64,000 nucleotides of DNA. Source: Burkholderiales bacterium (lineage in GTDB: Bacteria; Pseudomonadota; Gammaproteobacteria; Burkholderiales; Burkholderiaceae_E). A model generated the notes under the pieces. It saw nothing but the letters and a program-made list of their open reading frames with translations. It searched no databases and had not been told where the DNA came from. Below, piece by piece: positions 1 through 64,000 of this stretch (the first letter of the stretch is position 1; every line of letters starts with the position of its first letter). The translations under genes were made by a program, and so were the position numbers. The stretch is from assembly GCA_029977705.1 (NCBI GenBank), contig JAPOKJ010000007.1, positions 1-64,000 of the forward strand. The letters run 5' to 3'.

Positions 1-594
1 ATCGACGACTTCAACGTCGACGGGTTCCCCGTCCCGCTGTCGGGCAACTGGACTACCCCGGGTGGCGGCGCCTGGAACTGGACCAGCATCACCCCATTGA
101 GTGCCGCTGAACTGGTCCAGACCTACGTGTCCGGTGGCAGCTTTGTCATCAACACCCCGAACGAGTCGAACTTCACGGGGACGCTGGCCTACTCGGCAAC
201 GATCGACTACGCGGCCCTCGGTGGTACCGACGGCAAGCTGGTATTCCGTGCCGTCACCAGCGACAACCCGGGCAACAACATCAACGGCGTGACCGTCCCC
301 GATGGCAGCGGCCTGCCCGCGACGCTGAGCTCCTCCTACGCCTCGGGTGGTGCCATTGCCCTGTCCTTCGTCGGCGCCCCGGTCAAGGCCTGGGACGTGT
401 CGATCGACATGATCGGTGTCAGCTTCGAATGCGCCGCACTGGGTCCCAACACCTACAGCGACTACAAAACCTTCCTGGGCACCCTGGGCCAGACCAACAA
501 CGGCTCCTGTGTACCGGTTCCCGGCTCGCTGGCCCTGGTGGGTCTGGGTGGCGTAGCCGCCGCGCTGGTGGCTCGCCGCCGCCTCGCCAAGTAA
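1..594 (+). CDS. PEP-CTERM sorting-signal protein, 3' part only
   Basis: The reading frame is open from the first base, so the gene begins outside the window; about 197 residues are visible. They are rich in Gly, Ser, Thr and Asn, as in secreted proteins. The C-terminus has the tripartite PEP-CTERM form: a VPVP motif, a short hydrophobic helix (LALVGLGG onward) and a basic tail (ARRRLAK). In this family the signal directs export and processing by an exosortase, usually in exopolysaccharide-producing Gram-negatives. The motif is VPVP rather than the commoner VPEP, a known variant. The mature function is not recognisable. A strong terminator follows. Confidence 0.75.
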   Translation: MDDFNVDGFPVPLSGNWTTPGGGAWNWTSITPLSAAELVQTYVSGGSFVINTPNESNFTGTLAYSATIDYAALGGTDGKLVFRAVTSDNPGNNINGVTVPDGSGLPATLSSSYASGGAIALSFVGAPVKAWDVSIDMIGVSFECAALGPNTYSDYKTFLGTLGQTNNGSCVPVPGSLALVGLGGVAAALVARRRLAK

Positions 595-621
595 GCACTT
601 CAGCCGCCCGTTGCAGGGCGA

Positions 622-655
622 CCATAAAGGCACCTTCGGGTGCCTTTTTTTATGG
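622..655 (+). terminator. Rho-independent terminator of the PEP-CTERM gene
   Basis: A GGCACC/GGTGCC stem (629-634 and 639-644) closed by a TTCG tetraloop is followed by seven Ts at 645-651. Flanking CCATAAA and TTTATGG can extend the stem. It begins about 28 nt after the stop codon. Confidence 0.9.
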
Positions 656-725
656 TCGGGCGGCGATCCCTTTCCCGACTCGTCAAAGAGGCTTTCGGAT
701 CCGGACGCATACTCCATGGTGATCA

Positions 726-1148
726 ATGCCCATGACACGACCGCCTCTCTTTCAATGGCGACGCACCGAAGGCCTGCCTTTTCCGGTGCTGGTGGTAGGC
801 ATGCGCCGGCTTCCGGGCCGCATCGTGGGTATTTCCCTGGGCCCGGCCGTGTTCGTGCAACAGCGTTACCTGGCCGATGAAGCCACCATCCTTCACGAGC
901 TGGTGCATAGCCGCCAGTTCTGGCGCAATGGCCTGATCCTTCATTTCCTGCGCTACTGGCTCAGCCGGTCCTACCGGCTGAGAATGGAAGTGGAGGCTTT
1001 TCGCGCCGAACTGGCCTGGCGTAGCCCGCGCGAATACCCGTCGCAACTGGAGCAGGCGGCACAGGCGCTATCTGGTCGTTACGGGCTGCGTTTGCCCCCG
1101 GAGCAGGCCCGTCGGCTGCTGGACATCCATGGCTCCATGAATGCCTGA
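726..1148 (+). CDS. Small protein with an HELVH zinc-protease-like motif
   Basis: This 140-residue protein has no clear signal peptide. It contains HELVH at residues 57-61 followed by SRQFW, the HExxH form of zinc metallopeptidase helices and of several uncharacterised 'HELVH' families. A hydrophobic stretch follows (about residues 66-78), then a basic, Arg-rich half. The length is too short for a complete classical metalloprotease, and a third zinc ligand is not obvious, although E89 and E93 lie within a plausible distance. A second in-frame ATG lies at 732. It stands alone, downstream of a terminator and convergent with the TPM cluster. Function unknown; the coding call is fairly firm, the enzymatic role is not. 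Confidence 0.65.
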   Translation: MPMTRPPLFQWRRTEGLPFPVLVVGMRRLPGRIVGISLGPAVFVQQRYLADEATILHELVHSRQFWRNGLILHFLRYWLSRSYRLRMEVEAFRAELAWRSPREYPSQLEQAAQALSGRYGLRLPPEQARRLLDIHGSMNA

Positions 1149-1165
1149 TCGCCTCCCATCCGGAC

Positions 1166-1678
1166 TCAGAGCACGCTGACCTGATTGGGCAACTCGTCGC
1201 GATCGCTGGTGCCGCGCGGGAAGGCGGCTTCGAGGGCCGGTGACAGTTGCCCGATCGCCGCAACCACCCCCCCGGAAAAATCGCCACCCGCAAAGGCCTG
1301 GGTCATGGTCGCGCATGCCTGATCCCAGACCGCCTGCGGCACCCGGCGCAAGGCCTCGCGATCGGCCAGGATTTCAACGGCATGATCAGCCAGCAGCACA
1401 TAGATCAGGATGCCATTGTTCTGGTCGGTATCCCAGACCCGCAGTTGCGAGAAGTGCCCATGGGCGCGCTCCCGCGCGGTCACGCGACGCCAAAGGGAGG
1501 CGGCATCCAGACTGGCCTCGACCGCGAAACGGATCTCGGCGCCGTGGCGGGTCTCACTGGCTGCAATGGCAGCCTCGATACGCTCGAAGCCCTGGGCGCC
1601 AAAGCAGGACTTGATGCTGCCAGCACCGCTCCACAGGTGGTGCCATAGTCTTTTTGGGCGCGAGCGTGAGCGCGGCAT
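1166..1678 (-). CDS. TPM-domain protein (second in cluster)
   Basis: This 170-residue protein has the TPM fold shared with YgcG. The alternating core around 'VWDTDQNNGILIYVLLADHAVEILADR' spans roughly residues 80-107, and a 'GGDFSGGVVAAI' segment follows, as expected for the domain. It has no signal peptide, so it is probably cytoplasmic or peripheral. Its start overlaps the stop of the preceding YgcG-like gene by one base (TAATG), indicating translational coupling. The lemA - ygcG - small TPM order is common in Proteobacteria; the complex is thought to act at the envelope, but its biochemical role is poorly defined. Confidence 0.8.
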   Translation of the reverse strand: MPRSRSRPKRLWHHLWSGAGSIKSCFGAQGFERIEAAIAASETRHGAEIRFAVEASLDAASLWRRVTARERAHGHFSQLRVWDTDQNNGILIYVLLADHAVEILADREALRRVPQAVWDQACATMTQAFAGGDFSGGVVAAIGQLSPALEAAFPRGTSDRDELPNQVSVL

Positions 1679-2718
1679 TACCAGTCCCCCGAAGCGCCGC
1701 CGCCGCCGAAGCCGCCGCCACCGCCCCCAAATCCGCCGCCACCGAAGCCGCCACCGCCACGGGAGCCGCCGCCACCGAAACCACCGGGCAGAAATACCGG
1801 ACCGCTTCGGTAGCTGCGCTGCCCCTGAGGCACCATGCCCCGCCCATTGCCGACAAAGATCAGCAGGAACAGGAAAACCCCCAGGCCCGCCACCACGGCG
1901 AGCACGCCGGGTGCGCCAAACATCGATGCGGTGAACCAGCCCGCCCCACCCGCTGCCGCAGAACCCAGGAAGCGGCCCAGGATGGCCCGCAGGATGAAGC
2001 CGAGGATGAGCACGAAAAACAGCGGCGCCAACCAGTCCGGGGCGTCACTGGCGGCCCCCTGGCCGTGTTGCCAGACCGGTGCGGGTGCTGGCAGGGCCTC
2101 GCCCTGGATCAGCTTGCTCAGGTCGGCAACGCCGGCCTTGATGCCGCCGTAGTAATCGCCGGTCTTGAAGCGCGGCGCAATGCTGTCGGTGATGATGCGT
2201 TTGGCGATCGCATCGGGGATCGCCCCTTCCAATCCATAGCCGACCTCAATGCGCAGCTTGCGGTCGTTCTTGGCCACCAGCAGGATCACGCCGTCATCGA
2301 TGCGCTGGCCGGACTTGCCCGGCACGCTGGCGCGGCCGATCTTCCAGGCCTCGGCCACGCGGATGCTGAACTGGGCGATGTCCTCGGGCTGGGTGGACGG
2401 CACGATCAGCACCACGAGCTGGCTGCCCTTGCTTTTTTCCAGCGCCTCGAGCTGGCCCGCCAGTTCGGCCCGCTGGCTGGCATCCAGGGTCTGGGTCAGA
2501 TCGACCACGCGGCCGGTGAGCGCAGGCACCGGCACCACAGGCTGGGCAAGCGCCCCATGCGGCAGCAGCAAGCCCAACCAGGCGAGCAGCAGGCAGGCCA
2601 TGGCCTGCTGCCGGATATGAGACCCGACCTGCAGCCAGAAACGCCCCCCGACGCTGCGCGAGAGGCGAGCCCCAGCCTCGGACGAGAGGCTGGCGGACGG
2701 TTTGCGCGGGTTCATCAT
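1678..2718 (-). CDS. YgcG-family TPM-domain membrane protein
   Basis: This protein has an N-terminal signal sequence, a TPM domain (core 'GRVVDLTQTLDASQRAEL' through 'RIDDGVILLVAKNDRKLRIEVG' and 'YYGGIKAG'), hydrophobic segments in the C-terminal third and a long Gly/Phe-rich tail ending in GASGDW. This is the YgcG/YgcG-like layout. The open frame extends upstream to 2856 but that part lies inside lemA; the ATG at 2718 gives a 64-nt gap and a 346-residue protein. A second possible start at 2601 would place the hydrophobic signal (MACLLLAWLG) at the very N-terminus. It is the middle gene of the lemA-TPM-TPM operon. Confidence 0.85.
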   Translation of the reverse strand: MMNPRKPSASLSSEAGARLSRSVGGRFWLQVGSHIRQQAMACLLLAWLGLLLPHGALAQPVVPVPALTGRVVDLTQTLDASQRAELAGQLEALEKSKGSQLVVLIVPSTQPEDIAQFSIRVAEAWKIGRASVPGKSGQRIDDGVILLVAKNDRKLRIEVGYGLEGAIPDAIAKRIITDSIAPRFKTGDYYGGIKAGVADLSKLIQGEALPAPAPVWQHGQGAASDAPDWLAPLFFVLILGFILRAILGRFLGSAAAGGAGWFTASMFGAPGVLAVVAGLGVFLFLLIFVGNGRGMVPQGQRSYRSGPVFLPGGFGGGGSRGGGGFGGGGFGGGGGGFGGGGASGDW

Positions 2719-2782
2719 CGGCGTCCGGTCAGGCAGCGCACCAGGACGGCAAATGCTGCAGACTTGAGGCCGACACTGTCGA

Positions 2783-3424
2783 TCACTTGCCCGACCCGGC
2801 CGGCTTGTTGCCGAAGTTGACGGCCGGCGCATTCTGGATGGCCGCCTCGTTTTCAACCGTGAACTGGGGCTTGGGCTGATAGCCGAACACCATTGCGGTC
2901 AGGTTGTTGGGAAACTGACGCACCAGCACGTTGTAGGCCGACACACTGTCGATATAGCGTTTGCGCGCCACCGTGATGCGGTTCTCGGTGCCTTCCAGTT
3001 GCGCCTGCAACTCGCGGAAATTGGCATCGGACTTGAGCTGGGGATAGTTCTCGGTCACCACCAGCAGACGCGACAAGGCACCGCCCATGTCCTTCTGGGC
3101 CGCCTCGAATTTCTTGAGGGAATCGGGGTCGGAAGGGTTGACCTGGATCTGGGTCGCCTTGGCGCGGGCCTCGACCACCTGGGTCAGCACGTCCTTCTCC
3201 TGCTGGGCAAAGCCCTTCACGCTTTCCACCAGGTTCGGAATCAGGTCGGCGCGCCGCTTGTACTGATTGAGGACCTCGGCCCAGGCCGCCTTGGTGGCTT
3301 CGTCGGAGACCTGCATCTGGTTGTAGCCACAGCCGCCCAGCAAGGCACTGGCCCCCAGGGCAAGCAGCAGCATGAGGCGACGCATCAGGACTGGCAGGCT
3401 GAAAACAGAATGAACAGACGTCAT
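2783..3424 (-). CDS. lemA: LemA family lipoprotein
   Basis: This 213-residue protein has a hydrophobic signal ending in the lipobox LLGGC, so it is probably lipid-anchored. The LemA domain follows: 'NQYKRRADLIPNLVESVKGF', the long helical repeat region and 'ARKRYIDSVSAYN' then 'RQFPNNLTAMVFGY' are diagnostic of the family. A GAGGAG ribosome-binding site lies just before ATG 3424. It leads a three-gene operon with two TPM-domain proteins. LemA proteins are widespread and mostly of unknown molecular function. Confidence 0.92.
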   Translation of the reverse strand: MTSVHSVFSLPVLMRRLMLLLALGASALLGGCGYNQMQVSDEATKAAWAEVLNQYKRRADLIPNLVESVKGFAQQEKDVLTQVVEARAKATQIQVNPSDPDSLKKFEAAQKDMGGALSRLLVVTENYPQLKSDANFRELQAQLEGTENRITVARKRYIDSVSAYNVLVRQFPNNLTAMVFGYQPKPQFTVENEAAIQNAPAVNFGNKPAGSGK

Positions 3425-3696
3425 GGAGGCTCCTCGGATGAATGCGGATCAGCGGCACCCGGATGGGCAGCCCGACAGGGGCCGCGCGGGCCGGACGCCA
3501 CACCGGCGTGTGGCACCGATATGCAGTCAAGCATAACCGAATTCAAGGCGGGAAAAACACGCCGCAATGCCTGCCGGACGCCGGGTCACCCTACCCCGGT
3601 TGGGGCGCCATGAAGCGGGCAGGCGTAAAGTATCGGGTGCGCCGAAGGCGCATACTGAACATTCGACTGCCACGTCTGTCCTGCTCGAGTTTCCCC
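3425..3696. other. Intergenic region between divergent lemA and pdxH
   Basis: These 272 bases separate the divergent lemA and pdxH starts. They must hold both promoters, but no convincing -35/-10 pair stands out; weak TATGCT-like and CATACT-like boxes are present. No RNA gene or repeat was seen. Confidence 0.4.
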
Positions 3697-4353
3697 ATGA
3701 ATGCAACTACCCCCCTCGCCGACCTGCGGCGCGACTACAAACTGGCCAGCCTCGACGCCGCAGACCTGGCGGCTGATCCGATCGAGCAATTTGCGCGCTG
3801 GTTCGAACAGGCCCAACGCGCTCAGGTGCCAGAGCCCAATGCCATGACGCTGGCCACGGTCACGGCTGATCTTCGCCCCTCGGCCCGCATCGTCCTGCTC
3901 AAGGGCTTCGATGCCCAGGGCATGAGCTTTTTCACCAATTACGAAAGCCGCAAGGGCGAGGAACTGGCAACGCGACCCCATGCCTGCCTTGTGTTCAACT
4001 GGCTCGAACTGGAGCGGCAGGTGCGCATCGAGGGCCGGGTCGAGAAAGTGGCGGCGGCAGAGTCGGACAGCTACTTCAAGATCCGCCCGCTGGCCAGCCG
4101 CTACGGCGCCCTGGCGTCTCCCCAGAGCCGGGTGATTGCAGACCGCCAGGTCCTGATCGATCGAGAGAACAACCTGCGTTCGCAATACGGTGAAGACCCG
4201 CCGCGTCCGGCACACTGGGGCGGCTATCGGGTCATCCCCGAGCAGTTCGAATTCTGGCAGGGGCGGCGCTCGCGCCTGCACGACCGTTTCCGCTATCTGC
4301 TGAAAGACGGTACTGGCACCCGGGCATGGCAGATCGATCGGCTCGCGCCCTGA
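3697..4353 (+). CDS. pdxH: Pyridoxine/pyridoxamine 5'-phosphate oxidase
   Basis: The enzyme oxidises PNP and PMP to pyridoxal 5'-phosphate using FMN and O2. The 218-residue protein starting [10 protein letters not shown] matches the usual length of the family. Recognisable stretches are '[11 protein letters not shown]', '[10 protein letters not shown]', '[10 protein letters not shown]', '[11 protein letters not shown]' and the C-terminal '[14 protein letters not shown]', which carries conserved FMN/PLP contacts. The frame is open further upstream to 3442, but similarity begins at the ATG at 3697. A small exported-protein gene starts 2 nt after the stop, so the two are probably co-transcribed. 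Confidence 0.95.
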
Positions 4354-4355
4354 TC

Positions 4356-5009
4356 ATGGGAAATACGGGGCGCAGCCTGTGCCGTGCAGTGCCACTCCTG
4401 TCATCGCTTGTCGTGCTGCAGGTCCAGGCCCAGCCAGCCGCCACTGCTGCGTCGACGACCCAGCCAGCCTCATCTGCTCAGGCTCCCTCTCCTGCCCAGG
4501 CGGCCAGCGCTGCGCAGACAGCAAACCCGCCGGGCATGACCAGCCTGCAACGCCTGGCACCAGCCATTGATCCGCTGGCCCGCCGCAACGCCTTGCTCGG
4601 GCGCTGGTACGGCGAGACCACGACGCAGGAAGGTCATCGCCTGCAATGGATCACCGAGCGAGAGGCCAATGGCACCTATCGCACCCACTACCGCAGCCAG
4701 ATGGGCAATGGCAGCGTCGAGGAGAGCATCGAGTTGGGCCAATGGGGCATCTCCGGCAGTGTGCTGTTCACCTTGCAACGCGCCTGGATCCGCAATGAAG
4801 AAACCCAGCGTGCCGATCCGGGCAATGCCTACAGCAGCGATGCCTTCGATCTGCTGGCACTGAACGAGCAGGCCATCGAATATCGCAGTGCCGGCTCCGG
4901 CAAACGATTCACCGTCAGAAGGGTGGGGCCTGAGCATCGCTTCCCGGCGCAGTCGACCGTGCCCCGGCCCGCCGACGCAACAGAGACGGGCCGATCCGCA
5001 GCGCCCTGA
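4356..5009 (+). CDS. Hypothetical exported protein with Ala/Pro/Thr-rich linker
   Basis: The predicted 217-residue protein has a signal peptide (about residues 1-25, ending near VQAQ), then a low-complexity Ala/Gln/Ser/Pro linker to about residue 60. A folded C-terminal region contains 'LLGRWYGETTTQEGHRLQW' and 'EESIELGQWGISG', resembling a small beta-rich domain. The start at 4356 lies 2 nt after the pdxH stop; an upstream start at 4326 would overlap pdxH. I do not recognise the family. Codon pattern fits its neighbours. Confidence 0.7.
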   Translation: MGNTGRSLCRAVPLLSSLVVLQVQAQPAATAASTTQPASSAQAPSPAQAASAAQTANPPGMTSLQRLAPAIDPLARRNALLGRWYGETTTQEGHRLQWITEREANGTYRTHYRSQMGNGSVEESIELGQWGISGSVLFTLQRAWIRNEETQRADPGNAYSSDAFDLLALNEQAIEYRSAGSGKRFTVRRVGPEHRFPAQSTVPRPADATETGRSAAP

Positions 5010-5170
5010 GAAGCCCGCCGTCGCGGCCCTGTCCCAGGTCAACTGACAACGCCAAGTTTGTCACGCTTGCCCTCTTGAAGCGCGCACAAAAAACACCGAC
5101 AGCGGGTGATTTGCCACGACAATGAGGCCTGTACGGGGACAATCCCTGGGTGACCGCCTGATCCATCGAC

Positions 5171-5950
5171 ATGGCAGGCGATGGCGTGAAGCATCTTCTG
5201 GACATCATGGACATCGAGATCGAAGACAAGAGCCTGCTGCGGACCCGACAGATCGCCTGGAGCGCGATCGCGATCGGAGCCACGGGCATGCTTGTCCTGT
5301 TGATCCACACGGCCTTCCATCTGAGTGTCACTGGCACTCGCAGTGCCCTCGACGCACTTCAGGGCAGCCCCCTGGCGTCACAGGCCGAACGGGTGCGTGA
5401 AGTGGTCAGGCCACAGGCCAACGGCAGCCCGCCCGCAGCAACCGCCAGCGCCCTGCGCGATCGCACAGAACTGGCTGCAAGCACGCCGCGTCCTGAGCCC
5501 GGAGCCATTCCGCCGTCGGGTCCAGGCATGCTGCAGGACGAGGGGTCCAGTCCGGCCACCCGTATCATTCCTGAGTTCCCCGAGGAATTCGACAGATTGC
5601 TCGCCGAGATGCTGCAGGCCAGGCCCGCCGAGTTCCGACCCGCCAGCAGCTTTCTCACCTGGAAGGGAAAGAGCAGCCTGGACCAGCTCCTGCCCTTCCT
5701 GAAGGCCAAGCCGGATTGGCGCTTCGAGATCGGCGCCCATGTGGCACCCGGAGAGAATGCCGAGGCAGACCGCAGCCTGAGCGAGCGCCGCGCCGAGGCC
5801 GTGGCCGGTTATCTGGGCAGCGAGGGCGTCTCCAACACCCGCATGACCGTGCGGGGCTACGGTGCGTCAAGACCGATCGCCGACAACGACACCGAAGCCG
5901 GACGCCTGCGCAACCAGCGCATCGAGATCCGCGTCATCGTCGCGCGCTAG
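5171..5950 (+). CDS. Membrane-anchored OmpA-family (peptidoglycan-binding) protein
   Basis: This 259-residue protein has a single transmembrane helix at about residues 28-48, a Pro/Ala-rich linker, and a C-terminal OmpA-like domain. The domain shows 'LSERRAEAVAGYL', 'VRGYGASRPIADND' and 'GRLRNQRIEIRV', the standard peptidoglycan-contact signature with Asp/Arg. N-terminal anchoring resembles MotB or other inner-membrane OmpA proteins, although no plug segment or MotA partner is present. The neighbouring small gene also encodes a one-TM protein. Confidence 0.82.
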   Translation: MAGDGVKHLLDIMDIEIEDKSLLRTRQIAWSAIAIGATGMLVLLIHTAFHLSVTGTRSALDALQGSPLASQAERVREVVRPQANGSPPAATASALRDRTELAASTPRPEPGAIPPSGPGMLQDEGSSPATRIIPEFPEEFDRLLAEMLQARPAEFRPASSFLTWKGKSSLDQLLPFLKAKPDWRFEIGAHVAPGENAEADRSLSERRAEAVAGYLGSEGVSNTRMTVRGYGASRPIADNDTEAGRLRNQRIEIRVIVAR

Positions 5951-5995
5951 TGTGGTGTGCCGTCCGTTCAACCCGCAAGCCAAGGTTCCGACTTC

Positions 5996-6415
5996 ATGAT
6001 TCCGAACATTGTTGCCCTGCTGATCGCTGCCCTTTGCGGCGTCCTTCTCGGATGGGGCCTGCACGCCCTGCGCGCCAGCAAGGAGCGCGCCCGGCAGTTG
6101 CGTGCATGGCAGGCCAATGCGGCCGCCGTCGAGGCGCGCAGCCTGCGCGAGATCGCGATGCTCAGAGCAGAACTGGACGAGGTGCACACCCGCACGGTGG
6201 CCGACTTCGGCGAGGGTTCGGTGCAGGCCGAACGCTCCTCGGAGATGCGTCAGGTGGTCAGTTCACTGGAAGAAAGGCTGGCGGAGCTGGCGGGTAGAAA
6301 CGATGAACTGCAGGCCGCGCTCACCGAACGTGAACGCGACCTGAGGGCCGTCAAGACGACCCTGGAACAGGTTCACAAGCTGAACCTGCGCCTGCGCCAG
6401 CAACGCGCCGCCTGA
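5996..6415 (+). CDS. Small inner-membrane coiled-coil protein
   Basis: Translation from ATG 5996 gives 139 residues with a hydrophobic N-terminal helix (IPNIVALLIAALCGVLLGWG) and then a long, charged heptad-like region (about residues 28-135), predicted coiled coil. It follows the OmpA-like gene by 45 nt, probably in the same transcript. The arrangement suggests a membrane-tethered partner in the envelope, but no function is assigned. An in-frame upstream start at 5957 would only add a polar leader. Confidence 0.65.
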   Translation: MIPNIVALLIAALCGVLLGWGLHALRASKERARQLRAWQANAAAVEARSLREIAMLRAELDEVHTRTVADFGEGSVQAERSSEMRQVVSSLEERLAELAGRNDELQAALTERERDLRAVKTTLEQVHKLNLRLRQQRAA

Positions 6416-6457
6416 AGCTGCCTGAAGCCGCCCGAAGCCGCGCAATGCCATCGGGCG

Positions 6458-6913
6458 TCAGGAGTAGCGCAGGGAAATCGACTCGGCGATGCACACCGGC
6501 TTGTCGCTGCCCTTGCGCTCGATAACCACTTCCATCGTGACCTGGGCACCGTTGTTGGCGATGTCCTCGATCTTCACCAGCTTGAAGCGGCCGCGCAGTT
6601 CGCTGTCCACCGGCACTGGCGAGGTGAAGCGCACCTTGTTCAGGCCATAGTTGACGCCCATCTTGACGTCGCTCCACTTCATGGCGTTGGCCGACAGCAC
6701 AGGGATCATCGACAGCGTCAGGAACCCGTGGGCAATGGTGGTACCGAAGGGACCCTTGGCCGAGCGCTCGGCATCGATGTGGATCCACTGGTGATCGCCG
6801 GTCGCATCGGCGAACAGGTTGATGCGTTGCTGATCGACCTTGATCCAGTCGCTGACCGCGACTTCCTGCCCGATCAGGGCCTTCATTTCAGCCAGGTTCT
6901 TGAACTCACGCAT
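6458..6913 (-). CDS. MaoC-like (R)-specific enoyl-CoA hydratase
   Basis: This 151-residue hotdog-fold protein carries the hydratase-2 motif: D40 and H45 within 'FADATGDHQWIHID', then 'FGTTIAHGFLTLS'. In R-hydratases these Asp and His residues activate water for addition to trans-2-enoyl-CoA. It is the last gene of a tightly spaced minus-strand series (18 nt after upp), along with an acyl-CoA ligase and thiolase-like protein, which supports a CoA-thioester role. It could equally feed PHA synthesis (PhaJ type). Confidence 0.88.
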   Translation of the reverse strand: MREFKNLAEMKALIGQEVAVSDWIKVDQQRINLFADATGDHQWIHIDAERSAKGPFGTTIAHGFLTLSMIPVLSANAMKWSDVKMGVNYGLNKVRFTSPVPVDSELRGRFKLVKIEDIANNGAQVTMEVVIERKGSDKPVCIAESISLRYS

Positions 6914-6931
6914 GAGGGGTACCGTATCCTT

Positions 6932-7582
6932 TCAGTGTTTGGTGCCGAAAATGCGGTCACCGGCATCACCCAGACCCGGCACGATGTAGGCATTTTCGTT
7001 CAGATGAGTATCCAGCGCAGCGGTGTACACCGGCACCTGCGGATGTTGCAAATGGAACGCCTGCACGCCCTCGGGCGCAGCCACCAGCGCCAGGAAGCGG
7101 ATGTTGGCCGGATCGACGCCCCGGTCGATCAGCACCTGCACCGCGTAGGCACCGGAGAAGCCGGTGGCCAGCATCGGATCGCAGACGATGAAGATGCGGC
7201 CTTCGATCTCGGGCAGGCGCACGTAGTACTCGACCGGGCGCTTGTCTTCGCCGCGATACAGGCCGATATGGCCCTGGCGGGCCGAGGGAATCAGCTCCAT
7301 CAGGCCTTCGGCCATGCCCAGGCCGGCACGCAGCACTGGCACCACGGCAATCTTCTTGCCGGCGATCACCGGGGCATCCATCTCGGTAAGCGGTGTGTGG
7401 ATCCGCTTGGTGCCCAGGGGCAGGTCACGGGTCAGCTCATAGCCCATCAGCAGGGTCAACTCCTTGAGCAGTTGCCGGAAGGTGCGGGTCGAGGTCTCGA
7501 CATCACGCATGTAGCTCAGCTTGTGCTGCACCAGCGGATGGTCGACGATGAACAGGTTGGGAAAGCGCGGATCCTGGCGCAT
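6932..7582 (-). CDS. upp: Uracil phosphoribosyltransferase
   Basis: The enzyme converts uracil and PRPP to UMP. The 216-residue protein shows '[13 protein letters not shown]', '[14 protein letters not shown]' and the PRPP loop '[11 protein letters not shown]', where the E. coli enzyme has DPMLATGGS. The '[16 protein letters not shown]' segment corresponds to the uracil-side loop but is diverged from the E. coli sequence. A GAGGAG ribosome-binding site precedes the start. It directly follows the cytosine deaminase gene (21 nt), making a cytosine-uracil-UMP salvage pair. Confidence 0.9.
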
Positions 7583-7603
7583 GGGTGAGACTCCTCGAGG
7601 ACT

Positions 7604-8929
7604 TCAGGCTCGCCAGTCTACCGAAGCCGGCCGGCCAGGCAACTGGAGGCAGGCCTGGGCCGGTGCGCTGTGCGAGATGACGCGTCCGGCACGAACCACC
7701 TGAAGCCGGTTGGCGCGCAGGCGCAGGGCCTCGACCGGATCACGGGCCTGCAGCAGCACGGCATCAGCGCGATCACCAACCTTCAGGCCGTAGCCCTGCA
7801 AGCCCAGGATGCGGGCCGGCTGCTCGGTGACCGCCGCAAAACACTGGCGCATCGCCTGCTGCCCGGTCATCTGGGCCACGTGCAGGCCCATCTGGGCCAC
7901 CTCGAGCATGTCGGCCGAACCCAGGCTGTACCAGGGATCCATCACACAGTCGTGACCAAAGGCCACCGGGATGCCCTGTGCCAGCATCTCCGGGACCCGG
8001 GTCATGCCGCGACGCTTGGGGTAGCTGTCATGGCGCCCCTGGATGGTGATGTTGATGAGGGGATTGGCCACTGCCGAGACGCCCGCCTCGAGCATCAGGG
8101 GCAGCAGCTTGGACACATAGTAGTTGTCCATCGAATGCATCGAGGTCAGGTGTGAGCCATTGACCCGGCCCTGCAGGCCCAGACGCTGGGTCTCGAAGGC
8201 CAGGGTCTCGATATGCCGCGACATCGGATCATCGGTCTCGTCGCAATGCATGTCGACCCGCAGGCCGCGCCGGGCGGCTTCTTCGCACAGCAGCCGCACC
8301 GAGGCGGCGCCATCGGCCATCGTGCGCTCGAAGTGGGGAATGCCGCCCACCACATCGACCCCCATGTCGAGCGCCTTCTTCAGCAGGTCGAAGGCCGTGT
8401 CACGGCAATCCGGACGGTCGCGCGCCGGCTGGTATCGCAACACGCCATCCTGCGGGAAGGCCACCAGTTGCAGGTCCAGGTAAGGGGCGACACGGCGCTT
8501 GACCTCGAGCAGGGCCTCCACCGCCAGCAGGCGCGGGTCGCAGGTATCGACATGCGAGCGGATCGCGAGCAACCCCTTGCCCACGGCCCAGTCACAGTAG
8601 CGCAGGGCACGCTCGATCAGGGCCTCCTGGGTCAGGTGCGGCTTGAGTTCTCCCCATAGCGCAATGCCCTCGAGCAGGGTGCCGGATTCGTTGAGCCGCG
8701 GCAGTCCGAGCGAGAGGGTCGCATCCATGTGAAAGTGGGCGTCCACAAAGGGCGGGCTGAGCAGCTGCCCGGCCGCATCGATGATCTGGGTGTCGGGCCG
8801 CAGCGCACGTTCGGCCTGCAGGCGCGCGGCCACGCCCTGCCCCACCGCGACCCAGTGACCGTCACGCGCTGCCAGGTCTATATCCTTGCGCCCGTCGCTC
8901 AGGGTCGCACCGGTGATCAGCAAGTCCAT
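7604..8929 (-). CDS. codA: Cytosine deaminase-type amidohydrolase
   Basis: This 441-residue amidohydrolase has the full metal and catalytic set: H65 and H67 (AHFHMD), H228 and E231 (MHCDETDDP), H260 (NGSHLTS) and D327 (FGHDCVMDPW). The spacing from H228 to D327 equals that of H214-D313 in E. coli CodA, and 'FGHD..MDPWYSLG' is characteristic of CodA. The expected reaction is cytosine to uracil plus ammonia, and the next gene, upp, uses uracil. It follows an SDR gene by only 14 nt in what looks like one long transcript with catabolic genes, so a related N-heterocycle is a possible alternative substrate. Confidence 0.85.
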   Translation of the reverse strand: MDLLITGATLSDGRKDIDLAARDGHWVAVGQGVAARLQAERALRPDTQIIDAAGQLLSPPFVDAHFHMDATLSLGLPRLNESGTLLEGIALWGELKPHLTQEALIERALRYCDWAVGKGLLAIRSHVDTCDPRLLAVEALLEVKRRVAPYLDLQLVAFPQDGVLRYQPARDRPDCRDTAFDLLKKALDMGVDVVGGIPHFERTMADGAASVRLLCEEAARRGLRVDMHCDETDDPMSRHIETLAFETQRLGLQGRVNGSHLTSMHSMDNYYVSKLLPLMLEAGVSAVANPLINITIQGRHDSYPKRRGMTRVPEMLAQGIPVAFGHDCVMDPWYSLGSADMLEVAQMGLHVAQMTGQQAMRQCFAAVTEQPARILGLQGYGLKVGDRADAVLLQARDPVEALRLRANRLQVVRAGRVISHSAPAQACLQLPGRPASVDWRA

Positions 8930-8943
8930 GAATGTTCCCCGCT

Positions 8944-9669
8944 TCAGATGGTCAGTGAACCGACACTGGCGCCGCCACAGACATAAAGCGTCTGGCCGGT
9001 GACAAAGCCGTTGTCGGCATCGGCAAAAAAGGCGACGGCGCGCGCCACATCCTGCGGCTCGCCCAGGCGCTGCACCGGAATGCCACGTGCAATGGCCGCC
9101 TCGCGATCACTGCCCGCGGGCACCACCTCGTGGAAGATGCGCGTCCCGCGGATCGGTCCCGGCGCCACCACATTGACGGTGATGCCATCGCCCGCCAGCT
9201 CGAGCGCCCAGGTGCGGGCCAGTCCGAGCATGCCGGCCTTGGTCGCCGAGTAGGCGCTGCGGGTCTGCAGGCCGAGCGCCGCACGCGAGGAGATGAAGAT
9301 CACGCGTCCGAAACGGGCCTGCTTCATCGCCGGCAGGGCGGCCTGCAGGAATAGCGTCAGGCAGCCCCAGTGCAGGCGCGCCAGCGCTTCGTAGTCGTCC
9401 GTCTGAACGTCCGCAAGCAAGGCCGGTCGCATCGCGCCAGCGCTGTGGACCAGGGTATCGATGCGATGCTGCGCCGACAATTGCGCCGCCAGCGCGGCAC
9501 AGGCCTTCATGTCGCCCAGATCGATGATGTGCGAGTTCAGGGCCGGGTGACGGATCGGGACCGCCTCGAGCGCCAGACCGATCACCGCATGACCGCGTGC
9601 CAGCAGGTCCTGGGTCACCGCCAGGCCAATGCCGGAACTGGCGCCGGTCACAAGGGCGATCCGGTTCAT
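8944..9669 (-). CDS. Short-chain dehydrogenase/reductase (FabG-like)
   Basis: This is a classical SDR of 241 residues from ATG 9669. It has the Rossmann motif TGASSGIG, 'HSAG' at the NNAG position, the catalytic Ser in 'FISSRA' and YSATK, and a C-terminal 'GFVTGQTLYVCGGASVG' typical of 3-oxoacyl reductase-like SDRs. Alternative starts at 9690 and 9696 would overlap the preceding cyclase gene. It lies in the CoA-ligase/thiolase-like operon, so oxidation or reduction of a hydroxyacyl or alcohol intermediate is likely; the substrate is unknown. Confidence 0.88.
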   Translation of the reverse strand: MNRIALVTGASSGIGLAVTQDLLARGHAVIGLALEAVPIRHPALNSHIIDLGDMKACAALAAQLSAQHRIDTLVHSAGAMRPALLADVQTDDYEALARLHWGCLTLFLQAALPAMKQARFGRVIFISSRAALGLQTRSAYSATKAGMLGLARTWALELAGDGITVNVVAPGPIRGTRIFHEVVPAGSDREAAIARGIPVQRLGEPQDVARAVAFFADADNGFVTGQTLYVCGGASVGSLTI

Positions 9670-9679
9670 GGTGCGGTGC

Positions 9680-10540
<861 letters not shown>

Positions 10541-10542
10541 GG

Positions 10543-11910
10543 TCAAGCTCCGAGCTCTTTTTCGAGGACCTTGGGATTGTCCTGCCAGCGGGCCAGCCAC
10601 TCCTGGGCAACGTCGCCGGGGTAGACATCCTCGACGCCATCGCGCAAGGCCTTGACGATGGCCGAGGCCAGGGCCGCAGGCGCCAGCTTGGGCGGTGGCA
10701 TCTGCTGGTTCCACTCGTCGTCGATCGGCCCCGGAAACAGGTTGATGACACGAATGCCAGCCTGACGCATCTCGGCACGCAGGCACTGGGACAGGGACAG
10801 CGCCGCAGCCTTGGACGCCGAGTAGGTGCCGTGGGCCGGGAAATTGCTCAGGGCATATACCGACAGCACATTGACCCAGGCGCAGGCATTGTGGGCGCCA
10901 TCGGCCGCACGTCCCTTGAGGGCCGGGCCGAAGGCCTGCGCCAGACGCAGCAGCCCGAGATAGTTGACGTCCATCTCGGCGCGGGCCACATCAGTGCCGC
11001 GTCGGGCCGAGATGCCATAGGTGCGATGGACCTCGGCGGTGTTGATGACGATATCGACCTTGCCACCGATCTCGGCCGCCAGTTCATTGACCGAACGCTC
11101 ATCGGTCAGGTCCAGGGGCACCCAGCTGACCGGCTTGAGCCGGTCGAGCTGATCCATGCCGGGAAAGCGCTTCCAGGGCTCGGCCTGACCGGCCCAGACG
11201 ATGTCGGCACCAGCATCGACGCAGGCCCTGACCACCGCCTGTCCGAGGGCCGACTTGGCATCACTGACCAGCACCTTGCGGTAACGCGGATCACAGGTCA
11301 TTTCACGCAATTGGGGATCATCGGCCATCAGATGGACCTTCTCGTCAGACGTGTGGGGAGGCATGGCGATGAGCACCGCCTGGCCGGATTTATCGAGACG
11401 CGCAATCAGGCGCACCGCCTGCGGCCGGGCATCGGCAGGGGCGGCGACGCCGGCATGCACATGGCAGATGAGGGCGGGACCGGCGCCGGTATCGGAGGAG
11501 GCGCCGGCTGCCGGGTCGTCGGCCAGCTGCACCATGCCCAGCCGCCAGGGCAGCCGTTCACGGTAGTAAAGGTCATTGCTGTGGTGGAGCACCGTATCGC
11601 TGAGCAGCCAGCCCCGGCCCTCATGGGGCGTCCACTTCAGGCGCAACGACAGGCAGCGATGACAGGCCTCGCGGGGCGGGTACTGCCAGGCCTGGCAGTC
11701 CTGACAACGCTGCAAGGCCAGCGCGCCGAGCGCGGCATGCGCCGTCAGCCCCAGGGCGATGCGGCCACGCTGTCCGGGTGGCAGGGTCGCCTGACGGGTA
11801 CGCAGGACCGGATTCTTGCGCGGCGCACGCGCCAGCGGCACCAACGGCTCGCCCGAGGGCGACAGGTGTTCCTGCGGCCAGGCACTGCGGGGGGGTGGGG
11901 GCATGCTCAT
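10543..11910 (-). CDS. Fusion of DUF35 zinc-ribbon/OB domain and SDR domain
   Basis: This 455-residue protein has two modules. Residues about 55-180 form a DUF35 (ChsH2-like) acyl-CoA-associated domain: a rubredoxin-like zinc ribbon with C69, C72, C83 and C86, then an OB-fold-like region. Residues about 210-440 form an SDR domain with the YSASK catalytic pair (Y363, K367). The SDR cofactor loop is unusual: VSDAKSALGQA replaces TGxxxGxG, and INTAEV replaces NNAG, so cofactor binding may be altered. DUF35 proteins usually partner with thiolase-like enzymes, and a thiolase-like gene lies just upstream (19 nt gap). The reaction is unknown. Confidence 0.85.
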   Translation of the reverse strand: MSMPPPPRSAWPQEHLSPSGEPLVPLARAPRKNPVLRTRQATLPPGQRGRIALGLTAHAALGALALQRCQDCQAWQYPPREACHRCLSLRLKWTPHEGRGWLLSDTVLHHSNDLYYRERLPWRLGMVQLADDPAAGASSDTGAGPALICHVHAGVAAPADARPQAVRLIARLDKSGQAVLIAMPPHTSDEKVHLMADDPQLREMTCDPRYRKVLVSDAKSALGQAVVRACVDAGADIVWAGQAEPWKRFPGMDQLDRLKPVSWVPLDLTDERSVNELAAEIGGKVDIVINTAEVHRTYGISARRGTDVARAEMDVNYLGLLRLAQAFGPALKGRAADGAHNACAWVNVLSVYALSNFPAHGTYSASKAAALSLSQCLRAEMRQAGIRVINLFPGPIDDEWNQQMPPPKLAPAALASAIVKALRDGVEDVYPGDVAQEWLARWQDNPKVLEKELGA

Positions 11911-11929
11911 GGGCGCGACTGCCTGACCA

Positions 11930-13102
11930 TCATGCCCTTGCCCCGGTCGCCATCACGGCGCCACTGGTACAGACACAGCGGTCGTAGGTGACCATGCCGA
12001 AGCCGCTGACCGCACCGACCTGCACCTGCGGTATCTGGCGGGCGCCGGCCTGGCCGCAGAGCTGGCGGATCGCCTCGACCACGTTCAGGAATCCACCGGA
12101 GGCACCCGCCTGTCCGACCGACAACTGCCCTCCCGAGGTGTTGACCGGGAAGCTGCCGCCGTAGTGCAGCTCGTGCCTGCGCACGAACTCCTTGCCCTGC
12201 CCGATCGGTGCAAAGCCCATGCCCTCCAGCTGCATCATCACGATCACCGGGTAATCGTCATAGGCCTGCAGAAAGCCCATGTCCTGCGGGCCGAGTCCGG
12301 CCTGCCCGTACAGTTGCGCCTGGTCCATCACCCAGCCGCCGCGCACCATGATCGGGTCCTCGGCATAGGCGTTGTGGCGCTCGATCGTGCCCAGGATGCG
12401 CGCCCAGGGCAGCTTCATGCGACGGGCCCGTTCCTCGCTCATCACCAGGAAGGCGTCGGCACCGGCACAGGGCATCACGCAGTCGAACAGATGGATGGGA
12501 TCGGCCACGGCCCGCGCTTGCAGGTACTCCTCGAGCGTGAGCGGCTTCCTGAAAAGGGCCACCGGATTTTTCAGGGCATTGGTGCGCTGGGCGACCGCGA
12601 TCTTGCCAAAGTCGGCCCGCGTCGTGCCGGTGCTGCGCATGTAGTGCGAGGTGATGAAGGCAAACATCGAGTTCGGACCACCGGAGCCATACGGGTAGGT
12701 GGCATCGCGGGCGAAATTGCTGAAGCTGCCCAGCGACATGCGGAAGGAATCCACCGCATTGGTATCGGCGCCGACACAGGCAATGATCTCGGCATCGCCT
12801 GCCTGGATGGCACGCGCCGCACGCCGCATCGCGACGATGCCTGAGGCACCGCCCATGGGAATGTGATCGAGCCAGCGCGGTGCCATGCCGATGTGCTGGG
12901 TCACGCCCACCGCCGTGTCCGGGGTCAGCGAAAAACTCGAGATGGTCAGGCCGTCGATCTCGTCCTTGCGCAGGCCCGAGGCATCGAGCAGGGCCTTGAG
13001 GGCGCGGGCCACGAACCAGTGCGCACCGCGCGTCGAGTAGCGGACATAGGGCACCGATACGGGTACCGCCACCGCCACGCCCTCGTAGCCGGCACGCGCC
13101 AT
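11930..13102 (-). CDS. Thiolase-superfamily protein (SCP-x/Ltp2-like) without canonical catalytic residues
   Basis: This 390-residue protein has a thiolase fold, start ATG 13102 set one base after the CoA-ligase stop. At the usual nucleophile position the sequence is MGGASG (83-88), with Gly where thiolases have Cys. The C-terminal GHP motif region reads 'NTSGGQLSVGQAGASGG', with Gln for the catalytic His. A Cys remains near the C-terminus (CVCTSG). This matches the non-thiolytic branch that includes lipid-transfer-like aldolases such as Ltp2, which act with DUF35 partners. The adjacent gene encodes a DUF35 domain. A carbon-carbon cleavage or condensation on a CoA ester is inferred. Confidence 0.82.
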   Translation of the reverse strand: MARAGYEGVAVAVPVSVPYVRYSTRGAHWFVARALKALLDASGLRKDEIDGLTISSFSLTPDTAVGVTQHIGMAPRWLDHIPMGGASGIVAMRRAARAIQAGDAEIIACVGADTNAVDSFRMSLGSFSNFARDATYPYGSGGPNSMFAFITSHYMRSTGTTRADFGKIAVAQRTNALKNPVALFRKPLTLEEYLQARAVADPIHLFDCVMPCAGADAFLVMSEERARRMKLPWARILGTIERHNAYAEDPIMVRGGWVMDQAQLYGQAGLGPQDMGFLQAYDDYPVIVMMQLEGMGFAPIGQGKEFVRRHELHYGGSFPVNTSGGQLSVGQAGASGGFLNVVEAIRQLCGQAGARQIPQVQVGAVSGFGMVTYDRCVCTSGAVMATGARA

Positions 13103-13103
13103 C

Positions 13104-14825
13104 TCAGAGCGCCTCGCGCTTCTTGAGCGCACGGGTATCGAAACAGTCGGGCTGGCCGGGCAGCGCGGCAGCGATCTGCTTCATCTGTCCGCGCTGGATC
13201 TTGTTGGTCAGGGTCAGGGGCAGGGCCTTCACGAAGGCGACCCAGCCCGGTGCCTTGAAGTAGGCCAGCTCGGACAGGCAGTGGCGCGTCAGCACTTCGG
13301 CCAGGGCCGCCGCGGGCAGGCCTTCCGGGCCGCCCTGCAACCAGTCGTCCTTGAGCACGACACAGGCCAGCACCTCGTCGCCACGAACCGGGTCTGGCGT
13401 CGCCGCCACAGCCACCTCCCTGACGGCCGGGTGGCGGCGCAGCACGGTCTCGACCTCGACTGCGGCAATGTTCTCGCCGGAGCGGCGGATGACATTCTTC
13501 TTGCGATCAATGAAGTACAGATAGCCCTGCTCATCGGCCTGCACCACATCACCGGTATGGAACCAGCCGCCCTGCCAGGCCTCGGCGGTGGCCGCCTCGT
13601 CCTTCAGGTAGTGCCTGAAAAAACCGCGTGCCGGGTTTTCGCCGGCGGCCCGCACCAGCATCTGGCCGGGCGTGCCCACCGCGACATCCTGCCCCTCATC
13701 ATCGACCAGGCGCACCTGCACCCGGGGATCGGGCTTGCCGAAACAGGCCTTGCCGATGTGGCGCGGTTCCTGGTGCGCAATCACGCAGGCCCCGACCCCG
13801 GTTTCGGTCATCGCCCAGGCCTCGATCAGCGGAAAGCCGAAGCGTTCCTCGAAGGGTGCGTGCAGGCGCTTGTCGACCCCCGCGCCGAATCCGAAACGTA
13901 CCTGATGATCACGATCGGACGCCTGCGCGGCATCGGTCATCAGCATCGAGGGCATCACGCCCAGGTAATGGACGATGGTGGCCCGCGACTGACGCACGCT
14001 CTGCCACCAGGTGGCGGGATGGAACCGGTCCAGCTGGATGATGCAACCGCCCGACAGCAGCATCGCCATCGTCGAGCAGGCCAGGGCATTCATGTGGTTC
14101 AGGGGCAGCGGGGTGATCAGGCGCTCGCAGCCCTCACCCACCGTGCACAGGCCACCCAGGGCCAGGTACCAGCCGCCGGCAAACAGGAAGTATTCATTGC
14201 TCAGCACGCAGCCCTTGGGCTGTCCCGTGGTGCCGCTGGTGTAGAGCAACGCGCACTCGGTGTCCAGGCCCGGCATGGAAGGCCGACCGATGGAGCCGGC
14301 ATGGCCCTGACCCAGCTGCGGCAGGGGATCGCCGATCCCGATCACCGGCACCTGGCGTCCAGCCCGGCCGGCCGCCTCGCGCAGCAGGCCCTGGTGGCTC
14401 TCCAGTGCCAGGGCCATGCGGATCTCGCTGTGACCGATCAGGTAGGTCAGCTCGGCCATGCGCATCTCGGCGCTGATCGGCACGATCGACACGCCCAGCT
14501 GGTTCAGCGCCAGCCAGTGCTCCAGGAACACCGGCCGGTTCTCGAACAGCAGCCCGACCCGGTCACCATGCTGCAAGCCGCAGGCATAGTAGGACTCGGA
14601 CAGGTGCCAGATGCGCTCGGACAACTGGCGGTAGCTCATCGATCCTGCGTGGATGCCGTAGGCGGCGGCCGTCTCGGGCAGGACCTCGAACACCGGCTGA
14701 TCCGGAAAGTGGTTCGCCGCGTCGGCGAAACCGGCATAGACGGTTCCGAAGGTCAGGGCCCACTCGATCGGGTTGTATTCGGCCTGGCCGGTGCCGTCGG
14801 GCGGGGTTTGGGATTGCGCTTGCAT
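13104..14825 (-). CDS. AMP-forming acyl-CoA synthetase
   Basis: This 573-residue ANL-superfamily enzyme activates a carboxylic acid with ATP and CoA. It has the P-loop YTSGTTGQPKG at about residue 195, 'EAWAMTETG' for the A5 motif, 'GWFHTGDVVQ' for A7 and 'RKKNVIRRSGENIAAVEVE' for A8. The terminal catalytic Lys lies in 'LTNKIQRGQ'. It is the first gene of the minus-strand catabolic series and is divergent from the P-loop/ParB-like gene, 72 nt apart. The acid activated is not predictable; crotonobetaine/carnitine-CoA ligase-like and aryl-acid ligases share this layout. Confidence 0.92.
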   Translation of the reverse strand: MQAQSQTPPDGTGQAEYNPIEWALTFGTVYAGFADAANHFPDQPVFEVLPETAAAYGIHAGSMSYRQLSERIWHLSESYYACGLQHGDRVGLLFENRPVFLEHWLALNQLGVSIVPISAEMRMAELTYLIGHSEIRMALALESHQGLLREAAGRAGRQVPVIGIGDPLPQLGQGHAGSIGRPSMPGLDTECALLYTSGTTGQPKGCVLSNEYFLFAGGWYLALGGLCTVGEGCERLITPLPLNHMNALACSTMAMLLSGGCIIQLDRFHPATWWQSVRQSRATIVHYLGVMPSMLMTDAAQASDRDHQVRFGFGAGVDKRLHAPFEERFGFPLIEAWAMTETGVGACVIAHQEPRHIGKACFGKPDPRVQVRLVDDEGQDVAVGTPGQMLVRAAGENPARGFFRHYLKDEAATAEAWQGGWFHTGDVVQADEQGYLYFIDRKKNVIRRSGENIAAVEVETVLRRHPAVREVAVAATPDPVRGDEVLACVVLKDDWLQGGPEGLPAAALAEVLTRHCLSELAYFKAPGWVAFVKALPLTLTNKIQRGQMKQIAAALPGQPDCFDTRALKKREAL

Positions 14826-14897
14826 GCTTCGATGATAAATGACAGTACACTAGGCGGGCCTGAAGCCAATGCGCCCTGACCGAACCCCCGACGCACC

Positions 14898-15800
14898 ATG
14901 AAACTGCAGATCACGATGACTGGCGAGCCCGGTTGCGGCAAGACCACGATCGCCCGCCTGGTCACCGAGCGCCTGGGCTCGCAATACCTGTCCACCGGTG
15001 CCATCCAGCGCGAATTGGCCGAATCCATGGGCATGACGACGCTGGCGCTGAACAAGCTGGCCGAGACCGACCCGACCATCGACGAGAAGATCGATGCGCA
15101 TACCCGCTCGCTGGCGGGCTCGCGCAAGCTGGTGGTCGACTCGCGGGTGGCCTGGCGCTTTCTGCCGCACTCGCTCAAGGTCTTCCTGGTCTGCCCGCCG
15201 GCGGTGGCGGCGCAACGCGTCCACGCCCAGAACCGCAAGGACGAAAGCTACGCCGACCGTCAGCATGCGGTCGAGCAATTGCGCCAGCGCTTCGAGAGCG
15301 AGAAGGCCCGCTTCGCGCGCTACTACGGCGCCTCGCTGGGCAATCTTCGCAACTACGACCTGGTCATCGATACCTCGCTGGCCACGCCGGAACAGATTGC
15401 CGACAAGGTCTGTGACATGGCATTGGCCGATCAGGCCTTCAAGGGCATGCCGAAGCTTTTCCTGTGCCCCCAGAACCTGTTGCCAACCAGGCATGTGCGC
15501 GGCTTCACCACGCCGGAGCTCAATCACCTGCTCGACCACTTCGGTGAGGACCATGTCCGTGCCGGCGACATCGAGGCCGTCGATGTCTGTCGCGTGGGCG
15601 GCCAGTGGGCCATCCTGAACGGACACAAACGGGTCGCCCTGGCCTTGCAGCTGAAGGTGCCCCTGATTCCCGGCCGCCTGCTGGGCCAGGACGACGAGAT
15701 CCTGGACTACGGCGTGACCGCGCGCTCGCTGTTCGAGCACGAGGTCGTGAACGAGCATGTGGCGCAGTGGGAGAGCACCTTCGGCTTCAATTTTCACTGA
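14898..15800 (+). CDS. P-loop cytidylate-kinase-like domain fused to a ParB-like domain
   Basis: The 300-residue protein opens with a Walker A loop GEPGCGKT (9-16) and a nucleoside-monophosphate-kinase-like region: 'STGAIQREL', 'VVDSRVAW', 'KVFLVCP', and an Arg-rich lid to about residue 175. Residues about 185-260 resemble the ParB/sulfiredoxin-like fold: 'VCRVGGQWAILNGHKR' matches the usual (I/L)(D/N)GHHR signature, followed by 'VALALQL' and 'VPLIP'. Some ParB-like proteins are kinases or ATPases, so the pair may form a small-molecule kinase. It has no operon partner on the plus strand, and its end overlaps the convergent hydrolase gene by 7 nt. Function unknown. Confidence 0.75.
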   Translation: MKLQITMTGEPGCGKTTIARLVTERLGSQYLSTGAIQRELAESMGMTTLALNKLAETDPTIDEKIDAHTRSLAGSRKLVVDSRVAWRFLPHSLKVFLVCPPAVAAQRVHAQNRKDESYADRQHAVEQLRQRFESEKARFARYYGASLGNLRNYDLVIDTSLATPEQIADKVCDMALADQAFKGMPKLFLCPQNLLPTRHVRGFTTPELNHLLDHFGEDHVRAGDIEAVDVCRVGGQWAILNGHKRVALALQLKVPLIPGRLLGQDDEILDYGVTARSLFEHEVVNEHVAQWESTFGFNFH

Positions 15801-16594
15801 GCCGCTCCGAGGCTGTCCCGGGCCTCGAGCCAGGTCCTCACCCGCGCCAGGAAGGCCTCGCGCTGCTGCACCATCACCCAGTGACCACAGGGCAGGCCGA
15901 GGGCATCCGAACCCGGTGCAGCCCGCAGCCGGACCAGCCAGGACTTGCTGTGGAACATGAAGGGCTTGCGCTGGCCATAGAGGTAGAGCATCGGGCAGGA
16001 AGGCTGGAAATCCACCGCCTCGCGAAAGCCGCCGGTCCAGGCCATGACATAGGGATAGTTCTGCTGGCGCGCGATGCGCTCGCGCGGCACCGGCACCTGC
16101 ATCAGGGCGGCCAGGCGGCGTGACATCGCATCGCCCAGGGGACCCAGGCCACTGGCCAGGGCCAGCCAGCCCTGGTAGGCCAGGATGCCCAGGCGCGCCT
16201 TCAGTGGCAGTTGCTCGCGATAGGCCCGTGAGAAGGTATCCCCGACATCGACTCCGACGATTCCGGCCACCCGCTGCGGATGGCGCGCCGCGTACTGGTA
16301 GCCAAAGACGCAGCCCCAGTCATGCAGCACCAGGGTCACCGGCCGATCGGGACTGACAGTATCGACGATCCGGGAGAGCAGCGCGAGCATGGCCGGCAGC
16401 CGGGTCGGACGCGGCGCCTGGCCCACATCGAAGCCGGGCAGGGTAAAACGCACACAGCGAAAACGATCGCGCAGGTGGGCCACCGTGTCGTCCCACAGGG
16501 ACAGGGTGTCTGGCCAGCCATGCACCATGACCAGGGTGGGTCCCTGGCCTTCAACGCGCACCTCGATGCCCTCGACCTGCAGCGGCGGGTTCAT
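15794..16594 (-). CDS. Alpha/beta hydrolase with Asp nucleophile motif
   Basis: This 266-residue hydrolase has the oxyanion segment HGWPD near the N-terminus and HDWG at the nucleophile elbow. An Asp at this position is seen in haloalkane dehalogenases and epoxide hydrolases. A C-terminal 'GHW' supplies the His. Its start overlaps the stop of the preceding IOR beta gene (ATGA), so it is the last gene of the dioxygenase/IOR operon. An epoxide-hydrolase or dehalogenase-like step on the pathway is plausible; ring-cleavage (C-C) hydrolases normally use Ser, arguing against that role. Confidence 0.85.
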   Translation of the reverse strand: MNPPLQVEGIEVRVEGQGPTLVMVHGWPDTLSLWDDTVAHLRDRFRCVRFTLPGFDVGQAPRPTRLPAMLALLSRIVDTVSPDRPVTLVLHDWGCVFGYQYAARHPQRVAGIVGVDVGDTFSRAYREQLPLKARLGILAYQGWLALASGLGPLGDAMSRRLAALMQVPVPRERIARQQNYPYVMAWTGGFREAVDFQPSCPMLYLYGQRKPFMFHSKSWLVRLRAAPGSDALGLPCGHWVMVQQREAFLARVRTWLEARDSLGAAQ

Positions 16595-18159
16595 GAACCT
16601 GTCAGCTCCTGTCCCGTCAACCCCTGCGCCGTCAACCCCTGCGCCGTCAACCCCTGCGCCGCCAGTGCTTGGCCCAGGGCCGTACCCTCTTCATCGGCCA
16701 GCGCCGCCTGCATCAGGGTGCGCAGCCGGTGCGCGCCATCGGGCGCCGCACGCAGCGCACCGGCGGCCGCCAGCACGATCGCAAAATGGGCACGTCCCCG
16801 CTGCTGGGTGTCGCTGTACCCCTTGATCAGGCGCTGCGCATCGGCCAGGGCATGGGCCAGCGCCGGGTTGTCACGGGCCAGCATGCAAACCGTGTCGATC
16901 CAGCCCTGCATGGCCTGCGACTCATGGGCAAAGCGCAGGCTGCCGCGACGCAGCGGCCGCGCCGCCGCGAGCAGGTACAGCTGCAGGAAACCGCGCAGGC
17001 TGCTGCTCTCGAGCACCTTGCCCTCACCCAGCAGGGGACGCAGCAAGGCCTGGGCCAGCCGGCTGCGCAGCAGAAAACGCCCTAGGCCCGCCGGCAGGCT
17101 GTCGGCGATCTCCTCGATGCGCGGATGCAGGTATTCGCGAATCTCGAGCATCTGGCCCTGCTCCAGACGTACCTCCTGCGCCACCTTGCGGAAACGGGTC
17201 GCGCGGATCTTCAGGTCTGCCACCCGGACGATGTCCTCATAGGACATCCACAGCGCCAGGCCCCGGGCCAGGGACTCGAGCAGCTCCTCATGGGGCGACA
17301 ACTGCGGCCGCAGCCCGGACAGGCGTTGCAGGTAATCGGCCGCATAGGCTTCGTCCTGGTAGTCGGCCAACTTGAGTACGCCTTCAACCAGGGTGGCGAT
17401 CGCCGACGCCGGAAACTGGCGCACCTGGGCAGCCAGTGGCTGAAGGCGTGGCCCCAGCTTTGCCAGCGCCGCCTCAGGCGAGAGCGCTGGCACGGTGCCC
17501 TGTGCGGCAGGCCCGGGTTGCGCCTGCTGGTAAGCGGCTTCGAAGGCCGCCAGGCTGCTGGCCACACCGACGCCTGAATCGCGCACTGCCGACTCGAACT
17601 GGGCCTTGACGAAAGGCAGCACGCCGCTGGCGGCTATCGCCCCGAACAGGCAGGCTCCCACCACCGAGCCCTTGTCCTCGGCCAGGCGCGCGAAATCGGC
17701 CCCGATGAACTGCCGGGCCTGCCGGCGGCAGGCTTGCAGGAGGGCATCGGCATCGACCCGGCCATCGCCGAGCGCGATCTTCTCGGTCATCGCATAGACC
17801 CGGTGGGTCGAGGCGATCAGGGTGGTCAGCTGCGGCGTCACCAGGCCGCGTTGCAGGGCGCGCCCCGCCTCCATCAGCTCCGAGGCCACCACCAGGTCGA
17901 CCTCTCCCGGCACCGGCATCAGGCTGAGCACGGGATGCCGCCCCCGGGGATCGGCAGCCACGCACTCGACGTAGTAGATGGTGGCACCGGTGCGCTGGGC
18001 CACGCCCGGCACAGAGGTGGTCTGTGCCACGAAGCCGTGGGCCTCGGCAAGATGCACCAGCCAGTCGGCCAGCACGCCACCGCCCTCCCCGCCCATCGCC
18101 AGGATGGCGATCCGGTACAGGCGCGGTGCGGATGCCCCGTTCGAGGCAAGCGTGCTCAT
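16591..18159 (-). CDS. iorB: Indolepyruvate:ferredoxin oxidoreductase, beta-type subunit with C-terminal extension
   Basis: Residues 1-200 form the gamma/beta 2-oxoacid:ferredoxin oxidoreductase domain: 'IAILAMGGEGGGVLADWLV', 'RTGATIYYVE' and 'VDLVVASELMEAGRAL'. The remaining 300 residues are a helical extension seen in proteobacterial versions (DUF6537-like). The 522-residue protein starts at ATG 18159, overlapping the iorA stop by 4 nt. Together with IorA it would convert an aryl-pyruvate or similar 2-oxo acid to the acyl-CoA. The C-terminus ends in repeated LTAQG units coded by a 15-nt tandem repeat. Confidence 0.88.
   Translation of the reverse strand: MSTLASNGASAPRLYRIAILAMGGEGGGVLADWLVHLAEAHGFVAQTTSVPGVAQRTGATIYYVECVAADPRGRHPVLSLMPVPGEVDLVVASELMEAGRALQRGLVTPQLTTLIASTHRVYAMTEKIALGDGRVDADALLQACRRQARQFIGADFARLAEDKGSVVGACLFGAIAASGVLPFVKAQFESAVRDSGVGVASSLAAFEAAYQQAQPGPAAQGTVPALSPEAALAKLGPRLQPLAAQVRQFPASAIATLVEGVLKLADYQDEAYAADYLQRLSGLRPQLSPHEELLESLARGLALWMSYEDIVRVADLKIRATRFRKVAQEVRLEQGQMLEIREYLHPRIEEIADSLPAGLGRFLLRSRLAQALLRPLLGEGKVLESSSLRGFLQLYLLAAARPLRRGSLRFAHESQAMQGWIDTVCMLARDNPALAHALADAQRLIKGYSDTQQRGRAHFAIVLAAAGALRAAPDGAHRLRTLMQAALADEEGTALGQALAAQGLTAQGLTAQGLTGQELTGS
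16601..16660. repeat. 15-nt in-frame tandem repeat at the 3' end of iorB
   Basis: Three perfect copies of GTCAACCCCTGCGCC lie at 16616-16630, 16631-16645 and 16646-16660, preceded by a degenerate copy at 16601-16615. In the protein they give LTAQG/LTGQE pentapeptides just before the stop, so copy-number changes would keep the frame. Confidence 0.9.
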
Positions 18160-20354
18160 GCCTGCAGGCCCGCCAGGCGCCGATCGATGCGGGCCTGCAA
18201 CCAGCCGGTGACGGCACTGCGCAGGCGCTGCCGGAAGCGATCCCAGCGGCCCGGATTGTGAATGATGCTGGCCTTGTAGAACGAGGGGCACAGCACTGCG
18301 GTCTGCGAGGCCTCGCCACACAGGCCGCAGCCGACGCAACTGTCGAGCACGGTGGTGACCGGATCCCGTCGCAGCGGGTCCGGATTGTCCTTGATGCTCA
18401 GCGAGGGGCAACCCGACAACCGGATGCAGGCGTGATCCCCGGTGCAGGTCTCGGCATCGACGCCGAAGCGCTCGCGCACCACACGCTCACCGGCCGCAGC
18501 CGCCGCCTTGAACTGCGGCTTGACGCGGCGTTGCTTGTTGAGCATGCATTCGCTCTGCGCCACCAGGACCTTGGGACCCTTCTCGGGCGTGGTCAAGGCC
18601 TCCTTCAGCGTGGCCTTCATGCGCTTGAGGTCGTAGGTGCGGTCGATGCTGCGCACCCAGTTCACCCCGACGCCCTGAACCGCACGGGCAATCGGATGAT
18701 GGGTGGCCCGGATGTCGTTGCTGGCACGCGAGGACAGCAGGTCCTGACCGCCGGTGGCCGCCGAGTAACCATTGTCGACCACCACCAGCAGATGATCGCT
18801 CTTGTTGAACACCGCATTGCCCACGCCACTGGTCAGCCCGTTGTGCCAGAAGCCGCCATCCCCCATGATCGAGATGCTGCGCCGGCTCGTCTCGCCGGTA
18901 TTGAAGGCTGACGCGCCGGCCCAGCCCAGGCCATAGCCCATGGTGGTGGCCCCCAGATTGAAGGGCGGCAGGATCGAGAACAGATGGCAGCCGATGTCGG
19001 CGCTGATGTGGTGCTTGCCGATCTCGCGCTCGAGCAGCTTGATCGAGGTGAAGATGGGCCGCTCCGGGCATCCGGTGCAAAACGACGGCGGCCGGCCATG
19101 CACCAGGGTAGCCAGCGCATCGGGCGCCTGGTCGGCCGATGGCTGCGAGGCGATCGGAGGTGTGGCGATCGGTAGTGTGGCGATCGGAATGGTGCGGCGC
19201 TCGCGCTCGAGCACACCCTCGCGCTCGAAAAACGTGCGCACGCCCTTGAGCAGCACCGCGCCGGTGTACTCGCCCGCCATTGGCAGCAGGTCCTTGCCAT
19301 GCACGCGGGTCTGCAGGTCGGCCTTGCGCAGCAGGCTGTTCAGGTTCTGCTCGATGAAATCGGGCTGGCCTTCCTCCACCAGCAGCAACGCATCCTTGCC
19401 GGCGCAAAAGCGCTTGAATTCATCATCGACCAGCGGATAGGTCACGTTGAGCACGTACAGCGGCACGCGGCTGTTGCCCCACAGATCGGCCAGCCCGAGC
19501 GACTGCAGCGCGCGCAGCACGCCGTTGTACATGCCACCCTGCATCACGATGCCCAGGCGCTGCAAGCGCGCATCGGCCACATCGCCGTCAAAGAATTCAT
19601 TCAGGCCGTGGGCCTGGATGAAGCGCTGCGCGGCAGGCCAACGCATCGCCACCTTCTCCTGCTCGTGCAGATAGGTGGCCGGCGGCAGGGCAATGCGGTT
19701 GGTGTCACGGCGCGGTGCCTCAAGCGCATCCTTGAGCGTGAAGTTTGCGCGCTTGTTGGCCTTGGTGGTGAAATGGCCGTGCACGTGGCAGGCGCGGATG
19801 CGTAGCTCGAGCATGACCGGCGTGTGGCTGGCCTCGGACAGCTCAAACCCCTTCTCGACCATGCGCACGATGCTGGGCAGGTCGGGACGAGGGTCGAGCA
19901 GCCAGATCTGCGATTTCATCGCAAAGGCGTGCGAGCGCTCCTGCATGATGCTCGAGCCCTCGCCATAGTCCTCGCCCACGATGATCATGGCACCGCCCTG
20001 CACGCCACCCGAAGCCAGGTTGGCCAGGGCATCGGACGCCACATTGGTACCGACCGTGCTCTTGAAGGTGACGGCGCCACGCAGCGGGTAGTTCACCGAG
20101 GCGGCCAGCGTGGCGGCGGCCGTGGCCTCGGAGGCCGAGTGCTCGAAGCGGATGCCCAGCTCCTGCAGGATGTCGTTGGCATCGGTGAGCACATCCATGA
20201 GGTGCGAGATCGGTGCGCCCTGGTAACCGGCCACATACGAGACCCCCGACTGCAGCAAGGCCTTGGTGACCGCCAGGATGCCCTCGCCGCGGAACTGCTC
20301 GCCCTCCCCCAGCCTCAGGGATTGCACTTCCTTCTTGAATGAACGTTCTGCCAT
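18156..20354 (-). CDS. iorA: Indolepyruvate:ferredoxin oxidoreductase alpha subunit (TPP, Fe-S)
   Basis: This 732-residue protein has a pyruvate:ferredoxin oxidoreductase pyrimidine-binding N-terminal half, a thiamine-diphosphate domain ('GDGGFWHNGLTSGVGNAVFN', 'VVVDNGYSAATGGQ') and C-terminal iron-sulfur motifs. The last cluster is canonical: CVGCGLC with a distal CP. The first set is less standard (Cys spacing C-x5-C-x5-CP). It lies 21 nt after the dioxygenase beta gene and is coupled to iorB. In anaerobes the enzyme oxidises aryl-pyruvates; aerobic betaproteobacteria also carry it. A PIAT-rich insert lies in the linker between the two halves. Confidence 0.9.
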   Translation of the reverse strand: MAERSFKKEVQSLRLGEGEQFRGEGILAVTKALLQSGVSYVAGYQGAPISHLMDVLTDANDILQELGIRFEHSASEATAAATLAASVNYPLRGAVTFKSTVGTNVASDALANLASGGVQGGAMIIVGEDYGEGSSIMQERSHAFAMKSQIWLLDPRPDLPSIVRMVEKGFELSEASHTPVMLELRIRACHVHGHFTTKANKRANFTLKDALEAPRRDTNRIALPPATYLHEQEKVAMRWPAAQRFIQAHGLNEFFDGDVADARLQRLGIVMQGGMYNGVLRALQSLGLADLWGNSRVPLYVLNVTYPLVDDEFKRFCAGKDALLLVEEGQPDFIEQNLNSLLRKADLQTRVHGKDLLPMAGEYTGAVLLKGVRTFFEREGVLERERRTIPIATLPIATPPIASQPSADQAPDALATLVHGRPPSFCTGCPERPIFTSIKLLEREIGKHHISADIGCHLFSILPPFNLGATTMGYGLGWAGASAFNTGETSRRSISIMGDGGFWHNGLTSGVGNAVFNKSDHLLVVVDNGYSAATGGQDLLSSRASNDIRATHHPIARAVQGVGVNWVRSIDRTYDLKRMKATLKEALTTPEKGPKVLVAQSECMLNKQRRVKPQFKAAAAAGERVVRERFGVDAETCTGDHACIRLSGCPSLSIKDNPDPLRRDPVTTVLDSCVGCGLCGEASQTAVLCPSFYKASIIHNPGRWDRFRQRLRSAVTGWLQARIDRRLAGLQA
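19149..19193. repeat. 15-nt in-frame repeat within iorA linker
   Basis: The 9-mer GGCGATCGG recurs every 15 nt at 19149, 19164 and 19179. It encodes repeated (T/P)PIA(T/S)xP-like peptides in the linker before the FCTGCPERP segment. The unit length equals that of the repeat in the adjoining iorB, though the sequences differ. Confidence 0.8.
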
Positions 20355-20375
20355 GCCTGTGCGCTTTCCCGATGC

Positions 20376-20858
20376 CTACATGAACAGGCTGATGTTACCG
20401 AAGGCGGCATCGCAATTGACCAGATCCACCCGTTTCAGAAGGATTTTCAGTGCGCCGCCGACCTCGATCAGGTCATGGGTGGCCCAGCCGGCAAACAGCT
20501 CCTGGCGATCGATGCGTGTCTCGACATAGTGAAAGGCGGTGCGCACCTGGTACTGGCCGCCTTGCGGATCACAGCGGATCACCCGCGGCTGCTGGAGCAG
20601 GTGGTGGCTGCGGGTGGCCGGCTGCTCCGAGAAGGTCCGCGCACCCGACAGCCGCTCGATGCGGATGCCCAGCAGCAGTTTGTCCTCGTGCATCAGCGAG
20701 GTCTGCAGGCGCGCATCGGTCTGGCCGGGGGTCAGCGGCATCCAGTAGTGGCCCTGCTCATCGAACAGGTCGAGCCATTGGGCGAACTGGCGTCGATCCA
20801 GCAGGTCGGCCTCGTCGTAGACGAAATCGATCAGTTGCTGGGCAGTAAAGCCGCTCAT
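20376..20858 (-). CDS. Ring-hydroxylating dioxygenase, small (beta) subunit
   Basis: This 160-residue NTF2-like protein has the family stretch 'FVYDEADLLDRRQFAQWLDLF.EQGHYWMPL', 'RIERLSGARTFSEQPATRSHHLLQQPRV' and 'FAGWATHDLIEVGGALKILLKRVDLVNCD'. Small subunits support the alpha3beta3 hexamer and do not carry cofactor. It lies one base after the alpha-subunit stop. It confirms a two-component terminal oxygenase. Confidence 0.93.
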   Translation of the reverse strand: MSGFTAQQLIDFVYDEADLLDRRQFAQWLDLFDEQGHYWMPLTPGQTDARLQTSLMHEDKLLLGIRIERLSGARTFSEQPATRSHHLLQQPRVIRCDPQGGQYQVRTAFHYVETRIDRQELFAGWATHDLIEVGGALKILLKRVDLVNCDAAFGNISLFM

Positions 20859-20859
20859 C

Positions 20860-22209
20860 TCAGGCCTCCTTCATGCTGGCCGTGATGTACTTGACCCAGG
20901 CCTGGAACTGGTTGCGCATCTGCCATTCATTGGTGCCGTTGGTGACCTGATCGGTCAGGCCACGCTCCTCGTCGCGATACAGCCTCGCCAGGTTGACCCA
21001 GTCACGGCCGCGCGACATCAGACCCTCCTGGGCACGCTCGTACATTTCCAGATCATCGTGGCCAACCACCGAGGTCGGCGCATTGATCAGGCGGTTGTAC
21101 ATGCAGGTGCGCTCGAGCAACTGGTCGGGCGCGCCCACCAGCCGGAAGGTCCAGGACTCGACGAGGGTCCGATCGGCCGCGATCGGCTTGAACAGGCGCA
21201 GGGTCTGGATCGGACCCTTGACCATGATGTTGGGCCAGTACACGGTGTTGTGACGCACCTCGGAGAGGATCTGCACGGTCCGCTCTTCACCATAGGCCTT
21301 GACCATGGCCTCGTGATAACCGGGGATCGGTGAGTAGGCCGCATGGATCGAGTCGGCCACGCCGGTGTGGCCGTGACCGTTGCGCCAGATGCGGATGCCC
21401 ATCTTCTCGAAGAACTCGTAGGGGCTGACAAAGGGCGCGAAAAGCTCGACCGCCATCGGCTTGGGCGTGCCTGCCGGTGCCGCCTGCCAGACCTTGACCG
21501 CAGTGCCGGCCGAGGATTCGTGCGCCACCATCGGATGGCAGGTATCGGTCTGGTTGTCGACCAGCATTTTCCAGTTGCAGCGGTGCATGTAGCGCAGCAC
21601 GCCGCCGGCCACCTCGAGCCGCCCTTCCGGGGAGCGGTCGACCATGTTGTCCAGCGTCGAGAGCGAATCACCAAAAAAGTCCTCGAAGCGCTCGCCCTGC
21701 GGGTTGAGGCGGCAGAACACGAACTCGCGATAGACCTGTACGGCACCGACTCGCGCCATGCCTTGGCTGCCCTCGCAGGACTCGAAGCCGGTCTCGTCGT
21801 AGCCTTTCTTGAGGGGGATCGAGAGCAGGCTGCCATCAGTCCTGAAGGTCCAGGCGTGATAGGGGCAACGGAAGAACTTGCCGGTATTGCCGCAGATATC
21901 TCCGGCCACCCGCACGCCCTTGTGCGGGCACCGGTTGTGCAGCACGCTGATGCTGCCATCGGCCTGGCGCACCATCACGACCGGCTGGTCACCGACGGTG
22001 GTGGTGTAGAAGTCACCTGCCTTGGGCACCTGACTGGCGTGGCCGACATAGACCCAGCAGTTGGCAAACAGGTGTTCCATCTCAAGCGCAAAGACATCCG
22101 GATCGGTGTAGGTGCGTTTGTGCACCTCACGGTCGCGGACCATGTCGCGCACGTCCTGGGCGCTCCAGCGGCCGCCCGTCGCGAGCCCGGTTGCAGACGA
22201 AAGACTCAT
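20860..22209 (-). CDS. Rieske ring-hydroxylating dioxygenase, large (alpha) subunit
   Basis: The N-terminal Rieske domain has CPHKG and CPYHAW, giving the 2Cys-2His ligands of the [2Fe-2S] centre. The catalytic domain has the mononuclear iron segment 'WKMLVDNQTDTCHPMVAH', with the bridging Asp and two His ligands and Cys where many homologues have Tyr. The start ATG at 22209 (449 residues) has a GGGAGG site 5 nt upstream; a GTG at 22215 abuts that site and is less likely. The electron-transfer reductase is encoded just upstream and the small subunit just downstream. Substrate unknown, probably an aromatic acid. Confidence 0.93.
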   Translation of the reverse strand: MSLSSATGLATGGRWSAQDVRDMVRDREVHKRTYTDPDVFALEMEHLFANCWVYVGHASQVPKAGDFYTTTVGDQPVVMVRQADGSISVLHNRCPHKGVRVAGDICGNTGKFFRCPYHAWTFRTDGSLLSIPLKKGYDETGFESCEGSQGMARVGAVQVYREFVFCRLNPQGERFEDFFGDSLSTLDNMVDRSPEGRLEVAGGVLRYMHRCNWKMLVDNQTDTCHPMVAHESSAGTAVKVWQAAPAGTPKPMAVELFAPFVSPYEFFEKMGIRIWRNGHGHTGVADSIHAAYSPIPGYHEAMVKAYGEERTVQILSEVRHNTVYWPNIMVKGPIQTLRLFKPIAADRTLVESWTFRLVGAPDQLLERTCMYNRLINAPTSVVGHDDLEMYERAQEGLMSRGRDWVNLARLYRDEERGLTDQVTNGTNEWQMRNQFQAWVKYITASMKEA

Positions 22210-22245
22210 GTCCACCTCCCACTAAACATCACACGCATCATCACA

Positions 22246-23271
22246 CTAGATATCCAGCACCAGACGAGTGCCCTTGCAGCGGGACACACAGGTCTGGATC
22301 ACCTGATTGGCCTTCTTCTCGGCAGCGCTGAGCACATAGTCGCGATGGTCGGGTTCCCCCTCGAACACCGGCGCGGCGCAGACGCCGCACTCGCCGCGCT
22401 TGCAATCGAACATCGGATCCAGGCCCGCCTCGAGCATGCAGTCCAGGATGCTCTTGTCGGGCGGCACGGTCAGGGTCTTGCCCGACTGCAGCAGCACGAG
22501 TTCGAAGGCGTGATCGCCCTCCTGCACGGCAGGCGCCGAGAACAGTTCGAAATGAATGCGCGATTCATTCCAGCCCGCGCTGCGGGCACAGGCCAGCACC
22601 TGATCGAGCATGGCCTGCGGGCCGCAGACATAGAGGTGGTCCTGGGCCTGGCAAGTGGCCAGAAAGCCGGCCACATCGAACAGCCGCCCCGCCTCTGCAT
22701 CGCCATGACAGTGCAGGCGATCACCGAGCAAGGCTTGCAGGGGTTCACGATAGGCCAGCAGCCCCAGCGATCGGCCCGCATAGGCCATGCGCACCGGGCG
22801 GGCCTGGGCCAAGGCCGTGGCGGCCATGCTGATGAGGGGTGTCACCCCGATGCCGCCTGCCAGCAGCACCACCGTCCCGGGGTGGGCCTGCAGCGCAAAG
22901 TCATTGTCCGGCGCCTGCACCTGAAGCCGGTCGCCGACCTTGACCTGCCGGTGCATGAAGGCCGAGCCGCCCCGACCGGAAGCCTCCTCGCGCACGGCGA
23001 TGCAGTACGCCTGCGGCGAGCGCGTCGCAGCCGGATCGGTGCTGAAATTGATCAGGGAGTACTGCCGCCAGTCGCTGCGACCGTCGGGCAGGCGCACGGC
23101 CACCTTGACGTGAGCGCCAGCCTCGAATCCGGGCAGGTCGGCACCACCCGGACGGCGCAGATGGAACGCCCGGATCAGCGGATTGATCACCTGAACGGCC
23201 GACACCTCGAGTTCGAAAGACGGCAAGGCCGCCCCTGCCGAGCCTGCCTGACCTGCCTGCGCTGCGTCCAT
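22246..23271 (-). CDS. Dioxygenase reductase (flavin, NAD and plant-type [2Fe-2S])
   Basis: This 341-residue protein follows the phthalate-dioxygenase-reductase layout. The N-terminal flavin domain shows 'RQYSLINF', the NAD-binding domain shows 'LLAGGIGVTPLISM' and 'YVCGPQAML', and a C-terminal ferredoxin has CKRGECGVC with a distal Cys. It passes electrons from NAD(P)H to the Rieske oxygenase. It is the promoter-proximal gene of the six-gene minus-strand operon and is divergent from a MarR gene. VanB and related demethylase reductases have the same layout. Confidence 0.93.
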   Translation of the reverse strand: MDAAQAGQAGSAGAALPSFELEVSAVQVINPLIRAFHLRRPGGADLPGFEAGAHVKVAVRLPDGRSDWRQYSLINFSTDPAATRSPQAYCIAVREEASGRGGSAFMHRQVKVGDRLQVQAPDNDFALQAHPGTVVLLAGGIGVTPLISMAATALAQARPVRMAYAGRSLGLLAYREPLQALLGDRLHCHGDAEAGRLFDVAGFLATCQAQDHLYVCGPQAMLDQVLACARSAGWNESRIHFELFSAPAVQEGDHAFELVLLQSGKTLTVPPDKSILDCMLEAGLDPMFDCKRGECGVCAAPVFEGEPDHRDYVLSAAEKKANQVIQTCVSRCKGTRLVLDI

Positions 23272-23298
23272 GTAAACTCGTCCCCTGGAGGTTGTTCC

Positions 23299-23335
23299 GA
23301 TTCAGTTTAATGAATTTGGAATTAATTGTAAATCA
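23299..23335. promoter_or_regulatory. AT-rich putative operator/promoter between MarR and dioxygenase operon
   Basis: Within 102 bp between divergent genes, this stretch is strikingly AT-rich for the window. It contains an imperfect inverted repeat around AATTTGGAATT, flanked by TTTAAT and TGTAAA. On the minus strand TTACAA and TAAACT are spaced 16 nt, a possible -35/-10. The position suits MarR autoregulation plus control of the operon. Confidence 0.45.
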
Positions 23336-23373
23336 TGCAATCGCGCCATCTACCCGGTGTCGCCGGAGAATGA

Positions 23374-23871
23374 ATGAGTTCGCGCCAGCGCCCGTCCACC
23401 ACCTTCGTTGATGACTATCTGGCCGCCCTTCTGGCGCAGGCCAGCCACCTGATTTCCTCCGAGTTTCACAAGGTCGTGCTGGCCAAGGGCTTCACCGTTT
23501 CGGAATGGCGCGCCTTGGCCACCCTGGCTGACGGCCCCGCCATCACCGTCACCCGCCTGGCCCGTATCGCGCTGATCAAGCAGCCCACCGCGACGCGCCT
23601 GCTCGACAGGATGGAGGCCCGCGGTCAGGTCGAGCGCATCCCTCACGAGAGCGATCGGCGGGCCACCTTGGTACGCATCACCGCCAAGGGTCGACGCACC
23701 GTCGACAGCCTGATCAAGCTGGCCAAGGAACATGAGATGCGGATCCTCGAGCCCTTCGGGCTGCAGCGGGCCGACGACTTGAAGCAGACCCTGCGCAGCA
23801 TCATCGCGATGCATGAGGGCGCCGATCCGGGGAGCAAGGCTTCAGGGCGCACCGACGGCGCGGCAAGCTGA
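23374..23871 (+). CDS. MarR-family transcriptional regulator
   Basis: This 165-residue winged-helix protein shows the MarR core: 'FTVSEWRALATLADG', recognition helix region 'IALIKQPTATRLLDRMEARGQVERI' and wing 'SDRRATLVRITAKGRRTV'. It is divergent from the dioxygenase/IOR operon and convergent with the TRAP operon. MarR proteins commonly respond to aromatic acids or their CoA esters, so it probably represses the dioxygenase operon until the substrate appears. Confidence 0.92.
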   Translation: MSSRQRPSTTFVDDYLAALLAQASHLISSEFHKVVLAKGFTVSEWRALATLADGPAITVTRLARIALIKQPTATRLLDRMEARGQVERIPHESDRRATLVRITAKGRRTVDSLIKLAKEHEMRILEPFGLQRADDLKQTLRSIIAMHEGADPGSKASGRTDGAAS

Positions 23872-23951
23872 ACGACCCAGTGGTGCCGCCCGGCGACAGG
23901 CCTTGAGGCGGCGCAGGTCCGCCGAACCACGTCGAGACCAGCGCGCTGCGC

Positions 23952-25250
23952 CTATTTCATCAGGCTGGGCAGGTAAAGCGAGATGATCGGGAAGGCGATC
24001 AGCACGCACAGGCGGACGACATCGGCCACCATGAAGGGCAGCACACCGCGGAAGATGCGCTCGGTCGGCACGTGCGGCAGCAGTGAATTGAGCACGAACA
24101 GGTTCATGCCCACCGGCGGCGAGATCAGGCCGATCTCGACCACCACCACGATCAGGATGCCAAACCAGATCGGATCAAAGCCCAGCGCCGTGACCAGCGG
24201 AAAGAAGATCGGCACGGTCAAAAGGATCATCGACAGCTCTTCCATCGCGGTGCCCAGCAGCACATAGATGGCGCAGATGGCCGCGATCACCCAGAGCGGT
24301 GACAGGCCCAGGCTGAGCACCCAGGTCTTCAGGTCCTGGGGCATCGAGGTGTAGTTGATGAACTCGGCGAACATCAGCGCGCCGATCAGGATGGTGAACA
24401 GCATGGCCGTGGTGCGGGCTGATTCGACCAGGGACTGAAAGAACGTGGGCCAGGTCAGCGCGCGACGACCGAGCGCAAAGATCAGGGCACCAAAGGCGCC
24501 GATCCCGGCCCCTTCCATCGCGGTGAAGACGCCGCCGTAAATGCCGCCCATCACGATCGCGAACAACAGGACCACGCCCCAGACACCCTTGAAGGCTTGC
24601 CAGCGCTCGAGCCAGTTGGTCTTCTCGCCGCGCGGGCCGGCGGCCGGATCCCGCCAGCAAATGAACTGGACGGCCAGGCACAGCAGGAGCACCGCCAAGA
24701 TGCCCGGCAGGACACCGGCAGCAAACAGCTTGCCGATATTGGTTTCGGTCATGATGCCGTAGATCACCATGATGGTCGAGGGCGGGATCAGGATGCCCAG
24801 CGTGCCGCCGGCGGCAATTGCGCCGGTGGACAACTCATCGTTGTAGCCGATCTTGCGCATGGCCGGGTAGGCCACCTTGGCCATGGTGGCAGCGGTGGCC
24901 ACCGACGAGCCGCAGATGGCGCCAAAGCCGGCACAGGCCACAACGGTCGCCATGGCCAGGCCACCGCGCAGGTGACCGACGAAGGCATTGGCCGCGCGGA
25001 ACAATTCCTGGCTCATGCCCGCACGCGTGACCAGGTTGCCCATCAGGATGAACAGCGGAATCACCGACAAGGTGTAGTTGCGGCCCGTCTCGTAGAGCTT
25101 GGTCTGGGCCATCGCGATGGCCGGTGCAAAGTTCCAGTCACGCAGGTAGGCCACGCCCAGGAAGCCGACGATACCCATCGAGAAGGCGATGGGAATACGC
25201 ACCAGCGCCAGCAGCATCATCAACAAAAGGGCAACGACGGCAATGGTCAT
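23952..25250 (-). CDS. dctM: TRAP transporter large permease (DctM type)
   Basis: This 432-residue protein has about twelve hydrophobic segments and the DctM signatures 'PLFILMGNLVTRAGM', 'CGSSVATAATMAKVAYPAM' and 'GGTLGILIPPSTIMVIYG'. It forms the ion-coupled channel of a TRAP importer with DctQ. It is the last gene of dctP-dctQ-dctM and is separated from dctQ by 75 nt holding a terminator-like hairpin. Substrates of the family are organic acids, including aromatic ones. Confidence 0.93.
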   Translation of the reverse strand: MTIAVVALLLMMLLALVRIPIAFSMGIVGFLGVAYLRDWNFAPAIAMAQTKLYETGRNYTLSVIPLFILMGNLVTRAGMSQELFRAANAFVGHLRGGLAMATVVACAGFGAICGSSVATAATMAKVAYPAMRKIGYNDELSTGAIAAGGTLGILIPPSTIMVIYGIMTETNIGKLFAAGVLPGILAVLLLCLAVQFICWRDPAAGPRGEKTNWLERWQAFKGVWGVVLLFAIVMGGIYGGVFTAMEGAGIGAFGALIFALGRRALTWPTFFQSLVESARTTAMLFTILIGALMFAEFINYTSMPQDLKTWVLSLGLSPLWVIAAICAIYVLLGTAMEELSMILLTVPIFFPLVTALGFDPIWFGILIVVVVEIGLISPPVGMNLFVLNSLLPHVPTERIFRGVLPFMVADVVRLCVLIAFPIISLYLPSLMK

Positions 25251-25291
25251 GACAGTCTTTTCAAGCCGGCCAGCGCCGGTCGCAATAATGG

Positions 25292-25314
25292 AAAAGGGCC
25301 CCGTTCAGGGGCCC
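25292..25314 (-). terminator. Intra-operon terminator-like hairpin between dctQ and dctM
   Basis: On the minus strand a seven-base GGGCCCC/GGGGCCC stem with a five-base loop is followed by TTTT. It may attenuate dctM relative to the upstream genes. Confidence 0.6.
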
Positions 25315-25325
25315 CCGCAAACGAA

Positions 25326-25832
25326 TCAGGTGGTGGCGCTCTTGTCGGGGTCAAAGGACTCTTGACTGAGCAAGATCGGCCCGAAGGCCTTGACCACATG
25401 GATGATGCCGGTGACCAGGACCATCAGCGCCATCACATAGACAAAGGGGCCCACCGGCACCTTCAGCACATCGGTGGTGTCCCCGTAGTCCATGATCTTG
25501 CCGGCCTTCAGGTAGACCAGCCAGCTCAGGCCGACGATAAGCGCACCGCACAGCAGGTGCACGATCCGCTGCAGCATGATCTGCGCGGCGGGCGAGAGGA
25601 TCTTGTCGATGAAGTCCATGGTGACATGCTCGTCACCACGCGAGGCCAGCGGCAGGCCTGCAAAGATCAGCACCAGCAGGGCCAGCTCAGTGAGCTCGAA
25701 GCCGCCCTTGATCGGCGCATCGAACACATAACGACCCATCACGTCGGCAAAGGTGAGCAGCACCATGAACATCAGAAGGACGCTTGCCAGCGCGCCCAGC
25801 GCGATGTCCAGCCAGGAATGACGGGCCGTCAT
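25326..25832 (-). CDS. dctQ: TRAP transporter small permease (DctQ type)
   Basis: This 168-residue protein has four hydrophobic helices and the DctQ features 'FADVMGRYVFDAPIKGGFELTE' near the N-terminus and 'GDEHVTMDFI'. It pairs with DctM in the membrane. It lies 9 nt after dctP, which places it in the same transcript. Confidence 0.9.
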   Translation of the reverse strand: MTARHSWLDIALGALASVLLMFMVLLTFADVMGRYVFDAPIKGGFELTELALLVLIFAGLPLASRGDEHVTMDFIDKILSPAAQIMLQRIVHLLCGALIVGLSWLVYLKAGKIMDYGDTTDVLKVPVGPFVYVMALMVLVTGIIHVVKAFGPILLSQESFDPDKSATT

Positions 25833-25841
25833 GATCGGGCC

Positions 25842-26879
25842 TCAGAACTTCTTGCCTTCGAGCGACTTGACTTCCTTGCGGAACTCGGCGAGCACCTTGG
25901 CACCATCGATGCCCTTGGCGTTGGCGGCCTTGATCCACTCGGTTTCCATCGTCTTGGCACGATCGGTGACCGACTGGATCAGGCTGGGCGTGGCCGTCGC
26001 AATCTGCACACCGGCGGCCTTCATGGCTTCCATGCCAACACGGTCGCCCTCGTTCCAGGCCTTGCCGGCCATGATGGCCAGATACTCGCCGGAGATCGAG
26101 GTGATGGCGTCCTGGTCCTGCTTGGACAGCTTGTTCCACTTGTCTTCGTTGATGAAGAAGCCGAAGGACGAGCCATAGAAGCCGCCCGGGAACAGGGTGG
26201 CGTACTTGACGATCTTGTCGAGCTTGAAGGAGACGATCGACTCGAGCGGGAAGAACACGCCGTCGGCAACGCCCGAGCTGAGGATCTCATAGGATTCCGG
26301 CGCCGGCTTGACCAGGCCCGAAGCCCCCAGGGCGCGCGCCATTTCTTCTGCGATGCCGCCACCGGTGCGGATCTTCATGCCCTTGAGGTCTTCGACCTTC
26401 TCGATCGGGCGCTTGGTGTTGAACATCTGGCCAGGGCCATGGGTGAACACGCCGAGCAGCTTGACGCCCTTGTACTCGCCCGCCTTGTGCAGGTACTTCC
26501 AGTGGATGCGGTTGTAGGCCACCGAATTGATGACCGCATCCGAGCCACCGCCGGGCAGTTCGGCCAGCTTGGGCAGGGTATGACGGGCCGGGGTGTAGCT
26601 GGCGGTGACGTAGCCGATATCGACGAGGCCATCGCGGACGGCATCAAAGGTACCCGGCGCAGCGGCGGGCGCCTTGGGCAACATCTGGACCTTGACACGG
26701 CCATTGGTGACTTTCTCGACTTCCTGACCCCATGCAGCCAGCATGCGGGTGAGCAGGTGCGAAGGCGGCACCCAGCTGGAGGTGGTCAGCACGGTCTGGG
26801 CTGCGGCCCACTGGGGCAACAGGGCGAAACCCAGGCCAGCAGCAGCCAGGGAGGTCTTGAGCAGGGCACGACGCAACAT
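25842..26879 (-). CDS. dctP: TRAP transporter periplasmic receptor (DctP type)
   Basis: The 345-residue protein starts at ATG 26879 behind a GAGGAG site and has an N-terminal signal (LLKTSLAAAGLGFALL, cleavage after AAAQ). The family features include 'FNTKRPIEKVEDLKGMKIRTGGG' and 'GVADGVFFPLESI', with the conserved Arg that binds the carboxylate. An upstream in-frame start at 26927 would give a non-signal leader and is rejected. It heads the TRAP operon, near the aromatic dioxygenase cluster; the ligand is probably an organic or aromatic acid. Confidence 0.92.
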   Translation of the reverse strand: MLRRALLKTSLAAAGLGFALLPQWAAAQTVLTTSSWVPPSHLLTRMLAAWGQEVEKVTNGRVKVQMLPKAPAAAPGTFDAVRDGLVDIGYVTASYTPARHTLPKLAELPGGGSDAVINSVAYNRIHWKYLHKAGEYKGVKLLGVFTHGPGQMFNTKRPIEKVEDLKGMKIRTGGGIAEEMARALGASGLVKPAPESYEILSSGVADGVFFPLESIVSFKLDKIVKYATLFPGGFYGSSFGFFINEDKWNKLSKQDQDAITSISGEYLAIMAGKAWNEGDRVGMEAMKAAGVQIATATPSLIQSVTDRAKTMETEWIKAANAKGIDGAKVLAEFRKEVKSLEGKKF

Positions 26880-26936
26880 TTCCGGTCTCCTCTTGAATCT
26901 TTTCAGTGGGTGCGCGTGACGCGGCACGCTGGGCGC

Positions 26937-26964
26937 ATTCTAGCCTTGAACGGCCGGAAAGCAA
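26937..26964 (-). promoter_or_regulatory. Putative sigma-70 promoter of the TRAP operon
   Basis: On the minus strand TTGCTT (26964-26959) and TAGAAT (26942-26937) are spaced 16 nt, about 60 nt before dctP. Confidence 0.5.
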
Positions 26965-26973
26965 GCCGGTTTA

Positions 26974-26987
26974 CTTCCATCTGGAAG
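26974..26987. promoter_or_regulatory. 14-bp palindrome upstream of the TRAP promoter
   Basis: CTTCCATCTGGAAG has perfect six-base arms around a two-base centre. It begins 9 bp upstream of the -35 box, a position suited to a regulator site. Confidence 0.45.
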
Positions 26988-27077
26988 CATCATGCATATT
27001 GTGGGTTTCCGTAGCAGCACGGGCATTCCTTAAAGCACGCTCGCAGTGCGCTGTGCAGCGCCCCTGGCCCGTCCGGC

Positions 27078-28781
27078 TCAGCGCCGGCCACTGTGCGTGA
27101 CGGCCCCCAGGTGGGCAGGTCCGACCAGCCGCGCATACTTTTCCAGCACCCCGTTGAGGGGCTCGCCATCGGCGCGGTTCAGTGCGCCCGCCCCCCGGCC
27201 TCCTGCGGCCCGGGCCGCTTCCCAGGCGGCGCGCCGCCGGCGCAGTTCGGCCTCGTCCAGTTGCACATCCAGGCGCGCGGCGGCTGCATCGATACGGACG
27301 GTATCGCCGTCGCGCAACCAGGCAATCGGGCCGCCCGCGGCGGCTTCCGGGCCGACATAGCCGATCATCATGCCGCGGGTCGCGCCCGAAAAGCGCCCAT
27401 CGGTGAGCAAGGCAACCTTCTCGCCCATGCCCTGACCATAGATCAGGGCCGTCACGCCGAGCATCTCGCGCATGCCCGGGCCGCCGGCCGGCCCCTCGTT
27501 GCGGATCACCAGCACCTCGCCGGCACGATATTGCTGCGACTTGATGACCTCGTAACAGTGTTCCTCGGATTCAAAGACGCGGGCCGGGCCGGTGAACTGG
27601 AGCGACGCAAGCCCGGCAATCTTGATCAAGGCACCCTCCGGTGCCAGGTTGCCGCGCAGCACCACCACGCCGCCACTGCCATGCAGGGGGGTGGCCGGAT
27701 CGAAGATCATGTCGCCATCGGGACCGGCCACGCCGGCCAGCCGATCCTTGAGGGTGCGTCCATCCAGGCTCAGGGTGTCGCCATGCAGGTAGCCGGCATC
27801 GAGCAGGGGCTTGAGCACGCGGTCCACGCCACCGGCGCGGAACAGGTCGACCGCCAGGTACTTGCCGCCGGGCTGCAGGCTGGCGATCAGCGGCGTTCTG
27901 GCAAAGACCTCGGCCACATCGTCGAGGGTGAAGCGGATGCCAGCCTCATGGGCGATCGCCGGCAGGTGCAGGCCGGCGTTGGTGGAGCCGCCGGTGGCGG
28001 CCACGGCGGCGGCCGCGTTCTCGAGCGACTTGCGGGTGATCAGGTCCAGGGGCAGCGGTCCGCCCTTGGCCAGGATCTCGGTGACGCGGCGCCCGGCCGC
28101 ACGGGCCAGCGCCAGGCGCTCGCTGTAGACCGCCGGCATCATCGCCGAACCCGGCAGGGCCAGGCCCAGGGTCTCGGACACCATGGCCATCGTATTGGCC
28201 GTGAACTGGCCCGGGCAGGAGCCCACGGTCGGCGCGCAGACATGCTCCAGTTCGTTCAGCTCGGCCTCGGTCATCTGGCCGGCCAGCACGGCGCCCACCC
28301 CTTCATAGGCGGTCAGGATGGTCGCGTCCTTGCCCCGCCAATGACCGGGCAGCATGGCACCGCCATACACGAAGACACTGGGGCAGTTGAGCCGGGCCAT
28401 GGCCATCATCATGCCGGGCAGGGTCTTGTCGCAGCCGGCAAAGGCGACCAGGCCGTCATACAGATGGCCCCGCATCACCGCCTCGACCGAATCGGCGATC
28501 AGTTCGCGCGACACCAGGCTCATGCGCATGCCCTTGTGATTCATCGACACGCCGTCGGAGACCGATACCGTGGTGAAGGGCACCGGCACGCCGCCGCCCT
28601 GCGCCACACCGAGCCGGGCCGCATCGGCCTGCGGCCCGAGCGACATCGAGCAGGGCGTGTTCTCGCCATGGGTGCTGACGATGCCGATCAGGGGCTTGTC
28701 GAAATCACCGTCATCCAGCCCCATCGCGCGCATGAAGGCGCGATGCGGGGTACGATCCATGCCGTCGGTGACCTTGCTCAT
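27078..28781 (-). CDS. ilvD: IlvD/Edd-family dehydratase (dihydroxy-acid dehydratase)
   Basis: This 567-residue protein has the family Fe-S and active-site motifs [11 protein letters not shown] and '[17 protein letters not shown]', and late motif '[13 protein letters not shown]'. IlvD dehydrates dihydroxy-acids in branched-chain amino acid synthesis; related members act on sugar acids. It has a suitable length for IlvD, but it stands alone beside a TRAP importer rather than with ilvBNC, so a catabolic acid dehydratase is a real alternative. An AGGA site precedes the start. Confidence 0.87.
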
Positions 28782-28873
28782 CGGAATATCCTGTGACCAG
28801 AGAAAATAAAAAAGGAAAGGAGAGGCCCGGACGCCAGCCCCCAGCGATGCGATGAAAATCGTTCACCGCATCC

Positions 28874-29824
28874 CTAACGCTCGCCGCGGATATACGGCTT
28901 CATCAAGGCCTGCGGATAGGCGGCCTTGCGCGACATCAGCACCAGCGCGAAGATCGAAAAAAGATAGGGCAGCATCAGGTAGAACTGGTACGGCACCCCA
29001 CCGCCCGAGGATTGTTGCAGTCGCAACTGCAAGGCATCGAAGAAGGCGAACAGCAAGGCCCCGAGCAAGGCCTTGCCCGGTCGCCAGGATGCAAACACCA
29101 CCAGGGCCACGCAGATCCAGCCACGGCCATTGATCATGTTGAAGAAGAAGGCATTGAAGGCGGCCGTGGTCAGGAAGGCGCCGGCCACCCCCATCAAGGC
29201 CGATCCGGCCACGATGGCGCCGGTGCGCACCGCCGTCACGCTCAGGCCCGCACTCTCGGCCGCTGCCGGGTTCTCACCGACCATGCGGATCGCCAGGCCG
29301 GCCGGCGTGCGATACAGCAGCCAGGCGATCAGAGGCACCAGCACCAGGGCCAGCACCGTCATCGGGGTCTGGGCACCAATGACCGGTCCGATCAGGGGCA
29401 GGCTGTCCCACAGGCCATGCATCTCGGCAAAGGGCTGGATGGTGGGCGGCTCACTCACCTTGGGAAAGCCCACGCGATAACCGTAATAGGTCAGGCTGGT
29501 GGCAAACATCGTCAACCCCAGCCCCGCCACATGCTGGGACAGGGCCAGATGCACGGTGAGCAGCGCATGCAGCAGGCCCAGCACCGCACCAGTGGCCGCG
29601 GCTGCCAGCACGCCGGTCCACAGGCCAAAGCCGGCATAGACCGTGAGCCAGCCGCAGAAGGCGCCCGCCACCATGATGCCCTCGATGCCCAGGTTGAGCA
29701 CCCCCGCCCGCTCGCACAGCAACACGCCGAGCGTCCCCAGGATGAGGGGCGTGGCAATCCGCAGCACCGCCACCCAGAAGGGCGCGGTGGCGATCAGTTC
29801 GAGGATGTCCTGGAAGAGGTCCAT
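28874..29824 (-). CDS. ABC transporter permease, nucleoside type (second permease)
   Basis: The 316-residue protein starts at ATG 29824 and overlaps the preceding permease gene by 31 nt. It has the BPD_transp_2 features 'LILGTLGVLLCERAGVLNLGIEGIMVAGAF' and 'GENPAAAESAGLSV', characteristic of the YufQ/NupC-type permease of purine-nucleoside ABC importers. Several hydrophobic helices are evident. The C-terminal cytoplasmic tail is short and basic. With the ATPase and first permease it forms a complete membrane unit; the BMP receptor is encoded separately. Confidence 0.9.
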   Translation of the reverse strand: MDLFQDILELIATAPFWVAVLRIATPLILGTLGVLLCERAGVLNLGIEGIMVAGAFCGWLTVYAGFGLWTGVLAAAATGAVLGLLHALLTVHLALSQHVAGLGLTMFATSLTYYGYRVGFPKVSEPPTIQPFAEMHGLWDSLPLIGPVIGAQTPMTVLALVLVPLIAWLLYRTPAGLAIRMVGENPAAAESAGLSVTAVRTGAIVAGSALMGVAGAFLTTAAFNAFFFNMINGRGWICVALVVFASWRPGKALLGALLFAFFDALQLRLQQSSGGGVPYQFYLMLPYLFSIFALVLMSRKAAYPQALMKPYIRGER

Positions 29825-30876
29825 TGCACTTTGAATTGGGTCAGCATGGTGGCCACCAGCATCGCGATCAGGGCGACCGCGACGATGACATCGGCGATAT
29901 AGGTGGGCACGGCCACGATCCGGCTCATCGAGTCGGCTCCCACCAGCATGCCGGCCACAAAGACCGCCGCCAGCACCACGCCGAGCGGGGACAGTGCCGC
30001 CAGCATGGCGATGACGATGCCGGTGTAGCCGTAACCGGGCGACATGTCGAGGGTCACGTAGCTGGTGCGTCCGGCCACCTCGGAGACGCCAGCCAGGCCG
30101 GCCAGGGCGCCCGACAGCAGGGCCGTCTTGATGATGACGGCGCGCACCGGCAGCCCGAGAAAGGCCGAGGCCTGGGCATTGGCACCCACGGCACGCATCT
30201 GCAGGCCCAGTCGGGTGTAGCGGTTGATCAGCGTGATCACTGCGACCGAGCCGAGCGCCCACCACAGGCCGGCGTGAAGCCGCGTCTTGTCGAGCAGCTT
30301 GTCGAATTCGAGTTCGCCCTTCAGGGCCACCGATTGCGGCCAGCCCATGCCGGCAGGGTCCTTCATCGGTCCGTCGAGCATCGCGGAAACAAACAGCAGC
30401 ACGATGAAATTGAGCAGCAAGGTGGTGACCACCTCATCAACCGACAGGCGCGCCTTGAACCAGGCCGGGATCAGCAGCAACAGGGCGCCAGCGGCCATCG
30501 CAGCGAGGATCATGCCGGCATAGAGCAGCGCATCGGGGGCCGCAAAGCCCTCGCCGCCATGCAGGCCGCCTACTGCCACCGCTGCCAGGGCACCGGCATA
30601 CAGCTGGCCTTCGGCGCCGATGTTGAACAGGCGGGCCCGGAAAGCCACCGCCGCCGACAAGCCGGTGAAGATCAGCGGGATCGCCCGCGTCAGCGTCTCG
30701 GACAGGGCAAAGCGCGAACCAAACGCACCTTCGAAGAGCAGGCCGTAGGTCTGCAACACCGGTGCACCGGCCCAGGCCACCAGGGCAGCACAGACCAGCA
30801 GGGTAAAGCCGATCGCCACCAGCGGCGCCAGCCAGCGTGCGCGTTGCGAGGCGACGCTGCGACGGACCAGTCTCAT
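29794..30876 (-). CDS. ABC transporter permease, nucleoside type (first permease)
   Basis: This 360-residue protein from ATG 30876 has about ten hydrophobic segments and the permease signature 'TLTRAIPLIFTGLSAAVAFRARLFNIGAEGQLY' and 'GANAQASAFLGLPV'. It corresponds to the YufP/NupB-type permease. The start overlaps the ATPase stop (ATGA), showing translational coupling. Confidence 0.9.
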   Translation of the reverse strand: MRLVRRSVASQRARWLAPLVAIGFTLLVCAALVAWAGAPVLQTYGLLFEGAFGSRFALSETLTRAIPLIFTGLSAAVAFRARLFNIGAEGQLYAGALAAVAVGGLHGGEGFAAPDALLYAGMILAAMAAGALLLLIPAWFKARLSVDEVVTTLLLNFIVLLFVSAMLDGPMKDPAGMGWPQSVALKGELEFDKLLDKTRLHAGLWWALGSVAVITLINRYTRLGLQMRAVGANAQASAFLGLPVRAVIIKTALLSGALAGLAGVSEVAGRTSYVTLDMSPGYGYTGIVIAMLAALSPLGVVLAAVFVAGMLVGADSMSRIVAVPTYIADVIVAVALIAMLVATMLTQFKVQWTSSRTSSN

Positions 30877-32366
30877 GACTGCCCCGCCATGGCCAGGCCA
30901 AGGGTGGCGGTATCCCATTGCGCGATCGGGCGGGCCGGCGACAGGTGTCCCTTGAACATGACGGCGACCCGATCGGCCAGGGCCCAGATCTCGTCCAGGT
31001 CTTCCGAGATCAGCAGGATCGCGGCGCCGGCGGCGCGGGCATCGAGCAATTGCTGATGGATGTAGGCGGTGGCACCGACATCCAGGCCCCAGGTCGGCTG
31101 ATTGGCAATGATCATCGGCGGCTGCCCACCCAGTTCGCGCCCGAGGATGAATTTCTGGATGTTGCCGCCCGACAGGGTGCGGATCGGCTGCTCCAGGCGC
31201 TGATGGCGCACATCGAAGGCCTGCACGATGCGCTGCGCCTCGGCGCGCATGGCGCGACGATCGAGCCAGCCGAGCCAGCGCGGGCCGCGCAGCATTTTCG
31301 GATCCTGCAGGCGATGCAAGGCGGCATTGTCGATCAGGTCGGCATCACCCACCACGCCGACATGGGTGCGGTCCTCGGGAATGCGTCCCAGGCCCTGGCC
31401 GATCCAGTCGCGCCGCCCTTCCACCGCCTCGGCCAGCGCCTGCTGCCCGTTGCCAGCCACACCGGCAACGGCAAGGATCTCGCCCGGTGCCACCGAGAAG
31501 GCCATCGGTCCGTCTTCGATGGCCATGCGCAAGTCGCCCCGCCGCGCGCCGGCGGCGCCTGCCGCCGCTGTCTGGGCATCGCGGCGCGGCAATTCGATCT
31601 TGCGGCCAACCATGCGTTCGGCCAGCGCGGCGGGATCGGCGCCCGCATTGTCGACCACATCGACCAGCTTGCCGCCGCGCAGGATGGCGATGCGGTCGGC
31701 CACCCGCATCACCTCGGCCATCTTGTGGGTGATGAAGATGATCGACAGCCCCTCGCGCACCATCGCCGAGAGCGTGGCAAACAACGCATCGCTCTCCTGT
31801 GGTGTCAGCACCGCGGTCGGTTCGTCGAGAATCAGCAGGCGGGCTCCACGGACCAGGGCCTTGAGGATTTCAACGCGCTGCCGCTCGCCTACCGACAGCT
31901 GCCGCACCAGGGCATCTGGTGCCACCTCCAGGCCATAGCGCTGGCAGGCCTGCAGCAGCCGGGCACGGATCGCGGCTCGTGCCGAGCGCGCCGCCCACAG
32001 GGGCTCCAGCCCGATCATCACGTTGTCGAGCACGGAGAGATTGTCGGCCAGCGTGAAGTGCTGGTGCACCATGCCGATACCGGCAGCAAGAGCCGCCTTG
32101 GGATCGCCCGGCGGCAGGGGCTGACCGAAGGCTTCGACCGTGCCGGCATCGGCCACATAGTGGCCGAACAGGATCGATACCAGGGTGGACTTGCCCGCCC
32201 CGTTCTCGCCGAGCAGGGCCAACACCTGCCCCTCCTCCAGGCTCAGAGAAATGTCATCATTGGCCAGGGCTGTGCCAAAGCGCTTGCTGATATGCTCCAT
32301 GCGCAGCACGGTGCGCGCGCTGGCGCGACCGGACTGCAGGGCCTCTCGGGTGCTGGCGGACTCCAT
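30873..32366 (-). CDS. ABC transporter ATP-binding protein, nucleoside/sugar type
   Basis: The 497-residue protein from ATG 32366 carries two ATPase domains. The first has Walker A GENGAGKS, the signature LSVGERQRVEI, and 'LLILDEPTAVLTPQE'. The second has the degenerate Walker A 'GVAGNGQQ', the signature LSGGNIQK and 'IIANQPTWGLDVGA', as normal for YufO/RbsA-like tandem ATPases. It heads the ATPase-permease-permease operon and lies 56 nt from the divergent SDR gene. Confidence 0.92.
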   Translation of the reverse strand: MESASTREALQSGRASARTVLRMEHISKRFGTALANDDISLSLEEGQVLALLGENGAGKSTLVSILFGHYVADAGTVEAFGQPLPPGDPKAALAAGIGMVHQHFTLADNLSVLDNVMIGLEPLWAARSARAAIRARLLQACQRYGLEVAPDALVRQLSVGERQRVEILKALVRGARLLILDEPTAVLTPQESDALFATLSAMVREGLSIIFITHKMAEVMRVADRIAILRGGKLVDVVDNAGADPAALAERMVGRKIELPRRDAQTAAAGAAGARRGDLRMAIEDGPMAFSVAPGEILAVAGVAGNGQQALAEAVEGRRDWIGQGLGRIPEDRTHVGVVGDADLIDNAALHRLQDPKMLRGPRWLGWLDRRAMRAEAQRIVQAFDVRHQRLEQPIRTLSGGNIQKFILGRELGGQPPMIIANQPTWGLDVGATAYIHQQLLDARAAGAAILLISEDLDEIWALADRVAVMFKGHLSPARPIAQWDTATLGLAMAGQS

Positions 32367-32422
32367 GCGCCAATAGTAACAAGGCCCGGGCCCGAACCAT
32401 TTCCTTCCGGGAGTCGAAATCC

Positions 32423-33259
32423 ATGTCATTCTGGTCGCAAAAGGTGGTCGTCATTTCCGGAGCGGCCTCCGGTATCGGCGCAGCCCTGGCCCGGCAACTG
32501 GGCAGTGCGGGGGCTCGGCTTTACCTGTGCGATGTCGATACCACACGGCTGGCCGAGGTGCACGGCGCGCTGCAGGCCGCGGGTGTCAAGGCTGAAGCGC
32601 GGGTGCTGGACGTGGCCAACCTGTCCGACTGGCAGGCCTGGGCCGCCGACATCCAGGCAGCAGGGCACCCCGCCGATGTCGTCATCAACAATGCCGGCGT
32701 ATCGCTGGTCGAACTGGTGCGCAACATGGCCGAGGAAGATGCCCGGTGGATCATGGGGATCAATTTCTGGGGCGTGTTCAATGGCTGCAAGGCCTTCCTG
32801 CCCCAGATGGGCAAGGCGGGCCGCGGCACCCTGGTCAACATCTCGAGCATCTTCGCGATGGTATCCATGCCCTCGCAGTCGATGTACAACGCCACCAAGG
32901 CAGCGGTGCGCGGCTTTTCCGATGCGCTGCGCGAGGAAGTGCGCGAGGCGGGCATCAAGGTGCTGTGTGTTCACCCGGGCGGCGTCAAGACGCGCATCGT
33001 CGAGCAGGCCCGCATGGGCGATCTTTCCGCCTTCGGCAGGTCACCCGAGGCCATGAAGCGCGACTTTCAGGCCAATGCCGGCACCACGGCCGAATCGGCC
33101 GCCCGCCAGATCATCGCGGCCATCGAGCGCGGCGAGCGCCGCTTGCTCATCGGCAAGGATGCGCGCGTGCTCGACTGGATGTTCCGATTGGTGCCGGCTA
33201 CGGCATCGGCCCGATTTACAGCCCTGGCGCGGCGTCGCACCGGAATGACCATCCGGTAG
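32423..33259 (+). CDS. Short-chain dehydrogenase/reductase
   Basis: This 278-residue SDR has SGAASGIG, NNAG, 'VNISSIFAMV' and YNATK motifs. The C-terminal region after 'GGVKTRIVEQ' lacks the usual FabG ending and contains 'LIGKDARVLDWMFRLVP', a feature of SDRs related to DltE/acyl-chain or ketone dehydrogenases. It is a single gene, divergent from the nucleoside ABC operon and convergent with the DUF1254 gene. Substrate unknown. Confidence 0.88.
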   Translation: MSFWSQKVVVISGAASGIGAALARQLGSAGARLYLCDVDTTRLAEVHGALQAAGVKAEARVLDVANLSDWQAWAADIQAAGHPADVVINNAGVSLVELVRNMAEEDARWIMGINFWGVFNGCKAFLPQMGKAGRGTLVNISSIFAMVSMPSQSMYNATKAAVRGFSDALREEVREAGIKVLCVHPGGVKTRIVEQARMGDLSAFGRSPEAMKRDFQANAGTTAESAARQIIAAIERGERRLLIGKDARVLDWMFRLVPATASARFTALARRRTGMTIR

Positions 33260-33282
33260 GCGCGGCAGCTGCGGCCTCGGCC

Positions 33283-34626
33283 TCAGTCCAGTCGTTCGAT
33301 GCGCGGCAGGGCGGCATGGCCCTCGATCATCGCCTGACTCGGGACGTAGGCCCGCAGCACCACGCGAAACTCGCCCGCCGGCGCCGGCAGCCAGGCCGGC
33401 ATGTCGGCGGCATCCTCAGGATGCCCATGCTGCAGCAGCAGGTCCCAGGACCCGTCGGGGTTGCGCGGAATGCCCGGGCTGCGATCGCCCAGCGCGTAGC
33501 GATACAAGGGGTTGTCGATGAAAAACATCCGGCCATCGGGCAGGCGCTCGTACATTGACAGCGACCAGAAGGCCTGCGCCTCCAGGCCCTCGGCCGGAAT
33601 GCGTACCCGGTAGCGATGGGCACCGATCAGGGGCATGCCGGTGACATCGGTGGCCGCTGTCATGTAGACCGCCTCGGCCGGCTCCAGTGCCGCCAGCCCG
33701 CCCAGGGCCACGGCAGCCCTGAGCGCATAGTCCCGACCAAAGTTGCCGACCCGGGCATCGGGCAGGGACCAGCCATCGCGCATGCGGCGCTCACTCATGA
33801 ATCCCGTCTTGAAGCGGGACTGCAGGCTGGGCAAGCGCTCCTGCCACAAGGCCTGGGTCTGCATCGGCAATTGCTCCCAGGCCTGCGGGCCGCAGCCCAG
33901 GCCAGTGCCGGACCAGGCCTGGAGCAGCGCCACTTCGTCGGCTGGCGCCGGGTTGCGCGCCAGCAGTTCATTGACCGCGGCCAGGAACAGCGCCGGCGTC
34001 GGCGAGGCCTGCGCCTGCACCTGCTGCACAAAGACCGAGGCATCACGGCGCAGGGCCACCCCACGCAGTGCATCCTGGATGGCATGGGCAGCGCCGGCAT
34101 CCTCGGCGCTGACCACCAGCCAGCGCGCCAATGCCCAGACATCATGGCCCGGAGCGCGCAGGATGCGCTGCCCGTCTGGCATCGGCTGGCCATGGAAGGC
34201 CTGATACAGCGCGGCCAGTTCCTGCTCATCCTGATCGGGACCGATCAGGATCACATCGGTCGGCTGCGCCACACCATCGCCAAGGCGGCTGCCCAGCATC
34301 GCGAAATTGTTGGTGAAGGCATCCATCAGCGCGACCGACCAGTAGCGCCCCGCGATCGGTGGAATCACCAGGTGCACCGGACTGGCCGCCAGATCCAGCC
34401 AGGCCGAGCTGTACAAGGTGTCGTGGTTGGGGGTGGTGACGGTCCGTGCGCGATGGGTGACCAGCGCCCGCTGATGGAAGAACACATTGACCTCGCGACG
34501 CGCCGGATTCTTCGGCTCATGGATCATCATGTAGCGGGTCCGCGCCATCTCGTAGACCGGAAAGGCGTATTCAATCGCCGATTCGATCAGGCGGGCATCC
34601 GGGGCGGCATTCGGAGACTGTGTCAT
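33283..34626 (-). CDS. DUF1254/DUF1214-domain protein
   Basis: This 447-residue protein has the DUF1254 N-terminal features 'YAFPVYEMARTRY' and 'RTVTTPNHDTLYSSAWLDL', and the C-terminal DUF1214 features 'FWSLSMYE..DGRMF.IDNPLYRYALGDR' and 'LLLQHGHPEDA' followed by 'FRVVLRAYVPSQ'. No signal peptide is evident, while many homologues are exported. No enzymatic role is established for the family. The gene starts 21 nt beyond the bmpA terminator, so it probably has its own promoter. Confidence 0.88.
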   Translation of the reverse strand: MTQSPNAAPDARLIESAIEYAFPVYEMARTRYMMIHEPKNPARREVNVFFHQRALVTHRARTVTTPNHDTLYSSAWLDLAASPVHLVIPPIAGRYWSVALMDAFTNNFAMLGSRLGDGVAQPTDVILIGPDQDEQELAALYQAFHGQPMPDGQRILRAPGHDVWALARWLVVSAEDAGAAHAIQDALRGVALRRDASVFVQQVQAQASPTPALFLAAVNELLARNPAPADEVALLQAWSGTGLGCGPQAWEQLPMQTQALWQERLPSLQSRFKTGFMSERRMRDGWSLPDARVGNFGRDYALRAAVALGGLAALEPAEAVYMTAATDVTGMPLIGAHRYRVRIPAEGLEAQAFWSLSMYERLPDGRMFFIDNPLYRYALGDRSPGIPRNPDGSWDLLLQHGHPEDAADMPAWLPAPAGEFRVVLRAYVPSQAMIEGHAALPRIERLD

Positions 34627-34646
34627 CGCGCTTTTCTTTCAATCGC

Positions 34647-34669
34647 AAAAAGGGGGCCAGAAGGCCCCC
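34647..34669 (-). terminator. Rho-independent terminator of the BMP receptor gene
   Basis: On the minus strand GGGGGCC, a four-base loop and GGCCCCC are followed by five Ts. It lies about 70 nt after the BMP gene stop and before the DUF1254 start. Confidence 0.88.
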
Positions 34670-34738
34670 CGATGAAACGACTGGCAGCATGCCCGGCTTG
34701 CATAGACCGGGTCGATCACCCGGCGCAAGCCGGCAGGC

Positions 34739-35740
34739 TTACTTGGCCGTTGCCTTGGGCTGGTTGTCGTCGATCTTGACAGTGAACTTGGCGGCCAGGA
34801 TGGCAGCCTGCTTTTCCTGAACCTTCTTGACGACTTCAGCCGGCACCTTGCTCTCGAAAGTGCCCAGGGGCGCCAGTTCGGAGCCCTTGTACTTCATCAT
34901 CGAGTACTGGCCATAGTCCTCGGCCTTGAACTTGCCTTCCTTGACCAGCTTGAGCGCGCGGTCGATGGTCGGCTCCATGTTCCACAGGGCCGAGGCCACC
35001 ACCGTCTCAGGGTACTTGTCCTGGGTGTTGATCACGTTGCCGATCGCCAGCTTGCCTTTTTCCTTGGCGGCATCGGAGACACCGAAGCGCTCGGCGTACA
35101 TCACGTCAGCCCCCTTGTCGATCATTGCGAAGGCGGCTTCCTTGGCCTTGGGCGGATCGAACCAGGAATTGATGAAGGTGACCATGAAGGTAACCTTGGG
35201 GTTGGTCTCCTTGGCACCGGCCATGAAGGCATTCATCAGGCGGTTGACCTCGGGGATGGGGTAGCCGCCCACCATGCCGATCTTGCCGCTCTTGCTCATC
35301 GCACCGGCGATCATGCCGGTCAGGTAGGCCGGCTCCTGGATGAAGTTGTCAAAGACCGAGAAATTGGGCGCGACCGGCTTGCCGGAGGAGCCCATCAGGA
35401 ACGAAACCTTGGGGTAGGCCTTGGCCACCTTGCGCGCGGCCGCCTCGACGGCAAAGGACTCGCCCACGATCAGGGTGTTGCCCTGCTCGGCATACTCGCG
35501 CATCACGCGCTCGTAGTCGGCGTTGGCGACCTTCTCGGAGAATTTGTATTCGATCTCGCCGCGGGCCACGGCTGCGTTCAATGCCTTGTGGATGCGGCTG
35601 ACCCACTGCTGCTCGACCGGCACGGTGTAGATGGCAGCGACCTTGAGCTTGGCCTGCGCCAGGGCGGCGCCGGGCAGGGCGGAGGCGGCCACGGCAAGCG
35701 CGGCGCTGGCGAGCAGGGTACGACGGGACTGGATGTTCAT
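34739..35740 (-). CDS. BMP-family nucleoside ABC transporter receptor
   Basis: This 333-residue protein has an N-terminal signal of twin-Arg type (SRRTLLASAAL, cleavage after ALAQ) and the BMP/PnrA-like receptor core: 'KVAAIYTVPVEQQWVSRIH', 'VSFLMGSS', 'FIQEPAYLTGMIAGAMSKSGKIGMVGG'. These bind purine nucleosides or related ligands. It is probably the receptor for the ATPase/permease genes at 28874-32366 but is cut off from them by a terminator, the DUF1254 gene and an opposing SDR gene. Confidence 0.9.
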   Translation of the reverse strand: MNIQSRRTLLASAALAVAASALPGAALAQAKLKVAAIYTVPVEQQWVSRIHKALNAAVARGEIEYKFSEKVANADYERVMREYAEQGNTLIVGESFAVEAAARKVAKAYPKVSFLMGSSGKPVAPNFSVFDNFIQEPAYLTGMIAGAMSKSGKIGMVGGYPIPEVNRLMNAFMAGAKETNPKVTFMVTFINSWFDPPKAKEAAFAMIDKGADVMYAERFGVSDAAKEKGKLAIGNVINTQDKYPETVVASALWNMEPTIDRALKLVKEGKFKAEDYGQYSMMKYKGSELAPLGTFESKVPAEVVKKVQEKQAAILAAKFTVKIDDNQPKATAK

Positions 35741-35820
35741 CTGGGACCTCTGTGGCGTTGGGAATGGGATCGGGGTCGTGGGCCCCGTGCAGGCATTCTA
35801 AGGCAAGGCTGGAAGGGCCC

Positions 35821-36042
35821 TCAGTCGGCAACCTCGACCCGCTTGATACGGGCGCCCGCCCCCGTCTTGATCGACACCGACGAGCGTGGTTTGCCAAAGG
35901 CCTTGGCCACCAGCGCGATCAGTTCGGCATTGGCCTTGCCATCGACGGGCGGCGACTTCAGACTGGCCTGCCAATGGCCATCGACCTGCTGCAGCAGGGA
36001 CTCGCGGGCATTGGGCTTGACCTTGACGAGCAGGACCGGCAT
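35821..36042 (-). CDS. DUF167 (YggU-like) family protein
   Basis: Translation from ATG 36042 gives 73 residues: 'VKVKPNARES', 'ASLKSPPVDGKANAELIALVAKAFG' and 'VSIKTGAGARIKRVEV' match the DUF167 family throughout. The family is small, conserved, and of unsettled function. An in-frame upstream start at 36081 is not part of the conserved protein. It lies between the BMP gene and the MetX-like gene. Confidence 0.87.
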   Translation of the reverse strand: MPVLLVKVKPNARESLLQQVDGHWQASLKSPPVDGKANAELIALVAKAFGKPRSSVSIKTGAGARIKRVEVAD

Positions 36043-36132
36043 CGCTGCGATTGTAGGGGCAAGGAGGCCGGTTTGCCTCACGCCAGCACGCCACCGCCTC
36101 TGCTAAGCTGATCCACCCTCCCGGAGATCCGC

Positions 36133-37194
36133 ATGCGCCTGCTCCACCTCCTGCTGCTGTCCCTGACCCTGATGAGCCTGTCCAACACTGCCCCCGCCGC
36201 CGACTTTCCAGCGCCCCGTGAAGGCCACTGGATCGTGCGCGACTTTCGCTTCAACACCGCCCAGGTGCTCCCCGAATTGCGGCTGCACTACACCACCGTA
36301 GGCGACCCGGGCGGTGAGCCGGTTTTGGTGCTGCACGGCACGACCGGCAACGGGGCCGGCATGCTCAACCCGGCCTTTGGCGGCGAATTGTTCGGCCCCG
36401 GCCAACCACTCGATGCACGCAAGTACTTCATCATCCTTCCCGATGCCATCGGCACCGGCAAGTCGAGCAAGCCCTCGGACGGCTTGCGTACCGACTTTCC
36501 GCGCTACAACTATGACGACATGGTCCGGGCCCAGTACCGCCTGGTCACCGAGCACCTGGGCATCCGGCGCCTGCGTCTGGTGATCGGCAATTCCATGGGA
36601 GGCATGCACACCTGGATCTGGGCGCAGAAGTATCCCGATGCCATGGACATCGCGGTGCCGATGGCCTCACTGCCCACGGCCATGTCCGGCCGCAACTGGA
36701 TCCTGAGACGGCTGATCATCGACTCGATCCGTCGCGATCCTGAGTGGAAGAATGGCCAATACACCACCCAGCCGCGCAGCGCGCTGTTCGCTTCCGTGTT
36801 CTACTCGGCCGCCACCAACGGAGGCAACCAGGCCTTGTTCAAGGCCGCGCCGAACCGGCAGAAGGCCGACCAATGGCTGGACCAGCGCCTGAACGCACCC
36901 TACAGTGGCGATGCCAACGACCATCTGTACCAATGGGAGTCCTCCGGCGACTACGATCCCTCCCCCGGGCTTCCCAACATCAAGGCGGTGCTGCTGGCGA
37001 TCAATTCGGCCGACGATGAACGCAATCCGCCCGAGCTGGGCGTGCTCGATCGGGAGATCCGGCGCGTGCCCAACGGGCGTGTACTCCTGATCCCGGGCAG
37101 TTCGGATACCGCCGGCCACGGCACGACCGCCCAGGCGCGCTTCTGGAAGCAGTCGCTCGATCACCTGCTCAAGACGACACCGCGCCAGCCCTGA
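36133..37194 (+). CDS. Secreted MetX-like alpha/beta hydrolase
   Basis: This 353-residue protein has a signal peptide (LLHLLLLSLTLMSLSN, cleavage near APAA) and an alpha/beta hydrolase fold with 'VLVLHGTTGNG', the nucleophile elbow GNSMGGM and a C-terminal 'TAGHGTTA' supplying His. The overall architecture is that of homoserine O-acetyltransferase-like hydrolases. Export to the periplasm argues against a biosynthetic acetyltransferase role, so it is best read as a periplasmic esterase-like hydrolase of unknown substrate. Confidence 0.87.
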   Translation: MRLLHLLLLSLTLMSLSNTAPAADFPAPREGHWIVRDFRFNTAQVLPELRLHYTTVGDPGGEPVLVLHGTTGNGAGMLNPAFGGELFGPGQPLDARKYFIILPDAIGTGKSSKPSDGLRTDFPRYNYDDMVRAQYRLVTEHLGIRRLRLVIGNSMGGMHTWIWAQKYPDAMDIAVPMASLPTAMSGRNWILRRLIIDSIRRDPEWKNGQYTTQPRSALFASVFYSAATNGGNQALFKAAPNRQKADQWLDQRLNAPYSGDANDHLYQWESSGDYDPSPGLPNIKAVLLAINSADDERNPPELGVLDREIRRVPNGRVLLIPGSSDTAGHGTTAQARFWKQSLDHLLKTTPRQP

Positions 37195-37239
37195 ACAACG
37201 CCGTGTCTGTCCTGGAACCAGCGCGGCCCGCCAAGGGTG

Positions 37240-38109
37240 TCAGGGGGCGATGCCACCCAGCGCCTGCAGCAGTCGCACCAGCGACTGTTCCAGGCTCAGG
37301 TCGCTGGTGTTGACACTGGCATCGGCCAGCCGGTAGAGCGGTTCGCGCTGCTGCAGCAGGCCGCGCAACTCATCGAGTGCACGGCGCCGTCCGGTCATCG
37401 GGCGCACATCTCCCTGATCGATGACGCGGTGGAAGTGGTCCTCGGCGGTCGCGGTCAGCCAGATGGTGAAGCAATGCTCGCGCAGCATCGCGTAGGCGGC
37501 CTCATCCTCGACCAGCGATCCGCCGGTGGTGAGCACCAGGTCCCGATGCCTTGTCAACAGGTCGCGCAAGACGTGGGCCTGAACCTCGCGGAACCCGCCA
37601 ACCCCGCGCTGCGCGAACAGGCTCTCCAGCCCCATGCCGGCAGCCTTTTCGATCTCGCGGTCCAGTTCGATGAAGGGGCGTCCGGTACGACGGGCCAGTT
37701 GCCGCCCGAGGGAACTCTTGCCAGCCCCGCGCATGCCCAGCAAGGCGATGCGCCGGCGCCGGTCCAGCACCGTCTCACCCAGATGCTCGCGCAGCAATCG
37801 GATCACCCCGTCCAGGGCGGGCGCATCGAGCGGCTGCAGCAGATCGAGCACCGGCCTCAGGTCGGCGCCGGGCAGACGGTCCGACAGGAAGGCTTCGAGC
37901 GGCCGGTTCAGGGCCTGGGCCAGTTTGCGCAGCAGGAGGATGGACAGATTGCCCTGCCCTGATTCCAGTTGCGCCAGGTAGCGCTCGGACAGCCCTGAAC
38001 GCTGGGCCAGCACCTTGCGGGTCAGGGCGGCCTGCTCGCGAAACAGACGCGCCCGGGCGCCAAGCTCGGCCAGGAAGGTCTCGTCGGATCCGAGCTTGCG
38101 CGATGACAT
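37240..38109 (-). CDS. boxR: BoxR/BzdR-type regulator (HTH plus shikimate-kinase-like domain)
   Basis: From ATG 38109 the 289-residue protein has an XRE helix-turn-helix ('LTRKVLAQRSGLSERYLAQLE', about residues 29-50) and a C-terminal shikimate-kinase-like domain with a P-loop GMRGAGKS (125-132). BzdR and BoxR, the benzoyl-CoA-responsive repressors of benzoate degradation, have exactly this layout. It is divergent from an SDR, a hydrolase and a Liv-type importer, the set that accompanies box genes in betaproteobacteria. The frame open to 38262 is non-coding by position. No box enzymes lie in the window. Confidence 0.88.
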   Translation of the reverse strand: MSSRKLGSDETFLAELGARARLFREQAALTRKVLAQRSGLSERYLAQLESGQGNLSILLLRKLAQALNRPLEAFLSDRLPGADLRPVLDLLQPLDAPALDGVIRLLREHLGETVLDRRRRIALLGMRGAGKSSLGRQLARRTGRPFIELDREIEKAAGMGLESLFAQRGVGGFREVQAHVLRDLLTRHRDLVLTTGGSLVEDEAAYAMLREHCFTIWLTATAEDHFHRVIDQGDVRPMTGRRRALDELRGLLQQREPLYRLADASVNTSDLSLEQSLVRLLQALGGIAP

Positions 38110-38141
38110 GAAAACAGGCAATATAATGATCGGCAAAAAAG

Positions 38142-38178
38142 TGCAATGCATTATAAAGCATGGCTTTCGCTTTGTGAA
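38142..38178 (-). promoter_or_regulatory. boxR promoter with overlapping TGCA operator
   Basis: On the minus strand -35 TTCACA (38178-38173) and -10 TATAAT (38155-38150) are separated by exactly 17 nt, upstream of boxR. TGCA occurs at 38142-38145 and 38147-38150, overlapping the -10 and the start site. TGCA elements are the recognised core of BzdR/BoxR operators, so autorepression is likely. A palindrome AAAGC-ATG-GCTTT lies at 38155-38167. Confidence 0.7.
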
Positions 38179-38255
38179 GGCTTTTGAAGCGCTAACGCCC
38201 TTTATCCCCTTCCGACCCTCCCCTTGCCGTCCCTCACCTTCATGATTGCCCCTGC

Positions 38256-39041
38256 ATGCCAAGCGCCGTCACCGACCTGACCGACAAACACGCCCTCATT
38301 ACCGGCGCCGCGCGCGGCATCGGCGCCGCCATCGCCGAGCGACTGGCGGCCAAGGGACTGCGCCTGAGCCTGGTCGGACGTCATCTGGACAGCCTGCAGG
38401 CCCTGGCGGCCCGCCTGCCCGCTGGCACGGCCAGCCAGTGCCTCGTCTGCGATGTCGGGGATGCACAGGCCGTGGAGCGGGCCTGGGCCCAGGCCCGCGC
38501 CGGCTTCGGGCCGATCGACATCCTGATCAACAATGCTGGCCAGGCCGAGAGCGCGCCGCTGCTGCGCACCAGCGATGCCTTGTGGCAGCAGATGCTGGCG
38601 GTCAATCTGACCGGCACCTTCCTGGGCACCCGCGCCGCCGTGCCCGACATGGTCAAGAGCGGCTGGGGCCGCGTCATCAACATCGCAAGTACCGCCGGCC
38701 AGCGCGGTTACGCCTATGTGTCAGCCTATGTTGCCGCCAAGCATGGCGTGATCGGGTTGACCCGCTCGCTGGCGCTGGAATTTGCCCAGAAGGGCATTAC
38801 CGTCAACGCGGTGTGCCCGGGTTACACCGACACCGATCTGCTGCGCGCCAGCATCGACAATGTGATGAGCAAGACCGCGCGCAGCCGCGACGAGTCCTAT
38901 GCCGAATTCGCGCGCAACAACCCGCAGGGTCGCGTGGTGCAACCCGGTGAAGTCGCCGACACCGTGCTCTGGCTGTGCTCACCCGCAGCCTCCGCGATCA
39001 ATGGCCAGTCGGTCTCGGTCAGCGGCGGCGAGGTGATGTAG
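38256..39041 (+). CDS. Short-chain dehydrogenase of the box-linked cluster
   Basis: This 261-residue SDR has TGAARGIG, NNAGQ, 'INIASTAGQRG' and YVAAK, with a C-terminal 'INGQSVSVSGGEVM'. It resembles hydroxyacyl/alicyclic SDRs found in benzoate clusters. It is the first gene to the right of the boxR divergent promoter and is followed 23 nt later by the alpha/beta hydrolase, so it probably shares a transcript with the importer genes. A good ribosome-binding site is not evident before the ATG. Confidence 0.9.
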   Translation: MPSAVTDLTDKHALITGAARGIGAAIAERLAAKGLRLSLVGRHLDSLQALAARLPAGTASQCLVCDVGDAQAVERAWAQARAGFGPIDILINNAGQAESAPLLRTSDALWQQMLAVNLTGTFLGTRAAVPDMVKSGWGRVINIASTAGQRGYAYVSAYVAAKHGVIGLTRSLALEFAQKGITVNAVCPGYTDTDLLRASIDNVMSKTARSRDESYAEFARNNPQGRVVQPGEVADTVLWLCSPAASAINGQSVSVSGGEVM

Positions 39042-39064
39042 GCATCGGGGCAACTGGCGAACCC

Positions 39065-39913
39065 ATGGCCTGGATCGAATTGCCCGAGTTGCGGCAGCGC
39101 CTGGAAATCCAGTGGATCGACCACACCGGCGCACTGGCGCAAGCGCGTCCGGAGCAGGTTGAGCAGGCGCCCTGCCTGGTGTTCCTGCACGAAGGCCTGG
39201 GCAGCATCAGCCAATGGCGCGGCTTTCCGCAGGCCCTTTGCCAGGCGCTCGGGCTGTGCGGCCTGGTGTATGCCCGCCAGGGCTATGGCCGCTCCAGCCT
39301 GCGCAGCACGCCGGCGCGCGTCGATTACATGCACCGCGAGGCGCGCGAGGCCCTGCCGGCGCTGCTGCAGGCCCTGCGGGTGTGCCAGCCGGTGCTGGTC
39401 GGCCACAGCGACGGGGCCTCGATCGCCCTGCTCTATGCCGGCTTGCAGGCACGCGGCGAGCTGGTTCAGGCCCCCGCGGCGCGCGCGCTGATCGTGATGG
39501 CCCCCCACCTGTACGCCGAAGCGCAGGGCCTGGCCTCGATCGCCCAGGCACGCGAACTGTTCGACGGCGACGCCGCCTTTCGCGAGCGCCTGGGCCGCCA
39601 TCATGATGATGTCCGGCACACCTTCTCGAACTGGGCCGATGTCTGGCTCAGCGAGGCCTTCCGGCACTGGAACCTGGAGGCCGAGGTCGCCGCGATCGAT
39701 GTGCCGGTGCTGGCCATCCAGGGCGAGCAGGACCAGTACGGCAGCCTGGTCCAGATCCGGCGCATCCCGGAACTGCTGGGGAGCAAGGCGCGTGCCGACC
39801 TGTTCGAGGTGCCGCAGTGCCGGCACAGCCCGCATCTGGAGCAGCCCCAGGCCGTACTGCAGCGCTGCAGCGCCTTCCTGCACGAGGTACTGGGCCCACC
39901 CGCGGTGCCTTGA
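39065..39913 (+). CDS. Alpha/beta hydrolase of the box-linked cluster
   Basis: This 282-residue hydrolase starts MAWIELPEL. Its 'FLHEGLGSISQWRGFP' oxyanion region has HEG rather than HGG, and the nucleophile elbow is GHSDGAS. 'GEQDQYG' supplies Asp and 'CRHSPH' His. Hydrolases of this type sit next to benzoate-CoA and box genes in several betaproteobacteria and may cleave CoA esters or lactones, but the substrate is not established. It lies between the SDR and the receptor gene of the Liv-type importer. Confidence 0.88.
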   Translation: MAWIELPELRQRLEIQWIDHTGALAQARPEQVEQAPCLVFLHEGLGSISQWRGFPQALCQALGLCGLVYARQGYGRSSLRSTPARVDYMHREAREALPALLQALRVCQPVLVGHSDGASIALLYAGLQARGELVQAPAARALIVMAPHLYAEAQGLASIAQARELFDGDAAFRERLGRHHDDVRHTFSNWADVWLSEAFRHWNLEAEVAAIDVPVLAIQGEQDQYGSLVQIRRIPELLGSKARADLFEVPQCRHSPHLEQPQAVLQRCSAFLHEVLGPPAVP

Positions 39914-39986
39914 TCCGGGTTTGCCCGAAGCGCCCAAAGTGCAGCCCGAAACGATTACACTTGCCCACCACGAGAAGGAGACAAAC

Positions 39987-41165
39987 ATGACCCTGAACAA
40001 GACACGACTCAAGAGCGCGCTGCTGGCCGGCGCGATGCTGCTGGCGGCCAGTGCCCAGGCCCAGGCCCCGATCAAGATCGGCTTCATGGCCGAGTTGTCC
40101 GGCCCGCAGGGCGCGCTGGGCAAGGACCAGTACGATGCCTTCATGATGATCGTCGAGGCCAATGGCGGCAAGCTGGGCGGTGTGCCGGTGCAGGTGATCC
40201 GCGAGGACAGCCAGCTCAAGCCGGAAGTGGCGGTGCAGATCGTCGACAAGTTCATCGAGAAGGACAACGTGCCGATCATCACCGGCGTCACCTTCTCCAA
40301 CATCATGATGGCCGTCCACAAGAAAGTGGTGGACAAGCAGGTGTTCCTGATCGGCTCGAATGCGGGTCCCTCGCCGATCGCCGGCGCACAGTGCTCGCCG
40401 TTTTACTACTCCACTTCCTGGCAGAACGACCAGCAGGCCGAGGTCGTCGGCAAGTATGCTTCCGACAAGAACATCGACAAAATCATCACCATCGCCCCGA
40501 ACTACCAGGCCGGCAAGGACTTCGTCGCCGGCTTCAAGCGCTACTACAAGGTGCCGGTGATCCAGGAGTTGTGGCCTGCGGTGACCCAGCAGGACTTCTC
40601 CGCCGAGATCGCGCAGATCCAGGCCGCCAATCCGAAAGCCGTCTTCGCCTTCCTGCCGGGTGGCCTGGGCATCAACTTCGTCAAGCAATGGGCGCAGGCC
40701 GGCCTGAAGAACAAGATCACCCTGCTCACCTCTTCGACCACCGATGGCATCGGCCTGCCGGCGATGGGCGATGCGGCGCTGGGCGTGATCTCGGGCACCT
40801 TCTGGGGTCCGGACTTCGCCAATGCCGCCAACCAGAAGTTCGTCAAGGACTTCGAGGCCAAGTACAAGCGCATCCCCTCGCAGTACGCAGCGCAGGCCTA
40901 CGACTCGGCCCTGCTGCTCGATTCGGCGATTGCCAAGGTCAAGGGCAACGTGGCTGACAAGGCCGCCTTCCAGGCAGCCCTGAAGGCCGCCGATTTCAAG
41001 TCAGTGCGCGGCGACTTCAAGTTCAACAACAACAACTTCCCGATCCAGGACCTGCACATCTTCGAGGCGATCAAGGATGGTCAGGGCCGTTACACGCTCA
41101 AGACGGTGGCCACACCGCTGAAGGCCGACAAGGATGCCTACTTCGACAAGTGCGCGCTCAAGTAA
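39987..41165 (+). CDS. Liv-type ABC importer receptor, probably for an aromatic acid
   Basis: From ATG 39987, behind a GAGAAGGAG site, the 392-residue protein has a signal (cleavage after AQAQ) and a periplasmic binding fold type 1: 'IKIGFMAELSGPQGALGKDQYDAF', 'TFSNIMMAVHKKVVDKQVFLIGS'. It belongs to the Leu/Ile/Val-like receptors. Clusters controlled by BoxR commonly carry such importers for benzoate or hydroxylated benzoates, so aromatic-acid binding is inferred. Frames extending upstream to 39603 lie inside the hydrolase gene. Confidence 0.9.
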   Translation: MTLNKTRLKSALLAGAMLLAASAQAQAPIKIGFMAELSGPQGALGKDQYDAFMMIVEANGGKLGGVPVQVIREDSQLKPEVAVQIVDKFIEKDNVPIITGVTFSNIMMAVHKKVVDKQVFLIGSNAGPSPIAGAQCSPFYYSTSWQNDQQAEVVGKYASDKNIDKIITIAPNYQAGKDFVAGFKRYYKVPVIQELWPAVTQQDFSAEIAQIQAANPKAVFAFLPGGLGINFVKQWAQAGLKNKITLLTSSTTDGIGLPAMGDAALGVISGTFWGPDFANAANQKFVKDFEAKYKRIPSQYAAQAYDSALLLDSAIAKVKGNVADKAAFQAALKAADFKSVRGDFKFNNNNFPIQDLHIFEAIKDGQGRYTLKTVATPLKADKDAYFDKCALK

Positions 41166-41171
41166 GCTGAC

Positions 41172-42098
41172 ATGACCCTGACCCTGTGGCTCACCCAGAT
41201 CCTCAACGGCCTGCAATACGGCGTGTTGCTGTTCCTGCTGGCCGCTGGCCTGACCCTGGTGTTCGGGATCATGAACTTCGTCAACCTGGCGCACGGCTCG
41301 CTGTACATGATGGGAGCCTATTTCGCGGCCGCCGTGGCCGCGAAGACCGGCAGCTTCTTCTGGGGGGCGGTGGTGGCCGTGCCCGCCACCTTGTTGCTGG
41401 GCATCGTCATCGAGCGCGTTGCGCTGGCCAAGCTGTTTGCGCGTGACCACCTGGACCAGGTCCTGGCCACCTTTGGCCTGGTCCTGTTCTTCAACGAGCT
41501 GGTGCGCTATCTCTGGGGCAGCTCGCCGGTCTACTCCACCACGCCAGAGTGGCTCTCCGGTGCGGTCGAGTTCGGCGCCGGCATCACCTATCCGGCCTAC
41601 CGCTTTGCCATCATCGTGGTGGGCCTGCTGGTGGCCCTCTTCCTTTACTGGCTGATCAACCGCACCCGCGTCGGCATGCTGATCCGAGCCGGTGCCACCA
41701 ATGCCTCGATGGTGTCGGCGCTGGGCGTCAACATCAAGGGGCTCAACACCCTGATCTTCGGCCTGGGCGCAGGCCTGGCCGGCCTGGCCGGCCTGATGGC
41801 CGCACCGATCATCTCGGTGCAATCGGGCATGGGCGAGACCATCCTGATCCAGACCCTGGTGGTGATCATCGTTGGCGGCATTGGTTCGATCCGGGGCGCT
41901 TTCCTGGCGGCCCTGATCGTCGGTGTGGTCGACACCCTGGGCCGCATCATGCTGCCGATCGTGATGAGCCTGCTGATGGATCCGTCCATCGCGCAGGCCG
42001 CCGGTCCGGCCATTGCCTCGATGCTGATCTACGTGCTGATGGCTGCCGTGCTGGCCTTCAAGCCGCAGGGCCTGTTCCCGGTCAACCACAGCCGCTGA
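41172..42098 (+). CDS. Liv-type ABC permease (LivH-like)
   Basis: This 308-residue membrane protein shows 'QILNGLQYGVLLFLLAAGLTLVFGIMNFVNLAHGSLYMMGAY', the LivH signature, and the EAA-like 'SALGVNIKGLNTLIFGLGAGLAGLAG' loop. It begins 6 nt after the receptor stop. The two permeases and two ATPases following complete the importer. Confidence 0.93.
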   Translation: MTLTLWLTQILNGLQYGVLLFLLAAGLTLVFGIMNFVNLAHGSLYMMGAYFAAAVAAKTGSFFWGAVVAVPATLLLGIVIERVALAKLFARDHLDQVLATFGLVLFFNELVRYLWGSSPVYSTTPEWLSGAVEFGAGITYPAYRFAIIVVGLLVALFLYWLINRTRVGMLIRAGATNASMVSALGVNIKGLNTLIFGLGAGLAGLAGLMAAPIISVQSGMGETILIQTLVVIIVGGIGSIRGAFLAALIVGVVDTLGRIMLPIVMSLLMDPSIAQAAGPAIASMLIYVLMAAVLAFKPQGLFPVNHSR

Positions 42099-42111
42099 AA
42101 GCAAGCCGCGC

Positions 42112-43071
42112 ATGCTCTCCCGCCTCTTTCCCGAGACCCTTCGCGCAGGCAGCCCGCAAGTCCTCATCAGCGGCCTGGTGCTGCTGGCCATGCTGCTGCT
42201 GCCGGTCGTGGCCTTGTCGCTGAGCCAGCCCTTCTACATCACCCTGATGACCCGGGTGATGATTTATGCGATTGCCGCCTGCGCCCTGAACCTGCTGATC
42301 GGCTACACCGGGCTGGTCAGCTTCGGTCAGTCCCTGTTCCTGGCACTGGGGGCCTATGCCGTCGGCATTCCCAGCTTCCACGGTCTGGTCAATGGCTGGG
42401 CACACCTGATCATCGCCCTGGCCAGCGCGGCCCTGGTGGCGGCGATCGTGGGCCTGATCGTGCTGCGCACGCAGGGCATGGCCTTCATCATGATCACGCT
42501 GGCCTTTGCGCAGATGTTCTTCTTCCTGGGCATCTCGCTCAAGAATTACGGCGGTGACGACGGCATCCGGCTGGAAGGCCGCTCGCTGCTGGCACCGCTC
42601 AACCTGGGCAACAACGCCACGCTCTACTACCTGTGCTTTGCCGTGCTGGTGGCGGTGCTGTACGGCTCCTGGCGCCTGGTTCATTCCGAATTCGGCATGA
42701 CGCTGCGCGGCATCAAGGGCAACGAGCGGCGCATGAAGGCGATGGGCTTCAACACGCTCAAGTTCAAGCTGGCGATCTACATCATCGCGGCGATGATCAG
42801 TGCGGTGGCAGGCTTTCTGCTGGCCAACCTGACCAGCTACACCTCGCCAGCCTATGCGGCCTGGACCGTCTCGGGCGAGTTGATCGTGATGGTGGTGCTG
42901 GGCGGCATGGGCACCATTTTCGGACCCGTGATCGGCACGCTCGGCTTCCTGCTGCTCGAGGAAGGGCTGAAGGAGTGGACCGAGTTCTGGGGCATGCCCC
43001 TGGGCATCATCATCGTGGTCATCGTGCTGGTGGCCAAGCGCGGGCTGTACGGCTCGCTCAAGAAGGCCTGA
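42112..43071 (+). CDS. Liv-type ABC permease (LivM-like)
   Basis: This 319-residue membrane protein has the LivM motifs 'YAIAACALNLLIGYTGLVSFGQSLFLALGAY' and 'MKAMGFNTLKFKLAIYIIAAMISAVAGFL'. It follows the LivH-like gene by 13 nt and is the second channel half. Confidence 0.93.
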   Translation: MLSRLFPETLRAGSPQVLISGLVLLAMLLLPVVALSLSQPFYITLMTRVMIYAIAACALNLLIGYTGLVSFGQSLFLALGAYAVGIPSFHGLVNGWAHLIIALASAALVAAIVGLIVLRTQGMAFIMITLAFAQMFFFLGISLKNYGGDDGIRLEGRSLLAPLNLGNNATLYYLCFAVLVAVLYGSWRLVHSEFGMTLRGIKGNERRMKAMGFNTLKFKLAIYIIAAMISAVAGFLLANLTSYTSPAYAAWTVSGELIVMVVLGGMGTIFGPVIGTLGFLLLEEGLKEWTEFWGMPLGIIIVVIVLVAKRGLYGSLKKA

Positions 43072-43088
43072 GCCGGGAACCCGCCACG

Positions 43089-43877
43089 ATGAACGCACCG
43101 ACATCCTCCAAACCCGTACTCGAGACCACCGCCCTGGTCAAGCGCTTTGGCGGCCTGCTCGCCACCGACCATGTCAGCCTGCAATTGATGCCCGGCGAAC
43201 TGCATGCCCTGATCGGACCGAACGGTGCCGGCAAGACCACGCTGATCAGCCAGCTCACCGGCGAGCAGCGCCCCGACGAGGGCCAGATCCTGCTCGAGGG
43301 CGAGCCCATCAATGGCCTGAATGTCGAGCAGCGCGCCCGCCGCGGCCTGGCGCGCTCCTACCAGATCACCCAGATTCTTCCCGAGTTCACGGCCCTGCAA
43401 AATGTCGCCATGGCCGTGATGTCGCAGCGCCATCAGGCACAGCGGCGCAGCGGACTGGCGGCCTGGTCGGTGATGCTGCGCGATGAGGGCCTGATCTCGC
43501 CAGCCCGCGCGGCGCTCGCCCAGGTGGGTCTTGCCGCCCAGGCCGACACCCCGGCCAATGTGATGGCCCATGGCGAGCACCGCCAGCTCGAGCTGGCCAT
43601 GGCCCTGGCCTTGCAGCCGCGCCTGCTGCTGCTCGATGAACCCCTGGCCGGCATGAGCGGCAGCGAGTCCGAGACCATGGTGCAGTTGCTGCTGACCCTG
43701 AAGGGCCGCTACCCGATCCTGCTGGTCGAGCATGACATGGCCGCCGTGTTCCAGCTGGCCGACCGCATCAGCGTGCTGGTGTACGGCAAGGTGATTGCCA
43801 GTGGCCGTCCCGACCAGATCCGCAACGACCCGGAAGTGCGCCAGGCCTATCTGGGCGACGAAACCCTGATCGCCTGA
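43089..43877 (+). CDS. Liv-type ABC ATPase (LivG-like)
   Basis: From ATG 43089 this 262-residue ATPase has Walker A GPNGAGKT, 'MAHGEHRQLELAMALALQPRLLLLDEPLAGMSGSES' (signature with HGEHRQ in place of SGGQ) and the H-loop 'VEHDMAAV'. The variant signature is normal for LivG-type proteins. The start lies 17 nt after the preceding permease. Confidence 0.93.
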   Translation: MNAPTSSKPVLETTALVKRFGGLLATDHVSLQLMPGELHALIGPNGAGKTTLISQLTGEQRPDEGQILLEGEPINGLNVEQRARRGLARSYQITQILPEFTALQNVAMAVMSQRHQAQRRSGLAAWSVMLRDEGLISPARAALAQVGLAAQADTPANVMAHGEHRQLELAMALALQPRLLLLDEPLAGMSGSESETMVQLLLTLKGRYPILLVEHDMAAVFQLADRISVLVYGKVIASGRPDQIRNDPEVRQAYLGDETLIA

Positions 43878-43890
43878 GATCGCTGCCACC

Positions 43891-44616
43891 ATGACACAAG
43901 CCCTGCTCCACGTTGAGAACCTCGAGGCCGGTTACCAGGCCAGCCAGGTGCTGTTCGGTCTGGCGTTCTCGCTCGGCCAGGGTCAGGTGCTCACCTTGCT
44001 GGGCCGCAACGGCATGGGCAAATCGACCACGGTCAAGTGCCTGTCGGGGCTGCTCAAGCCGCGCGCCGGACGCATCCAGCTGGCCGGTCAGGAGCTCGCG
44101 GGGCAGCCCGCCTACCTGATCGGTCGTGCCGGCATCGGCCTGGTCCCCGAAGGTCGCCAGGTGTTTCCCTCACTGACCGTGCGCGAGAACCTGGTGGCGA
44201 CAGCGCACACGCGCAACTTCCAGCCCGGCGCCGGACGCGAGCCCTGGCACCTGGAACGCGTCTATGACCTGTTCCCGCGCCTGCACGAGCGCGCCCGGCA
44301 GATGGCCGGCCAGCTCTCCGGGGGCGAGCAACAGATGCTGGCGGTCGGCCGGGCCCTGATGACCAATCCGCGGCTGCTGATCCTGGATGAGGCCACCGAG
44401 GGGCTGGCGCCGCTGATCCGGGCCGAGATCTGGAAATGCCTGGCGCGCCTGAAGCAGGAAGGCATGGCGATGATCATCGTCGACAAGAACATCAAGCCCT
44501 TGCTGCCGCTGGCCGACCGGCACATCATCATCGAGAAAGGCCGGGTGGCCTGGCAAGGCAACAGCGACGAGCTGACCGCACAGCCCGAGGTGATCCAGCG
44601 CTACCTGAGCGTGTAA
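43891..44616 (+). CDS. Liv-type ABC ATPase (LivF-like)
   Basis: This 241-residue ATPase has Walker A GRNGMGKS, signature LSGGEQQM, Walker B 'LLILDEATEGLAP' and a LivF-type 'VPEGRQVFPSLTVRENL' segment. It lies 13 nt after the LivG-like gene and ends the importer operon; a G/C hairpin without a clear T-run follows. Confidence 0.93.
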   Translation: MTQALLHVENLEAGYQASQVLFGLAFSLGQGQVLTLLGRNGMGKSTTVKCLSGLLKPRAGRIQLAGQELAGQPAYLIGRAGIGLVPEGRQVFPSLTVRENLVATAHTRNFQPGAGREPWHLERVYDLFPRLHERARQMAGQLSGGEQQMLAVGRALMTNPRLLILDEATEGLAPLIRAEIWKCLARLKQEGMAMIIVDKNIKPLLPLADRHIIIEKGRVAWQGNSDELTAQPEVIQRYLSV

Positions 44617-44633
44617 GGCGGGCGCTCCGTTGT

Positions 44634-44649
44634 GGCGGGATTTCCCGCC
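44634..44649 (+). terminator. Hairpin after the Liv-type operon
   Basis: GGCGGGA and TCCCGCC are perfect 7-bp arms around TT, 17 nt after the stop. There is no T-tract, so it could be a Rho-independent terminator only in a weak sense or an mRNA-stabilising hairpin. Confidence 0.5.
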
Positions 44650-44664
44650 GACTGGATCGTCCTG

Positions 44665-44712
44665 CCCTGTTTGCTGCCCCGTTTGCTGCCCCGTTCTCTG
44701 CCGTATTTGCTT
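44665..44712. repeat. Degenerate 12-nt tandem repeat
   Basis: Four 12-nt units related to CCCCGTTTGCTG lie end to end at 44665, 44677, 44689 and 44701, in the gap between the importer operon and the DUF3617 gene. Confidence 0.7.
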
Positions 44713-44714
44713 CC

Positions 44715-45236
44715 CTATTGGCGCCGCAAGGGCTTGATGTCGCCGCAGTCCGCGCCCAGCCATTGGGCCTGCATCGTCACCCGCATCGGGCGGCCATCGA
44801 GACCCGGGTTTTCCATCCAGCCGCTGTAGGCCTTGTCGTTCAGATAAGTGAATTCGCCGCGGCCCTTTTGAGTGGTCTGGCCGCTCTGGCAGCTGTATTC
44901 CACGCGGGCCACCTGGCCACTCCAGGCCACCGTCTGCCGACAGCCTTCGCGGGCCGCTACCGCAGTCGGGTCGAGCCTGGCCATCTCCGGGCTGATGCAC
45001 AGCCGGGCGCCGCCCCCCGCTGCCATCTGGAAACCCTGCTGGCCCATCATCTTTTCCATCTCGGCCCGCTGGGCGGGTGGCAAGCCCGCCAGTGCCGCCT
45101 GCATCTGTGATCGAATGGCCTCCATCTCCGGGCTTTGCACGCGGGTCTCCCAGAGACCGGGTGCGATCGGGCGCGATTGGGCCTGGGCCAGGCCAGACAG
45201 CATCAGAAGGGACAGGGCGAGAAAAGCTCGGTGCAT
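44715..45236 (-). CDS. DUF3617-family exported protein
   Basis: From ATG 45236 the 173-residue protein has a signal peptide (LALSLLMLSGLAQAQ) and the DUF3617 features 'PGLWETRVQSPE', 'LCISPEMA' and 'CQSGQTTQKGRGEFTYLND'. A Cys pair pattern suggests disulfides in the periplasm. The family has no known function. It is separated from the Sua5 gene by about 180 nt with no feature evident. Confidence 0.85.
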   Translation of the reverse strand: MHRAFLALSLLMLSGLAQAQSRPIAPGLWETRVQSPEMEAIRSQMQAALAGLPPAQRAEMEKMMGQQGFQMAAGGGARLCISPEMARLDPTAVAAREGCRQTVAWSGQVARVEYSCQSGQTTQKGRGEFTYLNDKAYSGWMENPGLDGRPMRVTMQAQWLGADCGDIKPLRRQ

Positions 45237-45420
45237 CGGGGCTCCTGCATTCATTTCACGGGGACGGCTGCCAGCTTAGCGCCCGGACCAGTGCCTGTCA
45301 TCGCGAAGGGGAGCCCGCGGTGCTGGCAGGTGCCGGACGCCGGCCGCCGGGCGACGAAGGGCATAGCGTGGTGTGCCGCAAAGACTTCGCCGAGGCCGTG
45401 AGAGGTTTTGCGGACCTTTA

Positions 45421-46473
45421 CTAAGCCGCAGGCGCTGGGTCGGCACCGGAGCCGGTCTGGGCCCGCTGCAGACGGTCACGCACCGCCAGCCAATCGGGGG
45501 TGTCGGGCAACGCCTCGACCAGGATGCGGTCCATGCCCAGCGCGTCCATCTCGCGCAGGCTGGCATACATTTCCTGGGCGAACACCTCAGGCTCGAAGGC
45601 GGCGATCTGGAAATGCATCCGCGCCGCCGGCACCTGTGATCCCAGCACACGCTCGAGCAGGATGGCCAGGTCGGCACTGATCCACAGCGCGACCCGCTCG
45701 CCGGCATTCAGGCAATCGATCAGTCGCTGCGGCAATTCATGCAGGGGCAGCAATTGCATCGGCGTGCGCGGCGCATAGTGGGCCGCCAGCGAGCCCGATA
45801 CCTGAGGGCCACCCTTGCTGCGCACCGGCACCGCCTGGCCCACCACCTCGGCCAGCGCCTGTTCGCCGATGTGGCCAGGGCGCAGCACCACCGGGGAGGT
45901 GCCGGTGACATCGATGATGGTCGATTCGATGCCGATGCGGGCATCGCCACCTTCCAGGACCCAGGCAATATCATCGCCCAGGTCATCGCGCACATGCGCC
46001 GCGCGAGTCGGACTGATGCGCCCGAAGCGGTTTGCAGAGGGTGCAGCCACCCCTTTGCCACCGAGCCGGTGGAACTGCTGCAGGACAGCCTGCGCCACCG
46101 GATGCGAGGGCACGCGCAGGCCGACCGTGTCCTGGCCGGCGCAGGCGAAGCCCGGGGCGCCGGCGCGGCGGCGCATGATCAGGGTCATGGGTCCAGGCCA
46201 GAAAGCCTGCGCCAGGGCCTGGGCATGCGGGTGCGCCTGGGGAGAAAAATCGGCCCACAGGGCAGCCTGCGCGAGATCGGCCACGTGAACGATCAGGGGG
46301 TGATCGGCAGGGCGGCCCTTGACCCGATAGACTTCAGCCACCGCCGATTCGTTGCCGGCATCGGCCGCCAAACCGTACACCGTCTCGGTGGGCAGACCAA
46401 TCAGTTGGCCGGCACGCAGCAGCATGGCCGCGCGCTGGGCCTGCCCCTCGTCGAAGGCACGATGTTCAGCCAC
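45421..46473 (-). CDS. tsaC2: L-threonylcarbamoyladenylate synthase (Sua5 type)
   Basis: The enzyme makes threonylcarbamoyl-AMP for the t6A tRNA modification. It has the YrdC domain: 'RAGQLIGLPTETVYGLAADA', 'KGRPADHPLIVHV', 'FWPGPMTLIM', and 'VAAPSANRFGRISPT', and the C-terminal Sua5 domain beginning near 'VSGSLAAHYAPRTPM'. Length 350 residues from a GTG start at 46473, which overlaps the purK stop by 8 nt; no good ATG lies nearby. The purC-purE-purK-sua5 order is conserved in Burkholderiales. Confidence 0.9.
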   Translation of the reverse strand: MAEHRAFDEGQAQRAAMLLRAGQLIGLPTETVYGLAADAGNESAVAEVYRVKGRPADHPLIVHVADLAQAALWADFSPQAHPHAQALAQAFWPGPMTLIMRRRAGAPGFACAGQDTVGLRVPSHPVAQAVLQQFHRLGGKGVAAPSANRFGRISPTRAAHVRDDLGDDIAWVLEGGDARIGIESTIIDVTGTSPVVLRPGHIGEQALAEVVGQAVPVRSKGGPQVSGSLAAHYAPRTPMQLLPLHELPQRLIDCLNAGERVALWISADLAILLERVLGSQVPAARMHFQIAAFEPEVFAQEMYASLREMDALGMDRILVEALPDTPDWLAVRDRLQRAQTGSGADPAPAA

Positions 46474-47668
46474 GCTCGATGCCCAGGTCCTGCTCGATGC
46501 GTTCGACCACGGCCAGGGCCTGTTCGGTGGAATCGCCCAGCACGGTGACATGGCCCATCTTGCGACCCACGCGCGGCTCGCCCTTGCCGTACAGGTGCAG
46601 CTTGGCCCGAGGATGCTTGGCCACATGCAGCCAGTTGGGCTCGCGGGCCGTGATGCCGTCACTGCCGGCACCACTGAACCAGATGTCGCCCAGCAGGTTC
46701 AGCATCACCGCCGGCTCATGCTGTTGGGTACTGCCCAGCGGCCAACCGGCCAGGATGCGCGCCTGCTGCTCGAACTGGCTGCTGACGCAGGCATCGATGC
46801 TGTAGTGACCCGAGTTGTGCGGCCGCGGTGCCATCTCGTTGACCACCAGCGAGCCGTCCTCGAGCACAAAGAACTCGACACAGAGCACGCCGACATAGTC
46901 CATGGCATGGGCGAGCTTGACGGCCGCATCGCAGGCCGCCAGGGCCAGGCCGGCATCGACATGCGCCGGCACGGTGGAACGGGCCAGGATGCCCTTCTGA
47001 TGCAGGTTCTGGGCCACCGGATAGGCGGCGGTCTCGGCGTCGAAGGCGCGCGCCACCACGGCCGACAACTCGAGCCGCAGTTCGCAACGCTTCTCCAGGA
47101 CGCAGGGCACCCCGCCCATCTCGTCCCAGGCCTCCAGGGCCTGGGCCAGGGTCAGCACCCGCGCCTGGCCCTTGCCGTCATACCCCATGCGCGCCGATTT
47201 GAGGATGCCGGGAAAGAGGCGATCGATCTGCTCATCGCTCAGCTTCTCGAGGAACTGGCGCGACTCGATGGCAAGCCAGGGGACACAGTCCAGCCCGACA
47301 CTTTCGACGAAGCGTTTTTCGCGGATGCGGTCCTGGGCAATCGCAACCGCAGGCGCAGCCGGACTGACGATCGTTTTCTCGGCCAGTTTTTCCAGCGCGG
47401 CAGCCGGTACATTCTCGAACTCGGTCGTGACCGCGCGGCACAGCGCGGCCAGTTCGGTCAGGGCGGCCACATCCAGGTAGTCGGCACGCAGGTGCAGGTC
47501 AGCGACCGAGCCGGCTGGCGAATCCTTGCCGGGATCGAGGACACAGACCTTGAAGCCCATGCTCTGCGCCGCCATGCAGAACATGCGGCCCAGTTGCCCG
47601 CCACCGAGCACGCCGAGCCAGGAGCCGGCCGGAAGGGCCGGGTTCGGTTTGAAGCGGGGAGCGTTCAT
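46466..47668 (-). CDS. purK: N5-carboxyaminoimidazole ribonucleotide synthase
   Basis: The enzyme carboxylates AIR with ATP and bicarbonate. The 400-residue protein from ATG 47668 has the ATP-grasp features 'LGGGQLGRMFCMAAQSMGF', 'FPGILKSARMGYDGKGQ', 'EFFVLEDGSLVVNEMAPRPHNSGHYSIDAC' and 'HLYGKGEPRVGRKMGH'. It lies between purE and sua5 in the purine operon. PurK product goes directly to PurE, encoded next door. Confidence 0.95.
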   Translation of the reverse strand: MNAPRFKPNPALPAGSWLGVLGGGQLGRMFCMAAQSMGFKVCVLDPGKDSPAGSVADLHLRADYLDVAALTELAALCRAVTTEFENVPAAALEKLAEKTIVSPAAPAVAIAQDRIREKRFVESVGLDCVPWLAIESRQFLEKLSDEQIDRLFPGILKSARMGYDGKGQARVLTLAQALEAWDEMGGVPCVLEKRCELRLELSAVVARAFDAETAAYPVAQNLHQKGILARSTVPAHVDAGLALAACDAAVKLAHAMDYVGVLCVEFFVLEDGSLVVNEMAPRPHNSGHYSIDACVSSQFEQQARILAGWPLGSTQQHEPAVMLNLLGDIWFSGAGSDGITAREPNWLHVAKHPRAKLHLYGKGEPRVGRKMGHVTVLGDSTEQALAVVERIEQDLGIERG

Positions 47669-47723
47669 CACGGATCCTTGCTGATGAAGGGGATCGGCGC
47701 CGTGCGGCGGTTCGGGGGTCGGC

Positions 47724-48224
47724 TCAGCGAGCGGGCGGCAGGTGCATGGCCCGCGCGGCATCGGACTGTTCGCGGCGGAAGGCCTGCAACTGCGCGGCCA
47801 GCGCGGCATCGCCCTGGGCCAGCATGGCTACCGCGAACAGGGCGGCATTGGCAGCACCAGCCTCACCGATGGCAAAGGTGGCAACCGGGATGCCCTTGGG
47901 CATCTGCACGATCGAGAGCAGGGAATCTTCGCCGCGCAGGTACTTGGAGGGCACCGGCACGCCGAGCACCGGCACCGTGGTCTTGGCGGCGATCATGCCG
48001 GGCAGGTGGGCGGCACCGCCGGCACCGGCGATGATCGCGCGCAGGCCGCGCTGGGGCGCCTGCTCAGCATAGGCGAACATCTCGTCGGGCATGCGGTGCG
48101 CCGATACGACACGCGCCTCGTGCGGCACGCCAAAGCGCTCCAGCACGGCGACCGCCTGTTGCATGACATCCCAATCGCTCGAGCTGCCCATCACGACGCC
48201 GATCAGGGGGGCGGGGCCGCTCAT
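47724..48224 (-). CDS. purE: N5-carboxyaminoimidazole ribonucleotide mutase
   Basis: This 166-residue protein has the class I PurE motifs '[10 protein letters not shown]', '[11 protein letters not shown]', '[12 protein letters not shown]' and '[26 protein letters not shown]'. It converts N5-CAIR to CAIR. Start overlaps the purC stop by 4 nt (ATGA). Confidence 0.96.
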
Positions 48225-49123
48225 GCCGGCACTCCATCCAGGCCCTTGCCAGTCATGCGGCGCAGCGCTTCGACATATTTTTCGCGGGTGCGCAGCACCA
48301 CCTCGTCGGGCAGGTGCGGCGCCGGCGCAGTCTTGTTCCAACCCTTCACGGTTTCCAGGTAGTCACGCACGAACTGCTTGTCGAAGGACGGCGGCGAGAT
48401 GCCGACGCGGTACTGGTCGGCCGGCCAGAAGCGCGACGAATCGGCAGTGAGCACCTCGTCCATCAGGTGCAGCACCCCGTTGTCATCGAGCCCGAACTCG
48501 AACTTGGTGTCGGCGATGATGATGCCCTTGGCGGCAGCGAGCTCGCTGGCCCGCAGGTAGAGCTGGATGCTGATGTCGCGGATGCGGCTGGCGAGCAGGT
48601 GGCCGATGCGCGTGCTCATGTCCTCGAAGCTGATGTTCTCGTCATGCTCGCCCATCTCGGCCTTGGCGGCGGGCGTGAAGATCGGCTGGGGCAGCTTCTG
48701 CGCCATCTGCAGGCCGGCGGGCAGGTCGATGCCGCAGACCTTGCCGCTGTCCTGGTAATCCTTCCAGCCGGAGCCGATCAGGTAGCCGCGCACGACGGCC
48801 TCGACCATGATCGGCGCAAGCCGCTTGACCACCATCGAGCGGCCCGCCACCTGCTCCCGATCCTCGGCCGACACTACAGACTCGGGTGCAATGCCGGTCA
48901 GGTGGTTGGGCACGATGTCTCCGAGCACATCGAACCAATAGAGGGCCATCTGGTTGAGCACCTTGCCCTTGTCGGGGATCGGCTCCTGCATGATGACATC
49001 GAAGGCCGACAGGCGATCGGTGGTGACGATCAGCAAGCGGTCATCGCCAACCGCATAGTTGTCGCGGACCTTGCCACGTCCGAGCAGCGGCAGGCTCTTG
49101 AGATGGGATTGATAGACAGCCAA
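48221..49123 (-). CDS. purC: Phosphoribosylaminoimidazole-succinocarboxamide synthase
   Basis: This 300-residue SAICAR synthase has '[32 protein letters not shown]', '[18 protein letters not shown]', '[16 protein letters not shown]' and '[14 protein letters not shown]'. It is the first gene of the purC-purE-purK-sua5 operon. A 15-bp palindrome lies 19 nt upstream of its start, in the gap to the divergent alaX gene. Confidence 0.96.
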
Positions 49124-49141
49124 GGGGGATTTCCCGCAAAA

Positions 49142-49156
49142 GTGAGATTATCTCAC
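49142..49156. promoter_or_regulatory. 15-bp perfect palindrome between purC and alaX
   Basis: GTGAGAT-T-ATCTCAC is a perfect inverted repeat with a one-base centre, placed in the 38-bp gap between the divergent purC and alaX starts. On the minus strand it includes GATAAT, a candidate -10 for purC. It does not resemble the E. coli PurR operator (ACGCAAACGTTTGCGT). Confidence 0.55.
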
Positions 49157-49161
49157 CTATC

Positions 49162-49878
49162 ATGACCGAACCCCTATTCCGCGAAGACGCCTATCTGCAG
49201 GCCTGCGACGCCACCCTCATCGCCGTGCTGCCCGAGGGCATCGTGCTCGATCGCACCGTGTTCTATCCGGCAGGCGGCGGGCAGGCTGGCGACAGCGGCG
49301 TGCTGCAGCGTGCCGATGGCACGGAGGTGGTCATCACCGATACCCGCAAGGGCAGCGAACCCGGCCAGATCCTGCACATCCCGGTGGCCGGCAGCATCCT
49401 GCCTGAGGTGGGCGAGCGCGTCACCGCCCGCATCGACTGGGCGCGCCGCTACGCCATGATGCGCCTGCACACCGCCCTGCATGTCATGTCCTGTGTGGTG
49501 ATCGCGCCGGTCACCGGCGGCAACATCTCGCCGGACAAGGCGCGCCTGGACTTCGACATCGACATGAACCTGCTCGATGCCGAACACATCGAACGCCAGA
49601 CCAACGCCCTGATCGGGCGCGCCGTGGCCACCACCACCCAGTGGATCAGTGACGAAGAAATGGCCGCCCGGCCGGAACTGGTCAAGACCATGAGCGTCAA
49701 GCCGCCCAGCGGTCAGGGACGGGTGAGACTGCTGGCCATTGCCGGCATCGACCTGCAGCCCTGCGGCGGCACGCATGTGGCCAACATCAGCGAGATCGGC
49801 GCGATCAAGGTGGTCAAGATCAGGAGCGAGGGCAAGAAGAACAAGCGTGTCGAGATCGTGCTCGCCGGCGCTGCCTGA
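49162..49878 (+). CDS. alaX: Free-standing alanyl-tRNA editing protein (AlaX)
   Basis: This 238-residue protein hydrolyses mischarged Ser- or Gly-tRNA(Ala). It has the editing-site zinc ligands H103 and H107 (HTALH), C201 and H205 (CGGTH), and 'GIVLDRTVFYPAGGGQAGDSG' near the N-terminus, as in the AlaRS editing domain. It is divergent from purC. The Mrr-like gene follows 81 nt later. Confidence 0.93.
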   Translation: MTEPLFREDAYLQACDATLIAVLPEGIVLDRTVFYPAGGGQAGDSGVLQRADGTEVVITDTRKGSEPGQILHIPVAGSILPEVGERVTARIDWARRYAMMRLHTALHVMSCVVIAPVTGGNISPDKARLDFDIDMNLLDAEHIERQTNALIGRAVATTTQWISDEEMAARPELVKTMSVKPPSGQGRVRLLAIAGIDLQPCGGTHVANISEIGAIKVVKIRSEGKKNKRVEIVLAGAA

Positions 49879-49959
49879 GCCACTGCCACCTCCAACCCGC
49901 CCCAAAGCCGCCCCCCACCCCGACCCACTGCCCCCGCCACGCCCCACAGGATCCGCCCC

Positions 49960-50535
49960 ATGGCCTTCAAGATGTCCGAGAAATCCCTGTTTGCGACCCT
50001 GCTGCGCTCCTCCTGGTGGATCAGCCTGTTGATTGCCGTGGGCATGGTGGGGGCCGCCCGCTGGCTCTTGTCGGACAAGCTGTGGGCCTACGGCGCCGCC
50101 GGTGCCCTGCCCTTCGTGGTCATCAGCGTGATGGCGGCCTGGAAGCAACGCCACAAGCTCAGTGGCCACGCGCTGGCGCAGGGCCAGCAGCGCCTGGCCA
50201 GCCTGAGCTGGGCGGATTTTTCAAAAGAGCTCGAGGCCGCCCTCAAGCGAGAGGGCTATGCGGTGACGCGCCTGAATGGCGATCCGGGCGCAGACATGAT
50301 CGCCGAGCGGGCCGGCCGCATGCGCCTGATCAGCGCGCGCCGCTGGAAGGCCTCCAGTGCCGGCGTGGAGGCCATGCAGCAGCTCCGGCAATCGCTGGAC
50401 AAGCGCGAAGCGCAGCAGGCCTTGTACCTGTGCCTGGGACAGGTCAGCGAGCCGGCCCAGAAGCTGGCTCGGGCTCAGCGTATTGCCGTGATCCAGGGAC
50501 CTGCCCTGGTGCAGTGGCTGAGCCGGCCGCAATAG
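49960..50535 (+). CDS. Membrane-anchored Mrr-like nuclease-fold protein, degenerate active site
   Basis: This 191-residue protein has two N-terminal hydrophobic helices (about residues 19-36 and 43-60) and a C-terminal domain with the Mrr-cat/PD-(D/E)xK layout: 'ALKREGYAVTRLNGDPGADM' gives D112, and 'MRLISARRWKA' occupies the usual (Q/E)xK strand. The Q and K are S125 and R127, so the metal-binding site seems lost or altered. Similar membrane-linked members exist, with unknown function. An alternative start is ATG 49972. It is convergent with urtE, 9 nt apart. Confidence 0.75.
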   Translation: MAFKMSEKSLFATLLRSSWWISLLIAVGMVGAARWLLSDKLWAYGAAGALPFVVISVMAAWKQRHKLSGHALAQGQQRLASLSWADFSKELEAALKREGYAVTRLNGDPGADMIAERAGRMRLISARRWKASSAGVEAMQQLRQSLDKREAQQALYLCLGQVSEPAQKLARAQRIAVIQGPALVQWLSRPQ

Positions 50536-50544
50536 CGCGACCGC

Positions 50545-51279
50545 TCAGATCGCCACCAGCTGGCGGATGTTCTTCTCTTTCATCTCGCTGCCCGGACCCG
50601 AGGCGATCACCTCGCCGCGCTCCATGACCAGATACTCATCGGCCAGTTCTTCGGCAAAGTCGTAGTACTGCTCGACCAGCAGGATGCCCATCGTGCCGCG
50701 CTCGGCCAGCATGCGGATGACGCGGCCGATGTCCTTGATGATCGAGGGCTGGATGCCCTCGGTGGGTTCATCGAGCACCAGCAGCTTGGGCCGGGCCAGA
50801 AGGGCACGGGCAATCGCCAGTTGTTGCTGCTGCCCGCCGGACAGGTCGCCGCCGCGACGGGCCAGCATCTGCTTGAGCACCGGGAACAGATCGAACACCT
50901 CCGGATCGATCGGCGTGCGCCCGGGCAGATAGGCCAGGCCCATGCGCAGGTTTTCCTCGACGGTAAGCCTTCCGAAAATCTCGCGGCCCTGAGGCACGAA
51001 GCCGATGCCGGCGCGCACCCGTTCATAGGCGGGCAAGGCATCGATGCGCTTGCCCTGCAGGTGGATCTCGCCGCTCTTGATCGGCACCACGCCCATCAGC
51101 GACTTGAGCAAGGTGGTCTTGCCCACGCCATTGCGGCCCAGCAGCACGGTGACCTTGCCCATCGACACCTTCAGGGACACATCGCGCAGGATGTGGCTGC
51201 CGCCGTAGTACTGATTGATGCCTTTAAGATCGAGCAGGGCCTGGCCAGCGCCGGCCGCCGCTGCTGCAGGGCGTTCCAT
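50545..51279 (-). CDS. urtE: Urea ABC transporter ATPase UrtE
   Basis: The 244-residue protein from ATG 51279 has Walker A GRNGVGKT, signature LSGGQQQQL, Walker B 'LLVLDEPTEGIQPSI' and 'LLVEQYYDFAEELADEYLVMERG', a stretch characteristic of UrtE. It is the last gene of urtABCDE and starts 4 nt beyond urtD stop. It works with UrtD to power urea import. Confidence 0.94.
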   Translation of the reverse strand: MERPAAAAAGAGQALLDLKGINQYYGGSHILRDVSLKVSMGKVTVLLGRNGVGKTTLLKSLMGVVPIKSGEIHLQGKRIDALPAYERVRAGIGFVPQGREIFGRLTVEENLRMGLAYLPGRTPIDPEVFDLFPVLKQMLARRGGDLSGGQQQQLAIARALLARPKLLVLDEPTEGIQPSIIKDIGRVIRMLAERGTMGILLVEQYYDFAEELADEYLVMERGEVIASGPGSEMKEKNIRQLVAI

Positions 51280-51283
51280 CACA

Positions 51284-52168
51284 TCAGCGACCAAGGTACA
51301 CCTCCACCACTTTTTCATTGGCCTGGACGTCGGCCAGGCGACCCTCGGCCAGCACACTGCCCTCATGCAGCACGGTGACCTTCTTGGTGGCGGCATGCTC
51401 GCCGCGCGTTGTCAGCTCTTCGATGAACTTCATGTCGTGCTCGACGACGACCAGCGAATGCTTGCCCTCCAGCGACAGGAACAGTTCGGCGGTACGCTCG
51501 GTTTCCTCATCGGTCATGCCGGCCACCGGCTCGTCGAGCAGCAGCAGCTTGGGCTCCTGCATCAGCAACATGCCGATCTCCAGCCACTGCTTCTGGCCAT
51601 GCGACAGGTTGCCGGCCAGCTTGCCGGCCAGCTTGCGCAGGTGGATCAGGTCCAAAGTTGCCGCGATGCGGTCGAACGAGGCGCTGTCCAGGCGCGAGAA
51701 CAGGGTACGCCGCACACGCCGGTCGGTCGACAGCGCCAGCTCGAGGTTTTCGAAGACGTTCAGATGCTCGAACACCGTCGGCTTCTGGAACTTGCGGCCG
51801 ATGCCGATCTGGGCGATCTCGGCCTCGCGCATGCGCAGCAGGTCCACCGTGCTGCCGAAGAACACCCTGCCGCTGTCGGGCCGGGTCTTGCCAGTGATGA
51901 CATCCATCATCGTGGTCTTGCCAGCCCCGTTGGGGCCGATGATGCAGCGAAGCTCACCGTTGTTCACTTCCAGCGACAGGCCGTTGAGCGCCTTGAAGCC
52001 GTCGAAACTCACCGAGACGTTGTCGACATACAGCACGACCCCGTGAACCACGTCCAGTTCGGTCGAGCTGCCGGGTCGGCCGCCGTAGTTGGCCGGGGCA
52101 TCACCGATCTCATCGATCGGCAGAGGCTCCAGGGAACCCGTCCTGACGGTTGTTGCAGCAGCGTTCAT
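51284..52168 (-). CDS. urtD: Urea ABC transporter ATPase UrtD
   Basis: This 294-residue ATPase has Walker A GPNGAGKT, signature LSHGQKQWLEIGMLL, Walker B 'LLLLDEPVAGMTDEE' and a long N-terminal leader. 'VTVLHEGSVLAEG' near the end is typical of UrtD. Its start overlaps the urtC stop by 4 nt (ATGA). Confidence 0.94.
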   Translation of the reverse strand: MNAAATTVRTGSLEPLPIDEIGDAPANYGGRPGSSTELDVVHGVVLYVDNVSVSFDGFKALNGLSLEVNNGELRCIIGPNGAGKTTMMDVITGKTRPDSGRVFFGSTVDLLRMREAEIAQIGIGRKFQKPTVFEHLNVFENLELALSTDRRVRRTLFSRLDSASFDRIAATLDLIHLRKLAGKLAGNLSHGQKQWLEIGMLLMQEPKLLLLDEPVAGMTDEETERTAELFLSLEGKHSLVVVEHDMKFIEELTTRGEHAATKKVTVLHEGSVLAEGRLADVQANEKVVEVYLGR

Positions 52169-53322
52169 GCCTTCACCTCACGACGACGACGCAGCAGGCC
52201 GATGATGCCCTGCGGAAGATACAGCGTTACGCCGATGAACAAGGCCCCCAGGAAGTACAGCCAGTATTCGGGAAACGCGACAGTGAACCAGCTCTTGGCC
52301 CCGTTGACGAAGAAGGCCCCCAGAATGGGACCGATCAGGCTGGCGCGACCACCCACCGCCGCCCAGATCGCCACCTCGATGCCAGCGGCCGGCGACATCT
52401 CGCTCGGGTTGATGATGCCCACCTGCGGCACATACAGGGCGCCGGCCACCGCACACATGACGGCACTGATGGTCCAGATTGCCAGCTTGTAGGCCACCGG
52501 GTTGTAGCCGCAGAACATCACGCGGCTCTCGGCATCGCGCAGGGCCTGCAGCACACGGCCGAAGCGGCTGTGCACAATGGCCCGGGCCAGCAGGTAAAAC
52601 CCCACCAGCGTCAACCCGGTGATCACGAACAGGCCCATCCGCGTCGAGTGCAGGGCGATCGGAATGCCCAGGATGCGCTTGAAGTCGGTGAAACCATTGT
52701 TGCCGCCGAAACCGGTCTCGTTGCGAAAGAACAGCAGCATCGCGGCAAAGGTCATGGCCTGGGTGATGATCGAGAAATACACCCCCTTGATGCGCGAGCG
52801 GAACGCGAAGTAGCCGAACACGAAGGCCACCAGACCAGGTACCAGCACCACCAGCAGCATCTGGGCGATGAAGGAGTCGCTGAAGGTCCAGTGCCAGGGC
52901 AGTGCCTTCCAGTCAAGGAACACCATGAAGTCCGGCAGGTCGCTCTTGTAATTGCCGTCGCGACCGATCTGTCGCATCAGGTACATGCCCATCGCATAGC
53001 CGCCCAGCGCGAAGAACAGGCCGTGGCCCAGCGACAGGATGCCGGCATACCCCCAGATCAGGTCCATGGCCAGCGCGCAGATCGCATAGCACATGATCTT
53101 GCCGATCAAGGCCACCATGTAGTCGGACAGATGAAACAGGTTGCCTTGCGGCACCACCAGGTTGAGTACCGGCACCAGCACCGCGACCGTGATCACGGCC
53201 GCCAGCACCGCCAGCCAGCCGCGAGGCCCGAGCAGCAGGCCATGCTTTTCGAAGGCGAGCAGGTCGGAGTGATTGCCGCCCATGGCCGCTGCGCCGGAAG
53301 AGGAGGTCAGGACGGCGCTCAT
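52165..53322 (-). CDS. urtC: Urea ABC transporter permease UrtC
   Basis: This 385-residue membrane protein has UrtC features: 'LIWGYAGILSLGHGLFFALGGYAMGMYLMRQ', 'NETGFGGNNGFTDFKRILG' and 'GVTLYLPQGIIGLL'. Its start overlaps the urtB stop by 4 nt, and it pairs with UrtB in the channel. Confidence 0.94.
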   Translation of the reverse strand: MSAVLTSSSGAAAMGGNHSDLLAFEKHGLLLGPRGWLAVLAAVITVAVLVPVLNLVVPQGNLFHLSDYMVALIGKIMCYAICALAMDLIWGYAGILSLGHGLFFALGGYAMGMYLMRQIGRDGNYKSDLPDFMVFLDWKALPWHWTFSDSFIAQMLLVVLVPGLVAFVFGYFAFRSRIKGVYFSIITQAMTFAAMLLFFRNETGFGGNNGFTDFKRILGIPIALHSTRMGLFVITGLTLVGFYLLARAIVHSRFGRVLQALRDAESRVMFCGYNPVAYKLAIWTISAVMCAVAGALYVPQVGIINPSEMSPAAGIEVAIWAAVGGRASLIGPILGAFFVNGAKSWFTVAFPEYWLYFLGALFIGVTLYLPQGIIGLLRRRREVKA

Positions 53323-54989
53323 GCTTCTGCACTCCGGCCCTTCAGGGCAAACAGGCCTTGCGGACGCTTCTGGATGACCATCACGATCAGCACCAGCACC
53401 ATGATCTTGGCCAGCACCGCACCCTGCCAGCCTTCCAGCAGCTTGTTGATGATGCCCAGACCCAGGGCCGCGTAGACCGTGCCGGCCAGCTGCCCGACAC
53501 CGCCCAGCACCACCACCATGAAGGCATCGACGATGTAGCTCTGGCCCAGGTCAGGACCGACGTTGCCGATCTGGGTGAGTGCACAGCCAGCCAGGCCGGC
53601 GATGCCGGCACCGAGCGCAAACGCGTAGGTGTCGACCCGCGCCGTATGCACACCGACACAGGCCGCCATGGTGCGGTTCTGGGTCACGCCGCGTACGAAC
53701 AGGCCCAGACGGGTGCGGCTGACCAGCAGGGCCAGACCCGCCAGCACCAGCAAGGCAAAGACGATGATCGCGATGCGGTTGTAGGGCAGGGTCAGGTTCG
53801 ACAGCACCGTGATGCCCCCCGAAAGCCAGGCCGGGTTTTCAACCTGTACGTTCTGGGCGCCGAAGATCGTGCGCACGGCCTGCATCAGCACCAGGCTGAT
53901 GCCCCAGGTGGCCAGCAGGGTTTCCAGGGGCCGACCATAGAGGAAGCGGATGACCGAGCGCTCGAGCACCGCACCGACCAGGGCCGCCACCAGGAAGCTG
54001 ACCGGGATGGCCAGCAGCAGGTAGTAGTCGAACGCGCCCGGCAGGTGGGACTTGAAAAGGTTCTGGACCACGTAGGTGGCGTAGGCGCCGATCATCATCA
54101 GCTCGCCGTGGGCCATGTTGATCACGCCCATCAGGCCATAGGTGATGGCCAGGCCCAGAGCCACCAGCAACAGGATCGAGCCCAGGCTCGCGCCGGTGAA
54201 GACCACCGCCAGACGCTCGCCCCAGGCCAGTCGTCCCTGCACGGCGGACAATGTCTGCTTGAGTACCTCTCGAACCTCCGGATCCTGCTCGCCGTCCTTT
54301 TTCAGGCGCTCGAGCAGTAGCGAGCGCGTGGCGGCGTTGTTGCTGTCGGCCAGCATCCTTGCGGCCGACAGGCGCTTGGCCTTGTCGCTGGAGCCGATCA
54401 GGGCGGCCGCGCGCAACTGGCCGATCTCGGCTTTCAGTGAGGCGTCGGCTTCCTTCTCGTACGCCTTCTCGAGCAGGGGCAGCTTGTTCTCGTCGATCTG
54501 GTTCTTCAGGTCAGCCACCGCCTTCTTGCGTACTGCAAGATCCGGCGAGATCAGGGCCAGGGCGGCCAGGGCCGATTCGAGTTCCTGACGCATCCGGTTG
54601 TTGTTGACTGGCTCCTCAGCGTCTTCGGGCATCTTGGCAGCAGCACCCGAAACGTCGGAGGCGGCCTCGCCCTTGAGCAGATAGACCTTGCCCGCAGCAA
54701 CCCGCACATTGCCCTCGAGCAGTTCCTTCAGGAACGCAGGCAATTGCGGGTCGCCCGATGCCAGCAGGGGCGCCAGGGCCGCGATGCGGTCATCGCCTTC
54801 GCCGGCACTGATGGCCAGTGCCTGTTCGTTGTTCAGGGCATGCGCGAGGGATCCCGACAAGAGCAGCCACAAGGCCAGCAATGCGGAGGAAAACGCGCGC
54901 AAGGGTCCGCTTCGGTCGGATCGTTCAGGGGGCAGCGGCATGGCAGGTGCGCAGCCCCGGAGATGGGGGGTGTGTTCAGAGGGGGTCAT
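53319..54989 (-). CDS. urtB: Urea ABC transporter permease UrtB
   Basis: This 556-residue UrtB has a signal-like N-terminus, a periplasmic alpha-helical N-terminal domain (about residues 50-270) and a C-terminal LivH-like permease domain with 'GLAITYGLMGVINMAHGELMMIGAY' and 'VRGVTQNRTMAACVGV'. The large N-terminal domain is normal for UrtB and not found in LivH. The start could also be ATG 54941. A 184-nt gap with a strong hairpin separates it from urtA. Confidence 0.93.
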   Translation of the reverse strand: MTPSEHTPHLRGCAPAMPLPPERSDRSGPLRAFSSALLALWLLLSGSLAHALNNEQALAISAGEGDDRIAALAPLLASGDPQLPAFLKELLEGNVRVAAGKVYLLKGEAASDVSGAAAKMPEDAEEPVNNNRMRQELESALAALALISPDLAVRKKAVADLKNQIDENKLPLLEKAYEKEADASLKAEIGQLRAAALIGSSDKAKRLSAARMLADSNNAATRSLLLERLKKDGEQDPEVREVLKQTLSAVQGRLAWGERLAVVFTGASLGSILLLVALGLAITYGLMGVINMAHGELMMIGAYATYVVQNLFKSHLPGAFDYYLLLAIPVSFLVAALVGAVLERSVIRFLYGRPLETLLATWGISLVLMQAVRTIFGAQNVQVENPAWLSGGITVLSNLTLPYNRIAIIVFALLVLAGLALLVSRTRLGLFVRGVTQNRTMAACVGVHTARVDTYAFALGAGIAGLAGCALTQIGNVGPDLGQSYIVDAFMVVVLGGVGQLAGTVYAALGLGIINKLLEGWQGAVLAKIMVLVLIVMVIQKRPQGLFALKGRSAEA

Positions 54990-55053
54990 GATGGGGGGTC
55001 ATGCTTGAAGAAGGAAAATCAGTGACGGGCGTATCACTGCAGGGGCCGAAGGT

Positions 55054-55077
55054 GGGGCGCGCAAGATTGCGCGCCCC
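55054..55077. other. Strong GC hairpin in the urtA-urtB gap
   Basis: GGGGCGCGCAA and its perfect 11-bp complement flank a two-base centre, between the urtA stop (55173) and urtB start. No T-run follows on the minus strand, so mRNA stabilisation or attenuation is more likely than termination. Confidence 0.6.
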
Positions 55078-55172
55078 GGACCAGACGTGTCGGGCCGGCC
55101 CCCGCCAGCCCGAACCGCCCTGCGCGCATCGCCTCGAGACGCGCAAGGTGTCCGGTGATCAGGAAACGCTGA

Positions 55173-56441
55173 TTACTTCTTCTTTTCGGGCTCGTCCTTC
55201 TTCTTGTCGTTGCCCTCGATGAACGGGCTCCAGGGGTTGGCGCGCACCGGACCCTTGGTCTTCCACACGACATTGAACTGGCCGTCAGCCTTGATCTCGC
55301 CGATGAAGACCGGCTTGTGCAGGTGATGGTTCTTGGCATCCATCGTGGAGGTGAATCCACACGGGGCCTTGAAGGTCTGACCTGCCATCGCTGCGATCAC
55401 CTTGTCGGTGTCGGTCGACTTGGCCTTCTCGACAGCCTGCTTCCACATGTAGATGCCGATGTAGGTGGCTTCCATCGGATCGTTGGTCAGCGGCTTGTCC
55501 TTGTGACCGGGCAGGTTCTTGGCCTTGGCGTAAGCAGCCCACTTCTTGGTGAACTCGTCGTTGGCCGGGTTCTTCAGGCTCATGAAGTAGTTCCAGGCGG
55601 CCAGGTGGCCGACCAGGGGCTTGGTGTCCACACCACGCAGCTCCTCCTCGCCCACCGAGAAGGCAACCACCGGCACATCGGTGGCCTTCAGGCCCTGGTT
55701 GCCCAGTTCCTTGTAGAAGGGAACGTTGGAGTCACCGTTGATGGTGGAGACCACGGCGGTCTTCTTGCCCTCTGAGGAAAACTTCTTGATCTTGCCGATG
55801 ATGGTCTGATAGTCGCTATGGCCGAAGGGGGTGTACTCCTCCATGATGTCCGACTCGGCAACGCCCTTGCTCTTGAGGAAGGCACGCAGGATCTTGTTGG
55901 TGGTACGGGGATACACATAGTCGGTGCCCAGCAGCACCCAGCGCTTGGCGCTCCCGCCTTCCTTGCTCATCAGGTATTCGACGGCGGGAATGGCTTGCTG
56001 GTTGGGGGCGGCACCGGTGTAGAACACGTTCTTGGACAGCTCTTCACCCTCGTACTGCACCGGGTAGAACAGCAGGCCGTTCAATTCTTCGAACACGGGC
56101 AGAACCGACTTGCGCGACACCGAGGTCCAGCAGCCGAAGGTCACGGCGACCTTGTCCTGCGAGATCAGCTGCTTGGCCTTCTCGGCAAACAGGGGCCAGT
56201 TCGAGGCGGGATCGACGACGACCGGCTCGAGCTTCTTGCCCAACACGCCGCCCTTGGCATTGATTTCGTCAATGGCCATCAGCGCGACGTCTTTGAGAAC
56301 GGTCTCGGAAATGGCCATCGTGCCGGAGAGGGAGTGCAAGACACCCACCTTGATGGTGTTGCTTTGCGCGTGGGCGATGCTGCCCATGCTGGCCATCGCG
56401 ACAGCTGCGCTCAGCGTCTTCAATGCGATACGACGTTTCAT
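55173..56441 (-). CDS. urtA: Urea ABC transporter receptor UrtA
   Basis: The 422-residue protein from ATG 56441 has a signal (KTLSAAVAMASMGSIAHA) and UrtA-specific stretches: 'TIKVGVLHSLSGTMAISETVLKD', 'FGCWTSVSRKSVLPVFEELNGLLFYPVQYEGEE' and 'NFVGTDYVYPRTTN'-like 'LLGTDYVYPRTTN'. An AGGAG site precedes the start. The C-terminus is Lys/Glu-rich. It begins the nitrogen-regulated urt operon; no urease genes are seen in the window. Confidence 0.95.
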   Translation of the reverse strand: MKRRIALKTLSAAVAMASMGSIAHAQSNTIKVGVLHSLSGTMAISETVLKDVALMAIDEINAKGGVLGKKLEPVVVDPASNWPLFAEKAKQLISQDKVAVTFGCWTSVSRKSVLPVFEELNGLLFYPVQYEGEELSKNVFYTGAAPNQQAIPAVEYLMSKEGGSAKRWVLLGTDYVYPRTTNKILRAFLKSKGVAESDIMEEYTPFGHSDYQTIIGKIKKFSSEGKKTAVVSTINGDSNVPFYKELGNQGLKATDVPVVAFSVGEEELRGVDTKPLVGHLAAWNYFMSLKNPANDEFTKKWAAYAKAKNLPGHKDKPLTNDPMEATYIGIYMWKQAVEKAKSTDTDKVIAAMAGQTFKAPCGFTSTMDAKNHHLHKPVFIGEIKADGQFNVVWKTKGPVRANPWSPFIEGNDKKKDEPEKKK

Positions 56442-56607
56442 GTGTGCTCCTGACTTGGGATTTGAGACAAACAAAGGGAAAAGGGAGAGCCCAGGATCTG
56501 CCGGACAGGCAAACCGGACCAGCGAACAACCTCGCAGTCACGCGCCTTGCAGGCCGGGTTCAGCGACCTGCGCCAGCGGTAAAAGCCGTGGTGCTGACAG
56601 GGATATG

Positions 56608-56622
56608 GCAAGGACCGTGCCA
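56608..56622 (-). promoter_or_regulatory. Sigma-54 promoter of urtABCDE
   Basis: On the minus strand TGGCACGGTCCTTGC matches the -24/-12 consensus TGGCACGNNNNTTGC exactly, with GG and GC 10 nt apart. The predicted start site is near 56597. Confidence 0.85.
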
Positions 56623-56668
56623 GCAATCAGATGGCCGGCAATGGACGCCTGTTGGTGCATCGGCAGAC

Positions 56669-56708
56669 AAAAAATGCCCCGAAACCCGAAAGAGCCGGGT
56701 CAGGGCAT
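56669..56708 (-). terminator. Rho-independent terminator of the P1-peptidase gene
   Basis: On the minus strand a long stem (ATGCCC...GGGCAT outer arms, ACCCG/CGGGT inner arms, with a small internal bulge) is followed by six Ts. It is about 60 nt past the stop. Confidence 0.8.
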
Positions 56709-56717
56709 GGCTTTGGC

Positions 56718-56749
56718 GCACCTTGGTGGTGCACGCACCATTGGGCAGC
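56718..56749. promoter_or_regulatory. NtrC-type enhancer site upstream of the urt promoter
   Basis: GCACC-N5-GGTGC at 56718-56732 is a perfect NtrC dyad, centred about 128 bp before the predicted start. A weaker copy (GCACC-N5-GCAGC) lies at 56735-56749, and a half-site GGTGC at 56654. Confidence 0.65.
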
Positions 56750-56769
56750 GCGGCTGCCGGGACGCTGGA

Positions 56770-57852
56770 TCAGCCCAGATCGCGGGCGCTGGGGATCGGC
56801 GTCATGCCGGGCAGCTGATGGCCCTTGGCTGCCAGCACCGCCCGCAACACGGCCGAGGCGGTCACCGCGGCGGCAATCGTCCCCAGGGCAATCAGGTTGC
56901 CGGGCACACCGCTCTTGCCGGTACCCAGCGCGAACAAGGTGTCCCCGTCCCACTGGGTATGGATCGGATCGATGACCCGGGCCAGGCCATCATGGGCCAT
57001 CTGGGCGACCTTCTGGGCCTGGGCCTTGGTCAATACCGCATCGGTGGCGATCACGCCGATGGTCGTGGCCATGCCCGCCTGCAGCGAGGGGGGGATCTCG
57101 CCGCGCAGCAAGGAGGCGGTGATGCCCTGACGGGACTTGCCGTCGGCGGTACGGGCACCGGCAATCACCTTGCCCGAGCGCGGGTCGATCACATCGCCAA
57201 CGGCATTGACGGCGATCAGCGCGCCTACCGTGACCTTGCCCACCTTGACGGCGGCCGTACCGATCCCCCCGGCCATGGCACGTGCCATGCCAAAGAACTT
57301 GCCCACGGTCGCGCCTGCGCCGGCCCCTACCGAGCCCTCGGCCGGTGCCTGCGTGCTGGCCGCATCGCAGGCCTTGTATCCGGCCTGGGCATCGGGGCGA
57401 ATCCGGTGGTCGCCCACCGCCAGATCGAACAGGATGGCAGCTGGCACGATCGGTACCCGGGTCGGACCGGCGGGCCAGCCGATCTGGCGCTCCTCCAGCC
57501 ATTTGACGACGCCCCCGGCCGCGTCCAGCCCGAAGGCGCTGCCGCCCGAGAGCAGCACCGCATGCACCTGGTCGACCAGGTTCATCGGATTGAGCAGATC
57601 GGTTTCGCGGGTGCCCGGGGCAGAGCCGCGCACATCGACACCACCGACGGCGCCCGACTCGGTCATGACCACGGTACAGCCGGTGGGGCGGCGGGTATCG
57701 GTGAAGTGGCCCACCTTGACGCCGGGGACGTCGGTGATGGCGCCGCCAAGAAGGGCGTCAGGCATGGCTGTTGTCTGGGCTGAGGTGAGTCGGGAGGTGC
57801 CGGCTGCAAGCGCACCCGCAGAGGCCATCAGGGCAAAGTCGCGACGGTTCAT
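56770..57852 (-). CDS. P1-family N-terminal-nucleophile peptidase/amidase (DmpA-like)
   Basis: This 360-residue protein has a twin-Arg signal (NRRDFALMASAGAL) and the P1/DmpA-family features 'VPGVKVGHFTDTRRPTGCTVV', 'LLSGGSAFGLDAAGGV', 'GATVGKFFG', and 'TTIGVIATDAVLTKAQAQKVAQMAHDGLARVI'. Members self-cleave to expose an N-terminal Thr or Ser. The cleavage residue before the Thr is Ala262 here, where homologues I recall have Asn. It is exported and stands alone beside the TTQ amine dehydrogenase cluster. Substrate may be a D- or beta-aminoacyl peptide or an amide. Confidence 0.88.
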   Translation of the reverse strand: MNRRDFALMASAGALAAGTSRLTSAQTTAMPDALLGGAITDVPGVKVGHFTDTRRPTGCTVVMTESGAVGGVDVRGSAPGTRETDLLNPMNLVDQVHAVLLSGGSAFGLDAAGGVVKWLEERQIGWPAGPTRVPIVPAAILFDLAVGDHRIRPDAQAGYKACDAASTQAPAEGSVGAGAGATVGKFFGMARAMAGGIGTAAVKVGKVTVGALIAVNAVGDVIDPRSGKVIAGARTADGKSRQGITASLLRGEIPPSLQAGMATTIGVIATDAVLTKAQAQKVAQMAHDGLARVIDPIHTQWDGDTLFALGTGKSGVPGNLIALGTIAAAVTASAVLRAVLAAKGHQLPGMTPIPSARDLG

Positions 57853-57901
57853 GGCGTGTCTCCTTCATGGCGGGCTTCTGGCCGAAGCGTACACGCTGGC
57901 C

Positions 57902-58537
57902 TCAATAGTCAATGGGATACCCGAGGCCAGCCAGAATTGCCGCCAGCTCGCGCCTCTGGCGTGCCGGGTCGGCAGGCCGATCCGCCCGCAGACGCCCGAC
58001 CTCCTCGGCCGAAAAAGGCTGAAAGCGGGTCAGCAGGCTGGGGCCGGCAAACTGCGGTACCAGCCAGTTCATCAGCCGGGCAATCCGCGCATCGTCCAGA
58101 CCGGAGTTGTGCACCCCCGGCACCTGGACCAGGAAGGCGCGCCCCTGCGGCAGGTGCAGAAAGCGCCCGATCACCCCCTGCAGGGGCGGTATGCGGCCCA
58201 GCGCATGGGCCGCGCCCTGGTCGCCATGGCAGCCCGAGCAATGCAGCAGATAATCGCTGCGCGCAGCCTGGTCCGGCCCCGTACCCAGCGCACTCGAGGC
58301 CGGCGCGCCCGCACTGGTTGCGCCCGCAACCGATGCCTGACCGATGACCGGACGGGCGAGCGCTTCGGAGGTTGCCCTGGCCAGCGAGCGCTCCTGCGCA
58401 TGCACCGGCGCAGCCCCCAGGGCCAAGGCAAGGACCTGGACAATGACGGTGACGAGCACGGCCGCCACGACGGCGCACGGCGAGGCCTGGCGCGCCTTTT
58501 CAAGACGCGGGCTGGCGCACTCAGGACTTGGCCACAC
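57902..58537 (-). CDS. Small c-type cytochrome of the amine dehydrogenase cluster
   Basis: Translation from a GTG at 58537 gives 211 residues with a signal/anchor (AVLVTVIVQVLALALG, cleavage after VHA) and a single CSGCH haem motif, followed by 'GRIPPLQGVIGRFLHLPQGRAFLVQVPG' with a Met-rich-free region. The GTG overlaps the end of the TTQ light-chain gene by 17 nt, showing coupling. Aromatic amine dehydrogenase clusters carry a periplasmic cytochrome or azurin as electron acceptor, so this is the likely acceptor. The start is uncertain. Confidence 0.75.
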   Translation of the reverse strand: MWPSPECASPRLEKARQASPCAVVAAVLVTVIVQVLALALGAAPVHAQERSLARATSEALARPVIGQASVAGATSAGAPASSALGTGPDQAARSDYLLHCSGCHGDQGAAHALGRIPPLQGVIGRFLHLPQGRAFLVQVPGVHNSGLDDARIARLMNWLVPQFAGPSLLTRFQPFSAEEVGRLRADRPADPARQRRELAAILAGLGYPIDY

Positions 58538-59045
58538 CGACAATCGCGGACACCGTGCAGTGATAGGCTGAACTGGCATTGGCCATGCACCAGTTGACGT
58601 CATTGTGGATGCCCATCGAGTAGCCCGGGCGCTCGCGCTCGTTGTTGTTGCACAGGCAACGCCCGCAGGAGGGCTTGCCACAGCAATCGTAATAGCTGAT
58701 CAGGTAGTCGATGTTGTCCTTGGGATTGCGGCAGGTACCGACCCAGGTCACCTTGGACATCTCGGTGCCGGGCGGGCATTGCGAGATCGACCCGCCGCAG
58801 CAGGTGCACAGGAACCCGTCGATGGCGCAGTTGCGCCAGTACTCGCAACTGGTATCGGGCGCAGGCTTGGCAGCCGGCGTGGCGGCGAAGGCCTGCGAGC
58901 GATCCCAGGGCAAGGTGGGCACGACGGCACCACCGACCATCCATTGCCCCAGCCGGGTGAGCGCCGAGCGCCGCCCCTGGTGGTGCGCGGTGCGGCGGGC
59001 CTGTCGTTCGGTCAGGGCATCGATCCAGTGGCTCAGGCGCTTCAT
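58521..59045 (-). CDS. aauA: TTQ amine dehydrogenase light (beta) subunit
   Basis: This 174-residue subunit has a long twin-Arg leader (GRRSALTRLGQW) and a Cys-rich mature part. W101 (TWVGTC) and W152 (NWCMA) are 51 residues apart, as are the TTQ-forming tryptophans of methylamine dehydrogenase (57/108) and aromatic amine dehydrogenase (109/160). D120 lies 19 after W101, matching the catalytic Asp (76 and 128). The order B-E-D-A followed by a cytochrome fits the aromatic amine dehydrogenase cluster; methylamine dehydrogenase remains possible. RBS GAGGA. Confidence 0.92.
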   Translation of the reverse strand: MKRLSHWIDALTERQARRTAHHQGRRSALTRLGQWMVGGAVVPTLPWDRSQAFAATPAAKPAPDTSCEYWRNCAIDGFLCTCCGGSISQCPPGTEMSKVTWVGTCRNPKDNIDYLISYYDCCGKPSCGRCLCNNNERERPGYSMGIHNDVNWCMANASSAYHCTVSAIVGVAKS

Positions 59046-59091
59046 GCGGTCATCCTCGAACACGCTTCGAACAATCGGACATGCGGAGGGC

Positions 59092-59688
59092 TCAGGCCGC
59101 TTCGCGTCGTACGTCAAGATACTGCTGCAGGGTACCCACCCCCAGGTCACGGGCGGTGAACAGCGAATCCAGATGCTCGCGGCTGTTGATCATGCCCTTG
59201 GCGCGCAGGATGCCCTGCTCATCGATCAATGCAGCAAAGGGCAGCCGCGACACCCGGTACTGCATGCCCAGTTCATTGGACAGCACGTAGGGAAAGGCGC
59301 CCAGGCCGGCCTCCTTCCAGAAGGCCAGGTGCTCGGGCATGTTGCCATCACTGGCCAGCACCACACGCAGGCCCTGCCCTTCGGCCTTGGCTACCGACTG
59401 GATCGCCGGCAGCAGCTTCTTGCACACCGGGCAGGTCGGCGACAGGAAGAACAAAAGCGTGCTCACTGCTGCAGGGCCGCCCAGGCTGAGCGTTTCTCCG
59501 GTCAGGGTCGGCACCTGCAACTGCGGCGCCGCCTCGCCCAGACGCGGACCGGCATCGGTCACCAGCGCACCCATGGGCGCGATGCGCTCATAGAGCACGC
59601 CGATCTGGCGGGCCAGGGCCCATACGGCAACCAGCAGCGCCAGCACGACCAGCCACAGGACCACATTGGAGACCAGCAAGGCGTTCAT
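59092..59688 (-). CDS. aauD: MauD/AauD-type thioredoxin-like maturation protein
   Basis: From ATG 59688 the 198-residue protein has an N-terminal hydrophobic anchor and a thioredoxin-like domain with CPVC ('FFLSPTCPVCKKLLP'). MauD proteins support disulfide formation in the six-disulfide light subunit. It overlaps the MauE-type gene by 4 nt (ATGA) and lies 46 nt before the light-subunit gene. Confidence 0.92.
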   Translation of the reverse strand: MNALLVSNVVLWLVVLALLVAVWALARQIGVLYERIAPMGALVTDAGPRLGEAAPQLQVPTLTGETLSLGGPAAVSTLLFFLSPTCPVCKKLLPAIQSVAKAEGQGLRVVLASDGNMPEHLAFWKEAGLGAFPYVLSNELGMQYRVSRLPFAALIDEQGILRAKGMINSREHLDSLFTARDLGVGTLQQYLDVRREAA

Positions 59689-60242
59689 GTCATTTCCTTC
59701 AGGCGCCGCAGGCGTCCGCTCTGGCGCATCAATTCCTCGCTGACGCGATGCAGGCCGATGAACCCCAGGCTGCACAGCAGGGCGGCCCACAGGTCGAAGC
59801 CTTCCGGGGCCCGCGCAAGTGCGGGCGCGGACCAGGCCAGCGCCAGGGCGACCAGCACCGCATTGCGCAGGACCAGGGCCCAGGAAAGTGGCTGAGCCTC
59901 GTCGCCGCAGCCACAATCGATGCTGGCGCGGCCCCGCAGGAGATTGAGGGCCATGGCCAGCGCATAGACCAGCAACAGCGCTGCGGCCAGCAGCAGGGCC
60001 GGCATGCGGGTCGATGGCGCGATCAGCCCGAGCGGTACCAGGGCCTCGAGCAGCGGCAGCAGGAAGGCCAGGGCAGGCAGCAGGCGCGGGGGCACCAGCC
60101 GGTAGGCTTGCAGCGATCCGGCAAAGTCCTGGCGCCGGGTGATCTTGTGCCAGGCCGCCGGCCCGAAGAGGGACGCCAGCAGCACCATGCCGGCAGCCTG
60201 GGTCACCGGGTCGCGCAGGAGGTCAGACAACAGGACGGACAT
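59685..60242 (-). CDS. aauE: MauE/AauE-type membrane maturation protein
   Basis: From ATG 60242 this 185-residue membrane protein has four or five hydrophobic helices and the family feature 'RASIDCGCGDEAQPLSW'. MauE is thought to act with MauD in light-subunit disulfide formation or transport. It begins 13 nt after the large-subunit stop. Confidence 0.9.
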   Translation of the reverse strand: MSVLLSDLLRDPVTQAAGMVLLASLFGPAAWHKITRRQDFAGSLQAYRLVPPRLLPALAFLLPLLEALVPLGLIAPSTRMPALLLAAALLLVYALAMALNLLRGRASIDCGCGDEAQPLSWALVLRNAVLVALALAWSAPALARAPEGFDLWAALLCSLGFIGLHRVSEELMRQSGRLRRLKEMT

Positions 60243-60255
60243 GGCGCGCAGGCCT

Positions 60256-61419
60256 TCAGTGTGAGTCGAGCGATACCGAAGCACTGCCGATCGGCACCAC
60301 GCTCTGGCTGACACGGTAGCGCGGCCCGCTCATGACCACCAGGCCGTTTTTCATGCCATCGATGGCCACCAGCATCGGCTGATCTTCGTTGCGAGGCACA
60401 TGCAGGGCAATCGCCGACTGGCCTGGCAGGACGGCGATGCGTTTGCCGCTGGCGATGTCGATCACCCAGATCTGCGCGGCGGGCATCTTGTGGCTGCCTT
60501 CCTTGCCCCCCGGATGCATCGCAACGAACAATCGGCCTCGCTGGGCATCGAGGGCCAGCGGGCCATAGCCGCCGGGGCGCCAGCCCTGGGCGCGGGCAGA
60601 TTTACCGTTGACCACGCCCGCCATGGCCGGCAAGGCCAGGCTCTGGCCCTTGCTGGCGCGGGCCTGGCCCAGATCGAAGGCCACCAGATGGCCCGCAAAC
60701 GAGGCAAACCAGTAGGTGTCGCCCATTTGCGCGGCGCTGATGAACAAGGCATCGGCCTGCGGATCAAATACTTTGCCGGTATTTTCGCGGCCGCCCTGGG
60801 CGGGCAGGCGCCCCGCTTCGTCCAGGGTGTAGGTGGCGATCGAGCCATCGCCACAGAGCATCGAAAAGCGCCGTGCATGGCGGGCCGCCGGATACAGCCC
60901 CCAGCAGCCAGCGGCATCGATCTCGGCCACCTGTCTGCGCTGCTGCAGGTCGACCACCGAGACGCTCACCGCCGGGGTGGCATTGAGCACATACAGCAGG
61001 CGTCCGTCGGACGACGTGCGCAGATAGCCCTTGTACCCGACCGCCTGGGCGCGCCGCGGCTCGATGGGAATCTCGTACTTGAAGCTCATCGACTCGACGT
61101 CGTGCACCTCGACGACATCGACCCGCTCGCCCCGATGCAGCCGCGTCATGTAGGTCGTGGCGACATACAGCTCGCGACCATCGGCCGAGAGCGTGAACTG
61201 GCCCGCAAAGCCTGCACTGACCAGGCCGAGGTAGCGGCCGCTGTCGGCATCGACGAAGTGGATGCGGCCATCGACGATATGGTTGATCGCGACATCCCCC
61301 ACCAACACCCTGTGACGCACCTTGGCCGGGGCCAGGGTGCCGCGCTCATCGAGCGGCAATTCGGCCGCGGCCTGGCCGGCCATCAAGGCCAGCATCAACA
61401 GCAGTCCCGGGATTCGCAT
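60256..61419 (-). CDS. aauB: TTQ amine dehydrogenase heavy (alpha) subunit
   Basis: This 387-residue protein has a signal peptide (LLLMLALMAGQAAA) and the beta-propeller of amine dehydrogenase heavy chains: 'INHIVDGRIHFVDADSGRYLGLVSAGFAG', 'YMTRLHRGERVDVVEVHD', 'GCWGLYPA' and 'DTYWFASFAGHLVAFDL'. It is the first gene of the five-gene minus-strand cluster. No mauF or mauG homologue is present in the window. Substrate specificity cannot be told from sequence. Confidence 0.9.
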   Translation of the reverse strand: MRIPGLLLMLALMAGQAAAELPLDERGTLAPAKVRHRVLVGDVAINHIVDGRIHFVDADSGRYLGLVSAGFAGQFTLSADGRELYVATTYMTRLHRGERVDVVEVHDVESMSFKYEIPIEPRRAQAVGYKGYLRTSSDGRLLYVLNATPAVSVSVVDLQQRRQVAEIDAAGCWGLYPAARHARRFSMLCGDGSIATYTLDEAGRLPAQGGRENTGKVFDPQADALFISAAQMGDTYWFASFAGHLVAFDLGQARASKGQSLALPAMAGVVNGKSARAQGWRPGGYGPLALDAQRGRLFVAMHPGGKEGSHKMPAAQIWVIDIASGKRIAVLPGQSAIALHVPRNEDQPMLVAIDGMKNGLVVMSGPRYRVSQSVVPIGSASVSLDSH

Positions 61420-61600
61420 GCGTCAAGGCTCCATCTGGCGGCGCGCCGGCCCAAAGCCGGCAGTCTAGCCAATCCAAGGCCGGTGCGCCAACCCGGTACC
61501 GGCAGGCCTTGCCCGTACCCGCTGCAAGCACAATCGGCCGCTCTCCGGGCAAGGCCGTAAAATAGAGATCTCCCCTCCATCCTCACAAGAGAAATCCGCC

Positions 61601-62791
61601 ATGGCCTCTGCTTCCCGCGCCAGCTTCAGCTGGTCCGATCCGCTGCTGCTCGATGCCCAACTGACCGACGACGAGCGCCAGGTGCGCGAGGCCGCTGCGG
61701 CCTTCTGCCAGGACCACCTGGCCCCGCGCGTGCTGGAAGCCTTTCGCCACGAAACCACCGACCCCTCGCTGTTCCGCGAGATGGGCGCTGTCGGCCTGCT
61801 GGGCGCCACCATCCCCGAGGCCTATGGCGGCGGCGGCCTGAACTATGTCTGCTATGGCCTGGTCGCCCGCGAGGTCGAGCGCGTCGACTCCGGCTACCGC
61901 TCCATGATGAGCGTGCAATCGTCCCTGGTGATGGTCCCGATCAACGACTTCGGCAGCGAAGCGCAAAAACAGAAATACCTGCCCAAGCTGGCGACCGGCG
62001 AGTGGATCGGCTGCTTCGGCCTGACCGAGCCGAATCACGGCTCCGACCCTGGCTCCATGATCACCCGTGCCAAGTCGGTGCCCGGCGGCTACTCGCTGAC
62101 CGGCGCCAAGATGTGGATCACCAACAGCCCGATCGCCGATGTCTTCGTGGTCTGGGCCAAGGATGACGGCGGACAGATCCGCGGCTTCATCCTCGAGAAG
62201 GGCTGGAAAGGCCTGTCCGCGCCGGCCATCAAGGGCAAGGTGGGCCTGCGTGCCTCGGTCACCGGCGAGATCGTGATGGACGGGGTCTTCGTACCCGAGG
62301 AAAACGCCTTCCCCGAGGTGCGTGGCCTCAAGGGCCCCTTCACCTGCCTGAACTCGGCCCGCTACGGCATCGCCTGGGGCGCCCTGGGCGCCGCCGAGGA
62401 CTGCTGGCACCGTGCCCGCCAGTACACGATGGATCGCAAGCAATTCGGTCGCCCGCTGGCGGCCAACCAGTTGATCCAGAAGAAGCTGGCCGACATGCAG
62501 ACCGAGATCACGCTCGGCCTGCAAGGCTGCCTGCGCCTGGGCCGCATGAAGGACGAGGGCACCGCAGCCGTCGAGATCACCTCGATCATGAAGCGCAACT
62601 CCTGCGGCAAGGCCCTGGACATCGCACGCGTGGCCCGTGACATGATGGGTGGCAATGGCATCTCCGACGAATACGGCGTGGCCCGCCACCTGGTCAACCT
62701 CGAGGTCGTCAACACCTACGAGGGCACCCACGATGTCCACGCCCTGATCCTGGGCCGTGCCATCACCGGCATTGCCGCCTTCTCCAACTGA
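61601..62791 (+). CDS. gcdH: Glutaryl-CoA dehydrogenase
   Basis: This 396-residue acyl-CoA dehydrogenase oxidises and decarboxylates glutaryl-CoA to crotonyl-CoA. The GcdH signatures are '[15 protein letters not shown]' (flavin contacts), '[38 protein letters not shown]' and the catalytic E374 in '[19 protein letters not shown]'. It is divergent from the amine dehydrogenase cluster and followed by a Bug receptor, a common Burkholderiales pairing. Glutaryl-CoA is an end product of lysine, tryptophan and anaerobic aromatic breakdown. Confidence 0.95.
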
Positions 62792-62823
62792 GTGCCACTG
62801 ACCTGTCCAAACCGGAGCCGCTC

Positions 62824-63816
62824 ATGAAGACGACCGCCTCACGCCGCCTCTGCCTGGCAGCCCTGCTCACGGCAGCGCTGTCCCTGCTGGGCCCGGCCCT
62901 GCCCGCGCAGGCCCAGGACCAACCCGTGAAGCTGCTGGTGGGCTTTCCCGCTGGCGGCAGCCTGGACCTGGTGGCGCGCGTGCTGGCCGAGGGCATGCAG
63001 CGCGAGCTGGGTCGGCCGGTGGTGGTCGAGAACAAGGCCGGGGCCGGCGGGCAGATTGCCGCGCAGGCCCTGAAGGGGGCGGCGCCCGATGGCCGTACGC
63101 TGTTCATGTCGAACAGCCATACGGTGGCCATGATTCCGCTGACCATGCTCAAGCCTGGCTTCGATACCCTCAAGGACTTCGATCCGGTGGCGATGGTCGC
63201 CGTCAATCCCGATGTGTTCGCGGTCAGCACCGCACTGGTGGGCAATGCGGTCAGCAATCTGCGTGAATACGGCCAGTGGGTGCGGGCCCATGCCGGCAAG
63301 GGCAGTGTCGGCGTGCCGGCACCGGCCAGCGCCCCCGACTTCGCGGTCGGCCTGGTCGGCAAGGCCTTGGGTGTATCCCTGCAATCGGTGCCATTCCGTG
63401 GCGACGGACCGGTGACCCAGGACCTGGTGGCTGGCCAGATCCCGGCAGGCCTGGGTGGTGCCGGAGCCATGCTGCCCCACGCCAAGGCCGGCAAGCTGCG
63501 CATCCTGGCAGTCAATGGCAGCCGGCGCTCGCCACAGATGCCCGATGTGCCGACCTATGCCGAGCAGGGTGTGGACGGCTACGAGGAAGTGATCTTCACC
63601 GGTGTGTTCGCACCGGCGGGCACCCCCAGGGAGCTGGTCGCCGCCTACAATGCCGCGATCAACAAGATCGTGCTGTCGGCCGGCTTTGCCGAGCGCCTCA
63701 GTTCGCTGGGCATCATCCCGACCGGAGGCTCGCCCGCCGACCTGGCCGAGCGCGTGCGCAAGAGCTCGCAGGCCTGGCAGGTGATGGTGCGCAATGCGGG
63801 CTATCAGCCCCAGTAA
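62824..63816 (+). CDS. Bug-family periplasmic receptor (tripartite tricarboxylate transporter type)
   Basis: This 330-residue protein has a signal (cleavage after PAQAQ) and the Bug/TctC fold: 'VKLLVGFPAGGSLDLVARVLAEGMQ', 'VVVENKAGAGGQIAAQALKGAAPDG' and 'FTGVFAPAGTPRELVAAYNAAI'. Bug receptors bind carboxylates and usually have no adjacent permease. It is 32 nt after gcdH, so glutarate or a related acid is a reasonable ligand guess. A GGAG site precedes the start. Confidence 0.93.
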   Translation: MKTTASRRLCLAALLTAALSLLGPALPAQAQDQPVKLLVGFPAGGSLDLVARVLAEGMQRELGRPVVVENKAGAGGQIAAQALKGAAPDGRTLFMSNSHTVAMIPLTMLKPGFDTLKDFDPVAMVAVNPDVFAVSTALVGNAVSNLREYGQWVRAHAGKGSVGVPAPASAPDFAVGLVGKALGVSLQSVPFRGDGPVTQDLVAGQIPAGLGGAGAMLPHAKAGKLRILAVNGSRRSPQMPDVPTYAEQGVDGYEEVIFTGVFAPAGTPRELVAAYNAAINKIVLSAGFAERLSSLGIIPTGGSPADLAERVRKSSQAWQVMVRNAGYQPQ

Positions 63817-63833
63817 GCCGCAAAAAACTCAGC

Positions 63834-63909
63834 GGCCTGATCAAACCACAGGCCGTCTGCGGCCTGATCAAACCCCAGGCCGTCTGCGGCCTGATCAGCC
63901 CCCAGGCCG
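63834..63909. repeat. 27-nt tandem repeat with internal hairpins
   Basis: Units beginning GGCCTGATCA start at 63834, 63861 and 63888; the first two are full 27-mers and the third is a diverged partial. Each junction contains CAGGCCG-TCTG-CGGCCTG, a 7-bp hairpin. On the minus strand the array is followed by TTTTTT at 63822-63827, so it can act as a stacked terminator for the partial gene. Confidence 0.8.
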
Positions 63910-64000
63910 GCACATCGGCCAGTAGCTCTCGTACATGTCGCGCAGGAAGGCCGTCATCTCGGTGATCTCGACGCGGATCTCCTCGAGGGCTTCCTTCTCG
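63895..64000 (-). CDS. C-terminal end of an unidentified protein
   Basis: The minus strand is open from the window edge to a TGA at 63897-63895, giving a 34-residue end: charged, helical-looking 'EEIRVEITEMTAFLRDMYES' then 'YWPMCRPGG'. The stop lies inside the 27-nt repeat array, so the last residues and terminator share sequence. The fragment is too short for a family call. Confidence 0.5.
   Translation of the reverse strand, partial: EKEALEEIRVEITEMTAFLRDMYESYWPMCRPGG

Follow-up and report, generated by a model that had tools for sequence, protein, structure and literature searches.

IadH, a conserved DUF35-SDR fusion protein of an indole-3-acetate degradation locus, and its proposed partnership with the aldolase-like protein IadG

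The iad locus and the distribution of the fusion gene

The window analysed in this study is a stretch of 64,000 nucleotides from a Burkholderiales bacterium. Between positions 8944 and 23271 its genes match the order iadC-D-E-F-G-H-I-J, together with a MarR regulator, of the locus for indole-3-acetate degradation. The iad genes lie on the minus strand and encode a ferredoxin reductase (iadC, 22246..23271), the alpha subunit of a Rieske oxygenase (iadD, 20860..22215), the beta subunit of a ring-hydroxylating oxygenase (iadE, 20376..20858), an AMP-forming acyl-CoA ligase (iadF, 13104..14825), a thiolase-fold protein resembling Sal and Ltp2 (iadG, 11930..13102), the fusion protein that is our subject (iadH, 10543..11910), a member of the isatin hydrolase family (iadI, 9680..10540; PF04199, matching PDB entries 5NMP and 5NNA at E about 1e-103) and an SDR (iadJ, 8944..9696). 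The MarR gene (23374..23871, plus strand) is divergent from iadC. The fusion reading frame is IadH of this locus, an identification based on gene order and on orthologues, one of them from a Variovorax-binned contig.

In the window additional iorAB-like and hydrolase genes separate iadE from iadF. One of them, for an alpha/beta hydrolase (15794-16594, minus strand), lies outside the published iadC-K2 set. A further gene on the plus strand (14898-15800) starts just upstream of iadF in the opposite orientation; residues 4-171 of its product score above the cut-off for an archaeal-type (d)CMP kinase (TIGR02173) and its C-terminal part is unassigned.

Beyond the window, 34 proteobacterial loci carry the complete fusion (40-72% identity), and contigs of Comamonadaceae/Burkholderiales have full-length copies with 67-71% identity. 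It occurs in 17 of 74 genomes of the family to which the window belongs (two of the 17 as partial matches), in 11 of 399 genomes of the order and in 9 of 397 of the phylum. Alphaproteobacterial plasmids carry it as well (33 records, from Sulfitobacter, Roseibium, Ruegeria and others), mostly under the annotation 'SDR family NAD(P)-dependent oxidoreductase'. A survey for the same fusion in other genomes, which the preliminary description of this gene had proposed, thus returned it many times over. A frameshift, named there as grounds for refutation, and likewise a chimera were rejected because the fusion is conserved across genomes and because dN/dS values indicate purifying selection on both halves.

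Gene order around iadH is very stable. The gene iadG lies directly upstream in all 34 orthologous loci and in all six plasmid loci (40/40), so that the thiolase-like neighbour pointed out at the start accompanies the fusion in all of these loci, and iadI lies directly downstream in 33 of the 34 and five of the six. In the phylum sample of 397 genomes, IadG at 55% identity or higher is found in the nine genomes with IadH and in no other. On this adjacency and co-occurrence IadG is almost certainly partnered with IadH. Some loci show other arrangements. In one (L058, genome G018) a fast-evolving IadH (branch 2.5) is found without an iadI match and with iadJ directly downstream. Some alphaproteobacteria (loci L078, L071 and L072) have the G-H-I genes with no iadCDE match detected within the stretch fetched; hence it might be possible that the G-H-I module serves substrates other than indole-3-acetate. 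In Shinella the G-H-I genes are accompanied by genes for a LysR regulator and a CoA ligase. Sulfitobacter THAF37 has, a few genes downstream of iadJ, a pair consisting of a second thiolase-like protein and a stand-alone OB-fold protein (L079:8740-10340).

Domain architecture of IadH and the state of its SDR half

IadH is encoded by a single uninterrupted frame of 455 amino acids (10543-11910, minus strand). A Pfam search of both halves confirmed the initial assignment of a DUF35 domain, that is a zinc ribbon plus an OB fold, joined to an SDR: in the window protein it finds zf-ChsH2 at residues 58-88 (2.4e-8), OB_ChsH2_C at residues 93-152 (7.6e-4, under the family cut-off) and SDR at residues 213-403 (3.3e-23). 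OB_ChsH2_C is matched by 22 of 22 aligned members at E<=0.01 (best 3e-15), and both DUF35 parts and the SDR are matched in each of these 22 orthologues. An AlphaFold2 model built on the family alignment is confident (mean pLDDT 84.7) and shows two domains: a helix, the zinc ribbon and OB strands up to residue 183, followed by a complete SDR fold. The DUF35 half (residues 41-209; 11284..11790, minus strand) accordingly consists of a helix at 50-60, the ribbon, OB strands to about 183 and a linker. The four cysteines of the rubredoxin-like ribbon, C69, C72, C83 and C86 (C-x2-C-x10-C-x2-C), are invariant in 35 of 35 IadH proteins. The N-terminal ~25 residues of the window protein are absent from most orthologues and modelled with low confidence, so that the true start may lie further in.

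By sequence, the N-terminal half has its best PDB matches in 9MYR_B (4.5e-4) and 6OK1_B (1e-3), weak values for a single-sequence search. The premise that DUF35 proteins are normally separate small partners has known exceptions, both ChsH2 and Shy carrying MaoC domains (PMC11321319). In the phylum sample the nearest non-IadH relative of IadG (39% identity) has a YDDF motif and an adjacent separate protein of 140 amino acids, which by position and size appears, by eye, to be a stand-alone DUF35-like protein, with no CxxC pair seen. This would suggest that the fusion to the SDR was a later addition.

The SDR half comprises residues 210-455 (10546..11283, minus strand). In the window protein the cofactor loop (residues 215-223) reads VSDAKSALG in place of TGxxxGxG and residues 290-293 read NTAE in place of NNAG, exactly as first described, and YSASK is retained (Tyr363/Lys367), so that this copy has Ser, Tyr and Lys of the catalytic Ser-Tyr-Lys. 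None of the 35 IadH proteins keeps the first or the second Gly of the loop; Asp (32 proteins) or Asn (3) takes the place of the first. The Gly of NNAG has become E, D, R or A in 34. The position of the catalytic Tyr holds F in 22, Y in 6, W in 4, H in 2 and A in 1, and the catalytic Lys is lost in 9. The claim that the protein keeps the YSASK pair thus holds for the window and fails for the family: Tyr and Lys occur together in only 3 of 35 proteins including that of the window, scattered on the tree. For the same reason we rejected Tyr as a general sign of activity. Six alphaproteobacterial loci show the same motif losses in more degenerate form. A sequencing error restricted to the loop was likewise rejected because every orthologue shows the same loss.

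IadJ from the same loci served as an internal control. It keeps TGxxxGIG and YxxxK intact in 18 of 18 cases, and in the window it also has an NxAG-type motif. The nearest stand-alone SDRs (31-41% identity) have TGxxRGxG (one with SG for TG) and NNAG in 8 of 8 and the Tyr in 7 of 8; loss of the motifs therefore belongs to the fused clade. The fold of the SDR half is closest to 5U4S, with a TM score of 0.92. In 5U4S, an NADP-bound stand-alone SDR, and in a genomic relative (L092) a Leu occupies the catalytic Tyr position, hinting that loss of this Tyr could be recurrent in that branch. Residues retained in the SDR half include Asp267 (33/35), Asn290 (32/35), Ser350 and the GP at 394-395, and from those on the nucleotide side it may still bind a nucleotide, which, like the Tyr and Lys of the window copy, speaks against a pseudoenzyme.

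Both halves are under purifying selection, with dN/dS of 0.04-0.25 in the DUF35 half and 0.02-0.14 in the SDR half, the latter being the lower value in most pairs. We consider it highly implausible that the SDR half is a decaying passenger sequence without a role. Decay could have produced the variety of independent losses of the motif (F, W, H and A at the Tyr position), but selection on this half is mostly the stronger, 53 of its 246 positions show at least 95% conservation, and it is present in every orthologue found. Judged from its sequence, the SDR half looks like a pseudoenzyme that is folded and selected and presumably non-catalytic. Most likely it would be a structural, oligomerisation or ligand-holding domain and not a dehydrogenase.

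IadG and the proposed route to isatin

The best PDB matches of IadG by sequence are Sal (9MYR_A, 1.6e-50) and Ltp2 (6OK1_A, 2e-43). Both are again on top in the profile search, with 4U4E between them, and 9MYR and 6OK1 are likewise best in the fold search. The N-terminal half of IadH leads independently, if weakly, to the DUF35 chains of these two complexes. The site of the thiolase Cys reads GGA, with no Cys, in 34 of 34 IadG proteins; the His of GHP is changed to Gln and the second Cys to Gly, and the motifs GGASG, GQAG and GFG are found in 34/34 or nearly so. With catalytic Cys, GHP His and second Cys all missing, a canonical thiolase (EC 2.3.1.16) was rejected for IadG. The motif YDDY (residues 281-284) occurs in all 34 and aligns with YDCY of Sal and YDHF of Ltp2. 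Asp283 sits at the site of Cys304 in Sal, and IadG has neither known general acid, Cys304 (Sal) or Tyr344 (Ltp2). Its Gln331, found together with Gln326, aligns with the Gln that replaces Tyr344 in Sal. In Sal a Tyr serves as base and Cys304 as acid, in Ltp2 two Tyr residues serve, and the Sal substitutions C304S/A/H abolished activity (PMC12329534). The features of IadG suggest an aldolase-like protein rather than a thiolase. Against this reading stands the Asp in place of Cys304, for which there is no tested precedent.

Could IadG and IadH together work like BbsAB, as a true thiolase that attacks a beta-keto thioester like 2-aminobenzoylacetyl-CoA after ring opening and releases anthraniloyl-CoA and acetyl-CoA? 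A route of such kind was reported by Egebo et al. 1991, as cited in PMC8383072. In favour are the thiolase fold of IadG, its resemblance to BbsB, which likewise works with a DUF35 partner, and a gene for a salicylyl/anthraniloyl-CoA hydroxylase at another place in the genome. However, isatin and isatinate were detected in iad strains (PMC9613470), and the isatin hydrolase gene follows directly. The missing nucleophile Cys, the Gln for the GHP His and the Gly for the second Cys also argue against a thiolase, as does the fact that the best matches of IadG are aldolases, and we regard this route as very unlikely.

Dioxindole-3-acetate bears its hydroxyl group on the ring carbon that is beta to the carboxylate. 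As a CoA thioester it becomes a beta-hydroxyacyl-CoA whose alcohol is tertiary, the pattern that Ltp2 cleaves. Since its beta carbon is a tertiary alcohol, the ketone required by thiolysis cannot form. We infer, with a probability of about 0.72, that IadG joins the DUF35 half of IadH in an aldolase complex like Sal-Shy or Ltp2-ChsH2, which would split dioxindole-3-acetyl-CoA into isatin and acetyl-CoA by a redox-neutral retro-aldol reaction, and that the SDR half is a pseudoenzyme; this inference takes in the complex itself, its substrate, the type of cleavage, Asp283 as acid and what the SDR half does. IadF would make the CoA thioester of dioxindole-3-acetate, and the DUF35 half of IadH would bind IadG. 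With Tyr281 as putative base and Asp283 in place of Cys304 of Sal, IadG would then cleave the C-C bond beside the tertiary alcohol without redox change, and IadI would open isatin to isatinate.

For IadI, kynurenine formamidase was considered and rejected in favour of isatin hydrolase on the matches to 5NMP and 5NNA (about 1e-103). In the Roseibium aggregatum locus IadI is near-identical to the crystallised isatin hydrolase A, an enzyme (orthologue LaIHA) with measured activity, a Km of 16 uM and an isatinate complex (PMC6117287). In V. paradoxus, iadF, iadG, iadH and iadI are each required for the formation of anthranilate, and each of the four deletions accumulates C10H9NO4, assigned to dioxindole-3-acetate (PMC12633357).

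The authors of that 2025 preprint inferred a working reductase or alcohol dehydrogenase in IadH, in which the SDR half would reduce isatin to dioxindole and IadG would be a ketothiolase, which appears quite unlikely to us. Dioxindole has the formula C8H7NO2 and lies two electrons below isatin. This formula was detected in the iadI deletion and in the expression strain iadCDEFGH_JK2 (PMC12633357), and its accumulation without iadI fits a reductase in the pathway and counts against a retro-aldol step with a pseudo-SDR. The Ser, Tyr and Lys kept in the window protein, and an SDR fold whose closest relative, 5U4S, was solved with NADP, would also agree with a reductase. However, the cofactor loop is lost in 35 of 35 IadH proteins and the Tyr in 29 of 35 whereas the neighbouring SDR IadJ keeps both (18/18), the scattered Tyr defines no clade, and reduction of isatin is unnecessary because IadI acts on it next, as a hydrolase. 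The host may have reduced isatin to the C8H7NO2 that appears when iadI is missing.

The preliminary description had proposed a channelled two-step CoA-thioester reaction with the SDR as a catalytic step, which we cannot uphold given the family-wide loss of the loop, the loss of the Tyr in most members and the aldolase-like neighbour. Channelling of a different kind is conceivable. According to the preprint's authors the pathway intermediates were not seen (PMC12633357), and this would suggest a channelled F-G-H-I module. In it the SDR half could be a repurposed Rossmann domain that holds isatin itself, or CoA by its ADP end, and relays it among IadF, IadG and IadI. We offer this tentatively, as an unlikely but possible role; the idea draws on the kept adenine-side residues Asp267 and Asn290 and on a loop rewritten to [T/S][D/N][G/A][K/R][S/T]xxG.

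Beyond isatinate, the genes around the locus offer some further observations. The iorA/iorB-like pair between iadE and iadF (16591-20354, minus strand) encodes a 2-oxoacid oxidoreductase with a PRK08312-type beta subunit, and iorA- and/or iorB-like genes also occur in many of the 34 related loci. As isatinate is a 2-oxo acid (2-aminophenylglyoxylate), the pair could convert it directly to anthraniloyl-CoA. Elsewhere in the same genome (G000:C137:22529-24862) lies a salicylyl/anthraniloyl-CoA 5-hydroxylase-oxidoreductase, 74% identical to one beside the Ottowia iad locus, and it is plausible that this enzyme takes the next step after anthraniloyl-CoA.

Significance and closest known systems

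Variovorax protects plant roots with the iad locus, by which it destroys auxin, and the locus is being moved into other root-associated bacteria. Side-chain removal is its least understood step, and the published roles of IadG and IadH rest on automatic annotation. A retro-aldolase working with a DUF35-pseudo-SDR protein would account for an isatin hydrolase as the following enzyme and for a pathway that can do without a redox step here. It would also enlarge the small group of thiolase-fold aldolase complexes and correct the function currently assigned to IadG and IadH. IadH itself is a clear case of a probable dead enzyme listed in databases under the name 'SDR family NAD(P)-dependent oxidoreductase'. 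Neither DUF35-dependent aldolases nor the iad locus is new. A literature search, with subscription papers outside its scope, found no paper on a DUF35-SDR fusion, an aldolase for DOAA-CoA or a CoA-linked pseudo-SDR; within the same scope IadG-IadH was not found assigned as a DUF35-dependent aldolase complex, and the search for an inactive BbsC-type SDR subunit yielded nothing usable.

The iad locus of V. paradoxus CL014 has the same order iadCDEFGHIJ (PMC12633357, PMC9613470), and gene order and neighbours identify its IadH with that of the window. There IadH was inferred from annotation to be an alcohol dehydrogenase and IadG a ketothiolase, EC 2.3.1.16 (PMC12633357); those parts of the two papers' text that were searched name no DUF35 domain, pseudo-SDR or retro-aldol step. 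For the SDR half, together with the C-terminal region, the closest known structure is 5U4S, a PRK08264-type SDR of Burkholderia cenocepacia (33% identity). It keeps the TGxxxGxG loop, was solved with NADP and has no DUF35 fusion, and it has Leu at the Tyr position. The benzoylsuccinyl-CoA thiolase BbsAB (7PXP) shares with IadG-IadH the thiolase fold and a zinc-finger DUF35 partner, but it is a true thiolase with a Cys nucleophile and a stand-alone DUF35 subunit, and identity by fold alignment is 22%.

Ltp2-ChsH2(DUF35) (6OK1) has the same architecture as IadG-IadH and a C4 zinc ribbon. The domain fused to DUF35 in ChsH2 is without catalytic residues (a pseudo-MaoC; PMC11321319), as we propose for IadH, although it is a MaoC and not an SDR. 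Ltp2 differs from IadG in YDHF and in Tyr344 as acid, with about 28% identity. Sal-Shy of Comamonas testosteroni (9MYR; PMC12329534, PMC11321319) is the best PDB match for both IadG and the N-terminal half of IadH. In it a thiolase-fold aldolase is combined with a DUF35 domain on a larger protein whose other domain lies outside the aldolase, as we propose for IadG-IadH. Sal, like IadG, has Gly at the Cys89 site and two aligned Gln residues (Gln347/Gln352). The two systems differ in that Shy carries an active MaoC hydratase domain where IadH has a degenerate SDR, in YDCY against YDDY, in a C3H1 zinc site against the canonical C4 spacing of IadH, and in a steroid substrate as opposed to an indole-derived one.
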